Origin: Natrarchaeobaculum aegyptiacum
GTDB taxonomy: Archaea; Halobacteriota; Halobacteria; Halobacteriales; Natrialbaceae
DNA length: 64,000 nt
Reading direction: 5' to 3'
Assembly: GCF_002156705.1 (NCBI RefSeq)
Contig: NZ_CP019893.1
Location: 930,001-994,000 of the forward strand
Part shown: positions 1 to 64,000 of the stretch, in pieces
Layout: the number at the start of each line of letters is the position of its first letter
Position numbering within the stretch: position 1 is the stretch's first letter
Notes under the pieces: generated by a model
Told to the model about the DNA's origin: nothing
The model's database searches: none
Seen by the model: only the letters and a program-made list of their open reading frames with translations
Made by a program: the position numbers and the translations under genes

Positions 1-1191
1 CCCATCCTCGAGCGGACCTTCGACGGCGAGCAACTCGTCTACCTCGACAACGCGGCGACGACCCACACTCCGGACCCGGTCGTCGACGCGATGAGCGAGT
101 ACTACCGCGAGTACAACTCGAACGTCCACCGTGGGATCCACCACCTGAGCCAGGAGGCGTCGATCGCCTACGAGGAGGCCCACGACCGCGTCGCCGAGTT
201 CATCAACGCCGACGGGCGCGAGGAGGTCGTCTTCACCAAGAACACGACCGAGAGCGAGAACCTGCTCGCGTACTCGTGGGGCCTGAACGAACTCGGCCCC
301 GGCGACCGGGTGGTCCTCACGGAGATGGAACACCACGCCTCGCTCGTCACCTGGCAACAGATCGGCCAGCGCACGGGTGCAGACGTCGAGTACATCCGGA
401 TCGACGACACCGGTCGGCTGGACATGGACCACGCCCGCGAACTGATCGACGACGACGCGGCCATCGTCAGCGCGGTCCACGTCTCGAACACCCTCGGCAC
501 CGTCAACCCCGTCTCCGAACTCACCGACCTCGCCCACGACCACGGCGCACTCTCGTTCATCGACGGCGCACAGGCCGTCCCCAACCGACCCGTCGACGTA
601 AAAGAAATCGGCGCAGACTTCTACGCCTTCTCCGGCCACAAGATGGCCGGCCCCACCGGCATCGGCGTCCTCTACGGCAAACGCGAGTTGCTCGAGGACC
701 TCGACCCCTACCTCTACGGCGGCGGCATGATCCGCAAGGTCACCTTCGAAGAGTCGACCTGGGGCGACCTCCCGTGGAAGTTCGAACCCGGAACGCCACC
801 GATCGCCGAGGCTGTCGGCCTCCACGAAGCCGTCGACTGGCTCGAGGACATCGGCATGGACCGTATCCAGGCCCACGAGGAAGAGATCGCTCGCTACGCC
901 TACGAACAACTCGAAGCCGAAGGCGACGTCGAAATCTACGGCCCCGAACCCGGTCCCGAGCGAGGCGGCCTCGTCAGCTTCAACCTCGAGGGCGTCCACG
1001 CCCACGACCTGGCCTCGATTATGAACGACCACACGGTCGCCGTACGGGCCGGTGACCACTGCACCCAGCCGCTGCACGACAAACTCGGCGTCCCGGCCTC
1101 TGCTCGAGCGTCGTTTTACGTCTACAACACCCGCGAGGAGGTCGACGCGCTGATTGCGGCGCTCGACGACGCGCGACAGCTGTTCGCCTGA
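1..1191 (+). CDS. sufS: SufS-type cysteine desulfurase (5' end outside window)
   Basis: PLP-dependent cysteine desulfurase that strips sulfur from L-cysteine to an enzyme persulfide for Fe-S cluster assembly in the cytoplasm. The reading frame is open from base 1, and translation before the first internal Met (base 91) already shows the typical YLDNAATT motif, so the true start lies upstream of the window. The PLP lysine sits in SGHKMAGPTG (Lys codon 640-642) and the persulfide cysteine in RAGDHCTQP (Cys codon 1060-1062), the group II SufS arrangement. The SufU-like scaffold gene lies 1 kb downstream on the same strand, with a small regulator gene between them. Only a few N-terminal residues appear to be missing. 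Confidence 0.95.
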   Translation, partial: PILERTFDGEQLVYLDNAATTHTPDPVVDAMSEYYREYNSNVHRGIHHLSQEASIAYEEAHDRVAEFINADGREEVVFTKNTTESENLLAYSWGLNELGPGDRVVLTEMEHHASLVTWQQIGQRTGADVEYIRIDDTGRLDMDHARELIDDDAAIVSAVHVSNTLGTVNPVSELTDLAHDHGALSFIDGAQAVPNRPVDVKEIGADFYAFSGHKMAGPTGIGVLYGKRELLEDLDPYLYGGGMIRKVTFEESTWGDLPWKFEPGTPPIAEAVGLHEAVDWLEDIGMDRIQAHEEEIARYAYEQLEAEGDVEIYGPEPGPERGGLVSFNLEGVHAHDLASIMNDHTVAVRAGDHCTQPLHDKLGVPASARASFYVYNTREEVDALIAALDDARQLFA

Positions 1192-1575
1192 ACCGGCCCC
1201 AGCCGACGTCCGCCGTGTTCTGCTGCAGCCTCACGCCTGTGACTGCCCGATCGAGCGGTCACCCTGTCCGCAACCGACGTCGCTGCCGCGGGCCGGGTCT
1301 TCGTACGCGACAGCGGGGTGTACCTGACCCGGTGGACGCCCCGACTCGTCGGGGCAGTCGAGCGACTCGCCGCGCGCTGACACCCGTCGAGTTCGAGTCA
1401 CCGCAAGCGGACGTCCTGCACCCGAGTGGGACTCGTGGATCGTGATCGCGAATCGAAACCGCGACGCGGCACCGTTTTCGACAGTCTTCTGCCCCGCCGA
1501 CCGGTAGCTGTCCACTCATCGTGGACAGTGTTACCATTACACACATTTATCACAGGTGACCCTGTATATGTGGGC
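1192..1575. other. Intergenic region with a likely leaderless promoter
   Basis: No convincing gene is visible in this 384-base gap. The last part is AT-richer; an ATTTAT element at about 1545-1550 lies 26-30 nt before the ATG at 1576 and would suit a TATA box for a leaderless transcript of the DUF7344 gene. The rest is GC-rich without a recognisable motif. Confidence 0.5.
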
Positions 1576-1974
1576 ATGGTTCGCCATCGGAACCGGGAGT
1601 CGAGGGACGTCGTCCGTCGGTGGGATCGCATCTTCGAGGTGCTGGCTACCGAACCACGTCGCCAGCTAGTCCTGTCACTCGCGGCCGCTCCCGAGGACGA
1701 GGCCGTCGGGTTACCCGAGGCTGCCGCGAACCCCCGGCTCGAGCCGGACCCGTCGCGGCTCACGGTGGAGCTACACCATCGACATCTGCCGATCCTGGCC
1801 GACGCCGAGTACGTAGAGTGGCAACGATCGCCGTTTACCGCACGGCGAGGGCCACGATTCGACGAGCTCGAGGCCCTCCTCGAGAGCCTCCACGATAACG
1901 CCGACGAGATTCCGGACCTGCTCGTCGACGGCTGCCAGCTCCTCGAGCGAACGCGCGAGCAACCAGAGTGTTAG
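1576..1974 (+). CDS. DUF7344-type winged-helix regulator, standalone
   Basis: A 132-residue acidic protein. The core contains EPRRQLVLSL and LHHRHLPIL, which match the haloarchaeal DUF7344 helix-turn-helix pattern (helix, then an [H/Y]RHLP[L/I] wing region). The ATG at 1576 was chosen because it starts the conserved part and has a TATA-like element 26-30 nt upstream; an extension to 1426 has no such support. A close paralogue lies at 36877-37278, and a divergent version is the N-terminal domain of the response regulator at 27043-27810. The gene sits between sufS and sufU; whether it controls them is unknown. It probably acts as a DNA-binding transcription regulator in the cytoplasm, but no ligand or target can be read from the sequence. 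Confidence 0.75.
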   Translation: MVRHRNRESRDVVRRWDRIFEVLATEPRRQLVLSLAAAPEDEAVGLPEAAANPRLEPDPSRLTVELHHRHLPILADAEYVEWQRSPFTARRGPRFDELEALLESLHDNADEIPDLLVDGCQLLERTREQPEC

Positions 1975-2191
1975 CGGCTGTCGAGCAGATTTCCGGCCAG
2001 GTCGTCGCTCGGTCACTCCCCTCGACACCGTCGTGAACCATCGCTACCCGGCGGCCGCCATCGGACGGTGGCCCTGTAACTCCGATCGGTCTCGAATCGA
2101 CGATTCCTGCGGCCTCCGTAACCGATCCCGGTAACGTGACCGGTCGGACCCCGGAACCCTTTTACTTCGATACGGTCTATGCCGGGATACG

Positions 2192-2611
2192 ATGGGACTG
2201 GGCTCGGATATGTACAGACAGCAGATCCTCGACCACTACAAGAACCCCCGGAACTACGGGGAACTCGAGGATCCAACGTTCACGCACGTCGGCGAAAACC
2301 CGATGTGCGGCGACGAGATTCGCATGGACGTCAGACTCGACGACGACGAAGAGACGATCGAACGCGTGGCCTTCTCCGGCGACGGCTGTGCGATCAGCCA
2401 GGCATCGGCGAGTATGCTCTCGAGTGAACTGCAGGGCAAAACCGTCGACGAACTCCTCGAGATGGACCGCGACGACGTCGTCGAATTACTCGGCGTCGAC
2501 ATCTCGCCGATGCGGATCAAGTGTGCCGTCCTCGCCGAGAAGGTCGCTCAGGACGGCGCGGAGATCTACTTCGGCGAACTCGAGAAGACGCAAACGACGA
2601 CCGAAGACTGA
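2192..2611 (+). CDS. sufU: SufU/IscU-like iron-sulfur cluster assembly scaffold
   Basis: A 139-residue NifU N-terminal-like scaffold on which Fe-S clusters are built, or a zinc-dependent sulfur acceptor of SufS. Cysteines expected for metal and cluster binding are present in NPMCGDEI, GDGCAISQ and RIKCAVLA, and the N terminus has the typical QQILDHYKNPRN block. The ATG at 2192 gives MGLGSDMYRQ; an alternative ATG at 2210 would give MYRQQIL, the more usual family start. A TTTTACTT element at about 2159-2166 could be the TATA box. It belongs functionally with sufS at the left edge. Confidence 0.92.
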   Translation: MGLGSDMYRQQILDHYKNPRNYGELEDPTFTHVGENPMCGDEIRMDVRLDDDEETIERVAFSGDGCAISQASASMLSSELQGKTVDELLEMDRDDVVELLGVDISPMRIKCAVLAEKVAQDGAEIYFGELEKTQTTTED

Positions 2612-2749
2612 CCGCTCTGCCCGGTCCGGTACCAGTATCCGCTCTTTGCATACGAACAGCGTTGCTATAGTAACAACTGCAACTATTTACACACTGATCG
2701 CCGGTCCGTCTGGCGATCAGGTGTGCACTGACGTGCAGTGGCTACGATA

Positions 2750-4510
2750 TCACTCGCCGAAGACGGTCTCGAAGAACTTTCGCTCTGCAGTCCGGAGGTG
2801 CTGGTTGAACGTCGCCGGGGCGATCCCCAGTCGCTCGGCGATCTCCTCGCCGGTGCTCCCCCGGGGCCAGTCGAAGTATCCCGCGAAGTAGGCCGTCTCG
2901 AGGGCGGCTCGCTGTTTGTCGGTGAGTTCCTCGTCGAGGACCGACTGGGTCCCGACCGTCGACCGATCGTTCCGTTCGGTCGTTCGCTGGGCGAGGTAGG
3001 TGACGTCGTCGCGTTCTTCGTTGATGAGCTCGATCACCTGTCGGGTATCACGGCCACGGGGGAGTTCGACGACGAACCGGAACTCGCCATCTTCGATCGT
3101 TGCCGAAGCCACTCGACCGCCGTGAGTGGCGATCGTTTCGAACAGCGACACGGCGGCCGGAGCGACCAGTTCGAACTCGAGGACGTCCCGTCTGGCCGCG
3201 AGGATACGTACGTCGGCGATCCCGTCGGTCGCCTCGACGGCGTCGAGAAACGCCTCCCGAGAGACGTCGTAGGCTGACCCGTATGCAAGCAGCGTCTCGT
3301 CACCGGGGACGAGTTGCTCGATCTCGAACGTACACTCCTCGGTCGCCGAACAGGCGACCAGTTCCTCGGCCATCGCCTCGATCCGGAACTCGAGTTCGAC
3401 GACCGCGTCGCTGACGAGGGCGTCTCGGCGTTCGATCGCCGTAATCGCGTGAGCGACGACGTTGCCGATCCGGGCGAGGACGGCGACCTCCGCGTCGGAG
3501 AACGCCCGCGACCGGCCCGAGTAGATGTTCAACACGCCGTAGACGAGATCCTCGTGGACGATCGGAACCGCCGCAGACGAGCGGTAGCCCCGCTCGCTGG
3601 CGTGCTCTCGCCAGGGCTCGAACGACGGATCCGAGTCGACGTCGGTCACGACCTGCACCGCACCGGTTCGGATCGCCGTTCCCGACGGGCCTTTCCCGGC
3701 TGGCTCGTCCGGATCCGCCGACACCTCGACTTCCTCGAGATAGTCCTCACCGACGCCGGCGACCGCCTTGGGAACGATCCGGTCGCTCCCCGGATTCACC
3801 TCGCCGACCCACGCGAAGCGGTAGGCCTCCGAGTCGGTCAGGCGCTCACACACCTGCTCTTCGAGTTCGGTTCGCGACTCGGAGGTGATCACCGCGTGAG
3901 TGATATCGTGGGCGATCCGGTTCAGCCGGTTGAACGCCTCGAGTTGCTCGCGCTGCCGGCGGCGAACCCGCTCCTGGCGAGCACGCTCGAGTGCGTGATG
4001 GATCGTTCGAACGAGCGACTCGCTGGTCACTTCGTCTTTGACGAGGAAGTCCTGAGCACCGCGCTGGATGGCTTCGACGCCGACTTGCTGATCCCTGAGA
4101 CCCGTCAGGACGACGATCGGCGTTCCCTCCCCGTTCTCGGCCTCGGAAACCGCCTCGAGCGTCTCCAGCCCCGTACTGTCGGGGAGGTTCAGGTCGAGAA
4201 GCACGACGTCCGCCGGATCGTCGTCGTCCGTGAGCGCCTCGAGCCCGTCTTCGAGGCGCGTCTCGTGGGACAGTTCCGGCGTCCAGTCGGCCGACTCGTC
4301 GGTACTGACTCGCTGGGCGAGTTCGGCCGTGTCCCGCAGCATCTCCTCGATCAATCGGGCGTCACCGGGGTTGTCTTCGATGAGGAGAACGCGCACGACG
4401 CCCTCGTTCTCGACGACGCCCAGCTCGTCGGCGTCCGTCTCGATGACGACGTCGCTCGCGTCGAGTTCGATTCGATCGTCGCGTTCGTTCCCACTCTCGC
4501 TATCACTCAC
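2750..4510 (-). CDS. Bat-type response regulator: REC-GAF-BAT-HTH_10
   Basis: A 586-residue cytoplasmic regulator. After an acidic leader it has a receiver domain (residues about 38-165) with LLIEDNPGD, the phospho-acceptor Asp in LLDLNLPDS, the conserved Thr in VVLTG and Lys in FLVKDE. A coiled linker, a GAF domain (about 195-370) and the bacterio-opsin activator output domain follow. The C terminus is an HTH_10 with LTDKQRAALETAYFAGYF and a second helix QHLRTAERK. It resembles the DNA-binding output of the giant protein at 55073-61264 and of the regulator at 46981-47712. The start at 4510 begins MSDSESGNERDD, typical of haloarchaeal N termini. No histidine kinase is adjacent, so its partner is unknown. 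Confidence 0.88.
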   Translation of the reverse strand: MSDSESGNERDDRIELDASDVVIETDADELGVVENEGVVRVLLIEDNPGDARLIEEMLRDTAELAQRVSTDESADWTPELSHETRLEDGLEALTDDDDPADVVLLDLNLPDSTGLETLEAVSEAENGEGTPIVVLTGLRDQQVGVEAIQRGAQDFLVKDEVTSESLVRTIHHALERARQERVRRRQREQLEAFNRLNRIAHDITHAVITSESRTELEEQVCERLTDSEAYRFAWVGEVNPGSDRIVPKAVAGVGEDYLEEVEVSADPDEPAGKGPSGTAIRTGAVQVVTDVDSDPSFEPWREHASERGYRSSAAVPIVHEDLVYGVLNIYSGRSRAFSDAEVAVLARIGNVVAHAITAIERRDALVSDAVVELEFRIEAMAEELVACSATEECTFEIEQLVPGDETLLAYGSAYDVSREAFLDAVEATDGIADVRILAARRDVLEFELVAPAAVSLFETIATHGGRVASATIEDGEFRFVVELPRGRDTRQVIELINEERDDVTYLAQRTTERNDRSTVGTQSVLDEELTDKQRAALETAYFAGYFDWPRGSTGEEIAERLGIAPATFNQHLRTAERKFFETVFGE

Positions 4511-4887
4511 GGGAGATCACCGCCTGACGGTCGGTGGTGTCGGAGTGCCACAGGAACCGTTCGGCCAGGGGCCGAATGGACGTGCGGTGATTCGTGATGG
4601 TCGGTCCAGGAGCGGCCGCGACCCCCGCTGCCGGGCGCGATTTGCCGGTGGGGATCGGTCGACGTCCCGGGACCGGTCGAGCGAACCGCGTGCAAGGGCG
4701 GCGGGACGGTGAAACCGGGCCGTCGAACAGTCTGCCGTTCCATCGTTAGTCATCGAGTAAAATCGGTTGACAGCTATAAACGTGGTGCTCGAACACACAG
4801 CGTCGTGACCTTCAGGTCGTGACGACCGTCTCGAGTGCCGAGTACTCGGCTGCACCGTCGCTCTGCCGGCCCCGCCGGGTCGTCCGA
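4511..4887. other. Intergenic region between PolB2 and the Bat-type regulator
   Basis: A 377-base gap with no supportable gene on either strand; the open frames here have arginine/proline-rich compositions typical of out-of-frame GC-rich DNA. It must hold the promoter of the minus-strand gene starting at 4510 and the 3' end of the polB2 transcript. The AT-richer patch near 4740-4800 is the only compositional feature noticed. Confidence 0.4.
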
Positions 4888-7245
4888 TCACTCGAGAAAC
4901 GTCGATAGCCGAACCGTCCGGCCGTCGCGCAGGGATCGCCGGATTCGGGCGCGATCCCATCCCAGCGGCGAGATGACCTCCTCACAGGCCCGGATCAACA
5001 GCGTCGCGTAGAACGCTGCGTCGTACTCCGTCGGCTCCTCGAACTCGAGCCTGACCCGTTCTCGCCCGCGAGCGTCGTCGTCGGTCACGACGTACCGGAC
5101 CGACTGGCCGGGATACCGATCGATCCCCTGAGCCGCGTAGCGCTCGAGGGCGGCGACCGTCCGGGTTCGGCTCCGGTAGTCTGCGAGCCGTCTGGTAGCG
5201 CGGGTGCTGATCACGAGCGTCTCGGGGTCGACTGCGCCGCGCCGAAGCGTCGCGAGTCGCCGCTCGAGGACGTCACAGACGGCTTCGGGATCGCGCTCGC
5301 GGTCGAGCGTCTCGACGAACGCGCGCTGGCAGTCGGCGACGAACGCGGGTGTACTCCGGCGGCGACAGGCGATTCCACGGAACTTGTACGTGCCGTCGGT
5401 CCGCTTGCCGACGTACTTCGTGAGCGCGCCCGCCGTTCCGGGGTCCGGTTCCGTGTCCGGCTCCGAACCGACGCCCTCGCGGTCACGACCCACCGAATCC
5501 GACAGCGGGACGAAGCTACACCACTCGTAGCGCCCGTCGTGCTCGAGCGGGATGCCCACCGCCTGCGAAATCTCGTCGACGACGGTCGACAGCGGCTCCG
5601 GTTCGTCCACGTCCTCACGCGGAGTCACCCAGAAGCTGTCGACGAGACCGTGGACGATCCGCCAGCCGGCATCCTCGAGTCGGCGCTTGGCCTCGAGGGC
5701 GATCTCGCGCGCGTAGGCGTTGATCGCCTCGTGGCACTCGATTCGGCCGTACTTGGCGTTTCGATAGCCCTGGTAGCCGAAACAGGAGACGAGCACCCAC
5801 TTGATCGCGCCCGACTCCGCGCGCAGGCGGGCCGCTACGTCTTCGGGTGGATCGGCAGCGAGCCGCCGCTTGCACCGCGCCCGGTCGGCGAGTAACGGCT
5901 CGAGCACCTCGGGGAGGAACCCGGACTGGTCGCAGATGCGGTAGCCGAGGTCGGGGACCGTCTCGCGGATGGTCTCGTGATCGTCGCCGCCAGCATCATC
6001 GCCGGCAACACTATCGTCGCCCTCGAGCGGGCGACAGTCGACCGTCTCCGGGCTGACGTTGTGCTGGCAGATGATCCGCGGGTACAGCGAGCCGAAGTCG
6101 ATCTCGTGGACGTCCTCGTGGAATCCGACCTGTGGCGAGAACGCAAACCCGCCACGGTCGGCCGCGTGGAGCGTCCGGACGTCGGTGAACCGCTCGGGTT
6201 CCCACTTGTTCCACGGGGCGAGGACGCCCCACTCCCGGCGGGCCAGCCGGATCTGTCGGGAGGTCAGCAGCGTGCCGATGCTCCCCCACGCGGCCTCCTG
6301 CAGGGGCCGACCCGTCCGTTCGACCATGTACTCGATCCCGCCGAGGCCCGACTGGTGCCAGAGGAAGCTGTTCGCAGTGTCGACGATTGCCCGTCCCGGC
6401 ACCCGATAGCGGGCCGGCGAGTGGCCCACCCGCCCGTAGCTCTCGAACGTGTTCTCGCCCGCCAGTTGCGTAACCCCCGGCAAGCGACCCAGCCGAAACC
6501 CCTCGAGTTCCAGTTCCGACGCCCGGCCGTCGAGCAACGGAATCAGATCGGCGTGGCCCACCACGAGCACGTCCGGATCCCGGCGCTCGAGGGTAGTCTG
6601 GAGGGACTCGAGGGCGGCCACGTCGTCACGCTCTCCCGCTCCACTGGTGGCACTGGTGTGCCCACGCCGACGCTCGAGCGCTGGCTCACCATCGATCGTC
6701 AGCGCCGAGACGTCCCCGTTCGACAGCGCTGGCTCCTCGAGGCCAATTTCGAGCGTCCGAAGTTCGCGGGCCGGCGTCGGATCGAGTCCCCGGTCGAGAC
6801 AGTACCGAAAGCCCGGCGCGAGGTCGACGTCGAACAGCCGGAACGTCCCGGGTGCGAACGTCTCACGCTCGTGAACCCCGCGAATCTCGCGGGCCAGCGT
6901 CCGGACCTCGCCGACGCGCTCGCAGTCGGCCCGGAGGAGGCGACTCCGCTCGCCGACGTGAGCCTCGTGGAGATCCGCCGCCCACCGCTCGAATCCGGTT
7001 TCGACCACCTTGGGATCGACCTCGAGCCGCGTTCGCAGGTCTTCGAGCGCCGCCTCCGGACCGGCGACGAACACCGACGGCGCGTAGTCGGTCACCAGCC
7101 GGGAGTCGACTCCCACGTCGGTCAGGTACCACTCCCGGACGCGGTCGTCCTCGAACTCGAGAGTGTAGGGGCCGGGCGTCAGGTCGGCGTTCTCGGCTGC
7201 GTTCGGATTCGGGATCGATTTCCGACCGTCGTCACCCCCGTTCAC
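4888..7245 (-). CDS. polB2: PolB2-type family B DNA polymerase with altered active site
   Basis: A 785-residue family B polymerase of the archaeal PolB2 class. Motif A is intact (DFGSLYP, residues 383-389). Motif B is altered: KWVLVSCFGYQGY at 482-494 has Val where Asn of the KxxxNSxYG pattern is expected. Motif C is HGLVDS at 532-537, so the first of the two catalytic aspartates of YGDTDS is Leu while the second remains. The exonuclease motifs also look degraded. PolB2 proteins of other archaea are known for such changes and were proposed to be inactivated, although activity has been reported for a Sulfolobus homologue. It begins with GTG, overlapping the previous stop by 4 nt, and is the last gene of a three-gene operon. 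It probably has a structural or translesion role rather than genome replication. Confidence 0.85.
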   Translation of the reverse strand: MNGGDDGRKSIPNPNAAENADLTPGPYTLEFEDDRVREWYLTDVGVDSRLVTDYAPSVFVAGPEAALEDLRTRLEVDPKVVETGFERWAADLHEAHVGERSRLLRADCERVGEVRTLAREIRGVHERETFAPGTFRLFDVDLAPGFRYCLDRGLDPTPARELRTLEIGLEEPALSNGDVSALTIDGEPALERRRGHTSATSGAGERDDVAALESLQTTLERRDPDVLVVGHADLIPLLDGRASELELEGFRLGRLPGVTQLAGENTFESYGRVGHSPARYRVPGRAIVDTANSFLWHQSGLGGIEYMVERTGRPLQEAAWGSIGTLLTSRQIRLARREWGVLAPWNKWEPERFTDVRTLHAADRGGFAFSPQVGFHEDVHEIDFGSLYPRIICQHNVSPETVDCRPLEGDDSVAGDDAGGDDHETIRETVPDLGYRICDQSGFLPEVLEPLLADRARCKRRLAADPPEDVAARLRAESGAIKWVLVSCFGYQGYRNAKYGRIECHEAINAYAREIALEAKRRLEDAGWRIVHGLVDSFWVTPREDVDEPEPLSTVVDEISQAVGIPLEHDGRYEWCSFVPLSDSVGRDREGVGSEPDTEPDPGTAGALTKYVGKRTDGTYKFRGIACRRRSTPAFVADCQRAFVETLDRERDPEAVCDVLERRLATLRRGAVDPETLVISTRATRRLADYRSRTRTVAALERYAAQGIDRYPGQSVRYVVTDDDARGRERVRLEFEEPTEYDAAFYATLLIRACEEVISPLGWDRARIRRSLRDGRTVRLSTFLE

Positions 7246-7589
7246 GGCTCGTTCACCTCGAGTTCGCTATTCGGCACCTCACACTCTACTCCGTTCGAAT
7301 CGGCCCCGTCGTTACCTGACTCGAGCACCTCGAGGCGCTCTCGCGTCGCCTCGAGTTCGGCACGCACCTTTCGCAACTCGACCTCGTGAGCCAGCAACAC
7401 CGACAGGAAGAACGCCCGCTCCGGGTCCGGCGGGTTCGCGTAGCCCGCCGCGTCGGCGAACGCCCGCCCGCGGTCGAACAGCCGATCGAAGTCGGCCTGA
7501 TACTCCCGCCGAAGGGCTCGCCCCATCGGCTCCCACTCGCGCTCGAGCCCTCGGAGCGCGTTCCGATAGGTCGGGTTCGTTCGTCCCAT
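7242..7589 (-). CDS. Small helical protein of the PolB2 operon
   Basis: A 115-residue protein of unknown function, encoded between the RecA-like gene and polB2. Its ATG shares one base with the upstream TGA (TGATG at 7587-7591) and its stop overlaps the GTG of polB2 by 4 nt, so the three genes must be translated together. The sequence is rich in Arg, Glu and Leu, with a predicted helical middle (AFFLSVLLAHEVELRKVRAE) that could form a coiled coil, and an acidic, low-complexity C terminus. No catalytic motif is visible. The position suggests an accessory subunit that binds PolB2 or the RecA-like protein. Confidence 0.75.
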   Translation of the reverse strand: MGRTNPTYRNALRGLEREWEPMGRALRREYQADFDRLFDRGRAFADAAGYANPPDPERAFFLSVLLAHEVELRKVRAELEATRERLEVLESGNDGADSNGVECEVPNSELEVNEP

Positions 7590-8326
7590 CAGAGACCCAC
7601 CTCGAGCGAGCGCTGTTCGGGGACTGGCGCGTCCACGACCGGCTCGACCGTCTCGACTGTCCCGAACAGGTCGGCCCAGTATGGAATCGTCGTCTGCCAG
7701 TACCGGCCATGCCAGTAGCCCGCCGTGAACGGCTCGTCGTCCTCGCCCTCGAGGCGAACTCCCTCACGCGTCTGCACGCACTCGACCGTCGCATCGGCGT
7801 AGTCGGCGACCGTTTCCGCCGCGTCCCCGTCGGCCGTCGTCACGACGACTGGACACTCGAGTGCCGCCGAAAGCGCCGACAGCGTCTCGAGACTCGCGGC
7901 CAACAGGTCCTCGCGCTCCCACGACGGCAGGTCCGGGTCCTGGTAGAGCGAGGCGACGTTCGGCGCGACGACCAGCCCCGCCCCGGAACCGGCCCGTCGA
8001 ACGACCTCCCGGACCAGCGAGTGGTGCTGGTAGGCGGTAAACGCCCGCGCGATCTCGAGGCCCGCGAGCGTTCGCCGACTCGGCGCGTGCTCGTACAGCG
8101 CGTGCGTCGAGGCCGTATTTCGCGCGTCGATCCAGTAGGCCGACCGCCCAGCCATCGCCGCCAGCCGGTCACAGACCAGCCGGTGAACGACCGTCGAACG
8201 CGGCGACGACACCTCGAGCAGCGTCAGTCCCGCGTCGTCGATCAACGCCGATTCCTCGACCTGTGGTCGGTGGTCCCCACCACCTGTCACTTCCTGCATA
8301 CTCGCAGGCTCGAGGGAGCGGTCCAT
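7589..8326 (-). CDS. RecA/RadA-like protein without a Walker A motif, PolB2 operon
   Basis: A 245-residue protein resembling the RecA-fold ATPase core: SAYWIDARNT and EIARAFTAYQHH match the region following the P-loop in RadA-type proteins. The expected GxxxxGK[ST] loop is missing; the equivalent stretch reads LTLLEVSSPRSTVV (residues 35-48), so ATP hydrolysis is unlikely. PolB2 genes in other archaea are often accompanied by such inactive RadA paralogues (recalled from published comparative work). The ATG at 8326 is preferred to the in-frame TTG at 8332 and the ATG at 8299 because it lies exactly as far from the tandem TTTCCGA element as the orc1 start does. It leads the operon and may guide the polymerase to single-stranded or recombination intermediates. 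Confidence 0.75.
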   Translation of the reverse strand: MDRSLEPASMQEVTGGGDHRPQVEESALIDDAGLTLLEVSSPRSTVVHRLVCDRLAAMAGRSAYWIDARNTASTHALYEHAPSRRTLAGLEIARAFTAYQHHSLVREVVRRAGSGAGLVVAPNVASLYQDPDLPSWEREDLLAASLETLSALSAALECPVVVTTADGDAAETVADYADATVECVQTREGVRLEGEDDEPFTAGYWHGRYWQTTIPYWADLFGTVETVEPVVDAPVPEQRSLEVGL

Positions 8327-8342
8327 AAGCAAGCGGGGGCCG

Positions 8343-8360
8343 TTTCCGATTTTTCCGATA
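8343..8360 (-). promoter_or_regulatory. Tandem 9-mer promoter element of the PolB2 operon
   Basis: The + strand reads TTTCCGATTTTTCCGATA: two direct 9-mers of form TTTCCGAWW. The element starts 16 nt outside the ATG of the RecA-like gene and covers the position expected for a TATA box of a leaderless transcript. The same element, with the same 16-nt spacing and matching flanks (GGCCG before, AACTG after on the + strand), precedes the orc1-like gene at 9680-9697. It is a candidate operator, or a core promoter shared by the two units. Confidence 0.7.
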
Positions 8361-8583
8361 ACTGCCGAAGCCCCGAATTCTTCATCCAGAGCTGATAAAC
8401 CGACGATCCGACGCTTCCGTTACGATTTCCAAAACTGGTGATTCCTGAGTGAGGTCGCGCTCGATCGCAGCGACACAGCGCGGACGCCAACGACCGCAGC
8501 CGCTGGTAGCTGATGACTCGGATGCGTTCGGTTGCGTCGCCAACAGAGACCCATTCGACTCACCACCTGGAGCGACGGCGTGG

Positions 8584-9663
8584 CTATCGCTCGCTCTCGC
8601 CGACCGCGCCGTCTTCCTCGCTCGTCTGGACCTCCTCGTCGACCACTCGATAGGACCGACCTCGGCGCTTGCCCACTGCCTCGATCAGGTCGTAGTGGAC
8701 CATCTTCGTCAGGTAGTTCCGGAGCGTCCGCTCGGTTTTTGGCTTCGTGACCCGGCGCTCGTAGGCGTCGTAGAGGTCGGTTGGCTCGATCTCGCCGGCG
8801 TCAGCGATTACCTCGTACAGTATCCGCTGGTGCTCGATCAGCCCCTCGAGGGTCTTCCGACGGATCGCCGTCTGAGCGTCCGGAATCGACGCCTCGATCA
8901 CGTCGTCGGTGAACTGGTCCGTTCCCCGTCGCTCCGCTCGCCGCGCTGCAGACCGCAGGATGCCGATCCCAACGCGCGCGTCACCCGAGGCTGCGTCCGC
9001 AATCGTCCGGAACTGGGCATCGGAGACGGCTCCCGGCTCGAGAGCTTTCTCGGCCCGCCGCTGGAGGATCGCCGCGAGTTCAGTCGTTCGATATCGGTCG
9101 AACCGAACCCGGGTGCTCGCGTGCAGGCGCGAGCGAATCCGGTCGTCGAGTCGCGCAAACAGTTCGTCCTCGCGGTTGGCGATCATGACCAGCGAAACGT
9201 GACGAAGCCGGTAGAGGTCGTAGAGCACGTCCGTCTCCTCGAGCTGGTCGACCTCGTCTAAGATGACGACGATCGGTCCCTCGTCGGCCGCCTCGAGCCG
9301 ACCGAACAGTTCGTCTTTCGGCGTCGATCGGTGGAGGTCCGCCGTCCGGTCGATCGCCTCGAGGATCGCGTAGAGTACCCGAAACCGGGTGTACTCCTGC
9401 CAGCAGTTGACGTAGGCGGTCCTGATTTCGGGGTCTTCCTCCCGGAGCTGCTCGAGCGTGTAGCGGGCGATACAGGTCTTGCCGACTCCCGTCGGACCGA
9501 AGAGAAACGCGGGCTCGGCTCGTTCGCCGTAGAGCAGCGGCTCGAGGGTCTCCGAGAGGTGGGTCACCTCGTCGTGACGATGGACCACCTCGGTCGGGAC
9601 GAAGTCCTCGCGCAGGACACGGGCGTCGACGATCACATCCACCCGTTTCGGCTCGAGTGACAT
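8584..9663 (-). CDS. orc1: Orc1/Cdc6-family AAA+ ATPase (short form)
   Basis: A 359-residue Orc1/Cdc6-type protein that binds and remodels DNA using ATP. Walker A is GPTGVGKT (residues 56-63), Walker B VVILDEVD (132-139) and sensor I includes ANRED near 162-166; a C-terminal winged helix follows, with QRILYEVIADAG near its start. It is shorter than typical origin-binding haloarchaeal Orc1 proteins (usually above 400 residues). The ATG at 9663 gives MSLEPKRVDV; a longer frame to 9852 runs through the promoter element and is rejected. No origin-like repeat array was recognised nearby, so a regulatory role, like that of Sulfolobus Orc1-2 in the DNA-damage response, is an alternative to origin firing. 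Confidence 0.88.
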   Translation of the reverse strand: MSLEPKRVDVIVDARVLREDFVPTEVVHRHDEVTHLSETLEPLLYGERAEPAFLFGPTGVGKTCIARYTLEQLREEDPEIRTAYVNCWQEYTRFRVLYAILEAIDRTADLHRSTPKDELFGRLEAADEGPIVVILDEVDQLEETDVLYDLYRLRHVSLVMIANREDELFARLDDRIRSRLHASTRVRFDRYRTTELAAILQRRAEKALEPGAVSDAQFRTIADAASGDARVGIGILRSAARRAERRGTDQFTDDVIEASIPDAQTAIRRKTLEGLIEHQRILYEVIADAGEIEPTDLYDAYERRVTKPKTERTLRNYLTKMVHYDLIEAVGKRRGRSYRVVDEEVQTSEEDGAVGESER

Positions 9664-9679
9664 AAACGACGCCGGGCCG

Positions 9680-9697
9680 TTTCCGATATTTCCGAAA
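9680..9697 (-). promoter_or_regulatory. Tandem 9-mer promoter element of the orc1-like gene
   Basis: The + strand reads TTTCCGATATTTCCGAAA, two direct 9-mers of form TTTCCGAWA. It starts 16 nt outside the orc1 ATG and overlaps the likely TATA position. Across about 27 bases it differs from the copy before the PolB2 operon (8343-8360) by one substitution and one inserted base. The match in sequence, orientation and distance makes chance unlikely and suggests a common regulator, possibly the Orc1-like protein itself. Confidence 0.7.
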
Positions 9698-9710
9698 CTG
9701 CTCGTGGCGC

Positions 9711-9914
9711 TCAGTCGGCCTCTGCGGGAGGACGGGGTCGGTGGCTGGTTCGCCGGTCGACCGTCGATCCGCAGTCCGGACAGACGAGGTACCGAACGCC
9801 ATCGACCCGGCACTCGAGCCAGTCGTGGGCGATCGGTCCCTCGTGGTCGCACGTCGGACAGAAGAGGACGGTCTTTCGCCGTCGGTCGTCAGTAGCGTGA
9901 GATGTCGACGTCAT
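9711..9914 (-). CDS. Small CPxC zinc-finger protein
   Basis: A 67-residue protein with two cysteine pairs, FCPTCDHEG and VCPDCGST, spaced like a zinc ribbon, and a short basic tail. It belongs to the large set of very small haloarchaeal zinc-finger proteins with unknown targets. It lies upstream of orc1 on the same strand, with a 47-nt gap that contains the orc1 promoter element, so it is probably transcribed separately. The ATG at 9914 is the only good start. Confidence 0.7.
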   Translation of the reverse strand: MTSTSHATDDRRRKTVLFCPTCDHEGPIAHDWLECRVDGVRYLVCPDCGSTVDRRTSHRPRPPAEAD

Positions 9915-11316
9915 CGCTAGAGGTTACGGGTCGGCAGGTAAACGCTTTGTCCGAAACTAACGATGGTTATGGATCGACGATTCTGACCGCACAAACAGCG
10001 GCCTGCCGAACGCACAGCCCAGCGAGGAGGTGTCACGCGGCCTGCTCGATTCGCGTAGAGAGATATTCGGTATCGCATCATAAGATTTATCGGAGAGTCC
10101 GGCCCAGAGCAGGAATCGACCCGACGAGTGCGAACGCGCAGGAAAAACAGCGATACGGCTCGACAACGAGCCGAAACCGTCGATCGGCACGGAGCGGTCG
10201 CGACCCGTGGAAAGGGTACAGTCAGTGAGCCGAACCTGGCGAGTGCTGTGCCGAACGGGGACTCGAGTGACGCCATCGGTAGTCCCAGCCACGGGACCGG
10301 CGACTGGAGAAACGTATCGTGCGCGGCCGTTCCAGCGTTCGAACCCGCTCGCAAGATCGATCGTGTTTCGAACGTCGATACTGCGAGACAGTGAACGGCA
10401 TCCCTCGACAGATCCAGGTCGGCCCGTCACCCGAGACCACCGCCTTCGCGAGCTGCCCCCCAGGGTAGCGTGCGGAGAAGGTCGCTCCAGATGTTGCGTC
10501 GAACGCTGGCTACGGCTGGTTGGATCTCGCATGCAGACAAAAAACCAGGACGACGCGTTCGTCTCGCCAACAAACCGGATCGAGCCACCCACTATCCGAG
10601 CAATCCTCGGTCCATGGAGTCGAGATTGGACACACCGATGGCCCCGCGATATCGACGCGGCAAACAGAGCACTCGCGAGCCGGCAGCGACAGCCACTATC
10701 ACCGAAACTCGAGTCGCGTCACGTTCGAGGGAGGGCGTGTCGAAGCTGTCCGTGCAAGTCGTTCCGACGGCGACCGAGTGCGAGTCAGGTAGTGCCCCGG
10801 TTGCTGGAGAGGGCGATTCCGACGGGCACGGTCAGAAATTGGGGCGTTCGGAAACCGAGCGATCCACTCGGGACTGGCAGAACGTCCTCGCAGTGAGACG
10901 ACGCGTCCGAAATCCCCGCAGTCGCCGATGGGAAACGAGGAGTCCCGGCTGCTGTCGGCTTCTGATCCGTGCCGGCTCGAGCTGGGCTCGAGTCGACGCC
11001 GTGCCGACCACGTTGAGCCTGCAAGTACCGAACGAACGGAGAACGCACACGTCGACGTCAGAATCAGGGGCCTCGCTACGGCCCGAACACGGACGTACCG
11101 ACCCCGGTAAATCCTATATCGCGATATGAAATTTGGTGTGGGTCGAAAATCAACCTCAGGATGTGAATTTCTACAAACCACTAGCTCTCCAACACCTGGA
11201 CTAACTAGATACCATCATAGGTTCGAAGAATAATATCACTACATGCGTATGCTGTGCGTCTATCCAACATAGCATGTGCCGGTTTCAAAATAACCCCCGT
11301 TAAAACCAGGGTGATA
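9915..11316. other. 1.4 kb gene-poor stretch
   Basis: No gene could be supported. The open frames, including one of 219 codons at 10470-11129, translate to Arg/Ser/Thr-rich sequence without domains and with the look of GC-rich non-coding DNA. Composition changes at about 11110, where an AT-rich stretch of about 200 bases begins. It contains no recognisable tRNA, transposase remnant or CRISPR-like repeat. It lies beside an orc1-like gene, but no origin recognition box pattern was recognised by eye. It may be decayed DNA or hold an unknown non-coding RNA. Confidence 0.4.
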
Positions 11317-11598
11317 TCAGGATCTCGAGTTCGAGCCTGCGACCTGCCCCATCGGTGAGACGAACCACGAGCCAAGCAGGACGAACAGTCCGACGATGGC
11401 CAGGATCACGCCGATCGGTGGATTAAGAAACAGTAGCGGAATGGCGACGACGAAGGCGAGTACACCGTTTTTTCTCACCGCTCGTTTCGGTGCATTTCCA
11501 CACGCAGTGCAGGTACCAGTTCCCTCCTCTAGAGGTTCGTTGCAGGCTGCACACGTTCTGGGCATGTTGTCTCTCTCGCTCTCTTCGCTCTTAGCCAT
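11317..11598 (-). CDS. Small zinc-ribbon membrane protein
   Basis: A 93-residue protein with an N-terminal zinc ribbon (CAACNEPL and CTACGNAP) followed by two closely spaced hydrophobic segments (LAFVVAIPLLFL and IGVILAIVGLFVLL) that should form a membrane hairpin. The start at 11598 gives MAKSEESERD; a second Met 11 codons later (MPRTCAAC) is also possible. Such zinc ribbon plus two-helix proteins are common and uncharacterised in archaea. It is isolated, facing away from the sulfide oxidation cluster. Confidence 0.6.
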   Translation of the reverse strand: MAKSEESERDNMPRTCAACNEPLEEGTGTCTACGNAPKRAVRKNGVLAFVVAIPLLFLNPPIGVILAIVGLFVLLGSWFVSPMGQVAGSNSRS

Positions 11599-11813
11599 TG
11601 GTATTGAATAATTGATTAATAGATACACCGTCTGTTATGAGCCTCTCTCAACCACGAATTGACCTGTTGTTGTCAGTTAGGGGGGCTGCTTTATAGCTAT
11701 CCGTTCTAACGTGGACAACAATGGTGTGTCAATGCCACCCATTCCCCCTATTTCGACTCGTGTACTGTAGCCGGCCAGACAAGCTCGGTACCGATGCTCG
11801 ACTTCACTCTGTA

Positions 11814-11819
11814 AGGAGG
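11814..11819 (+). promoter_or_regulatory. Strong Shine-Dalgarno sequence before the Sqr-like gene
   Basis: AGGAGG in GTAAGGAGGG lies 10 nt before the ATG at 11830. A perfect Shine-Dalgarno sequence ahead of the first gene of an operon implies a leadered mRNA, unlike the mostly leaderless starts in this window, and fixes the start of this gene. Confidence 0.7.
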
Positions 11820-11829
11820 GTTCGGATGA

Positions 11830-12993
11830 ATGGCGACTGACTCGACAGACGTGGACGGCCAGCGCGTCGTGATCGTCGGTGGTGGGACCGGCGGCACGGT
11901 CGTCGCCAACAAGCTCTCGGACGCGTTGCGTGGCGAACTCGAGGCCGGCACACTCGAGGTAACGCTCGTCACCGACACGCCCGATCACGTCTACAAGCCG
12001 ATCTTCCTATACGTCGCCTTCGACAGGAAATCGATAGCCGATAGCCGCCGTCCACACCGGGAAATCCTCGATCGACGAGTCGAGTGTCGTCTCGACCACG
12101 TCACCGCGATTGACACCGACGAGAAGCGCTTGACTCTCGAGGACGGTGACTCGCTCGGGTACGACTACCTCGTGATCGCTACGGGTGCGACGCTCGACCC
12201 GGAGGCCGTCGACGGACTCGCCGAGGGCGGCCATCACTTCTACACCGCCGACGCTGCCGAAACGCTTCGGGACGAACTCGCGGCGTTCACGTCCGGCCAT
12301 CTGGTATTGAGCACGGTCGGTATCACTCACATGTGTCCGGCGGCACCGATCGAATTCGCGCTCATCGTCGACGACTGGCTCCGAGAACGCGGTCGTCGGG
12401 ATGACATCGACCTCACCTACACCTACCCGGTCGACGGCGCACACACAATCGAGTCGATAGACGACTGGGTAACGCCGCTTTTGGCTGCGCGGGACATTTC
12501 CCTCGAGACCGACTTCGAGGTCGATTCCGTCGATCCGGACCGCGAACACATCACGGCAACCGACGGTCGGACGCTCGAGTACGACCTCCTCGTGACGATC
12601 CCGCCCCACGTCGGCGGGTCGATCGTCGAACGGGCAGAGCTGGGCGAAGAGTGGATCGAGGTCGACAACCACACGCTCGAGGCAACGCGTGCCGAGGATG
12701 TCTCCGCGCTGGGGGACGTTACCGACGTCCCGACGAGCAAAGCCGGCAGCGCCGCACACTACCAAGCCGGCGTCGTCGCGGACCGGATCGCGAGTGCGGT
12801 CCGGGGACAGACGCCGACGACCACGTACGACGGCCGGACGCTCTGTTTCGTCGAGGCCGGCCTCGAGGAGGCGACGTTCGTCTCCTTCGACTACGATCTG
12901 GATCCGGTCGTTCGACCGCCCTCCCAGTTCGTCCACTGGGCGAAACTCGCGTACAACGAATCGTACTGGCTGACTGCCAGAGGCTTGCTCTGA
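11830..12993 (+). CDS. sqr: Sulfide:quinone oxidoreductase-like FAD protein
   Basis: A 387-residue FAD-dependent oxidoreductase. The Rossmann motif is VVIVGGGTGG (residues 13-22), with ATGATLDP around 117-124 as the second FAD contact. Cys169 lies in HMCPAAPIEF, the position of a catalytic cysteine in sulfide:quinone oxidoreductases, and a second cysteine is in TLCFVEAG near the C terminus, where the family has its other redox cysteine. The enzyme would oxidise sulfide to polysulfide and reduce membrane quinone. It heads an operon with DUF1641, CydA and CydB, which gives a complete path from sulfide to oxygen. A perfect Shine-Dalgarno supports the ATG. A related NADH dehydrogenase-like function is the main alternative. 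Confidence 0.8.
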   Translation: MATDSTDVDGQRVVIVGGGTGGTVVANKLSDALRGELEAGTLEVTLVTDTPDHVYKPIFLYVAFDRKSIADSRRPHREILDRRVECRLDHVTAIDTDEKRLTLEDGDSLGYDYLVIATGATLDPEAVDGLAEGGHHFYTADAAETLRDELAAFTSGHLVLSTVGITHMCPAAPIEFALIVDDWLRERGRRDDIDLTYTYPVDGAHTIESIDDWVTPLLAARDISLETDFEVDSVDPDREHITATDGRTLEYDLLVTIPPHVGGSIVERAELGEEWIEVDNHTLEATRAEDVSALGDVTDVPTSKAGSAAHYQAGVVADRIASAVRGQTPTTTYDGRTLCFVEAGLEEATFVSFDYDLDPVVRPPSQFVHWAKLAYNESYWLTARGLL

Positions 12994-12995
12994 TC

Positions 12996-13652
12996 ATGAC
13001 TAACGAAACAATCACCGACGAGGATGACCTCGATAGACTCCTCGTCGAAGCGATCGAAACGAATTCCGAGGCAGTCGCCGCGTTCGTCCACCAGGAAGGC
13101 CATCTCGAGGGGTTGTTCGACACCCCGGCGTTCGAGACGGACCGTCTCGACGACCGACTCCTCGAGGCGGCTGCCGACGCCGAGGCGGCCGAGGGCCCGG
13201 ATCGACTGACCGCGGTCCTCGAGAAAAACGCCGACGAGCTCGCCACCGGCCTCGAGCGGGTCGCCAGGCTTGAGGCGACCGGCGACCTCGAGACGCTGGT
13301 CGGTCTGGCGAACACGATCGCGTTGCTCGCCGCCGCGGTCGACGACGACATCGTCATGTCGGTCGGCGGGACCGCTGGTTCGCTCGGAGAGGTCGCGGAT
13401 ACGACGGCTGATCCGGATACGGTCGCCGGTGTCCAGACGTTGCTCGAGGGGCTCGGTGAGGCGGCCGGGGAAAAGCCACCGGAACAAGTCGGCACTGTCG
13501 AATTGATGCGGACGCTTCGAAACCCCGACGTCCAGCGTGGACTCGGATTTCTCGTCGCCATGGTTCGGGCCGTCGGGGTCCAGCTGGAAGACGAGCGGGA
13601 GGCGATCGACCGAGCAGCGGAGGAAAGTGAGTCGAGTGGTGAGAGACAGTGA
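12996..13652 (+). CDS. DUF1641 protein, Sqr partner
   Basis: A 218-residue acidic protein whose C-terminal half carries the DUF1641 pattern (GTVELMRTLRNPDVQRGLGF, about residues 166-185). DUF1641 proteins are found beside sulfide:quinone oxidoreductases and formate dehydrogenase-like genes, but their function is not established. The ATG at 12996 comes 2 nt after the stop of the upstream gene, and the stop overlaps the GTG of cydA by 4 nt, so it is translationally coupled to both. It may act as a soluble adaptor at the membrane. Confidence 0.82.
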   Translation: MTNETITDEDDLDRLLVEAIETNSEAVAAFVHQEGHLEGLFDTPAFETDRLDDRLLEAAADAEAAEGPDRLTAVLEKNADELATGLERVARLEATGDLETLVGLANTIALLAAAVDDDIVMSVGGTAGSLGEVADTTADPDTVAGVQTLLEGLGEAAGEKPPEQVGTVELMRTLRNPDVQRGLGFLVAMVRAVGVQLEDEREAIDRAAEESESSGERQ

Positions 13653-15076
13653 TCGAGCCGCTGCTGATCGACCCCGAACTGGGGAGTCGCATTCAGTTCG
13701 GCGGCACGCTTTCGGTCCACATTGTCTTCGCCGCCCTCTCGGTCGGGCTCGCCCCCTACATCGTCTACTTCACTTACAAGGAGATCTCGACGGGTCGTGA
13801 GAAGTACGAACGGTTGCGCTCGTTCTGGACGAAGATCTTCGCCATCGGGTTCGTGATGGGCACGGCGACGGGGATCCCAATGAGCTTCCAGTTCGGGACG
13901 AACTTTCCCGCGTTCTCGGAGTTCGCCGGTGAACTCATCGGCGGCCCCCTCGCCTTCGAGTCGACGATGGCATTCTTCCTCGAGGCCGTCTTCCTCGGTG
14001 TCCTGTTGTTCGGCCGCGAACGAGTTAGCGACCGCGTCTACGTCCTCTCGTCGGTGCTCGTGATGGTCGGTGCGTGGCTTTCGGCGCTGTGGATCCTCAT
14101 CGTCAACTCCTGGATGCAGACGCCCCAGGGTTACGAACTGATCGAGGAAAACGGCGTGACAGGACTCGTACTCACCGATCCCATTGCGGCGTACTTCACC
14201 CCGCGGCTGTTCTGGATGTACGTCCACATGCAGAACGCAGCGGTGATCTCAGTGACGCTCTTCGTCGCCGGCGTCGCCGCCTACTTCGTCTGGACGAACC
14301 CCGACAGCGAGCCCTGGCGCGGGACGCTCAAGCTCTCTGTCGGCGTCCTCGCGATCACCTCGATCTTCCAGGTGATCCACGGCGATATGTACACCCGCCA
14401 CGTCGTCCAGACTCAGCCGATGAAGTTCGCCGCCATGGAGGCGATCTACGAGACCAAAGAGGGCGCCCCGTTGCACCTGCTCGCGTTCCCGCGAAGTCTC
14501 GAGGACCTCACCGACCCGCGGGCTGAGGAACTGTTCACGGTCAGTATTCCATATCTGGCGTCGTTTCTCGCCGAGGCCGATCCGACCGGGGTCGTCTACG
14601 GCCTCGAGGAGTTCGATGTGCAGAACCCGCCGGTCGCGTACGTCTTCTGGTCGTTCCGGACGATGGTGTTTCTCGGCTTCTGGTTCATCGTCCTCGGACT
14701 GTGGGGCGTCTACCGGATGCGAAAGGGCGTGCTCTTCGAGCGCGGACGCTACCTGAAAGCGCTCCTGGCTTCGATCCCGCTCGGATTCGTCGCGACGATC
14801 GTCGGCTGGTACGTCACCGAGATCGGCCGCCAGCCCTGGATCATCCAGGACGTCCAGCTTACGAGCGAGGGGGTCTCTCAGACGCTCACATCGACCCAGA
14901 TGACGATCTCGCTTTCCGCCTTTGCGATCGCCTACGCGATCCTCGTCGTTCTGTTCATCCGGGTGATCAAATGGATCGTCGACGACGAACTCGAGCGCGT
15001 TCTCGAGGACGACTTCGAACGGGTCGAGCAAGAACGGACCGACGACCAAGCGCCGAGTGGCTCCGGTGAGGTGTGA
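13649..15076 (+). CDS. cydA: Cytochrome bd-type quinol oxidase subunit I
   Basis: A 475-residue membrane protein with about nine hydrophobic segments, the catalytic subunit that oxidises quinol and reduces oxygen. A haem-ligand histidine is in TLSVHIVFA (His24), and the glutamates of the proton pathway are in AFESTMAFFLEAVF (about residues 107-120). The GTG start overlaps the stop of the DUF1641 gene. The Q-loop is short, as in many archaeal and Gram-positive enzymes. As part of the sulfide oxidation operon it would supply an oxidase that, as known for bd enzymes, resists sulfide. Confidence 0.92.
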   Translation: MIEPLLIDPELGSRIQFGGTLSVHIVFAALSVGLAPYIVYFTYKEISTGREKYERLRSFWTKIFAIGFVMGTATGIPMSFQFGTNFPAFSEFAGELIGGPLAFESTMAFFLEAVFLGVLLFGRERVSDRVYVLSSVLVMVGAWLSALWILIVNSWMQTPQGYELIEENGVTGLVLTDPIAAYFTPRLFWMYVHMQNAAVISVTLFVAGVAAYFVWTNPDSEPWRGTLKLSVGVLAITSIFQVIHGDMYTRHVVQTQPMKFAAMEAIYETKEGAPLHLLAFPRSLEDLTDPRAEELFTVSIPYLASFLAEADPTGVVYGLEEFDVQNPPVAYVFWSFRTMVFLGFWFIVLGLWGVYRMRKGVLFERGRYLKALLASIPLGFVATIVGWYVTEIGRQPWIIQDVQLTSEGVSQTLTSTQMTISLSAFAIAYAILVVLFIRVIKWIVDDELERVLEDDFERVEQERTDDQAPSGSGEV

Positions 15077-15080
15077 GCGC

Positions 15081-16148
15081 GTGACGACCAACTTCCCGAT
15101 CATGGCGGACGTGACTCGAGTCGATACCGTATTGTTCGGCCCCGTCGTTCCCGTCGACGAGTACCTGATCCCGTGGTTGCCCGAACTCTGGTTTGGTATC
15201 TTGCTGTTTACCCTCGGGATGTACGTGTTCCTCGATGGCTTCGACTTCGGGATTGGTATGCTGTACGGGACCCGCGAAGACGAAGCCGAACGCGACCTGT
15301 TGCTCTCGATTTTCGGTCCGGTCTGGGACGCAAACGAGGTGTGGCTCGTCGCGTTCGGGACGGTGCTGTTCGCCGCCTTCCCGCCGGTGTACGCCTCGCT
15401 GCTCAGCGATCACTACCTCCTCGTCTTCGCGATCGTGTTCGCGTTGATCCTGCGGGGGATCACTCCCGAGCTTCGCGAACAACGAGACGAACCAGAGTGG
15501 GTGCGTGCCTGCGACCGAGGCTTCGTGGTGGGCAGCACGCTTTCGCCGTTTTTCATCGGTACCCTCGCTGGAAGCTGGGTCTTCGGGACTGGCACGATCG
15601 CACTCCCGAGTGTCTTGACCGGTGTGGCCGTTGTCTTTCTCTCGGTGGCCAGCGGGGCGGCCTACGTCGCGATGAAGACAACCGACACGCTCCGTGAGGA
15701 GATGGTCAGATACGGACTGTACGCCGCCGCGGGCTACCTGCTCAGTGTCGTTGTGTTGCTCATTACCGTTTTCCTCACCGATCCACTCGGCGTCCGCGAG
15801 ACGCTTCTTTCGACCCCGGTTCTGGCGGTCGTCCTCGTGACGGTCGTCTTCCTCGGTATCGGCGTCGTGGCAGCAACCCGGGACGCACTCGAGGTTACGT
15901 GGTGGTTTTACGCCACCGGCGGCGTCGCGTTCGCGCTGATTACGCTCGTCGCGATTTTGCTGTACCCGGATCTGTACCCCGCTACTGGAACGACTGTCCG
16001 TGAATCGATCATCTCGCCGCTGGCGCTCAACGTCCTCACAGTCGTCGTGATTCCTGTCCTGTTCCTCGTGTTAGCGTACTTCCGGTACCTGTACACGGTG
16101 TTTTCCGGGCCGGTCGAACACGAGGACGGATACGGAACCTCCGACTGA
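15081..16148 (+). CDS. cydB: Cytochrome bd-type quinol oxidase subunit II
   Basis: A 355-residue membrane protein with about eight hydrophobic segments, the non-catalytic partner of CydA. The family motif region GMYVFLDGFDFGIGML and WDANEVWLV is intact. The GTG at 15081 follows the cydA stop by 4 nt; an ATG at 15102 (MADVTRVDT) is an equally good start. It is the last gene of the sqr operon. No small CydX-type subunit was found after it. Confidence 0.92.
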   Translation: MTTNFPIMADVTRVDTVLFGPVVPVDEYLIPWLPELWFGILLFTLGMYVFLDGFDFGIGMLYGTREDEAERDLLLSIFGPVWDANEVWLVAFGTVLFAAFPPVYASLLSDHYLLVFAIVFALILRGITPELREQRDEPEWVRACDRGFVVGSTLSPFFIGTLAGSWVFGTGTIALPSVLTGVAVVFLSVASGAAYVAMKTTDTLREEMVRYGLYAAAGYLLSVVVLLITVFLTDPLGVRETLLSTPVLAVVLVTVVFLGIGVVAATRDALEVTWWFYATGGVAFALITLVAILLYPDLYPATGTTVRESIISPLALNVLTVVVIPVLFLVLAYFRYLYTVFSGPVEHEDGYGTSD

Positions 16149-16494
16149 TTCGATGGAAACACTGCTACGTCAAAGAGCGAGAATCAAGCATGGGACGCAC
16201 GAGACCGACGAGAGGTCTGTACCACAGAGCACGTTGCACTGAATGGTCCCAGTGCATAGGAAGCCGAACCATGGACGTTACAACCCGACTGTCGTTGGGT
16301 ACGATTGTCGGGAAAGCCCGAGTAGGAGACTCTCAGGTTCGCGCACCGGCCTCCTGTAGAGAAGACACTGATCAAGAAGCGGACGCCGTTGCGCTTACCT
16401 CCAGATCGTGATTGCAATCACCAATCACGAGCCAGGAGACAATTCAAGACGTGAGAAACTCAAGACATGGTCTAGATCCTATGACACACTCTAG
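16149..16494. other. Gap between cydB and the DsrE remnant
   Basis: 346 bases without a supportable gene. Base composition is clearly lower in GC than the operon before it, and it leads into the pseudogene and transposase region, which fits foreign or decaying DNA. It must contain the 3' ends of the converging cydB and dsrE-like transcripts. Confidence 0.4.
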
Positions 16495-16815
16495 TTACCC
16501 GATAGTCATCACTTGATTAGAGGTCGTAACAACGTCAAGGAGATCAGACATTGTTGAGATCGGATAAATATCTCCCTCGTCACTGTTCTGGATTTCTAAG
16601 CAGGTTCCACGAGCTAACAACTCACCTCCGGATTCAGTAAACGCCTCCATTCGATCTCGCACATCGTACTGGTCGTCCGTGATCTCCTCAGCCTCCACAC
16701 CTTAGACAAGCAGGAACACGGAGACTTCTTTTCCGTTTTCCAATGCGGTAATTCCGAGACGGAGAGCGTTCCATGTGCGTTCGGGATCACTGGTTTCGAA
16801 AACGATACCCAACAT
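16495..16815 (-). pseudogene. DsrE-family sulfur-transfer protein, broken by an in-frame stop
   Basis: Reading the minus strand from the ATG at 16815 gives MLGIVFETSDPERTWNALRL and then ALENGKEVSVFLLV, a typical DsrE/DsrF/TusD N-terminal half. A TAA (16702-16704) then interrupts at residue 38, exactly where the family has the GDGVE loop. The frame resumes without shift as GVEAEEITDDQYDVRDRMEAF and ends with TMSDLLDVV. The catalytic CGTCL motif has become RGTCL and a CPMSTM-like block reads YPISTM, so two usual cysteines are gone as well. DsrE proteins carry sulfur between enzymes and fit beside an Sqr operon. The loss, next to a transposase, suggests decay after insertion or relaxed selection. 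A GTG restart at 16698 could give a 67-residue fragment. Confidence 0.8.
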
Positions 16816-16961
16816 CTCTACGTCGCCACCATCTACCGGATTAGATATATACTATATATTCACCTTAATGCTAAATAAGACTGTTTTTCGACAACAAATC
16901 GTGTAGTATTGCGTTCACAGATACATTAGATCGACATAATTGAGCGGATATATGATGTGAT
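16816..16961. other. AT-rich region before the transposase
   Basis: A short AT-rich stretch with TATATACTATATATT at about 16844-16858 and further TA-rich patches. It likely contains promoters for the transposase (ATG 16962) and formerly for the DsrE-like gene (start 16815). I looked for a terminal inverted repeat matching sequence beyond 18752 and saw none. Confidence 0.4.
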
Positions 16962-18752
16962 ATGTTCGAATCATTTGTTCCCATATCTGGACCTACTGTG
17001 GCACACGAATTGACACCGACGCTGGACGACGATGCTCCCGCGGTTGCGGGAGCAATCGTCTACCACGCGAAGACACTCTGTGACCAAGTTGATACACTCT
17101 GGCGACTGCTCAACCAAGTCTCGATTCCAGTTGCTGAACTCAGCGATAGCCGCAATCAGAACAAAGCAACCTTCAGCACCGAGTCGATGGCACGGCTCTA
17201 CATCTACCAGACGGTCCACGACCTCACCCAGAGCGAACTCGCAGACCGCCTCGCGAACCGCCCAGCACTTCTGAAGGGCTTCGGGATGCCCAAGCCACCG
17301 ACTCAACAGAACATCTCGTACGCGTGGAGCAAGTTCAGTGCTCAAACGAAAACCACGCTTGAGGCCGCAGCACGGGGAATGCTCTTGGAAGCCCACGATC
17401 AGGGGCTCATCACCGACGTACTGCTACCAACACAACCCAACGAGAACGACATCAAAGAGACCGATGATCAGCCAATAGCAACACGCGAGTACGTACACGA
17501 CCATGGCAGCAAGGTCGTCGAACTTGCTCGCCGACACGGCTTCGCCGAGTTCAGCTCTGACAGAGCCGACAACAGAGTCTACGAGGACGAACAGATCCTC
17601 GATCTGTTCGCCAACGCATGCCTGACACAGGGAAGTGCCCACTCGGAAGGTGAAGCAGGGTGGTTCCTCGATAAGAACGACGTCTGTGACGATTCGACGT
17701 TTCTTCGGGTGATCAAGCAGTTCTCGATGCCACCGGGTCAGGAGCTTCCAAAGCCATTTCAGGAGTACAGCATCGAGGATATTGTCGCTTTCACCGAGGA
17801 ATTTCGTGAGACGTTGATGGAGTCGTTCGACGCTGCAACCGAGAACATTCTCAGCACGATTCGCCACGAAGATCCGTTCGATGACCGCAACGTAGTGGCA
17901 GCTATCGACTTCACACACGTCCCCTACCACGTTTGGCCGTGGATCGACAAGGACAGGCAAATCCCGAAGGCAGACTATCCGCCGATGGTCAGCGGGTACA
18001 AAAGTGACGGTGAAATCAAGCACGGGTATACGTTCGCGACGATTACGATCGTCGGGAACGACGTCCCGATCATTTTGGGTATTGAACCAGTCAAAGAATG
18101 CTCTGCGTGGGAACCAGAAGATGCTCCAGCCGATTCGAAGGCGGATGTGGTCGACCGATTACTGGCGACTGCCCAGCAGTACGTCGATCTCGACGAAGTG
18201 CTCCTCGATCGAGGATTCTACAGCAACGACGTGTACGCAACGATCCACGACCGTGGGTTGGTGTACATGACGCCGGTACCGAAGTACGAAAACGACTACG
18301 AGTCGATTGCGAAAATCAAGAGCAAAGACGGGGTTGACGCCGCTGTTAAGCACGATGTTCCGTTCGCCATCGATGGCGAACTCCACCACACCGCTGAATT
18401 CCTGTACGTGCCAGCAACTGACGAGGAAGCAGACGGCAATTACGCCGTGTTCGTGACCAACCGTGACCATGTCGCTCCCAACGAAATCATGCACGTCACC
18501 AACAGCTACAGCCGACGCTGGGACATCGAAAACCAGTACAAGTCGGTGAAGGCGTTTCTGCCGAAGACGTCCTCGAAGGACTACCGTGTGCGGTTGTTTG
18601 GCTTTACGTTCGCAGCCCTGCTGTACAATCTCTGGCGACTCACTGATTATCTGGTGAAAGTCGGGATGGGGCGTGATATTCGCTCTCCACCAGTCGTGAC
18701 TGCCAAGACGTTCGTCCGGGCGATCGGAAAATATCTTCGCGAGGGCGGCTGA
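16962..18752 (+). mobile_element. Long DDE transposase (IS4-like fold), probably intact
   Basis: A 596-residue DDE-type transposase. The catalytic triad is placed at Asp316 (VAAIDFTHVPYH), Asp416 (VLLDRGFYSND) and Glu523 (RRWDIENQYKSVK), the YREK-like signature of IS4-related enzymes. An N-terminal region with HDLTQSELADRLANRP resembles a helix-turn-helix. The frame is uninterrupted, so it may be active. It is much longer than common haloarchaeal IS4 or ISH transposases. Composition is lower in GC than neighbouring genes. Terminal inverted repeats and a target duplication could not be identified by eye, so the element boundaries are unknown and the entry covers the coding region only. Confidence 0.82.
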
Positions 18753-19061
18753 AGCTGCGGTTGCGGTCCGTAGGCCGCTCTTCGAGAGCTGCAGCACTCG
18801 TACTCTCCGCAAAATCTGGCATGGGAAGCCGTTGTTTGCTAGATATCACTGGTCATCGATGAACTACACCAGCCGATCCAGATACAAATGCCTCAAATCG
18901 AGCTAACTTCTCTCTGATCTCGTTTGTAGCGGTGGTAGATCCCGAAAACGTGGTCGAAATCGCGACTGAGGCAACCGGGTTCGCGACGTCCTCGAGATGG
19001 AAAAGACCGGCCTGCAGGGACGGGCACCACACTCTTGCCGTCGGTCGACGGCGGTCCGCGT
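18753..19061. other. Gap after the transposase
   Basis: 309 bases. No gene is supported. The first 120 bases or so are probably the right flank of the insertion element, after which composition rises to the local GC-rich average. The promoter of the acetyltransferase gene should lie near 19030. Confidence 0.4.
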
Positions 19062-19997
19062 ATGCCGACCTCCGACGCGGATGCCGACGCCGGTTCGGAC
19101 GCGGTGGCTGACGACCGCGAGACCACGACGACTGGCGTTCGACCACACGGGGAACTGGTCTTCGACGACGACCTGCAACGGCAGGTGTACGAGTTCGTCG
19201 AGCACCACGGTGCGGTGACCGAATCGGAACTGATCCGTTCGACTCGTCTCGAGACGGACGACACCCAGTCGAAGCCCGCGCGATCGGGCGCGTACACGCA
19301 CGAAGTGGTACCCGCGCCCGGTGAGATCAGGGCTGCCGTCGAGTCGCTCGTCTCCCGACGATATCTGACAGACACCGGTGACAGAATCCGACTCGCGCTG
19401 TCGGCACCGCCGCGAACGGTCGAGTGCGAGTCGGGCACGGTGACGCTCAGGCCAGTCGAAGAAGGTGATCGTCGGGCGCTCCTCGAGACGATGCGATCGG
19501 TCGCCCGCGACGGAAGTTACGTCGTCGCCGCGTCGCTGGCCGACCGGGTCGAGGCCGACTCGGCCGTGGTCCGGACGAGGGGTGATCGGTCACGGATCTG
19601 TTTCGTGGCGACGCTCGACGAACGCGACAACGGCGGACAGACGACACGCGACAACCGCGGCGAAGCGCCAGCCACGGACGACGAATCGACCGTCGTCGGC
19701 TGGTTCCACCTCGAGGCCCCCAGTCACCCGGCACAGTCGCACACGGCCAGCGTGACCGTCGGGGTCGACCCGGCCGTGCGCCGGCAGGGGCTCGGGTCGG
19801 CACTGCTCGAGTACGGGCAGGCGTGGGCGACCGAACAGGGGTTCCGAAAACTCGGCCAGGGGGTTCCGGCGACGAACGACGGGGCCATCGAGTTTCTCGA
19901 GGCCCACGGGTGGGAACGCGAGGGAGAACGAAGAGACCAGTACCGGATCGACGAGGCGTTCGTCGACGAACTGTTGCTCGCGACCTGTCTCGACTAG
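19062..19997 (+). CDS. GNAT acetyltransferase with N-terminal winged-helix-like region
   Basis: A 311-residue protein. The C-terminal half has a GNAT domain (about residues 130-300) with the acetyl-CoA binding pattern RRQGLGSALLEYG and the closing FLEAHGWEREGER. The N-terminal part (about 30-125) looks like a helix-turn-helix domain (YEFVEHHGAVTESELIRS), which haloarchaeal GNAT proteins sometimes carry. The ATG at 19062 was preferred to a TTG at 19035. The acetylated substrate is unknown. Its stop overlaps by 4 nt with the stop of the converging DUF424 gene. Confidence 0.8.
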   Translation: MPTSDADADAGSDAVADDRETTTTGVRPHGELVFDDDLQRQVYEFVEHHGAVTESELIRSTRLETDDTQSKPARSGAYTHEVVPAPGEIRAAVESLVSRRYLTDTGDRIRLALSAPPRTVECESGTVTLRPVEEGDRRALLETMRSVARDGSYVVAASLADRVEADSAVVRTRGDRSRICFVATLDERDNGGQTTRDNRGEAPATDDESTVVGWFHLEAPSHPAQSHTASVTVGVDPAVRRQGLGSALLEYGQAWATEQGFRKLGQGVPATNDGAIEFLEAHGWEREGERRDQYRIDEAFVDELLLATCLD

Positions 19998-20293
19998 TAC
20001 AGTCGGAGTAACTGCGCGTGGCGGGTCTCGCCGACATCGAGAACGTTGGCCTCGTCGACGATGCCTTCCTCGATAGCGAGGGTGACGGCGCGAGTGCCGA
20101 CGATGTTTGCAACGTCGGCGCGAGCGAGGCTATCGACGACCGCCGCTTCGTCGACTCTCTCGCCGCCGTAGAACTCCTCGGTGACCGTCAGCGAGATGCC
20201 GCCCGCGTCGTCTTCGAACGTCTCGCCGAGGACCTCACGGTCGCAGACGGCGACGAGCAGGCCCTGTTCTGTCTGTCGTTCGGTGAGGAGCAT
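19994..20293 (-). CDS. DUF424 family protein
   Basis: A 99-residue archaeal protein of the DUF424 family, recognised from EFYGGERVDE and the ADVANIVGTRAVTLAIEEG block. Family members are widespread in archaea and sometimes encoded near translation genes, but no function is established. The ATG lies 3 nt after the stop of the TPR gene, so the two form an operon. The C terminus ends HAQLLRLY, which is a typical end for the family. Confidence 0.85.
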   Translation of the reverse strand: MLLTERQTEQGLLVAVCDREVLGETFEDDAGGISLTVTEEFYGGERVDEAAVVDSLARADVANIVGTRAVTLAIEEGIVDEANVLDVGETRHAQLLRLY

Positions 20294-20296
20294 TCG

Positions 20297-21181
20297 TTAC
20301 TCGAGGTGGAACTCGCGGTCGCGGTCGCGGTCGGATTCACGGCCGGGATCGGTGAGGTCGTCCGTTCGGTCCTGTTGCTCGGTCACAGGCTCCCGGTCGC
20401 GTCGCTCCCGTTCACGGTCGGGGGCGTGTCCCTGCATCTCCCGGCGCTGTTCGACCAGCTGTTCTTCGGCGCGTTCGCGCATCGCGTTCGCCTCGTCGGC
20501 GACCTCCTCGGCCTCGTCGTACTCGCCCAGTTCCTCGAGAATGTAGGCTTTCTCCTCGAGAACGGTCGCGTTGCGCATGCCGAGGCGGATGGCGTTGTCG
20601 ATGCAGTGGAGGGCCTCCTCGGCCAGCCCGCGCTCTGAGAGGAAGAAGGCCCGGTTGTACCAGCCCTCGGCGAACCGCTCGTCGATCTCGACGGCGCGTT
20701 CGGCGTGTTCGAGGGCCTCGGTCGTCTCGCCGAACTCCCAGAGGGCGTAGGCGAGATTAGTCGCTGCGGTCGCGGCGTGCTCGCTCGAGTCGTCGATCGA
20801 CAGGGCCTCGCGGTGAGCGCCGATAGCCTCGTCCCACTCCTCGAGTTCGGCGTGGGCAGCGCCTTTGTTCACCCAGGCTTCCTGGGCGAGTCGGTCGTCG
20901 TCGGTGAAGCGAGCGGTCCGCTCGAAGGCCTCGGTGGCCTGTTCGTAACGGTTGATCGACATGTAGTTGAGCCCGACGTCGAGGAGTTCCTCGGCGTCGA
21001 CCTGGTCTTTCGGAATCTGCTGTTCGTCGAGCGTGTCGGTGACGACCCGCGAGTCGACCGGGTCGACCTTCGAGGGGTCGACGTCCAGCTCCGGCGGGTC
21101 CAGGTCGAACTCCTCGTAGGGGTCGCCAAAGCCCTCCCCTTCGGAGAAGCGGTGGTCGCGGTCGCCCTCTCGGTCGGTCAT
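20297..21181 (-). CDS. TPR repeat protein
   Basis: A 294-residue soluble protein with four or five tetratricopeptide repeats between about residues 65 and 230 (for example AWVNKGAAHAELEEWDEAIG and GWYNRAFFLSERGLAEEALH). It has an acidic N terminus and a charged, low-complexity C terminus rich in Arg, Asp and Glu. The ATG at 21181 gives MTDREGDRDH; the frame open further upstream has no support. TPR proteins act as interaction scaffolds; the partner is unknown. It is cotranscribed with DUF424. Confidence 0.85.
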   Translation of the reverse strand: MTDREGDRDHRFSEGEGFGDPYEEFDLDPPELDVDPSKVDPVDSRVVTDTLDEQQIPKDQVDAEELLDVGLNYMSINRYEQATEAFERTARFTDDDRLAQEAWVNKGAAHAELEEWDEAIGAHREALSIDDSSEHAATAATNLAYALWEFGETTEALEHAERAVEIDERFAEGWYNRAFFLSERGLAEEALHCIDNAIRLGMRNATVLEEKAYILEELGEYDEAEEVADEANAMRERAEEQLVEQRREMQGHAPDRERERRDREPVTEQQDRTDDLTDPGRESDRDRDREFHLE

Positions 21182-21284
21182 GCCCGGTAGGAGGAGACGA
21201 CGATTGTTAAGGGCTGCGACCCGCCGGAAGCCACCAGAGGGGTTCGACCCGAAAACACTTGTCACCCCACCAGCATCCCAGCAC

Positions 21285-21719
21285 ATGAATCGGCGACCGT
21301 TCCTCGAGGCGGCCGCCACGGCGACGTTCGGCGCTGGCACAGCGGTCCTGACGGGAGTCGGACTGGCGGGCTGTCTCGAGGAGGGCGAAGAGGACGTCGG
21401 GCCACCGGAGGACGACCACGGCGACTGTCCCGAACAGTACGGTATCTTCGTCGGGCTCCCCGAATCGGTCCCCCCCGACGCCGACGTTCTCGACGCCGAA
21501 GCCGCGGGGGTGACCGATCTCGAGGCGACGGCAGAGACCCTCGCCGTGGCCCACGACGAGTACGACGACGGGATGGAAGACGAGATCGACGAGTACGAAC
21601 ACCTCGCTGAGGGGATCGACGGCGGGGAACTCGCCGACGAGCTTCCAGAGCAAGAAGCCTACGTCACCTACCGGAACGTCACCTTCCGGGTCAGCACGCA
21701 CGTCGAACTCCAGTGTTGA
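21285..21719 (+). CDS. Secreted lipoprotein of unknown function
   Basis: A 144-residue protein beginning MNRRPFLEAAATATFGAG, a twin-arginine-like signal, followed by a lipobox LAGC (Cys at about residue 30). After cleavage it would be lipid-anchored on the outer face of the membrane. The mature part is short and highly acidic, with DCPEQYGIFVG and EEQ-rich stretches and no recognised domain. It begins about 100 nt from the divergent TPR gene. Confidence 0.7.
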   Translation: MNRRPFLEAAATATFGAGTAVLTGVGLAGCLEEGEEDVGPPEDDHGDCPEQYGIFVGLPESVPPDADVLDAEAAGVTDLEATAETLAVAHDEYDDGMEDEIDEYEHLAEGIDGGELADELPEQEAYVTYRNVTFRVSTHVELQC

Positions 21720-21770
21720 CGGGCGTGCAAATCGACCAGCGATTCTCGAGGTGGCCACGTCGCTCGCTCG

Positions 21771-22463
21771 TCACTCCCCACGCCCGAATCCGAGCATCGA
21801 CCGCAACGTTCGCGTCCGGACGCCACACTCGCTCGCGAACGAGCAAGCGTTACACTTCGCGCGGTTGTGCGTCCGCGGTGGTGGGCCGTCCAGTTCGCGG
21901 ACGGTCCGGAGCGCTCGCCGGTATCGGGCTTTTCGGCGCGTCGTGAGCGCGAGCGACCGGACGACGCCGTGAGCGGGATACTCCACCCACGCGCGCTCGA
22001 TCGGCGTCTCGTGTTCCCAGGCGAGTGCCTTCGCGGCTGCGACGGCGTGAACCGACTGCGGTTCCCAGACACCCTGCGGCGGGGGCTCGCCAGCCGAGAG
22101 AAGCACTGGCTCGAGCGGTTCCGCGAGCACCTTGTGGACGATTCCACGGCAGTCGCGACCGGACACCAGCCGGTCGCGATCGGTGGGTTCGCGGAGCCGC
22201 TTCCAGTCGCCACGCTCGCGAAGGCGGTCCCGCGTCGCCGCCAGCTGCTCGCGATATCGCCCGGGAATGACCGCGATCGGTTCGCCCTCGAGTGCCGCGT
22301 CGGGAGACGCGAGAAGGACCTCGTACCGGCGCTCGAGCGCTCGAGCCGACGTGACCGACTGCGGCGGCTCACGATTGACGTCCCGCGTGCGTTCGTAGTA
22401 GAGACTTCGCGGGCAGAACGCGGCGCTGCGAAGGTCGCCGAAAGAGACGAGGCGTCGAGTCAC
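21771..22463 (-). CDS. Cas4/Dna2-like protein with Fe-S cysteines but doubtful nuclease site
   Basis: A 230-residue protein similar to Cas4-type RecB nucleases. The cluster-binding cysteines are present: one in AAFCPRSLYYER (Cys17) and three in CNACSFASEC near the C terminus. The expected nuclease residues are not evident: where Cas4 has a G-x-[I/V]-D motif, the sequence reads GIVHKVLAEP, and the later E-x-K strand reads VLLSAGEP. The helix bearing the Q-x-x-x-Y motif is replaced by SVHAVAAAKALAWEHE. There is no CRISPR array or other cas gene in the window, so this is a solitary member, perhaps a DNA-binding protein rather than a nuclease. Confidence 0.7.
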   Translation of the reverse strand: MTRRLVSFGDLRSAAFCPRSLYYERTRDVNREPPQSVTSARALERRYEVLLASPDAALEGEPIAVIPGRYREQLAATRDRLRERGDWKRLREPTDRDRLVSGRDCRGIVHKVLAEPLEPVLLSAGEPPPQGVWEPQSVHAVAAAKALAWEHETPIERAWVEYPAHGVVRSLALTTRRKARYRRALRTVRELDGPPPRTHNRAKCNACSFASECGVRTRTLRSMLGFGRGE

Positions 22464-22526
22464 GCTTACCCTGGCCGCGGCTTCAGATATAAAGGGTCGG
22501 CGTGAGGAATCCGGTCGTGACTGGCC

Positions 22527-24265
22527 TCAGAAGAGCCCCGTGATCGTCCCGTCGTCTTCGAGGGCGATTTCGGTCGCTGCGGGCTCCGCTGGCAGGCCGG
22601 GCATCGTGTTGACGTCGCCGGTCAGGGCGACGACGAAACCCGCGCCCGCGGCGGGTCGGAGTTCGCGGACGGTCAGTTCCCAGCCCTCAGGCGCGCCGTT
22701 TCTGACGGGATCGTCGCTGAACGAGTAGGGCGTCTTCGAGAGACAGACCGGGGCCGTCTCGAGGCCGACGCGTTCGATCGTCTCGAGGTCGTCGCGGGCC
22801 GCGGCAGTGAATGTGACGCCGTCGGCACCGTAGACCTCGGTCGCGACGGTTCGAATCGTCTCGTCGACGCGTGCGTCGGGGTCGTACAGCGACTCGAACG
22901 AGCCCTCGTGCTCGTCGATGGCTGCCTCGACTCCCGGGCGAGTGCGAGACCGCCCTCGCCGCCGTCGCGGAACACGGTCGACTCGGCGGCCCGAACGCCG
23001 AGGTCTTCCCGGCAGTGCTCGAGGATGGCCGTGACCTCCCTGTCGGTGTCCGTCGGAAACCGGTTGACCGCGACGACGACCGGGACGCCGTAAGACTGGA
23101 GCACCGAGACGTGGCGATCGAGGTTCTCGAACCCGCTGCGGACGGCCTCGACGTCGGGTTCCTCGAGCGCGCCGACGTCGACCGGCCAGTCGTCCCGGCC
23201 GTGATACTTCAGCGCGCGCACGGTGGCGACGAGGACGGTCGCCGCGGGTTCGACGTCCGCGACGGGCGCGACGACGTCGAAGAACTTCTCGGCACCGAGG
23301 TCGGCCCCGAAGCCAGCCTCGGTGATCACGTAGTCCGCGAGCGCGCCCGCGGCCCGGTTGGCCACGATCGAGTTGGTCCCGTGGGCGATGTTCGCGAACG
23401 GGCCGCCGTGGACGAACGCGGGCGTCCCCTCGATCGTGCCGACGACGTTCGGCTGGAAGGCATCCCGGAGTACCGCGGCGGCAGCGCCGGCGACCTCGAG
23501 GTCGGCTACCCTGATGGGATCTCCCGCCGTATCTGCAGCGACGACGATCCGACCGATTCGCACCCTGAGATCCGCCAGATCGGTCGCCAGACAGAGCACG
23601 GCCATCAGTTCCGAGGCAGCCGTCAGGACGAACCCGGCTTCGCGGGGCGGGCCGTTGGCCGACCCGCCGAGGCCGACGACCAGTTCGCGTAGCGCGCGAT
23701 CGTTCACGTCGAGCGCCCGGGGCCACCTGACGGCGTCGACGTCGATCTCGAGGGCGTTGCTCTGATGGAGGTGGTTGTCCACCGCGGCGGCGATCAGGTT
23801 GTGCGCGGCGGTCACCGCGTGGATGTCCCCCGTGAAGTGGAGGTTGATGTCCTCCATCGGGAGTACCTGCGAGTAGCCGCCGCCGGCCGCACCACCCTTG
23901 AGCCCGAAGACGGGACCGAGCGAGGGTTCCCGGAGGGTCGAGACGGCCGTCTCGCCCAGCCGGTCGAACGCCTGGGCGAGTCCGACGTTGGTCACCGTCT
24001 TGCCCTCGCCCCGGGGCGTCGGCGTCATGCCGGTCACGAGGACGAATCGGGGCGCAGAACCGTCGTCGCTCCCACTGCGCTGGGCGTCGGTCATCAGTCG
24101 GCGCGTCGTCGCCAGCGACAGCTTGGCCACGTGTGGCCCGTACCGCTCGAGGTCGGCAGGCTCGAGGCCGAGCGGTGCGACGACGTCAGCGATCGGGTCG
24201 GGGTCGGTCTGACGGGCGATTTCCGCGTCTGCTGGAAGGGTCCATCCGGACTCGTCGGTGGTCAT
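22527..24265 (-). pseudogene. fhs: Formate-tetrahydrofolate ligase, frameshifted
   Basis: The family catalyses ATP-dependent formation of 10-formyl-THF from formate and THF. The first about 445 residues, from the ATG at 24265, contain the P-loop TPTPRGEGKT and SLGPVFGLKGGAAGGG. Around the CCCGGG run at 22933-22938 the frame jumps: before it the sequence reads GGLALARE, after it the conserved C terminus (AAIDEHEGSFESLYDPDARV to the MPGLPAEPA block, ending at 22527) is in another frame. Adding one G to the run restores a single protein of about 579 residues. Either this is a true loss of function or a sequencing error in the GC run. All other motifs look intact, so decay, if real, is recent. 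Confidence 0.85.
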
Positions 24266-24359
24266 AGAGGAATCGTCACGCTGCAGACGGTCATACTACG
24301 GCCGAATTGCCGGCCAGTGGGAACGGCTCCAGCAGTCGTGACCGAATCGGACACCCTGC

Positions 24360-24647
24360 TCAGATCTCGTCGACCAGCTGTGAGATGTTCTCGACGTCGA
24401 TAATCGGCATCGTCTGGCCCTCGAGACCGTGTCTTCGCATCGCCAGCGCGGATTTGAAGCCAGCCTCTCGGTCGTCGGCCTCGAAGATCACGAGGAAATC
24501 GTACTCCCCGAGAATCGCGTAGGAGTCTTCGAGCGTCGCCTCGTGCTGGTCGAGTTCGGTCTCGAGTTCACCCCAGATCGAGGCCAGTTCCTGTGCGTTC
24601 TGGACGTCTCGGTCGGCGAGCGTCATCAGCGAGGCGTATTTCGGCAT
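24360..24647 (-). CDS. GYD domain protein
   Basis: A 95-residue protein of the GYD family, beginning MPKYASLMTLADRD and with the GEYDFLVIFEADD block that names the family. Proteins of this type are small, cytoplasmic and of unknown function. The frame is open further upstream but the start at 24647 matches the usual N terminus. It is 94 nt downstream of the fhs start, transcribed the same way. Confidence 0.85.
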   Translation of the reverse strand: MPKYASLMTLADRDVQNAQELASIWGELETELDQHEATLEDSYAILGEYDFLVIFEADDREAGFKSALAMRRHGLEGQTMPIIDVENISQLVDEI

Positions 24648-24837
24648 GGCCGGGAAGACGCCACTCCGTCCGAAAACGGTTGGGCCGGCATCGGACGGCT
24701 GCGGGGATAAACCGAATGTTGCAATAGCAAATACAGGTTGGTCGCCGAACGTGGTGGCCGCAGACGGACCACGGCACGACATCGCCGGGGCGACCACGGG
24801 ACGGTTCACGGCCGCGCCAGCAACGACGGTGTTCCGT

Positions 24838-26955
24838 CTACTCGTGGGCGATCGACTCGCGGGGATCGGGTCGGGTGGTCACTTCGAACCGCGCGCCACC
24901 GTCGGCGCTTTCTGTGACGTCGACGGTCCAGCCGTGGGCCCCGGCGATCTCCCTGACGATCGCCAGACCGAACCCGGTACCGTCGCCCGTCGTCGAGACG
25001 CCCCGGTCGAACACGTCGGAGCGGCGCTCCGGAGGGATACCCGGACCGTCGTCCGCGACGTAAAATCCGGACCGGTTCGCGAGCGGACCGACCCGGATCG
25101 TCACGTCCTCGCCACCGTGGACCAGCGCGTTCGAGAGGAGGTTCTCGAACAACTGTCGCAGTCGCGACTCGTCGGCCTCGAGGCGATCGTCTTCGAAGGC
25201 GACCTCGATGGTTGCGTCGTCACCGGGTATCGTCTCACGGACCGATTCGACCAGGGAAGTGAGTGCGATCGATCGGGTCTGTTCTATCTGCTGGCCATTT
25301 CGGGCGAGCGTCAGCAGGTCCGTGATGAGGGCGTTCATCCGGACGTGAGCCGCCTCGAGACGATCGAAGTCGTCCGGAGAGTGGCTCTCTCGAGCGAGTT
25401 CGAGCGCAGCCTGTGCGACCGTAAGCGGGTTGCGAAGGTCGTGGCTCACCACGGCGGTGAAGGCCTCGAGTCGGTCGTTGGTGCGCTGGAGAGCCCGTTC
25501 GCGTTCCGTGCGTTCGGTGACGTCCTGGAAAGCGCCACGGGCACCGACCAGTTTGCCGACGTCGTCGTACCACGGCGTCCCGAGCGTTCGAACCCATCGA
25601 ACCTCGTCGTCGGCCGTGACGATCCGAAGTTCCACGTCGTACCCCTCGCCAGTCGCTTTCAGTCGTTCGAAGGCAGCAGTGACCGTCGCCCGGTCTTCAG
25701 GATGGTAGAAATCGACCCCGTCTTGGACCGTCGGCTCGAACGTCAACGGCACGCCGTGGATGCGATAGACCTCCTCGGTCCACCGCATCGTCCCGGTCCG
25801 GAAGTCGACTTCCCAGCCACCGATCGCCGCGACTCGCTGGATCTGCCCGAGAAATTCCCGCTTTTGCTCGAGTTCCTCGGCCCGTCGTTTGTGCTCCGTA
25901 ATGTTTCGCCCCTCGGCGACGAGCGAGACGACGTTGCCGTCATCGTCCGCAATCGGCCGAAGTGAGAAGTCGATGACGACAGTTCCACTCGACCCGCGAA
26001 CGGTTTCGTCGTAGCGGACGAACTCGCCGTCACTGGCGGTCTCGATCGCGGCTTTCAGGGTCTGCTGGGCAGTCCCGCTGTCTCGCCACCAGCCGGTTTC
26101 CCAGACTGGATTGCCCACGACGTCCTCGCGGTCGAACCCGCCGAACTCGAGTGCGGAGTCGTTCGCTTCGAGCAACGTCCCGTCCAGGTCGACGAGCCCT
26201 GTAAACTGGTAGGTCTGATTGAAGATGGCGTCGTACTGGCGTTCGCGCGCCTTTCGTTCGGTGACGTTGCGCGTCGCACCGACGATCTTCTCGACCGTTC
26301 CATCGACGATGACCGGAGTGATTCGGGTCTCCCACCAGGAATCTTCCTCGGGAACCGAAATCGCCTCCTCGTACTGGAGTGGCTCACGCCGGACGACGCA
26401 CTCGCGATAGTTCTCGAGGATGGTCCGGCCCTGCTCGTCGCCGAAAACGTCCGCAATCTCCTCGCCGGCAAGTTCCTCGTTCGTCAACCCGGTGTGGGCC
26501 TCGTAGACGGGGTTGACCCGTTCGAGCCGGAAGGTTTCCCCGGCGTCGTCGACGTCGACGAGAAACAGGGCATCCTGTGTGTTCTCGAACACCGTCTCCG
26601 CGAGGTTATCGTCCACCGCTCGAGGCTCGCGAGGGGGTATCTCGCGGGCGATCATCGACAGGCCGCCTTCGTCGGCGTAGATCGTTACCTCGACCCGGTC
26701 GGCAGACGCCGGACACCGGAGAGTGACCGACCGGGACTCGTGGGTTTCCATCGCAAGGCGACAGTGTGACTCGAGGGCCGTCCCACGGATCGTCGGCACC
26801 GCCTTCCAGAGTACCTCGCCGTCCGCAGGCCGGGTGCCAGTCAGGGCTGCCATCCGGTCGTTCCAGTTGGTGATTCGCCACGTCGCATCCACGGCACAGT
26901 AGCCGTCCGAGATGCGCTCGATCAATCGGTCGGACTCGAGTCGATGGTCAGTCAT
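24838..26955 (-). CDS. PAS-type sensor histidine kinase
   Basis: A 705-residue soluble kinase with four PAS domains (about residues 10-105, 125-245, 240-350, 360-480), the last of the GGWEVDF type. A HisKA domain carries the phospho-accepting His in VVSHDLRNPL, and the ATPase domain has FENLLSNALVHGG, DDGPGIPP and GTGFGLAIV. There are no membrane segments, so it senses a cytoplasmic signal. The response regulator gene (27043-27810) lies directly upstream with an 87-nt gap, and the two form a probable two-component operon. Confidence 0.9.
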   Translation of the reverse strand: MTDHRLESDRLIERISDGYCAVDATWRITNWNDRMAALTGTRPADGEVLWKAVPTIRGTALESHCRLAMETHESRSVTLRCPASADRVEVTIYADEGGLSMIAREIPPREPRAVDDNLAETVFENTQDALFLVDVDDAGETFRLERVNPVYEAHTGLTNEELAGEEIADVFGDEQGRTILENYRECVVRREPLQYEEAISVPEEDSWWETRITPVIVDGTVEKIVGATRNVTERKARERQYDAIFNQTYQFTGLVDLDGTLLEANDSALEFGGFDREDVVGNPVWETGWWRDSGTAQQTLKAAIETASDGEFVRYDETVRGSSGTVVIDFSLRPIADDDGNVVSLVAEGRNITEHKRRAEELEQKREFLGQIQRVAAIGGWEVDFRTGTMRWTEEVYRIHGVPLTFEPTVQDGVDFYHPEDRATVTAAFERLKATGEGYDVELRIVTADDEVRWVRTLGTPWYDDVGKLVGARGAFQDVTERTERERALQRTNDRLEAFTAVVSHDLRNPLTVAQAALELARESHSPDDFDRLEAAHVRMNALITDLLTLARNGQQIEQTRSIALTSLVESVRETIPGDDATIEVAFEDDRLEADESRLRQLFENLLSNALVHGGEDVTIRVGPLANRSGFYVADDGPGIPPERRSDVFDRGVSTTGDGTGFGLAIVREIAGAHGWTVDVTESADGGARFEVTTRPDPRESIAHE

Positions 26956-27042
26956 ACGTCGTGAACGAACGGGCGAGACGGGAGCGGGAACTGTTGGTGC
27001 CTCGATCGGAGGAAGCGTCTGTCGGCCGGGCTCTCGACGGGA

Positions 27043-27810
27043 TCAGTTTCGCGTCGTTGCCGCACGAATTCGGTCGACGAGCACGTCGAACTGGTCCGGG
27101 TCCGGCGCTTTCTTCACGTAGTCGGTGACTCCGGTTGCGATCGCCTCGCTTGCGACTCGCTCGCTCCCCTTGGCGGTAAAAACGATAAACGGGACGGCGG
27201 AATCGCGCTCGCGGACGGCTTTCAGAAAATCGAGGCCACTCAAGGCCGGCATCTGATAATCGCTGACGATGCAGTCGAACGACTCCTCCTCGAGCGTCGA
27301 CACCGCCTCGAGCGTGCTCGTCGCGATCGTGACGGTGATGTCGTCGTTCTCTCGTTCGATGTAGCCGCCGATCGTTTCGGGAAGCCCCGGCTCGTCGTCG
27401 ACGAGCAACACTGCGAGCTGGTCACTGCCGTCGGATCGGTCGTCCGGGTCGTGTGTGCGCTCGGAGCGGAGCTGCTGGCGGACGGCGAGGTCGAGCCACT
27501 CGCCGACCTCACCAGGGGGATCCGCCGATTCGACGACCTCCGCGGCTCGGTCGTGGGTAAGGAGTCCCCGCTCTTCGAGTAATGGGAGATGACGGTGGTA
27601 CAGTTCCGTGCGCATCCGCGTTCGATCCTCGGCGTCCCACTCTTCCACACTGGTCACGGCGAGCACGTCGACCAGTTCCTCGAGCGTCGCAGCCTGGTGC
27701 TGGCGGAGGTGAAAGAGAACGGTGCGTCGACTCGAGTGGGTAAAGACGGAGAAGAGTTCGTCGTTCGTCAGCGTCGCCCTGCCGTCCGAGTCGGTAATAT
27801 CGCCGTTCAT
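27043..27810 (-). CDS. Response regulator with N-terminal DUF7344 HTH and C-terminal receiver
   Basis: A 255-residue protein with an unusual order. Residues about 10-110 form a DUF7344 winged helix (SRRTVLFHLRQHQ, ELYHRHLPLLEERG), and about 130-250 form a receiver with LLVDDEPGL, the acceptor Asp in IVSDYQMP, Thr in FTAKG and Lys in VKKAPDP. In most response regulators the DNA-binding domain follows the receiver. The adjacent downstream kinase is the likely partner. The ATG at 27810 has an AT-rich TATA-like region about 28-40 nt upstream (27838-27850), whereas a start at 27837 would lie inside it. Confidence 0.88.
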   Translation of the reverse strand: MNGDITDSDGRATLTNDELFSVFTHSSRRTVLFHLRQHQAATLEELVDVLAVTSVEEWDAEDRTRMRTELYHRHLPLLEERGLLTHDRAAEVVESADPPGEVGEWLDLAVRQQLRSERTHDPDDRSDGSDQLAVLLVDDEPGLPETIGGYIERENDDITVTIATSTLEAVSTLEEESFDCIVSDYQMPALSGLDFLKAVRERDSAVPFIVFTAKGSERVASEAIATGVTDYVKKAPDPDQFDVLVDRIRAATTRN

Positions 27811-28083
27811 GAGCGGTAGGGAGTACCACACAAACATAAGTATTATTTAATTTTTTACCAGATTACATTTGACTGGAAGATCGGGGGGGAGAGATACTCT
27901 CACGGGCCGACGCCACGAGCCGAGACGATCGGCCACGGTGGGACTCCGTGGGAGCCGATGACCGCGTCCGAGCACCGTCGACGGGACCGGTGGTCACGGG
28001 AACTGCGGCTGCATCCTCGAGCGGTCGAAACGGAGCCGACGCGGGACACGACCTTTTTGAGCGGGCGGCCGGTAGCTCGACGC

Positions 28084-29865
28084 ATGCGAAACGCGAAGAT
28101 CGTCTGTACGCTGGGGCCGGCCTCGAGCGACCGGCGGACGATCGCCGAACTCGCGGCGGCGGGGATGTCGGTCGCGCGGCTGAACGCGAGCCACGGCACC
28201 GTCGAGGACCGCGCCGAGTTGATCGAACGCGTGCGGGCGGTCGACGACGCTCGCGACGAACCCGTCGCGGTCATGCTCGACGTCGCAGGGCCAGAGGTCC
28301 GGACCGCACCGCTGCCCGGAGGCGAGACCGTCGCCCTCGAGACGGGATCGACCGTCCGGTTCGTCGAGGGCGAGACGGCCTCCGAAGAGACGGTCGGGCT
28401 CTCGGTCCCGCTCGAGGGGGTCTCGCCGGGCGATCGCATCCTGCTCGACGACGGGTTGATCGAGACGACGGTCACCGACCGGGACGGCGAGGCAGTCGTG
28501 GCGCGAGTCGACGCCGGGGGTGATCTCGCCGGTCGGAAGGGGGTCAACGTCCCGGGGGTCGACCTCGAACTCGAGAGCGTCACCGAGGCCGACCGGGCGG
28601 AACTCGAGCTCGCCGCCGAGCGCGAGGTCGACTTCGTCGCCGCGAGTTTCGTCCGGGACGCCGAGGCGGTCTACGACGTCAGCGAGGTGCTCGAGGAATT
28701 CGGCGCTGAGATCCCCATTATCGCGAAGATCGAACGTGCAGGCGCCGTCGAGAACCTCGAGGAGATCGTCGAGGCCGCAGACGGGATCATGGTCGCCCGC
28801 GGGGACCTGGGCGTCGAGTGTCCGATGGAGGAGGTGCCGATGATCCAGAAACGGATCGTCCACGAGGCCCGGGATGCGGGCATCCCGGTCATCACGGCCA
28901 CGGAGATGCTCGACTCGATGGTCGAAGCGCGTCGGCCGACGCGCGCGGAGGCCTCCGACGTGGCCAACGCCGTCCTCGACGGAACCGACGCCGTGATGCT
29001 CTCGGCGGAGACCGCCGTCGGCGACCACCCCGTCACCGTCGTCGAGGCGATGGACAGCATCGTCCGCACGGTCGAGGCCTCCGCGGAGTACGCCGAACAG
29101 CTCGAGCAACGGGTCCCGCCCACCGGCGAAGCCCGGACGGACGCCCTCGCCCGATCGGCGCGGTACCTCGCCCGCGACGTCGACGCCGACGCCATCGTCG
29201 CCGCGACCGAATCGGGCTACACGGCACTGAAAACTGCCAAGTACCGCCCCGGCGTCCCCGTCGTCGCCTCGACGCCGAACCCGGCGGTTCGCCGGCGACT
29301 TGCCCTCTCGTGGGGCGTGACCCCGCTTTTCGCCGAGGTCTCCGAACAGGGTGCCGACGCGGTCGTCGAACGCGCCGTCCAGTCGGCCCTCGACGCGGGT
29401 GTCGCCGACAGCGGCGACACCGTCGTCGTCCTCTGTGGCATGATGACCGACCTCGAGGGAGCGAACACGACGAACATGCTCAAGGTCCACGTCGCCGCGG
29501 AGGCGCTCGCGACCGGCCGCGTCGTCGTCGAGGGTCGGGCCACGGGACCGGTCGCCCACCTCGAGGACGGGGGCGGGGACCTCTCGAGACTTCCGGACGG
29601 CGCTGTCGTCGTCCTCCCCGCCGACTTCGACGGCGAGTTCGACGGCGACCCCGCTCGACTGGGGGCCATCGTCTCGGCCGACCGGGGTATGACTGGCTAT
29701 CCGGCGCTCGTCGCCCGCGAGGTCGGCCTGCCGATGATCGGCGGCGCGGAACTGGCGGACGTCGCCGACGGAACGACCGTGACGGTCGACGCCGAACGCG
29801 GCGTGGTCTACGGCGGCGTCGTCGAAGCCGACGACAGGCCAGAGGGCCGCGACGAACAGCAGTGA
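28084..29865 (+). CDS. pyk: Pyruvate kinase with C-terminal swivelling domain
   Basis: A 593-residue pyruvate kinase, which converts PEP and ADP to pyruvate and ATP in the last step of glycolysis. The catalytic barrel shows RLNASHG, IIAKIERA, MVARGDLGVE and ITATEMLDSM. After the allosteric domain there is an additional PEP-utiliser-like domain (about residues 490-580) containing GMTGYPALVARE, where true phosphotransferases have a catalytic His (TSHAAIVARE pattern); here it is Tyr, so the extra domain is not catalytic. The ATG at 28084 (MRNAKIVCTL) is the family start; an open frame to 27958 is ignored. Confidence 0.93.
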   Translation: MRNAKIVCTLGPASSDRRTIAELAAAGMSVARLNASHGTVEDRAELIERVRAVDDARDEPVAVMLDVAGPEVRTAPLPGGETVALETGSTVRFVEGETASEETVGLSVPLEGVSPGDRILLDDGLIETTVTDRDGEAVVARVDAGGDLAGRKGVNVPGVDLELESVTEADRAELELAAEREVDFVAASFVRDAEAVYDVSEVLEEFGAEIPIIAKIERAGAVENLEEIVEAADGIMVARGDLGVECPMEEVPMIQKRIVHEARDAGIPVITATEMLDSMVEARRPTRAEASDVANAVLDGTDAVMLSAETAVGDHPVTVVEAMDSIVRTVEASAEYAEQLEQRVPPTGEARTDALARSARYLARDVDADAIVAATESGYTALKTAKYRPGVPVVASTPNPAVRRRLALSWGVTPLFAEVSEQGADAVVERAVQSALDAGVADSGDTVVVLCGMMTDLEGANTTNMLKVHVAAEALATGRVVVEGRATGPVAHLEDGGGDLSRLPDGAVVVLPADFDGEFDGDPARLGAIVSADRGMTGYPALVAREVGLPMIGGAELADVADGTTVTVDAERGVVYGGVVEADDRPEGRDEQQ

Positions 29866-30000
29866 CCGGTCTCGCGATCGATCACGAACCGTCGGCTGGC
29901 GACCGCGGTCAGCGCTGGCGAGCAGCGAGCCACGCGTCGCGATAGCTGGCCGCCGACTGCTGACCGCGGGTTTTTCCTCGTCGGCCTCCTACGCCCGCCC

Positions 30001-30447
30001 ATGGCAGACGAGTCGCCCGGTTTCGACCGCGACGACGAGGACCGCGACCGCGACCCCGGGCGAACCGACGGTACCGATCCGGCCGACGACGCCGCCGATC
30101 GTGACGACCCAACCACCGGGTGGACCCCCTCGAGACGCCCCGTCTCCTCGGAACGCGACGGCGACGGGTGGACGAGCGAGCCCGACGTTGGGACGGACGA
30201 ACACCGCGACTCCCGCCCCGATCACACGCGATTCGACGACGCCGACCGGATTCGAATCGACCTCTCGAGTGACGACAGCGTCGGAGGCGGAGGTGAATCC
30301 AGTCACGACGACGATCCGCGCGCCCCGGAACCCAGTTCGACGCCGATCGAAGCCGGCGACCCCTCCCTCGAGAACGTCCTGTTCGTTATCCTCGGCGCGG
30401 TCGCGATGATCCTCGTGATCGTTCGGTTCGTTTCGCTCCCGCTGTGA
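30001..30447 (+). CDS. Acidic protein with C-terminal membrane anchor
   Basis: A 148-residue protein. Residues 1-115 are highly charged, rich in Asp, Arg, Ser and Pro, and likely disordered; one hydrophobic helix (LENVLFVILGAVAMILVIV) follows close to the C terminus. No domain was recognised beyond similarity to short haloarchaeal DUF proteins of this layout. It lies between pyk and the DUF373 gene on the same strand and may be cotranscribed with pyk. Confidence 0.6.
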   Translation: MADESPGFDRDDEDRDRDPGRTDGTDPADDAADRDDPTTGWTPSRRPVSSERDGDGWTSEPDVGTDEHRDSRPDHTRFDDADRIRIDLSSDDSVGGGGESSHDDDPRAPEPSSTPIEAGDPSLENVLFVILGAVAMILVIVRFVSLPL

Positions 30448-30549
30448 GACGGTTCAGGTTCCGGATGGGAGCCGTGACCGTGATCGACGGACCATCGGAC
30501 GGGTGAACGAGTAAGTGGTTTTATCGTCACACAGCAAGGAACGGCTATC

Positions 30550-31932
<1,383 letters not shown>

Positions 31933-32016
31933 CTCGACTGGCGCTGTCGAAGAGTCCAACGACGGACCATCGGCGCGACTCGTCACGCCTATACGTTTCA
32001 CCGCCCAGCTACGACC

Positions 32017-32742
32017 ATGAGCGACGCTGACGGTGCGTGGATCAGCCTCTTCTCCGGCGGCAAGGACTCCGCGTGGGCCCTCTACCGGGCGCTCGAGGAG
32101 GGCCTCGACGTTCGCCGCCTCGTCACCGTCCACCCCAGCGCGGATTCGTATATGTACCACGTCCCGGCGACCGACCTCGCCGGACTCGCCGCCGAGAGCA
32201 TCGGGATCGACCTCGTCGACGTCGACCCCGACGACTTCGCGGCCACCACGGCCACCGACTCGAGCGCCCAGGGCGACGACGAACTCGAACCGCTCGAGGC
32301 CGCACTCGAAGACCTCGACGAAGAACTCGACGCCGGTATCGCGGGCGTCACCGCCGGGGCCGTCGAGAGCGAGTACCAGACCAGCCGCATCCAGGCGATG
32401 TGCGACCGCCTCGAGTGTGAGCTGTTCGCCCCGCTCTGGCAGGAAGACCCCCGGGAACTCGCCGACGCGATGCTCGAGGCTGGCTTCGAGATCGTGATCG
32501 TTCAGGTCGCCGCCTACGGCCTCGACGAATCCTGGCTCGGCCGGACGCTCGATCGCGAGGCGATCGTCGAACTCGAGGCGCTCAACGACGAGTACGGCGT
32601 CCACATCCTCGGCGAGGGCGGCGAGTTCGAAACGCTGGTCGTGGACGGCCCGCACATGGACCGGCGGATCGAACTCGAGTACGACCGCGAGTGGGACGGG
32701 ACGCGCGGCCGAATTCTGGTCACCGACGCCTGGCTCGAGTAG
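32017..32742 (+). CDS. dph6: Diphthine-ammonia ligase (Dph6-type)
   Basis: A 241-residue ATP-dependent ligase related to the last step of diphthamide synthesis on translation elongation factor 2. The PP-loop SGGKDSAWAL near residue 14 is the AMP-forming ATP site, and EGGEFETLVVDGP near residue 202 is the family signature. Length and motifs match archaeal Dph6 family members. The ATG at 32017 is well placed. It follows the DUF373 gene by 84 nt. Confidence 0.88.
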   Translation: MSDADGAWISLFSGGKDSAWALYRALEEGLDVRRLVTVHPSADSYMYHVPATDLAGLAAESIGIDLVDVDPDDFAATTATDSSAQGDDELEPLEAALEDLDEELDAGIAGVTAGAVESEYQTSRIQAMCDRLECELFAPLWQEDPRELADAMLEAGFEIVIVQVAAYGLDESWLGRTLDREAIVELEALNDEYGVHILGEGGEFETLVVDGPHMDRRIELEYDREWDGTRGRILVTDAWLE

Positions 32743-32897
32743 GGCACCGGCGGCTACCCAGAAGCTGGCCTCGTTCGGACGCCCCGCGAATCTCGAGCCC
32801 GGTCTCGTCCGTGGGCTCGACCAGCGGCACGAAACGCGTTATCCACCGGTCGTGTCGATCGAACCGAACCCCGTCGCTGGTCGAGCCGCGGAAACTG

Positions 32898-33071
32898 TCA
32901 CGACCAGACCTGCGCCCGCGGCGTTCCGCAACCGCTACAGACGATCGCCCGGTTTCCCTTGTAGGTAGCCCGCTCGAGCGTCCCATCACAGTGCGGGCAG
33001 GATCGACCCTCGAGTCGCTCGAGTACTCGTCCGTGATCTGCGTCGTCAGCCGATGGCTGTGCGCGTGCCAT
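32898..33071 (-). CDS. 57-residue CPxC zinc-finger protein
   Basis: A small gene found by translating the minus strand from the ATG at 33071 to the TGA at 32898. The protein begins MARAQPSADDADHG and has two cysteine pairs, CPHCDG and CSGCGTP, separated by ATYKGNRAIV, a layout of haloarchaeal zinc-finger micro-proteins. Codon third positions are GC-rich as in neighbouring genes. Its function is unknown; it may bind nucleic acid or another protein. It converges with dph6. Confidence 0.75.
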   Translation of the reverse strand: MARAQPSADDADHGRVLERLEGRSCPHCDGTLERATYKGNRAIVCSGCGTPRAQVWS

Positions 33072-33237
33072 GTGGCGACTCGAGCCTCGATGGCGCGAAA
33101 CCGTTGGCCCTGAGAGTGCCGGTACTGATCAGAGAATAGGAAGGCCACGGCTGCTCGCTCGGGCGACAGTTGTTCCAGATCCGCGTCCGCGAGGTCGAAA
33201 TCGTGGGTGCTATCCCACCTCCTGACGTCGTGTGGGT

Positions 33238-33840
33238 ATGCGCCAGTTCGTACTCCTCGGCCACGAGGTCCCCACCGACGCCGACTTCTCGCTCGACGAC
33301 CTCGCGGGCGGGGCCGGCCGCCTCGACGCTCTCTGCCGATCGATCACCGCCTCGTTCGTCACCTCCCACGGCATCCGCGAGGACGTCCGCACCCATCTCG
33401 TCGTCCAGGACGAACTCACGATCACCTTCGACGGTAGCGAACTCCGGCGACTCAACCCCGACGAGCGCAGTACGGCGGCGCTCGTGCGCACGGCCCTCGA
33501 GCACCGCGAGGAAGCCATCGGCTCGCTCCCCGCCGAACCCAGCCCCGGCGTCGAACTCTACCGACGCGGCCTCGAGCCCACGCTCGGGGAGATCGCCGAC
33601 GACGGAACCGTGGTGCAGTTACACGAAGACGGCGACGCCGTGGCCGACGTCGATCCCGATGCGGTCGCGGACCCGATCTTCGTCCTCTCGGATCACCGGG
33701 ATTTCACGGACGTAGAGGAGGAGTTGCTCGAGTCGGTCGTCGACCGACGGCTTCGACTCGGACCCGAGCTGTTGCACGCCGACCAGGCGATCACCGTGGC
33801 TCACCACTTCCTCGACACCGCGGGCTACGAGCGATTTTAG
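33238..33840 (+). CDS. trmY: tRNA (pseudouridine-54-N1)-methyltransferase
   Basis: A 200-residue SPOUT methyltransferase that converts pseudouridine 54 of archaeal tRNA to N1-methylpseudouridine using SAM. It begins MRQFVLLGHEVPTDADF and contains the SPOUT knot signature region PIFVLSDHRDFTDVEE near residue 145, with LGPELLHADQAITVAHH at the end, as in TrmY. The ATG at 33238 was preferred to a GTG at 33232. It lies just before tRNA-Pro. Confidence 0.93.
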   Translation: MRQFVLLGHEVPTDADFSLDDLAGGAGRLDALCRSITASFVTSHGIREDVRTHLVVQDELTITFDGSELRRLNPDERSTAALVRTALEHREEAIGSLPAEPSPGVELYRRGLEPTLGEIADDGTVVQLHEDGDAVADVDPDAVADPIFVLSDHRDFTDVEEELLESVVDRRLRLGPELLHADQAITVAHHFLDTAGYERF

Positions 33841-33932
33841 GACTGGGTGGCGAGGGCTCGAGACCCGCCGCCGTCGCCGTGTTGGCCCCCTTTCGGAAGC
33901 GTTAAACGATCGGACGCCCACCTTCCGGATGC

Positions 33933-34005
33933 GGGCCGGTGGGGTAGCTTGGTATCCTTCGGCCTTCGGGTGGCCGTAACCGCAGTTCGAATCTGCGCCG
34001 GCCCA
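33933..34005 (+). tRNA. tRNA-Pro (CGG)
   Basis: A 73-nt cloverleaf. The acceptor stem GGGCCGG (33933-33939) pairs with CCGGCCC (33998-34004), followed by the A discriminator. The anticodon stem CGGCC/GGCCG encloses the loop TTCGGGT, giving anticodon CGG. The T arm is CGCAG TTCGAAT CTGCG. CCA is not encoded. Confidence 0.95.
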
Positions 34006-34130
34006 CTTTTCCCGCACTGCAACACCACGAGCGCAGCGAGTGGGCTGCGGTGCGGGAAAATGGATCCAAGCAGATTCGAAGCAGTGAGGAGCTTCGCTCC
34101 GACCGTGGTTCGACATCTGCGCTGACCCAC
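33984..34130 (+). repeat. Repeated tRNA-Pro 3' end (direct and inverted copies)
   Basis: The T arm and 3' acceptor of tRNA-Pro (33984-34006) recur at 34107-34130 in the same orientation, with a base inserted in the loop and two changes near the acceptor. An 11-base piece of the T arm, TTCGAATCTGC (33986-33996), recurs exactly as its reverse complement at 34070-34080. The order direct, hairpin, inverted, direct matches that after tRNA-His. Confidence 0.7.
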
Positions 34131-34530
34131 AGTTCTGCACTTCACACGAGGAACGAAGCGACGAGGCTACGCTGTGGGGAACGAACTCCACACAGGTTCG
34201 GACAGGGAAGTTGCAGTGCCCGAGCAAGGCGAGAGTGGCCGACGTCCCGTGTTCGTGATCTACGCCGACCTACTGGAATACCTCCCTTTCGTACTTCCCG
34301 ACACGTGGCGGTCGCTGTTCGAGGAGAGCTGCGCGAGTGCTACGCTGCGGTTCGGTGCCGAAAACTCGAGCTGTCGCCACAGGGCTGCCCACAGACGATC
34401 ACCGTGGCCGCGAACGCCCGCACGTGCTGTGGCGGCCCGACGGAACGGGCGGTGCAGACCGACGGCGAACGGTCCTCGAGCCCGACGGACCACGTACTGA
34501 GCGGCAAAAAGAGAGCAGGAGTCAGCCCGG
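34006..34530. other. Region after tRNA-Pro with degenerate tRNA tails and hairpins
   Basis: No protein gene is supported. An 11-bp perfect inverted repeat (TTTTCCCGCAC at 34007-34017 with GTGCGGGAAAA at 34050-34060) follows the tRNA directly. Next come an inverted copy of part of the T arm (34070-34080) and a diverged direct copy of the T arm plus acceptor tail (34107-34130), itself followed by a second hairpin (CCCACAG near 34126 with CTGTGGG near 34172). Further similar but weaker fragments appear to 34340. Confidence 0.65.
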
Positions 34531-34662
34531 TTACAGTGTCAGTGACCATTCGTGGCCACAATCGGCACACTCGAAGTCAACCAGTACCTCCCCGCCAGAC
34601 GCGTATTTTGCGACTTGCTCCCCCAGCCCTCGGTCACACGATGGACAGCGAGCAGACACCAT
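34531..34662 (-). CDS. 43-residue zinc-ribbon protein
   Basis: Translating the minus strand from the ATG at 34662 to TAA at 34531 gives a 43-residue protein beginning MVSARCPSCDRGLG and ending ECADCGHEWSLTL. The paired CPSC and CADC make a minimal zinc ribbon. The hydrophilic linker EQVAKYASGGEVLVDF is compatible with a two-knuckle fold. No neighbours suggest a role. Confidence 0.7.
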   Translation of the reverse strand: MVSARCPSCDRGLGEQVAKYASGGEVLVDFECADCGHEWSLTL

Positions 34663-35056
34663 CTCCGCAGAGTGTGCGGAGTGAGCCCTGTTAGTCGGTG
34701 TGGTCCACCTCTCGAAACCGCGCTATCGGGCTTTCGAGGGGGTCCACACGATGACTGGGTGTGTCGGTTCGCCGGGGCCGTCGAGGTAGAGTACGTGGTC
34801 CACGTCGGCAACGCGTCACTGCGGTTCAGCCAGCGCTCGAGCACCGCGGTCTCGAGCGGTGCTTCTCGAGGAAATTGACGAACGAGTTCACCGGAGGTAT
34901 ACCCGTGCTGGGCCGGAGTACGAGCACGAGGCGGGGCAGACGTGCACTCGGTCCAGATCACGCGGAGGTGGGCTGAAACGCGCTGTCGACGGGTGTTTGT
35001 TTTACCAACGGCAAAAAGACCCTGAATTCAATACACTCGCTCCGAAAGGGGCGATA
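34663..35056. other. Gap before the PLD-like gene
   Basis: 394 bases with no gene supported on either strand. Composition changes to lower GC near 34985, the likely promoter side of the PLD-like gene; a purine-rich GAAAGGGG at about 35043-35050, 6 nt before the ATG at 35057, could serve as a ribosome binding site. Confidence 0.4.
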
Positions 35057-35725
35057 ATGACTGACGTTATTGCTGAACCGAGTGTTCGATTACTGGATAC
35101 GGATCACTCAGATATCCGCTTTCAGGAAGCGCTGGCTGATCTCTTCGCGGAGGACGGGACGATCTACATCGTGAGCGGGTACTTCACGTATCAGGGATAC
35201 CTGGCGATACGCGACGACATCGTCTCGTTTCTCGAGCGGTCTCGGGACAACGAGCTGATCACGGTCGTCAGTCCTGCCTCCGACCAGTTCTCGCCCCGGA
35301 TCGCCCACGATCTCTGGTCGCTCGACGAGCACGATCAGGTCCAGATATACAAACAACCCAGAGGACTCCACGCGAAGCTCTACATCCGTGAGGGCCCGAA
35401 CCCGACGTGTCTCATCGGCTCCGCAAACATCACTCAGGTTGCGTTCAGGTACAATATCGAAATTAACGTCGAGATCACGCGTGAGTCGATCGATCATCCG
35501 GATCTACAGCCGTTCCACGAGTGGATACTGGAACTGGTCGAAACGTCCGATCCGCTTCGACGACGGGATCTCCTCCCGCCGTATCAGGTCGGTGGGTCCG
35601 TCGCGAACTGGTCGAACAAGGCTCGATACCTCCCCAAACGGAACGTCGCACTCCGGGCGATCCCCGTGTTACTGCTGCTCGTCTTCTTTTCAGGGATGTT
35701 CTCGCTACTGCTCAGTCTCATCTGA
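35057..35725 (+). CDS. Tail-anchored phospholipase D-like protein
   Basis: A 222-residue protein with one PLD-type motif: HAKLYI followed by LIGSANIT (around residues 110-130), as in NgoFVII-like and helicase-associated PLD domains. The usual acidic residue of HxKxxxxD is Glu rather than Asp. A hydrophobic segment RAIPVLLLLVFFSGMFSLLL forms a C-terminal membrane anchor, so the catalytic part would face the cytoplasm. A single HKD motif implies dimerisation. Function may be nuclease or phosphodiesterase; defence systems use such domains, but no defence partner is nearby. Codon use is less GC-rich than neighbours, which hints at transfer. Confidence 0.7.
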   Translation: MTDVIAEPSVRLLDTDHSDIRFQEALADLFAEDGTIYIVSGYFTYQGYLAIRDDIVSFLERSRDNELITVVSPASDQFSPRIAHDLWSLDEHDQVQIYKQPRGLHAKLYIREGPNPTCLIGSANITQVAFRYNIEINVEITRESIDHPDLQPFHEWILELVETSDPLRRRDLLPPYQVGGSVANWSNKARYLPKRNVALRAIPVLLLLVFFSGMFSLLLSLI

Positions 35726-35955
35726 GGGTGGAGAACGTCTCTTCGGTGGACGATCCGCACGGACTCGAGCGCACTGTTTTCGTCACGTCATCGCCCCTTC
35801 GATATCCCATCGTGCCTCTGTCACGCCATCGTCTCTTCGTCACTCCACCAGAACGGGCGAGAACCCCCGATCGACCAGCCACACTGGACGGTGAGCGAGT
35901 TGGCACTCGAGCGCACGGACTCTTTGGACCCATCGCTCGTTCAGGTACTCTCAGG

Positions 35956-36357
35956 ATGGACAGAGTGCCTTCGAACCGGTACGTATCGCCACCGGACTCC
36001 CCGCTTCTCCGTCGGACATTTCTGGTGCTGTGGGCTATCGACGTGGTCACTGCGGTGCTGTTGATTCTGGTGCCCTACGCGAGTGAACTGAACCCTGTCA
36101 CCGTGTTTTTCTACGTGGAGTTCGGCATTCCCGGCGTCGTGTTCGTCGGCTGTGTGTACGCCGCCATCGTCGTCGTCATCGGGAACGTCCTCCCCCACCC
36201 ATCGGACCTGGCATTCGTCGCGGTAATCGTCGCGTTGTACCTCTTTTTCGTGTTCAACAACCTCCTCGTCCTCCTGTTCGACCAGTCGATATGGACCCTC
36301 GGCGCTGTTGGACTCTCGAGTGGCTGTCGGAGAGCTCCCCCGCAGTCACGCTCGTGA
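35956..36357 (+). CDS. Small four-helix membrane protein
   Basis: A 133-residue protein with three or four hydrophobic segments (FLVLWAIDVVTAVLLILVPY, VFFYVEFGIPGVVFVGCVYA, LAFVAVIVALYLFFVFNNLL) and short loops. No family was recognised. The ATG at 35956 gives MDRVPSNRYV; frames open further upstream appear to be out-of-frame continuation. The C-terminal 15 residues lose the hydrophobic pattern, so the end may have drifted. Unknown function. Confidence 0.55.
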   Translation: MDRVPSNRYVSPPDSPLLRRTFLVLWAIDVVTAVLLILVPYASELNPVTVFFYVEFGIPGVVFVGCVYAAIVVVIGNVLPHPSDLAFVAVIVALYLFFVFNNLLVLLFDQSIWTLGAVGLSSGCRRAPPQSRS

Positions 36358-36580
36358 GCGATGTGAACTGACGACGTCCGAAACTCACTATACGGATACG
36401 GGGTAGTCGCTGCTCCAGAATCGGGTGGAGGCCCTCGCGAGCGCCTGTGGGATGTCAGTTCTCCCGCTCGAGGACGACGGCGTCCCAGGGCCCGACGGCC
36501 GAGGGCGATAGGTGAGAGTCGACTCTCGAGTGTGAACGTGCCGGCTGGGGTCTTTTGTGGATTCGGGATCTGTCCCTGAT

Positions 36581-36742
36581 ATGGCGACGAGAGCGGGCCT
36601 CGAATGTCCTGTCTGCCACGAGGAAATCGGACGAGGTGAGCAACTCGAGGCACACCTGTACAACGATCACTCGAAGCGAGCGCTGGCGGGATTCGTGGCG
36701 ACCGAAGCGGTGGCCATGGAAGAAGACGACATCTCCGAGTGA
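36581..36742 (+). CDS. 53-residue C2H2 zinc-finger protein
   Basis: A tiny protein, MATRAGLECPVCHEEIGRGE followed by a HLYNDH pair, giving a CPVC-x(n)-HLYNDH C2H2 finger as seen in many haloarchaeal micro-proteins. The ATG at 36581 removes an unlikely 8-residue extension. The C terminus is acidic. It could bind DNA or act as a protein adaptor. Confidence 0.7.
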   Translation: MATRAGLECPVCHEEIGRGEQLEAHLYNDHSKRALAGFVATEAVAMEEDDISE

Positions 36743-36876
36743 ACGAGACTCGAGTCGGCCGCCGCGTCCACACGTTCTCGTCGGTTCGACGCACTCGAAG
36801 TCCCGGTCGGGAGCGGGACGGCTGAGAAATCGTCGGTACCGACTCGAGGGCAAATCGCGATGTCAATCCCGGAAAC

Positions 36877-37278
36877 CTAGTAATCGAGTCGCTGCTGTTC
36901 TTCGACCTCGAGTCGGAGACACCCGACGACGAGCGAGTCGGGCAATTCGGGGGCGTGCTCGTGGAGCGTGTCGAACACCACCCCGATCTGGTCGAAGTTG
37001 GGTCCACGAGAGGCCTCGAGTGGGTCGGTCTCCCACTCGACGAACCCACCGTCGGAGAGCAGCGGCAGGTGCTCGTGATACAGTTCCTGTCGGAGGGTCT
37101 GTGGGTCCTGTGGGACGTCCGGATTGATCGCGCTTTCTGGCAGCGAAACGGACGTTCCGGGCGGGGCGTCGAGCAAGGAGACGACGAGCTGCCGTCGTGG
37201 TTCGGCGGCGGCAGCGCGGAACACGGTATTCCATCGCTCGGTACTCGCGGTTGAACCCCCGGGCGAGTCCTTATTCAT
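36877..37278 (-). CDS. DUF7344-type winged-helix regulator, paralogue of 1576-1974
   Basis: A 133-residue protein closely related to the one at 1576-1974: EPRRQLVVSL, LYHEHLPLLSDGGFVEWE and DSLVVGCLRLE all align with it, with the same length. The starting region MNKDSPGGSTAST is low complexity. It is monocistronic and may be a regulator of unknown targets. Two paralogues plus the fusion at 27043-27810 indicate local expansion of the family in this genome. Confidence 0.75.
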   Translation of the reverse strand: MNKDSPGGSTASTERWNTVFRAAAAEPRRQLVVSLLDAPPGTSVSLPESAINPDVPQDPQTLRQELYHEHLPLLSDGGFVEWETDPLEASRGPNFDQIGVVFDTLHEHAPELPDSLVVGCLRLEVEEQQRLDY

Positions 37279-37516
37279 GCCCCATCACCCACTTCCCACG
37301 CGATTGTCGGTAAAATAAGTTACTGCCACCTGACCGGACTACCCGGTCGGTGACCCCGGGCGGGCGAACGCCGGGGCGACGATCACCGGATCGAGCGTCC
37401 CGAACTCGAGGGCCACGACGTCGATTTGGAAGACCGGTTTCGGCCCACCCGGGTACGGCTTCTGCGATGGGGTGTCTGGACGGCTCGAGAGGCGGTGGTG
37501 GAGACGAGTGCCAGCG

Positions 37517-37732
37517 TCAGCCCTGGCTTCGTTCTTCGTCGATCCCGCTGAACACCCGCCAGACCCCGAGAAGGACGACGAAGAAGAGGGCACCGATCCC
37601 GATTCGCAGGCCGACCTCTTCGAACCCGGTGGCCTCCGCGTGGACGATGCCGGCTGCCCACCCGCCGACGACCACCGCGAAGCCCGTCGCCACGATGAGC
37701 ATGATCAGGAGCCGATCTGTGGGGACGTCCAT
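37517..37732 (-). CDS. Small two-helix membrane protein
   Basis: A 71-residue protein with two hydrophobic segments, LLIMLIVATGFAVVVGGWAA and IGIGALFFVVLLGVWRVF, joined by a short acidic loop (HAEATGFEEVG). This fits a membrane hairpin with both ends on the same side. No family is recognised. It is the downstream neighbour of the PPOX gene on the same strand. Confidence 0.65.
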   Translation of the reverse strand: MDVPTDRLLIMLIVATGFAVVVGGWAAGIVHAEATGFEEVGLRIGIGALFFVVLLGVWRVFSGIDEERSQG

Positions 37733-37876
37733 ACCCTCCCGTCGGCCTCGAACGGGGGTAAGGTGCCAGCCTGATACAGCCAGTGGTCGAGCGCGTCGGG
37801 CCGTTCGAACCCCGGTCGACGTACTGCGTCCTGGAGCGGGTCGAGCGTGCTCACTCGAGGACGCCGGGAAACCGGG

Positions 37877-38278
37877 CTACTGGTCGGTCGCATCGACGAC
37901 TTCGTCGACCTGGATCCGGACGAGGACGCGTTCGGTCTCGATCGGTATCGCGTACTCCTCGCCCGTGTATCGCCTCGCGAGGTCGTCGATGTGCTCGCGA
38001 GCGCCGTCGGTCGTCACCTCGTCGACCGTGCCGATGACCGAGACCCGACGGTAGGGATTGTCGGGATCGGTCATACTGACGCCGACAGAGGGGTTCGCCC
38101 GGACGTTGCGCTCCTTTCGGCGACCGCGTTCGGTGTTGACCAGAAGTCGGTCGTCTTTCGGGTCGTAGCCGACCCAGACCGGCGTTACGTGGGGGTCCCC
38201 GTCTCCGGTGAGTGTCGCGACGTGAGCGATCGTCGGCTTCTCGAACAGGTCCTGAAACTCGTCTGGAATCGACACCAT
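37877..38278 (-). CDS. PPOX-class F420- or FMN-dependent oxidoreductase
   Basis: A 133-residue split-barrel protein of the pyridoxamine 5'-phosphate oxidase class: IAHVATLTGDGDPHVTPVWV, then LLVNTERGRRKERNVRANP, is the typical cofactor-binding pattern. In haloarchaea such short forms usually bind F420 or FMN. The start at 38278 gives MVSIPDEFQD, the usual beginning. The substrate cannot be read from the sequence. Confidence 0.85.
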   Translation of the reverse strand: MVSIPDEFQDLFEKPTIAHVATLTGDGDPHVTPVWVGYDPKDDRLLVNTERGRRKERNVRANPSVGVSMTDPDNPYRRVSVIGTVDEVTTDGAREHIDDLARRYTGEEYAIPIETERVLVRIQVDEVVDATDQ

Positions 38279-38386
38279 GGGAGCAGTGACGTGTGCGGAG
38301 GCATTCGTCGTTGTGCCTACACTCGGAGGCACCGCGTCGGAAGATCCAGCGGTGCCATCGTGGAGACCACCCTCGAGACGTGGGTT

Positions 38387-38764
38387 TCAGCGGGTCGCAC
38401 CGACGTACCGAACGACGCCGCCGACGAGGACGAGACAGAAGACGATCATCACGCCCTGTGTGACTGGTGCGACGACCGAATCGACCGCGTCGCCGGTGGC
38501 GAGTGCGACGATATCGGGAACGGCTCGCAGCGAGCCGAGCACGCCGAGGGCTGCGAAGAGCCCGATTCCGTACACCGCGAGCCGTTCTCGGTTTTCGGTT
38601 CGTCCAATCGTGCCGAGAATCGCGATGATGGCACCGAAGATGGTCGGGATGAGCGCCGTCGCGCTCGCGAACTCCGAGAGGACGTACGCAGCGATACCGA
38701 CGACAGCGAGGATAGCACCGACAACGATCCCGAGGGTCGCCGTCTGTTCGCCTGGATCTGACAT
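38387..38764 (-). CDS. Four-helix membrane protein
   Basis: A 125-residue hydrophobic protein with four predicted membrane segments (LGIVVGAILAVVGIAAYVLS, ALIPTIFGAIIAILGTIG, RLAVYGIGLFAALGVLGSL, GVMIVFCLVLVGGVVRYV). The ATG at 38764 gives MSDPGEQTAT, a typical cytosolic N terminus. It resembles small haloarchaeal DUF membrane proteins with no assigned role. It precedes the PPOX gene on the same strand. Confidence 0.65.
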   Translation of the reverse strand: MSDPGEQTATLGIVVGAILAVVGIAAYVLSEFASATALIPTIFGAIIAILGTIGRTENRERLAVYGIGLFAALGVLGSLRAVPDIVALATGDAVDSVVAPVTQGVMIVFCLVLVGGVVRYVGATR

Positions 38765-38988
38765 ACCTCGATAGTGAACCGCCACAGGTATTGCTCTTAT
38801 CGTCCAGGTGTCGAAACCGGCGGGTGGGTGTCGGGTCGGTTCGCCATTCTCTGGATCCACGGCGACACGGACAGTCGACTCGAGCGAGGGGTGGCACCCT
38901 GACGGACCCCAGGAGTGGAGCACAGCCGTGTCACGAGTCCGCACGCGCGGTCCAAGGCCTTAACCGCACTCGGTGAGTATCGAGCAGT

Positions 38989-39558
38989 ATGCAGCACGTG
39001 AAGATTCCGCAGGACCGCATCGGCGTTCTCATCGGCGAGGGTGGCGAGACGATGCGCGAAATCGAGGCGGAAGCCGAGGTGCGACTCGACATCGACTCCG
39101 AGAACGGTTCGGTGGCGGTCGACGCAGTCGGCGATCCCGTCCGCGGGCTGAAAGGCCCCGATATCGTTCGCGCGATCGGTCGCGGATTTCCACCCGAAGC
39201 AGCACTCCGACTTCTCGAGGACGAGATGATGGTCTTCGACCTCGTGGACATCGACGCCGCCGCCCGGAACACGAACGATATGAAGCGCAAGAAAGGCCGG
39301 TTGATCGGCGAAGGTGGCCGCACCCGGGAACTCATGGAGGAGTTGACCGGCGCGGACGTCGTGATCTACGGATCTACCCTCGGGATCATCGGCGCGCCCG
39401 AACAGGTCGAAGCGGTCCGCAGAGCCGCAGAAATGCTTCTGGACGGCGCACCGCACGGGGCCGTCTACTCGTTCCTCGAGGAGCGTCACAACGAGATGAA
39501 ACATCAGGGACTCCAGTATCACCGGTTCCCCGGCGGGCAGTCCGGCGGACAGTCCTGA
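38989..39558 (+). CDS. KH-domain RNA-binding protein (archaeal Dim2/Pno1-like)
   Basis: A 189-residue protein with two KH domains: the first has RIGVLIGEGGETMREIE (residues about 10-26), the second KKGRLIGEGGRTRELME (about 99-115), both with the GxxG loop. Archaeal homologues of Pno1/Dim2 act in maturation of the small ribosomal subunit. The C terminus is Gly/Gln-rich. In other haloarchaea it is often next to a RIO kinase; here that gene is not in the neighbourhood. Confidence 0.88.
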   Translation: MQHVKIPQDRIGVLIGEGGETMREIEAEAEVRLDIDSENGSVAVDAVGDPVRGLKGPDIVRAIGRGFPPEAALRLLEDEMMVFDLVDIDAAARNTNDMKRKKGRLIGEGGRTRELMEELTGADVVIYGSTLGIIGAPEQVEAVRRAAEMLLDGAPHGAVYSFLEERHNEMKHQGLQYHRFPGGQSGGQS

Positions 39559-39753
39559 TCCCACGTGATTCCGTGCCGTAGGTCCCGTCGTTGTTCTGTT
39601 TTTCCCCAGCACGCGTGCGTCCGGTAATCGTTCACGCGTCGAGACTCCTCGAGACCGCCACGGAGAAACCATATAAATAGCAGTTATCGGAAGGCTCGAG
39701 AACCGCCTTACTGCAGGCACGTAGTTACTCCCGAGTTGACCGTTACCGAAATT

Positions 39754-39760
39754 TTTATAT
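39754..39760 (+). promoter_or_regulatory. BRE/TATA promoter of the thermosome gene
   Basis: CCGAAATTTTTATATAG (39746-39762) combines a BRE-like CGAAA and a TATA box, 29-35 nt before the ATG at 39789. A second AT-rich element, CCATATAAATAGC, lies at about 39668-39680 and could be an additional promoter. Both agree with strong, heat-inducible expression of thermosomes. Confidence 0.75.
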
Positions 39761-39788
39761 AGAATAGCAATCAACGTCTCTCTTGACT

Positions 39789-41462
39789 ATGGCACAACAG
39801 ATGGGCAACCAGCCCCTCATCGTTCTCTCGGACGAAAGCCAGAGAACCTCCGGTAAAGACGCTCAGTCGATGAACATTCAGGCCGGGAAGGCCGTTGCCG
39901 AATCTGTACGGACCACACTCGGTCCGAAAGGGATGGACAAGATGCTCGTCGACTCGACGGGCAACGTCGTCGTCACGAACGACGGCGTCACCCTCCTCTC
40001 GGAGATGGACATCGAGCACCCTGCCGCCGACATGATCGTCGAGGTCGCCGAGACCCAGGAAGACGAGGTCGGCGACGGTACGACCAGCGCGGTCGTCGTC
40101 AGCGGTGAGCTCCTCAGTCAGGCCGAAGAGCTGCTCGACCAGGACATCCACGCGACCACGCTCGCCCAGGGGTACCGACAGGCCGCAGAAGAGGCCATCG
40201 AGGCGCTGGAAGAGATCGCGATCGACGTCGACGCCGACGACGACGAGATCCTCCACAAGATCGCCGCCACGGCGATGACCGGCAAGGGCGCAGAGAGCGC
40301 CCGCGACCTCCTCGCAGAGCTCGTCGTCGACGCCGTCCAGTCCGTCGCCGACGAGGACGGCATCGACACCGACAACGTCAGCGTCGAGAAGGTCGTCGGC
40401 GGTTCGATCGAGAACTCCGAACTCGTCGAGGGCGTCATCGTCGACAAAGAGCGCGTCTCCGAGAACATGCCGTACTTCGCCGAGGACGCCTCGGTCGCGA
40501 TCATCGACGGCGGCCTCGAGGTCAAAGAGACCGAGATCGACGCCGAGGTCAACGTCACCGATCCCGACCAGCTCCAGCAGTTCTTAGACCAGGAGGAAGC
40601 CCAGCTGCGCGAGATGGCCGAGACGCTCGCCGACGTCGGCGCGGATGTCGTCTTCGTCGACGGCGGTATCGACGACATGGCCCAGCACTACCTCGCACAG
40701 GAAGGCATCATCGCCGTCCGCCGCGTCAAGTCCAGCGACCAGACGCAGCTGGCTCGCGCGACCGGCGCCCGTCCCGTCTCCTCGGTCGACGACGTCACCG
40801 AGGACGACCTCGGCTTCGCCGGCAGCGTCGCCCAGAAGGAAATCGCCGGCGACCAGCGCATCTTCGTCGAGGACGTCGAGGACGCCAAGGCCGTCACCCT
40901 CATCCTGCGCGGTGGCACCGAGCACGTCATCGACGAGGTCGACCGCGCAATCGAGGACTCGCTGGGCGTCGTCAGAACGACCATCGAGGACGGCAAGGTG
41001 CTCGCCGGCGGCGGTGCACCCGAAGTCGAACTCTCGCTCGCGCTCCGTGACTACGCCGACTCCGTCGGCGGCCGCGAACAGCTCGCCGTCGAAGCCTTCG
41101 CCGACGCACTCGAGGTCATCCCGCGAACGCTCGCCGAGAACGCTGGTCTCGATCCCATCGACTCGCTGGTCGAACTCCGCGCCGCCCACGACGGCGGTGA
41201 CACCGCGGCCGGTCTCGACGCCTACACCGGCGACGTGATCGAGATGGCCAACGAGGGCGTCTACGAGCCGCTGCGCATCAAGACGCAGGCGATCGAATCG
41301 GCCACCGAGGCCGCCGTCATGCTCCTGCGCATCGACGACGTCATCGCCGCTGGCGACCTCGCGGTCGCCGACGACGACGGTGACGACGAGATGCCGCCGG
41401 GCGGCGGTGGCATGGGCGGCGGCATGGGCGGTATGGGCGGCGGCATGGGCGGCATGATGTAA
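39789..41462 (+). CDS. thsA: Thermosome (group II chaperonin) subunit
   Basis: A 557-residue chaperonin subunit, which folds proteins in a double-ring complex using ATP. Conserved blocks include [29 protein letters not shown] (nucleotide pocket) and [13 protein letters not shown]. It ends in the Gly-Met repeats found in archaeal thermosomes. The ATG at 39789 is well placed behind the promoter; a TTG at 39783 is in frame but unneeded. Which of the paralogous subunits it is cannot be decided from this window, so the gene letter is tentative. Confidence 0.95.
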
Positions 41463-41693
41463 GCCGGCCAGGCCACCGTCACAACCGTCGAAACCGACCA
41501 CACCGTCTCCGCTTCGTCGCACCGCACCCAACCCACGGCGTCGGCCCACACCCTGACGCCTATCTTCGACGAGCCGCGTTCGACGCACTGTCTCGCATTT
41601 TCACGCCTGCAGTAGTACTCAGCAGAGGGTCCAGCCTGTCACCCGTCGGCGGACGTGAAAGACGTTATCGCCCTCGAGCGTAGAGAGACAGGT

Positions 41694-42287
41694 ATGACAG
41701 TCGATCACGGCGATCACGCCGACCGACGCGGCACCGACGACCACGGCCACGACGTCATCGATCCGCTCTACGTCGGGATCGTCACGGTCTCGAGTTCGCG
41801 CGCAGGCGAAGACGACCCGGACGATCCGGGCGGTGACACGATCCAGGAGTGTTTCGAGGCCGGGGGCCACGAGGTTCGCGAGCGGGTGCTCGTCCGCGAC
41901 GATTACGCGTCGATCCGGACGGCCGTTCGGGGGCTGGTTGCTCGCCGCGACGTCGACGTCGTCGTCACGACCGGCGGGACGGGCGTCACGGCGGACGACG
42001 TCTCGCCCGAGGCGACGTCGTCGCTGTTCGAACGCGAGTTACCGGGCTTCGGCGAACGCTTTCGCGCGCTCTCGTGGGAGGAGATCGGCACGCGGGCGAT
42101 CGCCTCTCGCGCGACCGCGGGCATCGCCGTCGACACGCCGGTGTTTTGCATCCCGGGAAGCACGGGTGCCTGTCGGACCGCCTGTGAACAGTTGATCGTC
42201 CCCGAAGCGCCCCATCTCGCCGGGTTAGCGACGAGTCACCGCGCGGACGTCACCGAGGGGACGATCACCGAGTACGGCGAGGAGTAA
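41694..42287 (+). CDS. moaB: MoaB/MogA-type molybdopterin adenylyltransferase
   Basis: A 197-residue protein of the MoaB/MogA family, which activates molybdopterin by adenylation before metal insertion. The signature TTGGTGVTADDVSPEAT (residues about 96-112) is present, and IPGSTGACRTACEQL near the C terminus matches the family. An acidic extension of about 25 residues precedes the domain. The ATG at 41694 was selected over an upstream GTG at 41655. No other molybdenum genes are adjacent. Confidence 0.9.
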   Translation: MTVDHGDHADRRGTDDHGHDVIDPLYVGIVTVSSSRAGEDDPDDPGGDTIQECFEAGGHEVRERVLVRDDYASIRTAVRGLVARRDVDVVVTTGGTGVTADDVSPEATSSLFERELPGFGERFRALSWEEIGTRAIASRATAGIAVDTPVFCIPGSTGACRTACEQLIVPEAPHLAGLATSHRADVTEGTITEYGEE

Positions 42288-42342
42288 CACGCCCTCGGCG
42301 CGGCCGATACCGTTGAGTGGGTGGCCGGAACTACCGTCTCCA

Positions 42343-42579
42343 ATGCCCGACTGTGACTACTGTGGTGCATCGTATTCCGACCAGGAGGCCTACCTCGAGC
42401 ACATCGGCTCGGCTCACCCCAACGAACTCGGTCGGATCGACCGCCGACGCGCCGACGAGTACGGATCGCTCGAGACGGTCGACGAAACGCCAGCGCCGGT
42501 GATGGGCTACGTCTTCATCGCGCTGGTCCTGTTGTTCAGCGTCGCGATGGTCGCGTACATCGTCTTCGTCGGGTTCTGA
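42343..42579 (+). CDS. C2H2 zinc-finger protein with membrane anchor
   Basis: A 78-residue protein with an N-terminal C2H2 finger (CDYCGASYSDQEAYLEHIGS followed by AHP) and one C-terminal helix (VMGYVFIALVLLFSVAMVAY). The arrangement occurs in haloarchaeal DUF7410-like proteins. It would place a zinc finger on the cytoplasmic face of the membrane. It lies between moaB and the rpa operon, on the same strand. Confidence 0.7.
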   Translation: MPDCDYCGASYSDQEAYLEHIGSAHPNELGRIDRRRADEYGSLETVDETPAPVMGYVFIALVLLFSVAMVAYIVFVGF

Positions 42580-42685
42580 GCAACGGCGGGATATCGCGGC
42601 CGGCTCTCGACCGTCGCAAGCCCGTTTCGAGGTCGGGGCCGGCTGCCCGGCCGATACCGCTTCACTTCCGCTCCGGTGGCGGCAC

Positions 42686-42693
42686 TTTAAATA
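42686..42693 (+). promoter_or_regulatory. TATA box of the rpa operon
   Basis: CTTTAAATACC (42685-42695) is a TATA-like element. A transcription start about 25 nt downstream would fall at or just before the ATG of the 10-codon upstream ORF at 42715, so that short ORF would be leaderless. Confidence 0.6.
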
Positions 42694-42714
42694 CCAATGG
42701 GCGCGAATCCCGGT

Positions 42715-42747
42715 ATGCCTCCCACTGAAAGCAAGGAGGAGGCGTGA
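42715..42747 (+). CDS. 10-codon upstream ORF of rpa, possibly leaderless
   Basis: ATG at 42715, ten codons (MPPTESKEEA) and TGA at 42745-42747, ending 4 nt before the rpa ATG at 42752. Its codons AAG GAG GAG form the Shine-Dalgarno sequence of rpa, so ribosomes translating it would cover that site. With the TATA element 25-29 nt upstream it may be the first translated frame of the mRNA. Conservation would be needed to show that it is translated. Confidence 0.45.
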   Translation: MPPTESKEEA

Positions 42748-42751
42748 GACA

Positions 42752-43681
42752 ATGAGCGACGTACGACAGCACGCAGAAGACGTACACGAGCAGTTTTCGG
42801 ACCACCTCGACGTTACAGTCGAGGACGTCGAGGAGCGCCTGCATACGCTCGTCGACGAGTACAAGGTGCCCATCGACGAGGCCAGGCGAAGCGTCACCAA
42901 CCACTACCTGGACGAGGCGGGCCTGGAGCGCGAGGACATCTCACGGGGCGGCAGCGAGGAGGTCCGCATCGAAGACGTCGACGAGCCCGAGGAGTGGATC
43001 GACCTCACCGCCAAAGTGATCGAACTCTGGGAGCCCCGTAGCGATTCCGTCGCACAGGTCGGCCTGCTCGGGGACCCGACTGGGACGATCAAGTTCACCA
43101 AGTGGGCCAAATCGGAGTTGCCCGCGCTGGAGGAAGGCGGCGTCTACGACCTCCGGAACGTCGTCACCGACGAGTATCAGGGCCGGTACTCGGTCAAACT
43201 CAACTCGACGACTGTCATCGAAGAGCGCGACGAGGACATCGAAGTCGGCGACGACACGAGCGAGATCGAAGGCGCGTTGATCGACATGCAACGCGGCAGC
43301 GGTCTGATCAAGCGCTGTCCCAAAGAGGACTGCACGCGAGTCCTCCAGAACGGCCGCTGCAGCGAGCACGGCGAGGTCGAAGGCGAGTTCGACCTCCGGA
43401 TCAAGGCCGTCGTCGACGACGGTATCGACGCCCACGAGGTCATCTTCGACAAGGAAGCCACCGAGGATCTGACGGGGCTCAGCCTCGAGGAGGCAAAGGA
43501 GATGGCGATGGACGCGCTGGACACGACGATCGTCGCCGACGAGATCGGCGCGAAGATCCTCGGCACCTACTACCGCATCGAGGGGCCGACATTCGGCCGG
43601 TACGTGCTGGCCGACGAGGTCGAGCAACTGGACGGGCCAGCCGATGCCGAGAACCTGCTGATCAAAGCGAGGTCGATGTGA
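42752..43681 (+). CDS. rpa3: Replication protein A, single-stranded DNA-binding (Rpa3-like)
   Basis: A 309-residue single-strand DNA-binding protein. An N-terminal helical part (residues 1-70) precedes an OB fold (about 80-160, with VGLLGDPTGTIKFTKWAKSE), and a zinc motif C189-C194-C203-H206 (CPKEDC ... GRCSEH) leads to a C-terminal domain. It resembles the smaller Haloferax RPA encoded with an RPA-associated protein, as here. It functions in replication, recombination and repair. The ATG at 42752 follows a Shine-Dalgarno embedded in the upstream ORF. Confidence 0.9.
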   Translation: MSDVRQHAEDVHEQFSDHLDVTVEDVEERLHTLVDEYKVPIDEARRSVTNHYLDEAGLEREDISRGGSEEVRIEDVDEPEEWIDLTAKVIELWEPRSDSVAQVGLLGDPTGTIKFTKWAKSELPALEEGGVYDLRNVVTDEYQGRYSVKLNSTTVIEERDEDIEVGDDTSEIEGALIDMQRGSGLIKRCPKEDCTRVLQNGRCSEHGEVEGEFDLRIKAVVDDGIDAHEVIFDKEATEDLTGLSLEEAKEMAMDALDTTIVADEIGAKILGTYYRIEGPTFGRYVLADEVEQLDGPADAENLLIKARSM

Positions 43682-43682
43682 G

Positions 43683-44318
43683 ATGAGCCAGGCAGAACTC
43701 ACCCGCGAAGTCGCCCGCCGCGTCTTCGCCTCCGAATTCAACGACTCGACATACACCTTCAAAGAGAGCGACGACGAGCGCGCGCCAAACTACGCGCTGC
43801 TCCCGACGGGCGACCGCGCGAACCGCGTGTTCATCGTCGGTACTCTCACCGAGACCGAAGACGTCGGCGAGGACAGCGAATACTGGCGCGGCCGGGTCGT
43901 CGACCCCACCGGGACGTTCTTCGTCTACGCCGGCCAGTACCAGCCCGAGGCCGCCGCCGTCCTCCGCGATACGGAGCCACCGGCGTACGTCTCTGTCGTC
44001 GGCAAACCCCGGACCTACGAACCCGAAGACGGCACGATCAACGTCTCCGTCCGACCGGAATCGATCGCCGTCGTCGACGCCGGGACCCGCGACCGCTGGG
44101 TCGTCGAGACCGCAGAACGCACCCTAGAGCGCATCGAGGCCTACGAGGAGTGGGAAGCCGAACAGGAGGCCCCCGAGAGCGGTTCGACGGCCCCCACGAA
44201 CGAATACGCCCAGATGGCTCGCGACCGGTACGATTCACCCGTCGAGAACTACCGCCGAGCAGTCATCCAGGCGCTCGAGCGACTCGAGGAGGCAGAGGAC
44301 GCACAGGCGACGCGATAA
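43683..44318 (+). CDS. rpap3: RPA-associated protein (RPAP)
   Basis: A 211-residue OB-fold protein of the COG3390/RPAP type, encoded 1 nt after the rpa stop. NYALLPTGDRANRVFIVGTL and WRGRVVDPTGTFFVYAGQYQ are typical. In Haloferax, RPAP proteins bind their cognate RPA specifically. The acidic C-terminal 60 residues are probably disordered. It forms a two-gene operon with rpa. Confidence 0.9.
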   Translation: MSQAELTREVARRVFASEFNDSTYTFKESDDERAPNYALLPTGDRANRVFIVGTLTETEDVGEDSEYWRGRVVDPTGTFFVYAGQYQPEAAAVLRDTEPPAYVSVVGKPRTYEPEDGTINVSVRPESIAVVDAGTRDRWVVETAERTLERIEAYEEWEAEQEAPESGSTAPTNEYAQMARDRYDSPVENYRRAVIQALERLEEAEDAQATR

Positions 44319-44467
44319 GCGACGCCGTTCGACACACCACACGATCCGCCTTTTTCCGCGCTCCGACGACCGGTGCGGAGCCGTCGGTTCGGCCAACCCG
44401 TCGTGCCGTTGGGCGTGCAGACGCTGCCAGCACAGTCGGTAGAAGCCTCGAGGTCGATCACTCGAGC

Positions 44468-44962
44468 GTGACCGACACACCCGCCGATGCCAAGGTCGAC
44501 ACCGACGCCGACGAGCGCGCCCGACTCGTCGGCACCAACCACGTCGCCCTCGAGGTCGGCACCATCGACGAAGCGCTCGCGTTCTACGAGTCGCTGTTCG
44601 CGTTCGACCTGCGCGGGCGTGGCGAGACCAAGGCGTTCGTCGACGTGGGCGACCAGTTTATCGCCCTCGCGGCGACCGACGACGCGGGCGAGACAGTCGA
44701 CGGGGCGCGCCACTTCGGCCTCGTCGTCGACGAGACAGCGCACGTCGAGGACCGACTCGAGGAACTCGAGATCGAGACGCTCGACGTTCCCGGCCTCGAG
44801 TTCCGTGATCCGTGGGGAAATCGCGTCCAGATAGTCGAGTACGGCGAGATTCAATTCACGCAAGCCGACCACGTGCTCTCGGGGATGGGACTCGACCTCG
44901 AAAAGAGCGACGACGCGCTCGTGGAACTCACAGAGAAGGGGCTGGCACCCGAGTCAGATTGA
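44468..44962 (+). CDS. VOC family (glyoxalase/dioxygenase-fold) protein
   Basis: A 164-residue protein with the vicinal oxygen chelate fold: LVGTNHVALEVGTIDEALAF opens the first beta-alpha unit and VPGLEFRDPWGNRVQIVEYG closes the last, including the typical FRDPWGNRVQ strand. Metal ligands are less clear than in true glyoxalase I. The GTG at 44468 was chosen as the beginning of the acidic leader VTDTPADAKV; an open frame further upstream is out of context. The substrate is unknown. Confidence 0.78.
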   Translation: MTDTPADAKVDTDADERARLVGTNHVALEVGTIDEALAFYESLFAFDLRGRGETKAFVDVGDQFIALAATDDAGETVDGARHFGLVVDETAHVEDRLEELEIETLDVPGLEFRDPWGNRVQIVEYGEIQFTQADHVLSGMGLDLEKSDDALVELTEKGLAPESD

Positions 44963-44981
44963 AACGGTGAACCACCGTTCG

Positions 44982-45140
44982 TCAGGAAGACGTACCAACG
45001 AGGTCGTGATCGCCGGCTGCGTCCGTTTCGGTTCCGATATCGATCGGCTCGAGTTCGGCAAACGCCCCGAATCGCTGTGAGACGACGTCGGCCGACAGCG
45101 TTCCCGTTTCGTCGAGATGGTGGCGGTCCCCTCGTTCCAT
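44982..45140 (-). CDS. Possible 52-residue protein
   Basis: A short frame from the ATG at 45140 to TGA at 44982, with acidic composition and GC-rich third positions: MERGDRHHLDETGTLSADVV then FGAFAELEPIDIGTETDAAG. It has the look of a small real gene but no recognised family. A start at 45167 would add 9 residues. It converges with the VOC gene. Confidence is low. Confidence 0.35.
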   Translation of the reverse strand: MERGDRHHLDETGTLSADVVSQRFGAFAELEPIDIGTETDAAGDHDLVGTSS

Positions 45141-45266
45141 ACCGCCGAACAGGTTCGCCGGCAACATACAGTTACCCGCCCGTAGCAATCGAGAGCGACG
45201 GTCTCGAACAGCGCCCCGCTCGTCTGACAAATGGTTAAGTGCGATGAACGGTAACACAACCGACGA

Positions 45267-45677
45267 ATGGGCAACAAGAACAAGACGATCTCGTTCCGGG
45301 TCAACGAGGACGCGTTCGAGGCGCTGCAGGACATCGCCGCCGAGCGCGACATCTCGCTGTCGGCCGTCTTCCGGGACTACGTCGACCTGCTCGTCGAACA
45401 CGATGGGCAGGTCGAGGTCGTGCCCGAGGAGGAACTTCAGACGGGAACGGGAGCGGACGACGACGAGGACATCTCGTTCCCGCCGACGATCGAGGTCCCG
45501 AAGAGTTTCATCCGCGAGCACGAGCGCCTGGAACTCGAGGCCGACCACCTGCGCGAGCAACTCGACGAGTACAAATCCTACGTCACGGTCCTGCAGGACC
45601 GACTCGAGGAAGAAGAAGGCGAGGTCCTCCTGCTGGACGAACTGGACGAAGACGACGAGTCCTACCAGCTTCGGTGA
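45267..45677 (+). CDS. Ribbon-helix-helix-type protein with coiled coil
   Basis: A 136-residue protein. The N-terminal 45 residues (KTISFRVNEDAFEALQDIAA, SLSAVFRDYVDLL) match a ribbon-helix-helix DNA-binding fold. The C-terminal half is acidic with a probable coiled coil (EHERLELEADHLREQLDEYK). It probably dimerises and binds DNA as a regulator. A short upstream region without clear TATA precedes it. Confidence 0.72.
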   Translation: MGNKNKTISFRVNEDAFEALQDIAAERDISLSAVFRDYVDLLVEHDGQVEVVPEEELQTGTGADDDEDISFPPTIEVPKSFIREHERLELEADHLREQLDEYKSYVTVLQDRLEEEEGEVLLLDELDEDDESYQLR

Positions 45678-45741
45678 GCGACGGGGGGTCCGAGTGGGCG
45701 GGTACTTGGTCGGCCCCAGAACCAGAATCCGGTGCGTGCAG

Positions 45742-46197
45742 TTAGTTCGCTAGCTCTCGCTTTTCATCGCGGATCTCGTCGTACTGCTCGTCCGCGCCGT
45801 CGACGCGAGCGAGACCCTCCGCGGCCTCGAGCGTCCGCACGGCGTCGTCGAGAAACGAGAGGACGTCGCCGGTGTAGGCGTAGACCATGTAGTCGTCGCC
45901 CATCACGTCGACGATGGCGTCCGGCCCCAGCCCCTGTGCGCGTAACTCGAGCAGGTAGCGGATGAACTTCCGCTCGGGACAGCCACAGTAGGGGTTGTCC
46001 TGACAGTCACAGTCGAGGAAGTCCTCGCTAAAGTCGAGGACGCGATCACGGGTGGCGTCGTCGAGTTTTTCGAGGCCCTCGCCCTGAAAGAGCACGTCGA
46101 GGGTCGCGCCCTTGAAGACGCCCTTGGGGATGTTCGTCTCGAGTTGCGAACTGATCTGGCGGTGGTTCTTGAGGTAGATCTTGTCGGTGATGGCCAC
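45742..46197 (-). CDS. DUF5814-like protein with cysteine cluster
   Basis: A 151-residue protein with MAITDKIYLKNHRQISSQLE at the N terminus and a cysteine-rich motif CDCQDNPYCGCPERKF in the middle, likely metal binding. It resembles the haloarchaeal DUF5814 domain, which also occurs joined to helicases. The frame begins at 46197, about 175 nt from the tRNA-His on the other strand. The function is unknown. Confidence 0.6.
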   Translation of the reverse strand: MAITDKIYLKNHRQISSQLETNIPKGVFKGATLDVLFQGEGLEKLDDATRDRVLDFSEDFLDCDCQDNPYCGCPERKFIRYLLELRAQGLGPDAIVDVMGDDYMVYAYTGDVLSFLDDAVRTLEAAEGLARVDGADEQYDEIRDEKRELAN

Positions 46198-46371
46198 GCG
46201 TTGGCCGTGGTTGGGCGTCTCGAGCGAAAAGCGTCCCGGTCTCTCGCTGGTGGCTGGCCCCGGTCTGGGCGACCTGATGTGTGCGAGTCAGTGGCGCGGG
46301 TCGGTGGCCCGCGGGGTACGCGAGTCGTAACGTATTTCAGGTGAACCGCACGTACCTCTGGTTGCAAGCGT

Positions 46372-46444
46372 GTCCGGGTTGGGGTAGTGGTTATCCTTCA
46401 GCCTTGTGGAGGCTGAGACGCGGGTTCGATTCTCGCACCCGGAC
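46372..46444 (+). tRNA. tRNA-His (GTG) with encoded G-1
   Basis: The acceptor helix is 8 bp: GTCCGGGT (46372-46379) pairs with ACCCGGAC (46437-46444), which includes the extra G-1:C73 pair special to tRNA-His. The anticodon stem CAGCC/GGCTG encloses TTGTGGA, giving GTG. The T arm is GCGGG TTCGATT CTCGC. CCA is not encoded. Confidence 0.95.
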
Positions 46445-46663
46445 TTTTTCACGACGACCGCAGGGAGGAGTGGAAAAGCCGGAAGGCGAGATCGAACCAC
46501 GCGAGACGAACGAAGTGAGTCTCGCAGTCGGGTTCGATTCTCGCACCCGGACTTTTTCACGACGAACGGACGTGAGGAGCGAAAAGCCCGACCGAAAATC
46601 GAATCAGGGAGTGAAGTGAGCGAAGCGAACGGAACGACCGTGGTTCGATTCTCGCACCCGGAC
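46421..46663 (+). repeat. Three copies of the tRNA-His 3' end with inverted pieces and hairpins
   Basis: A 37-base segment made of the tRNA-His T arm, acceptor tail and the next 13 bases (46421-46457) recurs perfectly at 46529-46565. A third copy, of 22 bases ending at the tRNA 3' end, lies at 46642-46663. Inverted pieces of the T arm occur at 46486-46498 (one base missing) and, weaker, near 46595-46610. CTTTTTCAC after the tRNA faces GTGGAAAAG at 46470-46478 and can pair. Confidence 0.85.
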
Positions 46664-46980
46664 GGTCTGCCGTCGTCACTAACACGTACGTGACGCTCGG
46701 AGCAACACGTTGACCACGTACCCAGCTGTGAGGAACAGTGTCTCGAGAAAATCAACGTCCCAGACCTCGAGCGGTGGAACCCTTGGTCTCGAGACTGGGA
46801 CCAAAGAAACCACGAGCGAAACGGATCTCGAGGCCGACCACGACACCCTCGAGCCCGCTCGTTCGGGACGACTCGAGGTGGGGTCACTGTTCGAGAGACG
46901 AGACGAAGGTGCGGGGGCGAGACGAAAGCTGACTCGAGTAGCTCGAGCGGGCCTGTGACGTCGCCTCGACCACGGGACGG
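46445..46980. other. Region after tRNA-His, no protein gene supported
   Basis: The first 220 bases are the tRNA-tail repeats. From 46710 to 46958 an open frame of 82 codons exists, but its Ser/Thr/Arg-rich product has no recognisable domain and is doubtful. The end of the region is the 3' side of the minus-strand HTH_10 gene. Confidence 0.5.
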
Positions 46981-47712
46981 TCAGTCGCCCTGGAGGGGTG
47001 TCGGTTGCCGTGACTCCGGTCGCAACGCAGGGTCTCGAGTCTCGGTCAGCAGGCGGACGAACTGGCCGGCGTTGGTCACGAGCTTGTTTTCGGCTTTTCG
47101 GAGGTGTTCTTCGAACGTCGCTCGAGCGACGGTCGTCTCGGCGGCGAGGTCGGCGATGGAGGCTCCGCGGGGCTGGTCGTAGTATCCGGCGTCGAGGGCG
47201 ATTCGCAGCGCCTCGAGCTGGCGATCGGTGAGGCCGTCGAAGAGCGTATCGACCGAGACCAGTGAACTGTGTGGGACGTGACGTTCTTCGATCGCGGTCT
47301 TCGAGATGACGTCGATCTCGCGGTCGGCGTCGAGGTCGCCGAGCAGGGCGCTGACGTCGCCCTCGTCGAAGCAGATCACGGAATAGTGTTCCCAGCCATC
47401 ACGGTAGAGCGTCGGCGGGAGGTGGACGCAGTTGTATCGTTCGAACGTGTGGACGATCGACTCCTCGAGCGAGCAGGCACACGACTGGACGATCACGTGG
47501 AGGTCGGGGCCGTCGGTCGTCGTGTGCAGGATCGTCCCGATCGACTGGAGTTCGTCGATGAGCGAGCCCTCGGCGTCGTCGGGCGCGGTGACCTCGAGTA
47601 TCTGGCAGTCCTGGAGGTGCCACTCCCGAATCGACACCCGCGGGAATCGTTCGGAGAGGTCCCGGTAGGGACACTCGTGGCGAAGTTTGAACGAGACTTC
47701 GTGCATTCCCAT
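46981..47712 (-). CDS. Bat-type HTH_10 transcription regulator
   Basis: A 243-residue regulator. The N-terminal about 150 residues are a bacterio-opsin activator-like sensing region (HEVSFKLRHECPYRDLSERF, VQSCACSLEE), and the C terminus is HTH_10 with LTDRQLEALRIALDAGYYDQ and EHLRKAENK. Several cysteines (CPYRD, CQIL, CACS) might be redox- or metal-sensing, but this is inference. The start is an ATG at 47712 or 47706. It diverges from the rhodanese-MBL gene with an intergenic space of about 85 nt, so it may control that operon. Confidence 0.85.
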   Translation of the reverse strand: MGMHEVSFKLRHECPYRDLSERFPRVSIREWHLQDCQILEVTAPDDAEGSLIDELQSIGTILHTTTDGPDLHVIVQSCACSLEESIVHTFERYNCVHLPPTLYRDGWEHYSVICFDEGDVSALLGDLDADREIDVISKTAIEERHVPHSSLVSVDTLFDGLTDRQLEALRIALDAGYYDQPRGASIADLAAETTVARATFEEHLRKAENKLVTNAGQFVRLLTETRDPALRPESRQPTPLQGD

Positions 47713-47797
47713 GGGTGTTCGAGGGGCTCGCACTCGATAATGGTGCCGGTCATAACTGGCACCGGAGATATGGGGGTGGTGTCCCTATCCCGTATCG

Positions 47798-48910
47798 ATG
47801 GCAACACTTTCGCCGGAAACGGTCGCCGAGCGGCTCGAGCAGGACGACGACGGATTCAGGCTCGTCGACGTGCGCGACGAATCGGACTTCGAGGAGTGGC
47901 ACGTCCCGGGAAGCGAGAACGTCGACGTCTACGACGAACTGAAAGACGATCCGGACGCCGCACTCGAGGGACTCGAAGCCCTGCCGGACGACGAGGAGAT
48001 CGTCACGGTCTGTGCGGCAGGCATTCTCGCCGCAGACGCGGCCAAACTCCTGCGAGAGCAGGGCTACGACGCGAAGACGCTCGAGGACGGGATGAACGGC
48101 TGGGCGCGCGTCCATCGCCACGCTCCCGTCGAGGCCGACCTCGAGGGCGACCTGATCCAGGTCGCTCGCCCGGGGACGGGCTGTCTCTCCCACGTCCTGA
48201 TTTCTGCGGGCGAGGCAGCCGTCTTCGAGCCCTCGCAGTACACCGCGGAGTACGAGGCGATCCTCGCCGAGTACGACGCCGACATCGTGGGGGTGTTCGA
48301 CACGCACGCACACGCCGACCACGTCTCGGGCGGGCCGGCGCTCGCCGAGACTCACGACGTGCCGTACTACCTTCACCTGGCGGACGACGACGGTGTGGGT
48401 GCGACACCGATCGAGGACGGCGACGTTCACACGGTTGGGGTCGTCGATATCGAGGTGATTCACACGCCCGGTCACAGTCCGGGGAGCGTCTCGTTCGCAC
48501 TCGAAGACGACGCACTGCTGACCGGCGACACGCTCTTTCACGACAGCGTGGGTCGCGTCGAACTCGGCGTCGAGGCCGGCCTCGAGGAGACGAACGTCGC
48601 GGAGAACGCCGAGACGCTCTACGAGAGCTTAGAGCGGCTCCGGAACCTGGATGGCAACCCGGTCGTGTTGCCGGCCCACGATCCCGGGTCACCCGAGCCG
48701 CCGGTTGCGGCGCGTCTACGCGAGGTCGAAGCGCGCAACGAGGCGTTCGGACAGGATCGAGAGACGCTCGTCGACCGACTCTCGAGTGACGTACCCGAGC
48801 AGCCGGCGAACTTCCAGCGGATCAAGCTCGCCAACGTCGGCGCTGAGCGTCTGGACGGCGAGGAGGCCGACGAACTCGAACTGGGACCGAACAACTGTGC
48901 GGCGGAGTGA
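47798..48910 (+). CDS. Rhodanese-MBL fusion, persulfide dioxygenase-like
   Basis: A 370-residue fusion. Residues about 1-105 form a rhodanese domain with its active cysteine in VTVCAAGILAA; about 110-330 form a metallo-beta-lactamase fold with HAHADHVSGG, HTPGHSPGS, LTGDTLFHD and PAHD, the metal ligands of persulfide dioxygenase and glyoxalase II types. Order is rhodanese first, opposite to many bacterial PDO-rhodanese fusions. It likely converts persulfides to sulfite or thiosulfate and complements the Sqr elsewhere in the window. A permease follows 3 nt later, and a Bat-type regulator is divergent. Confidence 0.87.
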   Translation: MATLSPETVAERLEQDDDGFRLVDVRDESDFEEWHVPGSENVDVYDELKDDPDAALEGLEALPDDEEIVTVCAAGILAADAAKLLREQGYDAKTLEDGMNGWARVHRHAPVEADLEGDLIQVARPGTGCLSHVLISAGEAAVFEPSQYTAEYEAILAEYDADIVGVFDTHAHADHVSGGPALAETHDVPYYLHLADDDGVGATPIEDGDVHTVGVVDIEVIHTPGHSPGSVSFALEDDALLTGDTLFHDSVGRVELGVEAGLEETNVAENAETLYESLERLRNLDGNPVVLPAHDPGSPEPPVAARLREVEARNEAFGQDRETLVDRLSSDVPEQPANFQRIKLANVGAERLDGEEADELELGPNNCAAE

Positions 48911-48913
48911 TCG

Positions 48914-50227
48914 ATGAGCGGCGAGTACGCACAGGGAATCCGTCGCAACTGGCGGCAGTTCGCCCTCCAGATCGCGACGGTGTTCGCCGTCGGGCTCACG
49001 ATGGGGTCGCAACGAAACGTCGTCCCCATCATGGGCGAGGAGACCTTCGGCGTCGAGTCGTTGCTCGTCATCGGCTCGTTCGTCGTGAGTTTCGGGATCG
49101 TCAAGGCGGTCCTGAACCTCTACTCGGGGAAGTGGGCCGACGCCTACGGCCGCAAGCCGATCCTGATCCTCGGGTGGATCGCCGCGCTCCCGATCCCGAT
49201 CATCCTCATCTACGCGCCGAGCTGGAGCTGGATCGCCGTCGGGAACGTCCTGCTCGGCGTCAACCAGGGGGTCGCCTGGAGTATGAGCATGATTTCGAAA
49301 ATCGAGTTGGCCGGGCCCGACCAGCGGGGACTGGCGGCCGGGCTGGACGAGGCGTTCGGCTACACCGGTGTCGCCGCCGGAGCGTGGCTGACGGGTGTCA
49401 TCGCCGCCCAGTACAGCCTCCGGCCGGAACCGTTCTACTTCCTGGCGGCGGTGATCGTCGTCGCCTTGCTGCTCGCGATCGTCCTGATCGAGGAGACCCT
49501 TCCCTACGCGAAAGCCGAAGCGGCGGGACTCGAGGACGACGATGGCGTCGAAGCCGACGGCGGAACGAACGACGCAAATCTCTCGTTCACCGAGATCGTC
49601 AAGCGGGCGACCTATCAGGATCGGACGCTCTTTACGGCCGCACAGGCCGGTCACGTCGAGAACTTCGTCGACACGCTCGTCTGGATTGCGTTCCCCCTGT
49701 TTCTCGTTGCCCAGGGCCTCGACGTCGCACAGGTCGGCGTGGTGGTGGGCGTCCACAGCGCGGCGTACTTCCTGCAGGTCTACACTGGCCGACTGGGCGA
49801 CCGGGTCGGCCGCAAACCGCCGATCGTCGCCGGCTTCTTCCTCGCGGGCGCGGGCGTCCTCGGGATGGTCCTCGTCGAGGGCTACCTGTGGTGGATCGTC
49901 CTCTCGGCGCTGTCGGGCGTCGGGATGGCGCTTCATTACCCCAACCTGATCGCCGTCGCGAGCGACGCGGCCCACCCGCTGTGGCGCTCGACCGGGCTCG
50001 GCGTCTACCGCCTCTGGCGCGACCTCGGATACGCGGTCGGGGCCATCCTCATCGGCGTGACCGTGGACGTACTGTTCATCGAGGCCGCCTTCTACGGGAC
50101 CGCCATCGCGATGTTCCTCTCGGGTAGCCTCGTCGTCGTCTGGATGGACGAGACCCACCCCGAGTTCGGGACCCACGAACCGCCCACGATGGACACAGCC
50201 GCTGGCCACCCAGAGCCGGAAGACTGA
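48914..50227 (+). CDS. MFS transporter
   Basis: A 437-residue major facilitator with about 12 membrane segments; the loop between helices 2 and 3 has GKWADAYGRKPIL, the typical MFS motif A, and the second half repeats it as GRLGDRVGRKPPI. It is translated right after the rhodanese-MBL gene. The cargo might be a sulfur compound such as sulfite or thiosulfate, judging only from the neighbour. The central loop and the C terminus are acidic. Confidence 0.88.
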   Translation: MSGEYAQGIRRNWRQFALQIATVFAVGLTMGSQRNVVPIMGEETFGVESLLVIGSFVVSFGIVKAVLNLYSGKWADAYGRKPILILGWIAALPIPIILIYAPSWSWIAVGNVLLGVNQGVAWSMSMISKIELAGPDQRGLAAGLDEAFGYTGVAAGAWLTGVIAAQYSLRPEPFYFLAAVIVVALLLAIVLIEETLPYAKAEAAGLEDDDGVEADGGTNDANLSFTEIVKRATYQDRTLFTAAQAGHVENFVDTLVWIAFPLFLVAQGLDVAQVGVVVGVHSAAYFLQVYTGRLGDRVGRKPPIVAGFFLAGAGVLGMVLVEGYLWWIVLSALSGVGMALHYPNLIAVASDAAHPLWRSTGLGVYRLWRDLGYAVGAILIGVTVDVLFIEAAFYGTAIAMFLSGSLVVVWMDETHPEFGTHEPPTMDTAAGHPEPED

Positions 50228-50256
50228 GGAGAAGGGGCGTCGCCCTCCAGAGTGGC

Positions 50257-51216
50257 TCACTCGAGCGCGGGAAGTACCTCCTCGCCGAAGTCGTCGACGA
50301 ACAGCTCCTGTGCGGTGGTGACGTTGTGGACGAACACCCGGTCGACGTCGTGAGCGATGTCGGCCGCGAGCCACTCCCGGTGGTCGTCGAGGTCGGCAGA
50401 GACGCGGACGTTGGCCTCGACCTCCTCGGGGCCGATCTGTGCGGCGAGTTCGTCGTACTGCTCGGGCGTCCTGAGTTCCTGGGTCACCGGTCCGGGGACG
50501 CAGTTTGACGCCCACTGGTCGACCGCGCCGGAGAGCGCCTCGTCTTCGTCACTCGCGTAGGCGTGCTGGGCCTTGAGGTAGACCGGCCTGTCGGGTGCCC
50601 GTTCGCGAAAGGCCTCGATTCGTGCGGCGTCGGCCTCGTGGTTGGGCGTCGAGATCGTGATCATGCCGTCGGCCCAGTCGGCGAGCCAGGCCGCGGTCTC
50701 CTCGGAGAGTGCCGCGCCGAACAGCGGTGGAGCGGTCTCCGGTCGGGAATAGAGCCGGGCCTGCTCGACGTCGACGCGTCCATGGTGGGTCACCTCCTCG
50801 CCGTCCCAGAGTCGTCGCATGACGTCGGCACACTCCTCGAGTCGGGCGTTTCGTTCGCGTTTGACCGGCCAGTCGGTGCCGGTGATCCCCTCGTTCAGCA
50901 GTTGCCCGCTCCCGGCGGCGAACCAGAAGCGCTCGGGATACTGCTCGCGGAGCGTCGCCGCGGCCTGGGCGACGATCGCAGGGTGGTAGCGATAGCCCGG
51001 CGCGTTGACCGTCCCGAAACTGAGGTCCGTGGCCTCGAGTGCGGAGCCGAGCCACGACCAGACGAATCCCGACTCGCCCTGAGACTGGCTCCACGGGTGG
51101 AAGTGGTCGGAGGCGAGTGCGTGGTCGAACCCCCGCTCGTCTGCGCGTTCGACGTACTCGAGGAGGGTGCTCGGGGCGAACTGCTCGTGGGAGGCGTGGT
51201 AGCCGATGGCAGTCAT
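50257..51216 (-). CDS. LLM-class F420-dependent oxidoreductase
   Basis: A 319-residue luciferase-like monooxygenase barrel of the coenzyme F420 type. The first strand MTAIGYHASHEQFAPS and the ASDHFHPWSQSQGESGFVWS block match F420-dependent glucose-6-phosphate dehydrogenase-like enzymes (TIGR03557-type). GSGQLLNEGITGTDWP near residue 102 is also typical. The real substrate is unknown. It converges with the MFS gene. Confidence 0.87.
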   Translation of the reverse strand: MTAIGYHASHEQFAPSTLLEYVERADERGFDHALASDHFHPWSQSQGESGFVWSWLGSALEATDLSFGTVNAPGYRYHPAIVAQAAATLREQYPERFWFAAGSGQLLNEGITGTDWPVKRERNARLEECADVMRRLWDGEEVTHHGRVDVEQARLYSRPETAPPLFGAALSEETAAWLADWADGMITISTPNHEADAARIEAFRERAPDRPVYLKAQHAYASDEDEALSGAVDQWASNCVPGPVTQELRTPEQYDELAAQIGPEEVEANVRVSADLDDHREWLAADIAHDVDRVFVHNVTTAQELFVDDFGEEVLPALE

Positions 51217-52514
51217 CGCTCTCGGATCAGCGAATCACGGGGCGACACTTAATCGCACGGCGCGCGTGTGCCCAACCGTGCTCGGTTGCCGGTTCAGCAC
51301 TGGGCTGAAGCAGGCTCGGGACGGTCATGGGGTCCCTGAACGACCGGTTTCGGGACGTCTGGAGAACCGACCAGCGGAGAGTTGAACCGATCGACGAGGC
51401 CATCGAACGGCCGGTTCCGGGCGCTTCGAGTGCGGTTGAGGCCCCACCCGGATCGCAGGCAACCACGTCGCCGACGAAACCACTGCTTTCAGCACCCGCT
51501 CGAAGAGGTGAGGCTGATCGACGGGTCGACGACGGTCCGGGCTCGCGGCGCTCGCTCGCACAGCGCGCTCGAGGACGCCGTCAAGGGCGGCCTGTACGGT
51601 TTCGTCCGCTCGAACCGTCTCCGGGTTTTATGGTTGGATCGTCCCACCACTCGAGTGGCGAGACGCGGTACACACGTCACTGATGGCCCCATCGACGGTG
51701 CCGGGTCACGCCACGATCACCACCGTACGATTACCTATCACCCACCGTACGTAACGCCGACCTCGATCGGCGTTTTCCTCGCGACGTGTCACACCCACCC
51801 GTTCCTGCCCTTACGTCTGGACGCTCGAGCGTCCGTATTCCGTCGGCTCACGCGACGCTCAGACAGCCATCAGAGTTACAACCGTCCGTATCGACACCGA
51901 TAGCAGGCGGGCGTGAGTCCACTGTCGTTGCCAGCTACACTGTGACTCACCTCGCCTCGATCACCGCACCACCCCGGGGATCGCACCCCCCGACGGTGGA
52001 TTCTGAACGAGTGCTTCCAGAGTGCTACTCCCACGCTCGAGTGTGCCTTCCTGAACGACTATCGAGTGCCCCCGGAAAACCGTTCAACGATTGACCTCCT
52101 CCCGCGCCTACAGTCGCTGGTATGCGCTCGTACTATTTCATCGCCTCGAGTGTCGACCCTGAATCGTAGTAGAACACTTCAAGCCGGCCCTGTACGGCTC
52201 CAAGACGTATCAGAAGGGAGTACACTTACGTACGGGTACTCGCAAGACTCGACCGGCGAGGGGCACACCACGGATCGATCCGCGACCTCGCCGATCACCC
52301 TACTACACCGTGTTGCGTCGGCTCGAGGCTGCGTCATCGTGACGCGTCACCGCCGTTTGTGTTACTGGCGCGCGTCTGGAACCGAGATTCGGCTGTCACG
52401 CTGAACGGTGGCAATACCGGAAAACCCCATCGCGAGCGCCAGATCACGACCTGCCGAGTCACCACAGTCGACACAACAGATGGATTCTAAGTCCTCGAGT
52501 CCGTTCTATCGGGC
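51217..52514. other. 1.3 kb gene-poor stretch
   Basis: No gene is supported. Frames at 51327-51683 and 51382-51903 show short protein-like pieces in different frames (MGSLNDRFRDVWRTD, then ALEDAVKGGLYGFVRS), which might be a decayed coding region, but no family was recognised. The remaining part is Ser/Arg-rich in all frames. A promoter for the PspAB gene should be near 52485. Confidence 0.4.
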
Positions 52515-53120
52515 ATGGGACTGCTCGACGGACTCCGTGCCGCCCTCGGTCTGCGCGCCGAGAGCGACGCCCGACGCGACGCCGACCCCGAGGACCTCTT
52601 CGGGATGAGTACCGCCTACCTGACGATGGAGGCCGACCTCGGCTACGAGCCGGCCGGCGTCGGTGCGCTCTGTTTCTCCGGCGTCGACTCCCAGACCTTC
52701 CGCGAGGCCGTCGACGACGTGATCGCTATCCTCGAGGCCGGCCGGGAGGACACCGGTACGAACTTCCGCGTGACCGAGGACGACCACGGCTACCGATGGG
52801 TCGTCCTCGAGGACGCAGACCCCGAAGATCTGGTCACGAGCATGCACTTCGCCGCGGACACGTTCATCGAACACGGCTACGGTTCACGGTTGCTCGCCGC
52901 CGTCTTCGGTTACACCGGCCCGGACGGACCCGCCTACTGGATCTACTCGTTCCGTCGCGGTGCCTACTACCCCTTCGCCCCGCGAAACGGTCGCGAACGG
53001 GACTCGAGCGCGGAGTTCAAACTCGAGGCGGCCCTCGACGGCGAACTCGAGATCGAACGCGAGAAGGAGTACTGGTATCCGCTGTGGCCGAGCTCGAGGG
53101 GGACTCACCCCTGGGAGTAG
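52515..53120 (+). CDS. pspAB: PspA-associated protein PspAB
   Basis: A 201-residue protein matching haloarchaeal PspAB: MGLLDGLRAALGLRAESDAR starts the family, followed by DLFGMSTAYLTMEADLGYEP and YWIYSFRRGAYYPFAP. It is named for genomic association with PspA, a membrane stress protein, but no pspA is in the window. The ending WPSSRGTHPWE is typical. Location is likely cytoplasmic. Confidence 0.82.
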   Translation: MGLLDGLRAALGLRAESDARRDADPEDLFGMSTAYLTMEADLGYEPAGVGALCFSGVDSQTFREAVDDVIAILEAGREDTGTNFRVTEDDHGYRWVVLEDADPEDLVTSMHFAADTFIEHGYGSRLLAAVFGYTGPDGPAYWIYSFRRGAYYPFAPRNGRERDSSAEFKLEAALDGELEIEREKEYWYPLWPSSRGTHPWE

Positions 53121-53180
53121 ACGCACGTCCGGATTTCCGCACGAGGTGGCTTTTAAGCGTGGAGCCGACAACGGTCACCT

Positions 53181-53576
53181 ATGGACGCGAGCGATCCCGA
53201 ACAGGAACCGGAACCGGTCGTCAGAACGCACGACGAGATCGAGTACGAGTCCGTCGACGCGGCCGACGGGATGAAAAAGGGCGTCCTGCTCGACGAACAC
53301 GCAGGCGCGCCGAACTTCGCGATCCGGCGGTTCGTCCTCGAGCCCGAGGCCGAGGTACCCCGGCACACGAACGCCGTCGAACACGAACAGTACGTCCTCG
53401 AGGGGACCTACACGGTCGGGATCGGCGACCAAGAGTACGAGGTCGAAGCCGGCGATTCGCTGCTGATCCCCGCGGAGACGGTCCACTGGTATCGAAACGA
53501 GGGCGGCGAGTCGGCGGCGTTCCTCTGTGCGGTTCCGAACGGCGACGACGAGATCGTGCTCGAGGACGAGGCGTAG
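53181..53576 (+). CDS. Cupin-domain protein
   Basis: A 131-residue single cupin. The metal-binding motifs are EVPRHTNAVEHEQYVLEGTY (His, His, Glu) and VHWYRNEGGE near residue 103. The fold supports small-molecule binding, isomerase or sensor roles. It lies between PspAB and the membrane protein gene, and all run the same way. The substrate is unknown. Confidence 0.88.
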   Translation: MDASDPEQEPEPVVRTHDEIEYESVDAADGMKKGVLLDEHAGAPNFAIRRFVLEPEAEVPRHTNAVEHEQYVLEGTYTVGIGDQEYEVEAGDSLLIPAETVHWYRNEGGESAAFLCAVPNGDDEIVLEDEA

Positions 53577-53731
53577 CTGGCATCGACAACGGTGAACGTG
53601 ACCGGCTCGAGGACGCCGACCCTCTCGCTACCGAGCGCGAGAGACCCAGCCCGTCCGCCGGCCGACAGGCGACATCTCGGCGTGGATCGGCCAAAGCGCT
53701 GAACTACGTCGGCCGTAATTGTCAGTCAGGA

Positions 53732-54466
53732 ATGAGCGGGGGGTCACCTGCGGCGGAATCGACGCCGGACGGTTACCCGGTCGGGCCGTTACTCGAGCGG
53801 GCGCGGGGGTCCGCCGACGGGCCGATCGAGGTGGGGGTGTCGATGTCGGGGACGGAACCGATCGACGAGAACGAACTGGACGTCTTCCTGGTGCAGTCGG
53901 CGGTCGATCCGGGCGAGCGAATCGAACTCGGCATCTTCGTCTCGGGGGTCGGCGACCTCGACGCCACCGACCTGAGCGTCTTCTACGACGACGAGGCGAT
54001 CCTGGATCTCGAGGATCCCGGCGTTGTTCGTCGGAGCGCGGTGGTGGATACCGCGACGTCCCCGGACGCAGTCGATGAGGACACTGACCGGCCGCCAGAG
54101 CGATCGGCCAGCGACTCGACGACAGTTCGGCCGACCGAACACGTCCAGTCGACGAGCTTTCAGCCGCCCGGGTCGCGTCGACGGGAACGACTCAGACGGG
54201 CCCCACTCGAGGGGAACGTGGACACCGACCCGGCGTACATCCTCGAGCTCAACACGGACGCGAGCGCGCCGACGGGGGAGTTTTCGCTGCCGGTGGCCTT
54301 CACCTACCGCTCGGAGAGCGGGATCAGGCAAGTTACGAAGATTCCGACGGTGCGAATCCGGAGCCTTCGGGAGCGAGTTACGCCGTGGCTGGTCCGACTG
54401 GGTGCGTTCGGGGTGGCTCTCGGTGGCATCGTCGCGTTCGCACAGTGGACTGGACTGGGGCTGTAG
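53732..54466 (+). CDS. Membrane-anchored protein of unknown function
   Basis: A 244-residue protein, acidic, with an extended beta-rich region (IEVGVSMSGTEPIDENELDV, DATDLSVFYDDEAILDLEDP) and one membrane helix at the end (LGAFGVALGGIVAFAQWTGL). The final cytoplasmic tail is a few residues. No family was recognised; the immunoglobulin-like pattern near residues 165-215 (PTGEFSLPVAFTYRS) suggests an external domain. The ATG at 53732 is the first that follows the cupin gene. Confidence 0.6.
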   Translation: MSGGSPAAESTPDGYPVGPLLERARGSADGPIEVGVSMSGTEPIDENELDVFLVQSAVDPGERIELGIFVSGVGDLDATDLSVFYDDEAILDLEDPGVVRRSAVVDTATSPDAVDEDTDRPPERSASDSTTVRPTEHVQSTSFQPPGSRRRERLRRAPLEGNVDTDPAYILELNTDASAPTGEFSLPVAFTYRSESGIRQVTKIPTVRIRSLRERVTPWLVRLGAFGVALGGIVAFAQWTGLGL

Positions 54467-54555
54467 CCGAGGCTTCGCTGTTCGAGAGCGCTGGACCGGT
54501 GTTGTGGCCGGTCGCTTCGCTTCTCGAGGCCTGTACGTTTGGGATAAAATCTGGG

Positions 54556-54813
54556 TTAGCGAGGTCGGTGAACGGTGCCGTCGACGGAGACGGTACCGTC
54601 ACTCCGGACGGCGACGATGTGGGATTCGTACTCGAACTCGACGCAGCCGACGAGGCCAGCGTCGGACTGGAAGAGGCGATCCAGCGCCTCGGGGTCGACG
54701 ACGCTGTACAGCGGCTCGAGTTCGAGGGGGTCGGTGTCGGTTACGGCTGCGATGGCGTCGACGACGCGGAGACTGGGGGAATCGTGGTGGTAGTCGAGCG
54801 AAGCGTTTGACAT
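54556..54813 (-). CDS. HalOD1 output-domain protein
   Basis: An 85-residue protein comprising only a HalOD1 domain: SPSLRVVDAIAAVTDTDPLE and LYSVVDPEALDRLFQSD are diagnostic. In haloarchaea it occurs as a standalone or response regulator output and its mechanism is unknown. It is near the giant PAS protein but on the opposite strand. Confidence 0.85.
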   Translation of the reverse strand: MSNASLDYHHDSPSLRVVDAIAAVTDTDPLELEPLYSVVDPEALDRLFQSDAGLVGCVEFEYESHIVAVRSDGTVSVDGTVHRPR

Positions 54814-55041
54814 CTCGTTCGGTGAAAAGCGGACGATCGGTAAGGTGCTGTCTCCTATATGCGTTCGGCCACCGTGCGTTGGACGCTACGTGTATAGCCC
54901 CTCGGAAACCGATGTGCGTAGTCGCGTATCCCGTGATCGGTGGAATTCGGCCGATCCACGGTCCCTGCGTCGATCGAACGGCCAGCCGACAGGTCTCGGG
55001 ACCACAGTTTCTATCCAATATACGTTTCGAATTACACCCAA

Positions 55042-55050
55042 CGTATACTA
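55042..55050 (+). promoter_or_regulatory. Possible TATA box of the giant PAS gene
   Basis: CGTATACTA at 55042-55050 lies 23-31 nt upstream of the ATG at 55073 and would produce a leaderless mRNA. The match to the consensus is moderate. Confidence 0.4.
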
Positions 55051-55072
55051 TCGCCCAGCGATTAGAGCGGCT

Positions 55073-58000
55073 ATGTCTCGAGGCCACCCTTCGTCTTCCG
55101 ATCGTCTCCCGGCCGCAGGCCGCCGGGACGACGGTCACCAGTGGTGTCACACGCGCCGTCACCGTCGACCGTGTCGACACAGTCGATTCGTCCCGGAGTC
55201 GCCAGCGTGGGCGATCCTCGTCGGCATGGTCTGGCTCGGTGGGCTCCTCGCTCTTTCGGTGCTCGTTCTGGCGACGACGTCGTGGAACGTCCTCGGCGGC
55301 GACCTCGGGGTCGGTGGGAGCGTCGGCTGGCTCGCGATATTCGGGTCGGCGGTGCTCGGCGTCGCCGTGAGCGACGACGGAAATGGATGCAACGACCTCG
55401 AGCTACTGACTGCGCAGGTCCGGGCGTTCACGGATCGACTCGAGGACGGGACGGGGTCGATCGAGGACGCTGCAGCGGGCCCCGATTCCAGCGTCGCAAC
55501 TGCAACCGGAGACCCGAGTGAGGTGGACGCCCCCGCCGAGAGCTCGTTCGAACTGGAGCGCGAAGACGACCTCGGCGACCTCGCCGACGCGATCGACGAA
55601 CTGGCGTCGGTCGCTGCGGACCAGGCGCAGGCACAGGCACAGGCAGAGCGCGATAAGCTGCGAGAGCGAAACCAGTGGCTGAATGCGGTCGTCGACGCCG
55701 CGCCGACGGCGCTCGTGGCCGTCGACCTCGAGGACGCCGTCAGGCTGTGGAATTCGGCGGCAGAACGGCTCTTCGGCTGGCGTCGCGAGGAGGTCGAGGG
55801 GGAGCCGCTGCCGACGCTTCCCGACGCCGAGGCGGGTGTCGAGGAGTTCAACTCGTTCCTCGAGACGCTCCGGACGGGTGAGCGCGTGACCGGTGCCACG
55901 ATCGAGCGACGGCGAAAGGACGGGGAGGTGATCGACCTGACGCTCTCGAAAGCACCGATCCGGAACGACGAGGGAGAGATCGTCGGGCTACTCGGCTCCA
56001 TGGAAGAACGGATGGACGAGGCAGATCCGAATCGACTGGCGCGCGAACGCGGCGACCGGCTCCAGCGCTACCGGGCGTTCACGAACGACGTACTCGACGC
56101 GATCGACGACGTCATCTACGTGCTGGACGAGGACGGCGACGTCCTCCGGTGGAACCAGGCGCTCACGGAACTATCGGGCTACCCGAACGCCGAGATCGCA
56201 GATATGCGCGCCGTCGAGTTCTTCGACGACGAGGACCGGGAGGCAGTCGCCGAGGCGATCGACGCCGTCCTCGAGACGGGTGAAGCACGAATCGAGGTTC
56301 CGGTGGTGACGGCCGACGGCGAGCACGTTCCGCTCGAGTTTTCGGCCTCACGGCTCGAGGACGCCTCCGGTCGGACGGTGATCGTCGGCGTGGGTCGGGA
56401 CATCACCGATCGACGAGCCAAAGAGCGCGAACTCGAGCGGTATCGGCAGTTCACGAACGACGTACTCGACGCGATCGACGACGTGTTCTACGTACTGGAA
56501 AAAGACGGTTCGATGCGGCGCTGGAACGAGGCGGTCGGCGAGGTGACCGGTTACACCGACGACGAGATCGCTGAGATGAACGCTCTCGAGTTCTTCGGCG
56601 AGGAAGATCGGCCGGCCATCCGCGACTCGATGCGAGAAGCGTTCGAGACGGGTGATACGCGGGTCGAAGCTGGCTACCGCACCAGAGACGGCGAACAGAT
56701 CCCCTACGAGTTCGTCGCGACGGTCCTCGAGGACCCCGACGGAACGCCCGTCGAGGTGGGAATCGGTCGGGACATCTCCGACCGAAAGCGCTACGAACGG
56801 GAACTCGAGGCAGCGACCGAACGGCTCGACTCCGTCGTCTCGAACGCGCCGGTCATCCTCTACGCGGTCGACGACGACGGCGTCTTCACGTTCTCGGAGG
56901 GAGCAGGACTCGAGGCGCTCGGGTTCGAGTCCGGCGAGGTCGTCGGCGAGTCGGTCGAGGACGTGTACGCGGACCACGACGGCGTCCTCGGCGACGTCGA
57001 GCGGGCGCTGGCTGGCGAACAGGTCGACGCCGTCCGCGAGGTCGGCAACACGATCTTCGAGTCGAGCTATCAGCCCGTCTTCGACGACGACGGCGAGGTC
57101 ACGGAGATCATCGGCGTCGCGATCGACGTCACCGAGCGAAAGCGTCGCGAGCGGGAACTTCGTGAGCGCGAACGGGAGCTCTCGCGGCTGATGTCCAACG
57201 TGCCCGGGATGGTCTACCGGTGTCGCAACGAGCGCGGCTGGCCGTTCGAGTTCGTCAGCGACGGCTGTGTCGACCTCACCGGCTACGAGCCCGCAGCCCT
57301 CGTTTCCGGCGAGGTGGACTGGGGCGAGGACGTCGTCGCCGAGGACCACGACGAGCTCTGGGAGGAGGTACAGGCGGCCGTCGACGACCGCGAGCCCTAC
57401 ACGGTGACGTTTCCGATCGAGACGGCCGACGGCGAACGTCGCTGGATGAGCGAACAGGGCCGGGGCGTCTACGCCGAGGACGGATCGCTCGAGCATCTGG
57501 AGGGCGTCATCATCGACGTCACCGATCGCATCGAGAGCGAGCGCGAACTCGAGCGCACCCGGGCGCTGCTCGAACAGGCCCAGCGACTGGCCGGCGTCGG
57601 CGGCTGGGAGATCGACGTTCGCAGCGAACCGTTCGACCTCGAGGTAACCGACCAGACCGCCCGAATCCACGGCGTCTCACCCGCAGACGGTATCGACTTC
57701 GAGGAGTTCCGCGAGTTCGTCCATTCGGACGACCGACCGCAGGTCACCTCGGCTTTCGAGCGGGCAGTCACCGACCGGGAACCGTACGACCTCGAGTTCC
57801 GGATCTACACGGCCGACGGTGAAACTCGCTGGGTGCGTTCGGTCGGCGAGCCCGTCGTCGACGACCGGAACGGGCGATACCCGGAGAACGGCCGCCCCGG
57901 TTCCGACGGCGAAGTCGTTGCCGTTCGCGGCTCCGTTCAGGACGTTACCGGGCGCACCGAGCGCGAGCGCGAACTCGAGCGCTACGAGACGATCGTTCAG

Positions 58001-61000
58001 GCGCTGGGCGAACTGGTGTACGTCATCGACGAGGAGGGATACTTCAGGTTCGTCAACGACGCGCTGACGGAACTGACTGGCCACGAGCCCGCGGAGTTGA
58101 TCGGCGAGCACGCCTCGACGATCATGACCGACGAGGACGTCGAGGCGGCTCGCGACCAGATCCGGGAGCTGTTGCGTGCAGACGTCCCGTCCCGGACGTT
58201 CGAGATCCAGCTGGAGACGAAAGCCGGCGACGTGCTCGATGCCGAGAACCACATCGCGCTGTTGCCGATGCTCGACGGGGAGTTCGCAGGAACGGCAGGC
58301 GTGATCCGCGACGTCACCGACAGGAAGGAACGCGAGCGCGAACTCGAGCGGACGCGCGACCTGCTCAATCGGGTCCAGCGGCTGGCGAAGGTCGGTGGCT
58401 GGGAACTCGACTTGCGAACCGATCCGCGGGAGGCGATCTGGAGCGAGGAACTCTACCGGCTCCATGACCTGCCGACGGACGTCAGCCCGGATCTCGAGAC
58501 GACGATACAGTGTTACCATCCCGAGGACCGCGATCTCGCCCGGGAGATGGTCGAGACGTCCATCGAGACCGCAACGGGGTACGATTTCGAGGCCAGGTTG
58601 CTGACCAGAGAAGGCGAGGTTCGATGGGTGCGGGCGGTGAGCGAACCGATCTTCGACGAGAACGGAGACCTCATCAAGTTCCGCGGGTCGGTCAGGGACG
58701 TTACCGAGCAGAAAGCACGCGAGCGCGAACTCGAGCGGACGAAAGCGCGACTCGAGCAGACCTCACAGCTTGCGAGCGTCGGTGGCTGGGAACTCGACGT
58801 CCGCGAGGAACCCTACACGCTCCAGTGGACCGCAGAGACTGCTCGAATCCACGGGTTAGATCCCGAGATTGAGATGGACGTCGAGCAGGCACTGGAGTAC
58901 TACCATCCGAAGGACGTCGAGACGGTCCGATCGGCCGTCGATCGCGCGATCGAAGACGGCGAGTCGTACGTCCACGAGGTCCGGTTGCTCCCCGAAGACG
59001 GCGAGCGGCGCTGGGTCCGGTCTCGCGGCGAGCCGATCGTCGAAGACGGCGACGTGGTAGCGGTCCACGGCTCGATCCAGGACGTCACCGAACGCAAGGA
59101 ACGCGAACGCGAACTCGAGCGGACCCGCGCGTTGCTCCAGCGGGTCGAGGAACTCGCCAACATCGGTGGCTGGGAACTGGACTTGCGAAGCGATCCACCG
59201 ACACCGACGTGGACGAACGAACTCTACCACATCCACGGGATGCCGGTCGAGGAACCGCCGGACCTCGGCGCGTCGATCGAGAAGTATCACCCGGACGATA
59301 AGCCCCGGGTCCGGGCCGGGCTCGAGAACGCCATCGAGAACGGAGAGATCTACGACGTCGAAGCACGGCTGTACCCCGCTCCCGACGACCTCCGGTGGGT
59401 CCGGGCAGTGGGTGTTCCCGTCTTCGAGGACGGCGAGCTCGTCAAGATTCACGGCGCGCTCAAGGACGTGACCGAACGGAAAGAACGTGAACTCGCCCTC
59501 GAGTCGCTCCACGAGACGGCACGCGGGCTCCTCGGGACCGAGTCCGTCGAGGAGGTCGCCAGGCTCGCCGTCGAGACTGCAGACGACGTCCTCGACGTCG
59601 ACGGCGTAGCGCTCTACCGACTCGACGACGACCGGAACCAGCTGGTTCCCGTCGACTGCACGGACCGGTTCGTCGAGTCGACGACCGGTGAGTCGGCGAT
59701 GTCGCTCGGAAACGGCGACGCGATCCCGTGGCGAGCGTTCGTCACCGGCACCCAGCAGGTACTCGGCGATCCGGACGCGATCGATCGGTCGTCGTTTCTC
59801 GAGCCAGCCGTCGAATCCGCCGTCGCGGTCCCGATCGGTCGCCACGGCGTCTTCGTGGTCACCGCCGAGTCGGGAGCGATCGACGAGGACGCCCGCCAGC
59901 TGATCGAGACGCTCGTCGCGACGACCGAAGCCGCCCTCGATCGCCTCGAGAGCGAGGCAGCACTGCGCGAACGCGACGACGAACTCGAGTCGCAAAACGA
60001 GCGACTCAGGCGACAGGTCTCGGTCACCGAGACGATCCGCCGGATCAACGGCTCGCTCGTCGGCGTCTCCAGCCGCGACGAGATCGAACGGACGGTCCCC
60101 GAGCGTCTCGTCGAAGACGACGACATCGCCTTCGCCTGGATCGGTGCGGCCGATCCGTCCGGGACGTCCCTCGAGACGCTCTCCTGGGCCGGGGGCGGCG
60201 AGGAGTACCTCGACGCCGTCTCGTTCGACCTCGAGGAGGCGGTGGAACCGGCCTGTCTCGCGACTCGCCGGGGTGAAGCGACGATCGTCGAAAACGTGAT
60301 CGACGGACTCAGGCAGGACGCCTGGCGACGGCGCGCACTCGAGGCCGGCTTCCAGTCGGTCGTGGCCGTCCCACTCGCACTCGAGGAGTACTCCTACGGC
60401 GTGCTCGCGGTGTACGGGACCGAGCCGAACACGTTCACCACCCTCGAGCGAGCGGTCTTCGCTGAACTGGGCGAGACGATCGCGAACGCGATCACGGCAA
60501 CCAGAACCCGGGAGGCCCTCCACGCCGAGACCCTCCTCGAGCTCACCGTCTCGATCGACGACTCGAGCGACGTGCTCTCCCAGCTCGCCACCCAGTCGGG
60601 TGCAGGGGTCTCGTTCGAAGGGCTGGGCACCCAGTCGGGGCCGGGGTCCGGATCGGAGTCGCGGGTGTTCTTCCAGACGACGGGTGTCGAACCCGACGCG
60701 ATCGAGGAGACGCTCGAAGGACTCGTCTCGGTCTCCGGGCACCGGTTGCTGGCGTGCACCCGAAACGGAGACGAGGACGGGAACGGGTCCGACGGCGAGG
60801 GACCCATCCGCTGTCGATTCGAGGCCCTGGTAACTGGCGACGTCCTCGCCCCGCGGCTGGTTCGACACGGTGCCAGCCCACGCTCGATCGAGGCTGACGG
60901 CACCGAAACCCTCGTGACCGCGGAGCTCCCGGCTGGAACGGACGTCCGCGAGTTCGTCCAGTTACTTACGGATCACTACGGCGAGACCAGTCTCGAGCGC

Positions 61001-61264
61001 CGCCAGTACGTCGACCGCTCGAGTCACACCCGTCGGGAGCTTGTGACCTCGCTGTTCGACTCGCTGACCGATCGCCAGCTCGAGGTGCTCAGGACGGCCT
61101 ACTACGCCGGCTACTTCGAGTGGCCACGTGAGAGCACCGGCGAGGACGTCGCCGAGATGCTGTCGGTCTCCCAGCCGACGATCAACCGCCACCTCCGGAT
61201 CGCCCAGCAACGGCTGTTCGAGCAGTTGCTGGAGCCGGGGCACGTCGCCGACGTGGGTGCCTGA
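55073..61264 (+). CDS. 2063-residue PAS/GAF Bat-type sensor-regulator
   Basis: A very large one-component regulator. Two hydrophobic segments (about 55220-55370) put the N terminus in the membrane. About ten PAS domains follow at nucleotide positions near 55650-56000, 56065, 56440, 56810, 57175, 57560, 57985, 58350, 58735 and 59110-59480; several are near copies (NDVLDAIDDVIYVL and NDVLDAIDDVFYVL; four GGWE[IL]D types). Two GAF domains (59490-59970, 60030-60520), a Bat output domain and an HTH_10 (LTDRQLEVLRTAYYAGYFEW) close it. No HisKA or ATPase is present, so signals act directly on transcription. The ATG at 55073 is supported by a TATA-like element; upstream frame has no gene-like composition. 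Confidence 0.9.
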   Translation: MSRGHPSSSDRLPAAGRRDDGHQWCHTRRHRRPCRHSRFVPESPAWAILVGMVWLGGLLALSVLVLATTSWNVLGGDLGVGGSVGWLAIFGSAVLGVAVSDDGNGCNDLELLTAQVRAFTDRLEDGTGSIEDAAAGPDSSVATATGDPSEVDAPAESSFELEREDDLGDLADAIDELASVAADQAQAQAQAERDKLRERNQWLNAVVDAAPTALVAVDLEDAVRLWNSAAERLFGWRREEVEGEPLPTLPDAEAGVEEFNSFLETLRTGERVTGATIERRRKDGEVIDLTLSKAPIRNDEGEIVGLLGSMEERMDEADPNRLARERGDRLQRYRAFTNDVLDAIDDVIYVLDEDGDVLRWNQALTELSGYPNAEIADMRAVEFFDDEDREAVAEAIDAVLETGEARIEVPVVTADGEHVPLEFSASRLEDASGRTVIVGVGRDITDRRAKERELERYRQFTNDVLDAIDDVFYVLEKDGSMRRWNEAVGEVTGYTDDEIAEMNALEFFGEEDRPAIRDSMREAFETGDTRVEAGYRTRDGEQIPYEFVATVLEDPDGTPVEVGIGRDISDRKRYERELEAATERLDSVVSNAPVILYAVDDDGVFTFSEGAGLEALGFESGEVVGESVEDVYADHDGVLGDVERALAGEQVDAVREVGNTIFESSYQPVFDDDGEVTEIIGVAIDVTERKRRERELRERERELSRLMSNVPGMVYRCRNERGWPFEFVSDGCVDLTGYEPAALVSGEVDWGEDVVAEDHDELWEEVQAAVDDREPYTVTFPIETADGERRWMSEQGRGVYAEDGSLEHLEGVIIDVTDRIESERELERTRALLEQAQRLAGVGGWEIDVRSEPFDLEVTDQTARIHGVSPADGIDFEEFREFVHSDDRPQVTSAFERAVTDREPYDLEFRIYTADGETRWVRSVGEPVVDDRNGRYPENGRPGSDGEVVAVRGSVQDVTGRTERERELERYETIVQALGELVYVIDEEGYFRFVNDALTELTGHEPAELIGEHASTIMTDEDVEAARDQIRELLRADVPSRTFEIQLETKAGDVLDAENHIALLPMLDGEFAGTAGVIRDVTDRKERERELERTRDLLNRVQRLAKVGGWELDLRTDPREAIWSEELYRLHDLPTDVSPDLETTIQCYHPEDRDLAREMVETSIETATGYDFEARLLTREGEVRWVRAVSEPIFDENGDLIKFRGSVRDVTEQKARERELERTKARLEQTSQLASVGGWELDVREEPYTLQWTAETARIHGLDPEIEMDVEQALEYYHPKDVETVRSAVDRAIEDGESYVHEVRLLPEDGERRWVRSRGEPIVEDGDVVAVHGSIQDVTERKERERELERTRALLQRVEELANIGGWELDLRSDPPTPTWTNELYHIHGMPVEEPPDLGASIEKYHPDDKPRVRAGLENAIENGEIYDVEARLYPAPDDLRWVRAVGVPVFEDGELVKIHGALKDVTERKERELALESLHETARGLLGTESVEEVARLAVETADDVLDVDGVALYRLDDDRNQLVPVDCTDRFVESTTGESAMSLGNGDAIPWRAFVTGTQQVLGDPDAIDRSSFLEPAVESAVAVPIGRHGVFVVTAESGAIDEDARQLIETLVATTEAALDRLESEAALRERDDELESQNERLRRQVSVTETIRRINGSLVGVSSRDEIERTVPERLVEDDDIAFAWIGAADPSGTSLETLSWAGGGEEYLDAVSFDLEEAVEPACLATRRGEATIVENVIDGLRQDAWRRRALEAGFQSVVAVPLALEEYSYGVLAVYGTEPNTFTTLERAVFAELGETIANAITATRTREALHAETLLELTVSIDDSSDVLSQLATQSGAGVSFEGLGTQSGPGSGSESRVFFQTTGVEPDAIEETLEGLVSVSGHRLLACTRNGDEDGNGSDGEGPIRCRFEALVTGDVLAPRLVRHGASPRSIEADGTETLVTAELPAGTDVREFVQLLTDHYGETSLERRQYVDRSSHTRRELVTSLFDSLTDRQLEVLRTAYYAGYFEWPRESTGEDVAEMLSVSQPTINRHLRIAQQRLFEQLLEPGHVADVGA

Positions 61265-61399
61265 TCGTCTCGGCTGGCGGTCCAACGCCGTTCGTCACCT
61301 TCAATCTCGCCCTCGTCCACACCACCACCTGCACCCTCACGCCACGCGCCGGTCGAGACGGAGAACAACCCAAAAGACCCCGGCCACCGAACCCCGACC

Positions 61400-62227
61400 A
61401 TGGACACCCCTCAGCGGTCCTCGAGTTCCACCCCCACCGGCGGACCGATCACGGCCGTGCTCGTCGCGATCGGGCTCTCGGCGTTCGGCATCGCCGCCAC
61501 GCAGGTGACCACAGCCCCCGCATTCCTCCTCGAGCCGGGGCTCGCTACCGCGCCGGGTGAGGCACCGGTCTCCGTCCGGACACTCTTTTTCGTCCTGAAC
61601 TTCCTCGGGTTCGTCCTCGCGGGAGCGATCTACCTCGCGGTGACCAACCGTGGCTGGGATTACGTCGACCTCCGCGTTCCGACGGTGAGAGACTGGCTGT
61701 ACGTCGTCGGCGGCATCGGCGTGAGCATCCTCTTTTACGTCGTCGTGGCCCTCCTGCTCACAGTGATCGATCTGCCGGCCTCGGAGAACCAGGTCGTCGA
61801 GTTCATCGGCGGCGACCCGGAGATGGTCCTGATCATGATCGCGATCGTCTTCTTCGTCAACGCACCCGCCGAGGAGTTTCTCTTCAGGAACGTCGTCCAG
61901 AAGCGCCTCTACGACGCCTTCTCCCGGATGCAGGCCGTCGTCGGGGCGAGCCTCATCTTCGCGCTGGTCCACCTTCCCGTCTACGTCATCAACGCCGACT
62001 CGGCGCTCGCGACGGCCGTCTCTCTTACAGTCGTCTTCGGTGGGTCGCTCATCTTCGGCTACCTCTACGCGAAGACCGACAACCTCGTCGCCCCGACGGC
62101 CGCACACGCGGCGTTCAACGCCGTCCAGTTCGCGCTGCTGTACCTCGGCATGGTGTTGGATCTCGAGTCCGTAGAGTCGACCCCGACGGGACTGCTGGCC
62201 GCCGTCGGTCCGGTGGTCGGCTGGTAA
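61400..62227 (+). CDS. CPBP family intramembrane metalloprotease
   Basis: A 275-residue membrane protein with about seven helices. The glutamic endopeptidase motifs are present: EEFLFRNVVQKRLYD, then FALVHLPVYV, and HAAFNAVQF. Members of this family process proteins in the membrane (CAAX protease/Abi type); the substrate is unknown. The ATG at 61400 begins MDTPQRSSSSTPTGG. It lies 135 nt after the giant regulator. Confidence 0.88.
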   Translation: MDTPQRSSSSTPTGGPITAVLVAIGLSAFGIAATQVTTAPAFLLEPGLATAPGEAPVSVRTLFFVLNFLGFVLAGAIYLAVTNRGWDYVDLRVPTVRDWLYVVGGIGVSILFYVVVALLLTVIDLPASENQVVEFIGGDPEMVLIMIAIVFFVNAPAEEFLFRNVVQKRLYDAFSRMQAVVGASLIFALVHLPVYVINADSALATAVSLTVVFGGSLIFGYLYAKTDNLVAPTAAHAAFNAVQFALLYLGMVLDLESVESTPTGLLAAVGPVVGW

Positions 62228-62314
62228 TCGCTCGCCAGTACGAGTGGGGACCTCGGGTACTGTCACCCCGCCTGCGTCCGGCACTTTATTAGGATCCGCA
62301 CGGGAGAGAGGGGT

Positions 62315-62833
62315 ATGTCTCAGGCGAAGGGCGACCGCCGCGAACGCGAACTCGTCAACGCACTCGACGAGGCCGGCTTCGCGGTGATGCGCGCCCCCGC
62401 GAGCGGCTCTGCGACCGAACGCGAACTCCCCGACGTGCTCGCCGGCAACGGCGAGGATTTCTACGCGATCGAGGCGAAATCCAGTTCCGGCAAGCCGATC
62501 TATCTCACCGGCGAGGAGGTCGAGGCCCTGATCTACTTCGCCCGCAACTTCGGTGCAAAGCCCCGCATCGGTGTCCGCTTCGACCGCGAAGACTGGTACT
62601 TCTTCCACCCCGGCGACCTCCACGTCACCGACGGCGGCAACTACCGCGTGAAAAAAGAGACCGCCCTCGCCGACGGCACCGACTTCCCAGAGTTCGTCGG
62701 CGACAGCGTAAAAGTGACCCTCGCTGAAGTCGGCCAGAAACAGTCGGGGCCCGACGATGAGATCCTGCGAATCCTGAACGCCGTCAAACAGGACGTAATG
62801 GACGTCGAGGAAGCGGCCGAGATGCTCGAGTAG
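62315..62833 (+). CDS. hjc: Holliday junction resolvase Hjc
   Basis: A 172-residue archaeal Hjc, which cleaves four-way DNA junctions. It has [20 protein letters not shown] and the metal-binding catalytic residues in LPDVLAG and AIEAKSSSG, then the [10 protein letters not shown] strand. The extra about 45 residues at the C terminus are acidic, as in other haloarchaea. ATG at 62315 with a TTTATTAGG element around 62285-62293 as the probable TATA box. Confidence 0.92.
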
Positions 62834-63003
62834 CGCCGCACTCTGTCGACCCGACCGGCGCGTCGTCACAGGCGGTCGCTCGAATTTCGTGTCGCTTTGC
62901 ATATTGTTTTTCTCCGCCAACAGCCGCTCGAGTCAGTCTACTGGCCAAAATCGTCATATGTCCACCCTGCCAGAAACTTCGCGTACAAGGTATTCAGTTC
63001 ATT

Positions 63004-64000
63004 ATGACGTTCTCTCTACCGGATCAGTCCTTTCTCTGGACAGTCGCTGTCGCGCTGGTGCTGGCCCTCTCGCTGCTGGCACCGCTCGGTGCGGGGCTGG
63101 CCGGTGCCAGCGTGGCACCCGGCACGGTCCTCTCCGGCGACGGGTCGGACTCGACGGAGAGCGTCCCCACCCAGTCACCGGCCGACGTCGACATCGATCC
63201 CGCGCTCGAGGACGCAGCCGATCGGTCGGGTCTGGGGACCCAGACGGCCGCCGACGAGCCACTCGAGGTCGTCGTCCGCATGGACGCAGAACGCTCCGCG
63301 GTGGCATCGCCGCAGGCCGATACCTCACCCGACGGGCTCAAAGTGGAGGCGAGGGAAACCCAGCAGGCGCTCGAGGCCTTCGCAGAGGCTCACGATGGCG
63401 TCGAGATCAAAACCCAGTTCTGGATCGCGAATGCCGTCGTCCTCGAGATCGATCCCGACGACGTGGCGCTCGAGGCCGTTGCAGGCGTCAGCGGAGTCGA
63501 TCGGTTGCACACGAACTTCGAGGTGGAACGGGCGAGCGAAAGCGCGCTCGATCGGACAGCCGGAGCGGCTGGGTCGCATCCTTCGATTTCGACTCCCCAC
63601 CCGACCGTCACGACCGGATCCACGGCCGCAACGTACGGTCTCGAGCAGAGTAACGCGACGACGGTCTGGGACGAGTACGACACCCGGGGAGCGGGGACCA
63701 CCGTGGCCGTGCTCGATACCGGAGTCGACGTCGACAACCACACCGATCTCGAGGCGGCGCTCGTCGAGGACGGATGGTACGACACTATCGACGGGAGTGC
63801 GACTCCGGGCGACGTCGAGGGTCACGGGACCCACGTTAGCGGGACCGTCGTCGGGTACCAGACCGATAGCGGTGTCCACTACGGTGTCGCACCCGAAGCC
63901 GGATTGTTACACGCCAAAGTGCTCGACGACGCAGGGTCCGGATCACTCGAGGACGTTCTCGACGGCCTCCAGTGGGCACTCGACCACGACAGCGACGTCG
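63004..64000 (+). CDS. Subtilisin-like (S8) serine protease, 3' end outside window
   Basis: An open frame from the ATG at 63004 to the window end, 332 codons. A signal-type N terminus (WTVAVALVLALSLLAPLGAG) is followed by an inhibitor I9-like propeptide (about residues 75-165). The catalytic Asp is in VAVLDTGVDVDNH and the His in GHGTHVSGTVVG; the Ser would be beyond 64000. This is a secreted halophilic protease of the halolysin type or a relative. No twin-arginine is seen, unlike many halolysins. Confidence 0.9.
   Translation, partial: MTFSLPDQSFLWTVAVALVLALSLLAPLGAGLAGASVAPGTVLSGDGSDSTESVPTQSPADVDIDPALEDAADRSGLGTQTAADEPLEVVVRMDAERSAVASPQADTSPDGLKVEARETQQALEAFAEAHDGVEIKTQFWIANAVVLEIDPDDVALEAVAGVSGVDRLHTNFEVERASESALDRTAGAAGSHPSISTPHPTVTTGSTAATYGLEQSNATTVWDEYDTRGAGTTVAVLDTGVDVDNHTDLEAALVEDGWYDTIDGSATPGDVEGHGTHVSGTVVGYQTDSGVHYGVAPEAGLLHAKVLDDAGSGSLEDVLDGLQWALDHDSDV

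Follow-up and report, generated by a model that had tools for sequence, protein, structure and literature searches.

In Sulfolobus, the Orc1/Cdc6 paralogue Orc1-2 controls a DNA damage regulon (element DDRE) whose targets include a homologue of the DNA polymerase PolB2. The site of this protein is ANTTTC (PMC9738581). A cassette of polB2, an inactivated radA and arCOG07300, with an arORC2 gene adjacent in many euryarchaea and lexA present in the bacterial versions, is described in the available text of Makarova 2014 (PMC4104785). UV-induced genes of Halobacterium carry the motif TTTCACTTTCA (PMC2556686), which is the sole haloarchaeal UV motif found in the literature searched, while for replication it has been reported that origins are mostly situated next to orc genes (PMC3528665) and that the haloarchaeal origin box (ORB) includes CGGAAACG (PMC4164010). 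Little is known of how the damage response is regulated outside the Sulfolobales, or of what the numerous Orc/Cdc6 paralogues of haloarchaea and the inactivated PolB2 do.

The locus analyzed here lies in a 64,000-nucleotide stretch of the Natrarchaeobaculum aegyptiacum genome (the window). It resembles the Sulfolobus Orc1-2 regulon in that an Orc1/Cdc6 paralogue has a candidate site in its own promoter, the element is promoter-proximal and the PolB2 family is among the putative targets. On the other hand, the haloarchaeal site is a tandem TCGGAA with a strict 8-9 bp repeat, the putative targets include provirus integrases, and a damage response would here be deduced by analogy; ANTTTC occurs inside the box in only half of the orthologous orc promoters (29 of 58, i.e., it is not conserved), and the window has only an approximate version. 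Gene set and gene order are identical to those of the cassette in the available text of PMC4104785, so the Orc-PolB2 neighbourhood is already published; membership in the arORC2 family agrees with that text by neighbourhood only, and the text describes the neighbourhood, with neither a promoter element nor a provirus link. Like the box studied here, the Halobacterium UV-B motif is a tandem repeat just upstream of a TATA box, and its genes are damage-induced; however, its sequence, its repeat period (6 bp) and its genes (radA1, top6B) are different, and identity of the box with this motif was rejected as the sequences differ. With the ORB, the box has the CGGAAACG core and a family-specific pairing of Orc and site in common, but it is a direct rather than an inverted repeat, single and promoter-locked, and no unwinding region was recognized.

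Results

By its match to TIGR02928 (above cut-off), the Orc-like protein is a full-length Orc1/Cdc6, and its winged helix is strongly conserved. The AlphaFold model (pLDDT 85; best PDB matches 2qby_A, 1w5t and 2v1u) predicts that the Orc1/Cdc6 fold is intact and includes AAA+, lid and winged helix. The polymerase is matched by NCBIfam PRK05761, and the three-gene operon shows disrupted RadA and polymerase motifs, like the PolB2/inactive RadA/arCOG07300 cassette. Coordinates are given in Table 1. About 1.3 kb without a convincing gene (window 10000-11300) lies upstream of a zinc-ribbon-like ORF (9735-9917). Elsewhere in the genome, another Orc gene (G000:C1:1638313-1639977; L208, L212), with an open frame of 670 aa, is split by an intein-like in-frame insertion of ~550 nt. 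On a plasmid of Halalkalicoccus sp. CGA53, a gene for an SOS response-associated peptidase (L339:4610-5296) separates orc from the RadA-like gene; no recognizable box was found upstream of this peptidase gene.

Table 1. Features of the orc-PolB2 locus (window coordinates)
Feature	Position	Strand	Remarks
PolB2-type family B DNA polymerase gene, 785 aa	4888..7245	-	motif C altered: HGLVDSFW replaces YGDTDS
Small protein gene, 115 aa	7242..7589	-	arCOG07300 by position only, as in the available text of PMC4104785
RadA-like gene lacking Walker A (type: inactivated RadA)	7589..8299	-	corrected start ATG 8299
Probable TATA box of PolB2 operon, CTTATGG	8323..8329	-	CTTATG/CTTATC conserved at the same distance in orthologues
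Tandem box before RadA-like/PolB2 operon	8343..8360	-	gene strand TATCGGAAAAATCGGAAA
Orc1/Cdc6-like gene, 350 aa	8584..9636	-	corrected start GTG 9636; AAA+, Walker A/B, lid, C-terminal winged helix
Probable TATA box of orc, GTTTATG	9661..9667	-	conserved TTTAA/TTTAT at -30 to -26 in 58 orthologous promoters
Tandem box before orc-like gene	9680..9697	-	gene strand TTTCGGAAATATCGGAAA = TCGGAA-N3-TCGGAA

The two promoter sequences reported by the first-pass annotation were both found exactly where it had placed them (Table 1). Of the flanks that it described as shared, GGCCG is common to both sites, whereas AACTG, although near both, is one base out of register. A search of the window (64 kb) allowing up to 3 mismatches yielded the two promoter sites and one antisense self-match, as compared to an expected number of 0.03. 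The genome-wide regulon scan consisted of pattern searches; TTTCCGAWWTTTCCGA occurs in exactly 3 copies in the complete 3.93-Mb genome (reversed control, 0), one each upstream of the orc-like gene, the RadA-like/PolB2 operon and the integrase module of an integrated element. Relaxing the spacing (N2-3) added one site, within coding sequence. Random scatter of the element, which the annotation itself had named as grounds for abandoning its proposal, was thus not observed: apart from this coding match, there are only three copies, all of promoter type. Both units that it had singled out are confirmed as bearing the box; the third, the integrase module, had been missed. None of the remaining orc genes of N. 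aegyptiacum carries the box.

An alignment of 58 distinct clade-A orc orthologues (at least 60% identity) allowed the start codons to be reassigned. The annotation had counted 16 nt from each element to an ATG start codon; the count holds, but these ATGs sit within the TATA boxes. In 58 of 58 orthologues, orc begins at a conserved GTG-ATC that lies 27 nt beyond this ATG, and the start of the RadA-like gene (TATGCA) is likewise downstream of the TATA box. As the TATA place reads GTTTAAG or CTTATCG in many orthologues, with no ATG there, and as the downstream starts are conserved, the ATGs in the window are best read as parts of TATA boxes and not as starts, and the 16-nt leaderless spacing was rejected from these alignments. 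Conservation in the 58 promoters is limited to positions -62 to -26 from the start, i.e., box, spacer and TATA, with none upstream of the distal half-site. Layout and orientation are fixed (box, ~15 nt, TATA, ~27 nt, start codon), so that the box, rather than overlapping the TATA position as had been proposed, lies ~15 nt upstream of it. Judged from sequence, the transcripts of orc and of the PolB2 operon are probably leaderless.

Among 125 Natrialbaceae genomes, TCGGAANTWTCGGAA was matched 120 times. A permutation matched in composition and CpG had 7 matches, and the reversed control had none. Most matches of TCGGAANTWTCGGAA are upstream of orthologous orc genes, RadA-like/PolB2 operons or pleolipovirus-type integrase leaders (exact matches within coding sequence, i.e., L090/L091, L095/L096 and L335, were discarded). 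A chance origin of the paired element is ruled out by the window, genome and 125-genome counts as compared to the controls. Of 57 clade-A orc promoters, 45 contain the strict tandem; its orientation is the same throughout, and the distance from box to start is 58-60 nt in 43 of these 45; among clade-A RadA-like/PolB2 promoters, 28 of 34 have the strict tandem. These comparisons support a conserved and specific promoter element that the PolB2 operon has in common with orc.

The same architecture is found in Halococcaceae, Haladaptataceae, Haloarculaceae and Haloferacaceae. Named plasmids that show it belong to Halalkalicoccus, Haladaptatus, Halomarina and Salinigranum; orc1 of Halorussus and Halobacterium has a divergent form. 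A more distant Orc clade (~50% identity) has box variants such as CTGGAAGTTCTGGAA or TTTCCGGAAACGACCC; B-clade Orc loci carry TTTCCGGAAACGACCC even where the same genome also holds a clade-A locus. Genes preceded by promoters of the same geometry further include three Orc paralogues, five extra RadA-like genes, two HNH_repeat genes and, in Halovivax, an RNase_H_2 exonuclease-family gene, the last of which would fit a repair regulon. One orc promoter (G081:C1:321490-321513) has three tandem TCGGAA half-sites. A conserved small membrane-like protein is preceded by TCGGAATTTTCGGAAC in three genomes of a single genus, where the downstream layout differs (AGTAATATAG).

In N. aegyptiacum, the third copy is followed 62 nt downstream by a leader with strong folding (z ~-4) and then by a tyrosine integrase. 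This integrase is 63% identical to that of pleolipovirus Harhisp1 and 39-41% identical to those of SNJ2, HHPV4 and HRPV9, and is by homology an SNJ2-type pleolipovirus integrase. The leader itself has a conserved form, CCGACGGACAGC..GCGCGC..GTCCGCGGTCCCA (L003:1563-1650, and two further loci), with a strong hairpin, then a small ORF and the integrase; an Rfam search of the leader returned no family. Searching with the leader only (box left out of the query) identified 63 places in 45 of the 125 genomes. Among 60 distinct leaders, the box was strict in 36, a relaxed tandem in 16, a near-match by eye in 4 and absent in 4, and it was never in the opposite orientation. Clade-A Orc is present in 43 of the 45 leader-bearing genomes (P = 8e-14, Fisher test with phylogeny ignored), and one genome (G038) has a provirus with the box and no detected Orc of clade A or B. 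The box is absent upstream of the integrases of the isolated pleolipoviruses SNJ2, HHPV4, HRPV9, Halfgib1 and Harhisp1, which indicates that it belongs to a provirus group associated with Natrialbaceae. A scan of IMG/VR with the motif matched 62 contigs; among the matches listed, the 11 contigs with G+C >50%, no recognizable haloviral promoter was seen. Some provirus integrase promoters (four loci) have two boxes 75 bp apart.

Discussion

The analysis establishes the box as a genuine regulatory element with wide conservation, made of two TCGGAA half-sites 8-9 bp apart and placed ~15 nt above TATA in promoters that are probably leaderless. The central idea of the annotation is retained, with other start codons and another TATA geometry. 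We consider it reasonably probable, as the best explanation as a whole, that through this site one regulator would control three units, i.e., orc, the operon for the inactivated RadA, the arCOG07300-type protein and PolB2, and the SNJ2-type (pleolipovirus-like) integrase module, in response to DNA damage or replication stress. PolB2 would thus be among the genes controlled via the box. The most likely regulator would be the Orc1/Cdc6-like protein, a non-initiator turned transcription factor that would control its own gene as Sulfolobus Orc1-2 does, probably by activation and not repression. The Orc-like protein is the best candidate for the binder. It is the product of the locus that would bind DNA, with a predicted intact fold, and its own gene has the box in front. 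Box and clade-A Orc co-occur across genomes (P = 3e-20, Fisher test with phylogeny ignored), other orc genes of N. aegyptiacum are without the box, and the proximal half-site TCGGAAACG resembles the ORB in sharing CGGAAACG (PMC4164010). The Sulfolobus hexamer ANTTTC (PMC9738581) falls within the box in half of the orthologous orc promoters, though not in the window itself. On these grounds, we regard binding of the box by Orc as fairly probable. As for the signal, the balance tips slightly towards DNA damage or replication stress, by analogy with Sulfolobus Orc1-2.

Several observations count against this explanation. The UV-induced genes known in Halobacterium have a different motif (TTTCACTTTCA, PMC2556686), and the boxed provirus of G038 sits in a genome with no detected Orc of clade A or B. 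Orthologous orc genes without the box in their own promoter were found in true Natrialba, in Natronobiforma and in some Halovivax-like genomes. In true Natrialba, the comparison of promoters indicates that the box has been lost. The retention of orc without the box in these lineages counts against simple autoregulation. In addition, permutation gave no significant sign that the two boxes of a locus, before orc and before the RadA-like gene, change in concert (P = 0.07 overall; P = 0.55 for the divergent clade).

These last two observations are what would be expected if an unlinked transcription factor bound the box and controlled orc, the PolB2 operon and the proviruses, with Orc merely a target. 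Some genera whose orc orthologues have no box nevertheless keep it in a provirus, and binding by Orc is itself a prediction. Such a factor seems unlikely to us, though it deserves serious consideration, as the box tracks clade-A Orc across genomes and Orc is the sole recognized DNA-binding protein of the locus; moreover, the distinct variant of B-clade loci in genomes that also have a clade-A locus favours a factor encoded at the locus. Resemblance of the box to half of the haloarchaeal ORB, along with the usual adjacency of origins and orc genes (PMC3528665), could instead point to a replication element, i.e., a diverged ORB that serves for initiation by Orc or for its titration and whose promoter position is incidental. 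We judge this to be very improbable: there is one site per promoter at constant orientation and distance to TATA, no inverted ORB-like pair is present in 9600-11400, and the published haloarchaeal ORB expression has no match in the window. A replication origin at the locus was rejected, as no ORB-type inverted repeats were found beside orc. The fixed distance to TATA would suit a core-promoter variant that is constitutive, is recognized by a special TFB or TBP and carries no regulation, but at 15 nt above TATA the box is beyond the usual BRE position and, among thousands of genes, it is limited to the three gene classes and a few others; the chance that this accounts for the box appears to us to be slight indeed.

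Under the preferred reading, i.e., control by Orc, the occurrence of one box before orc, the PolB2 operon and the integrases suggests that the host has a regulon for damage or replication stress and that proviruses also tap it. Neither the shared box nor the provirus link was found in the literature searched. We further hold it possible, though we would not call it probable, that an Orc-controlled stress regulon marked by TCGGAA-N3-TCGGAA has the integrase module of a large family of pleolipovirus-like elements under its control, as an archaeal counterpart of the SOS-prophage relationship with Orc/Cdc6 in the place of LexA. As with LexA-controlled prophages in the bacterial SOS response, a mobile element would here make use of a stress regulon of its host; the likeness is one of analogy only, and the box system, unlike the bacterial one, has no LexA.

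With an 18-bp box and three classes of targets, a direct test is possible in culturable Natrialbaceae, e.g., Natrinema. If Orc does act through this box, the idea of Orc as a regulator of the damage response would extend from Crenarchaeota to haloarchaea, and the provirus link would explain how temperate viruses of haloarchaea sense the stress of their hosts.
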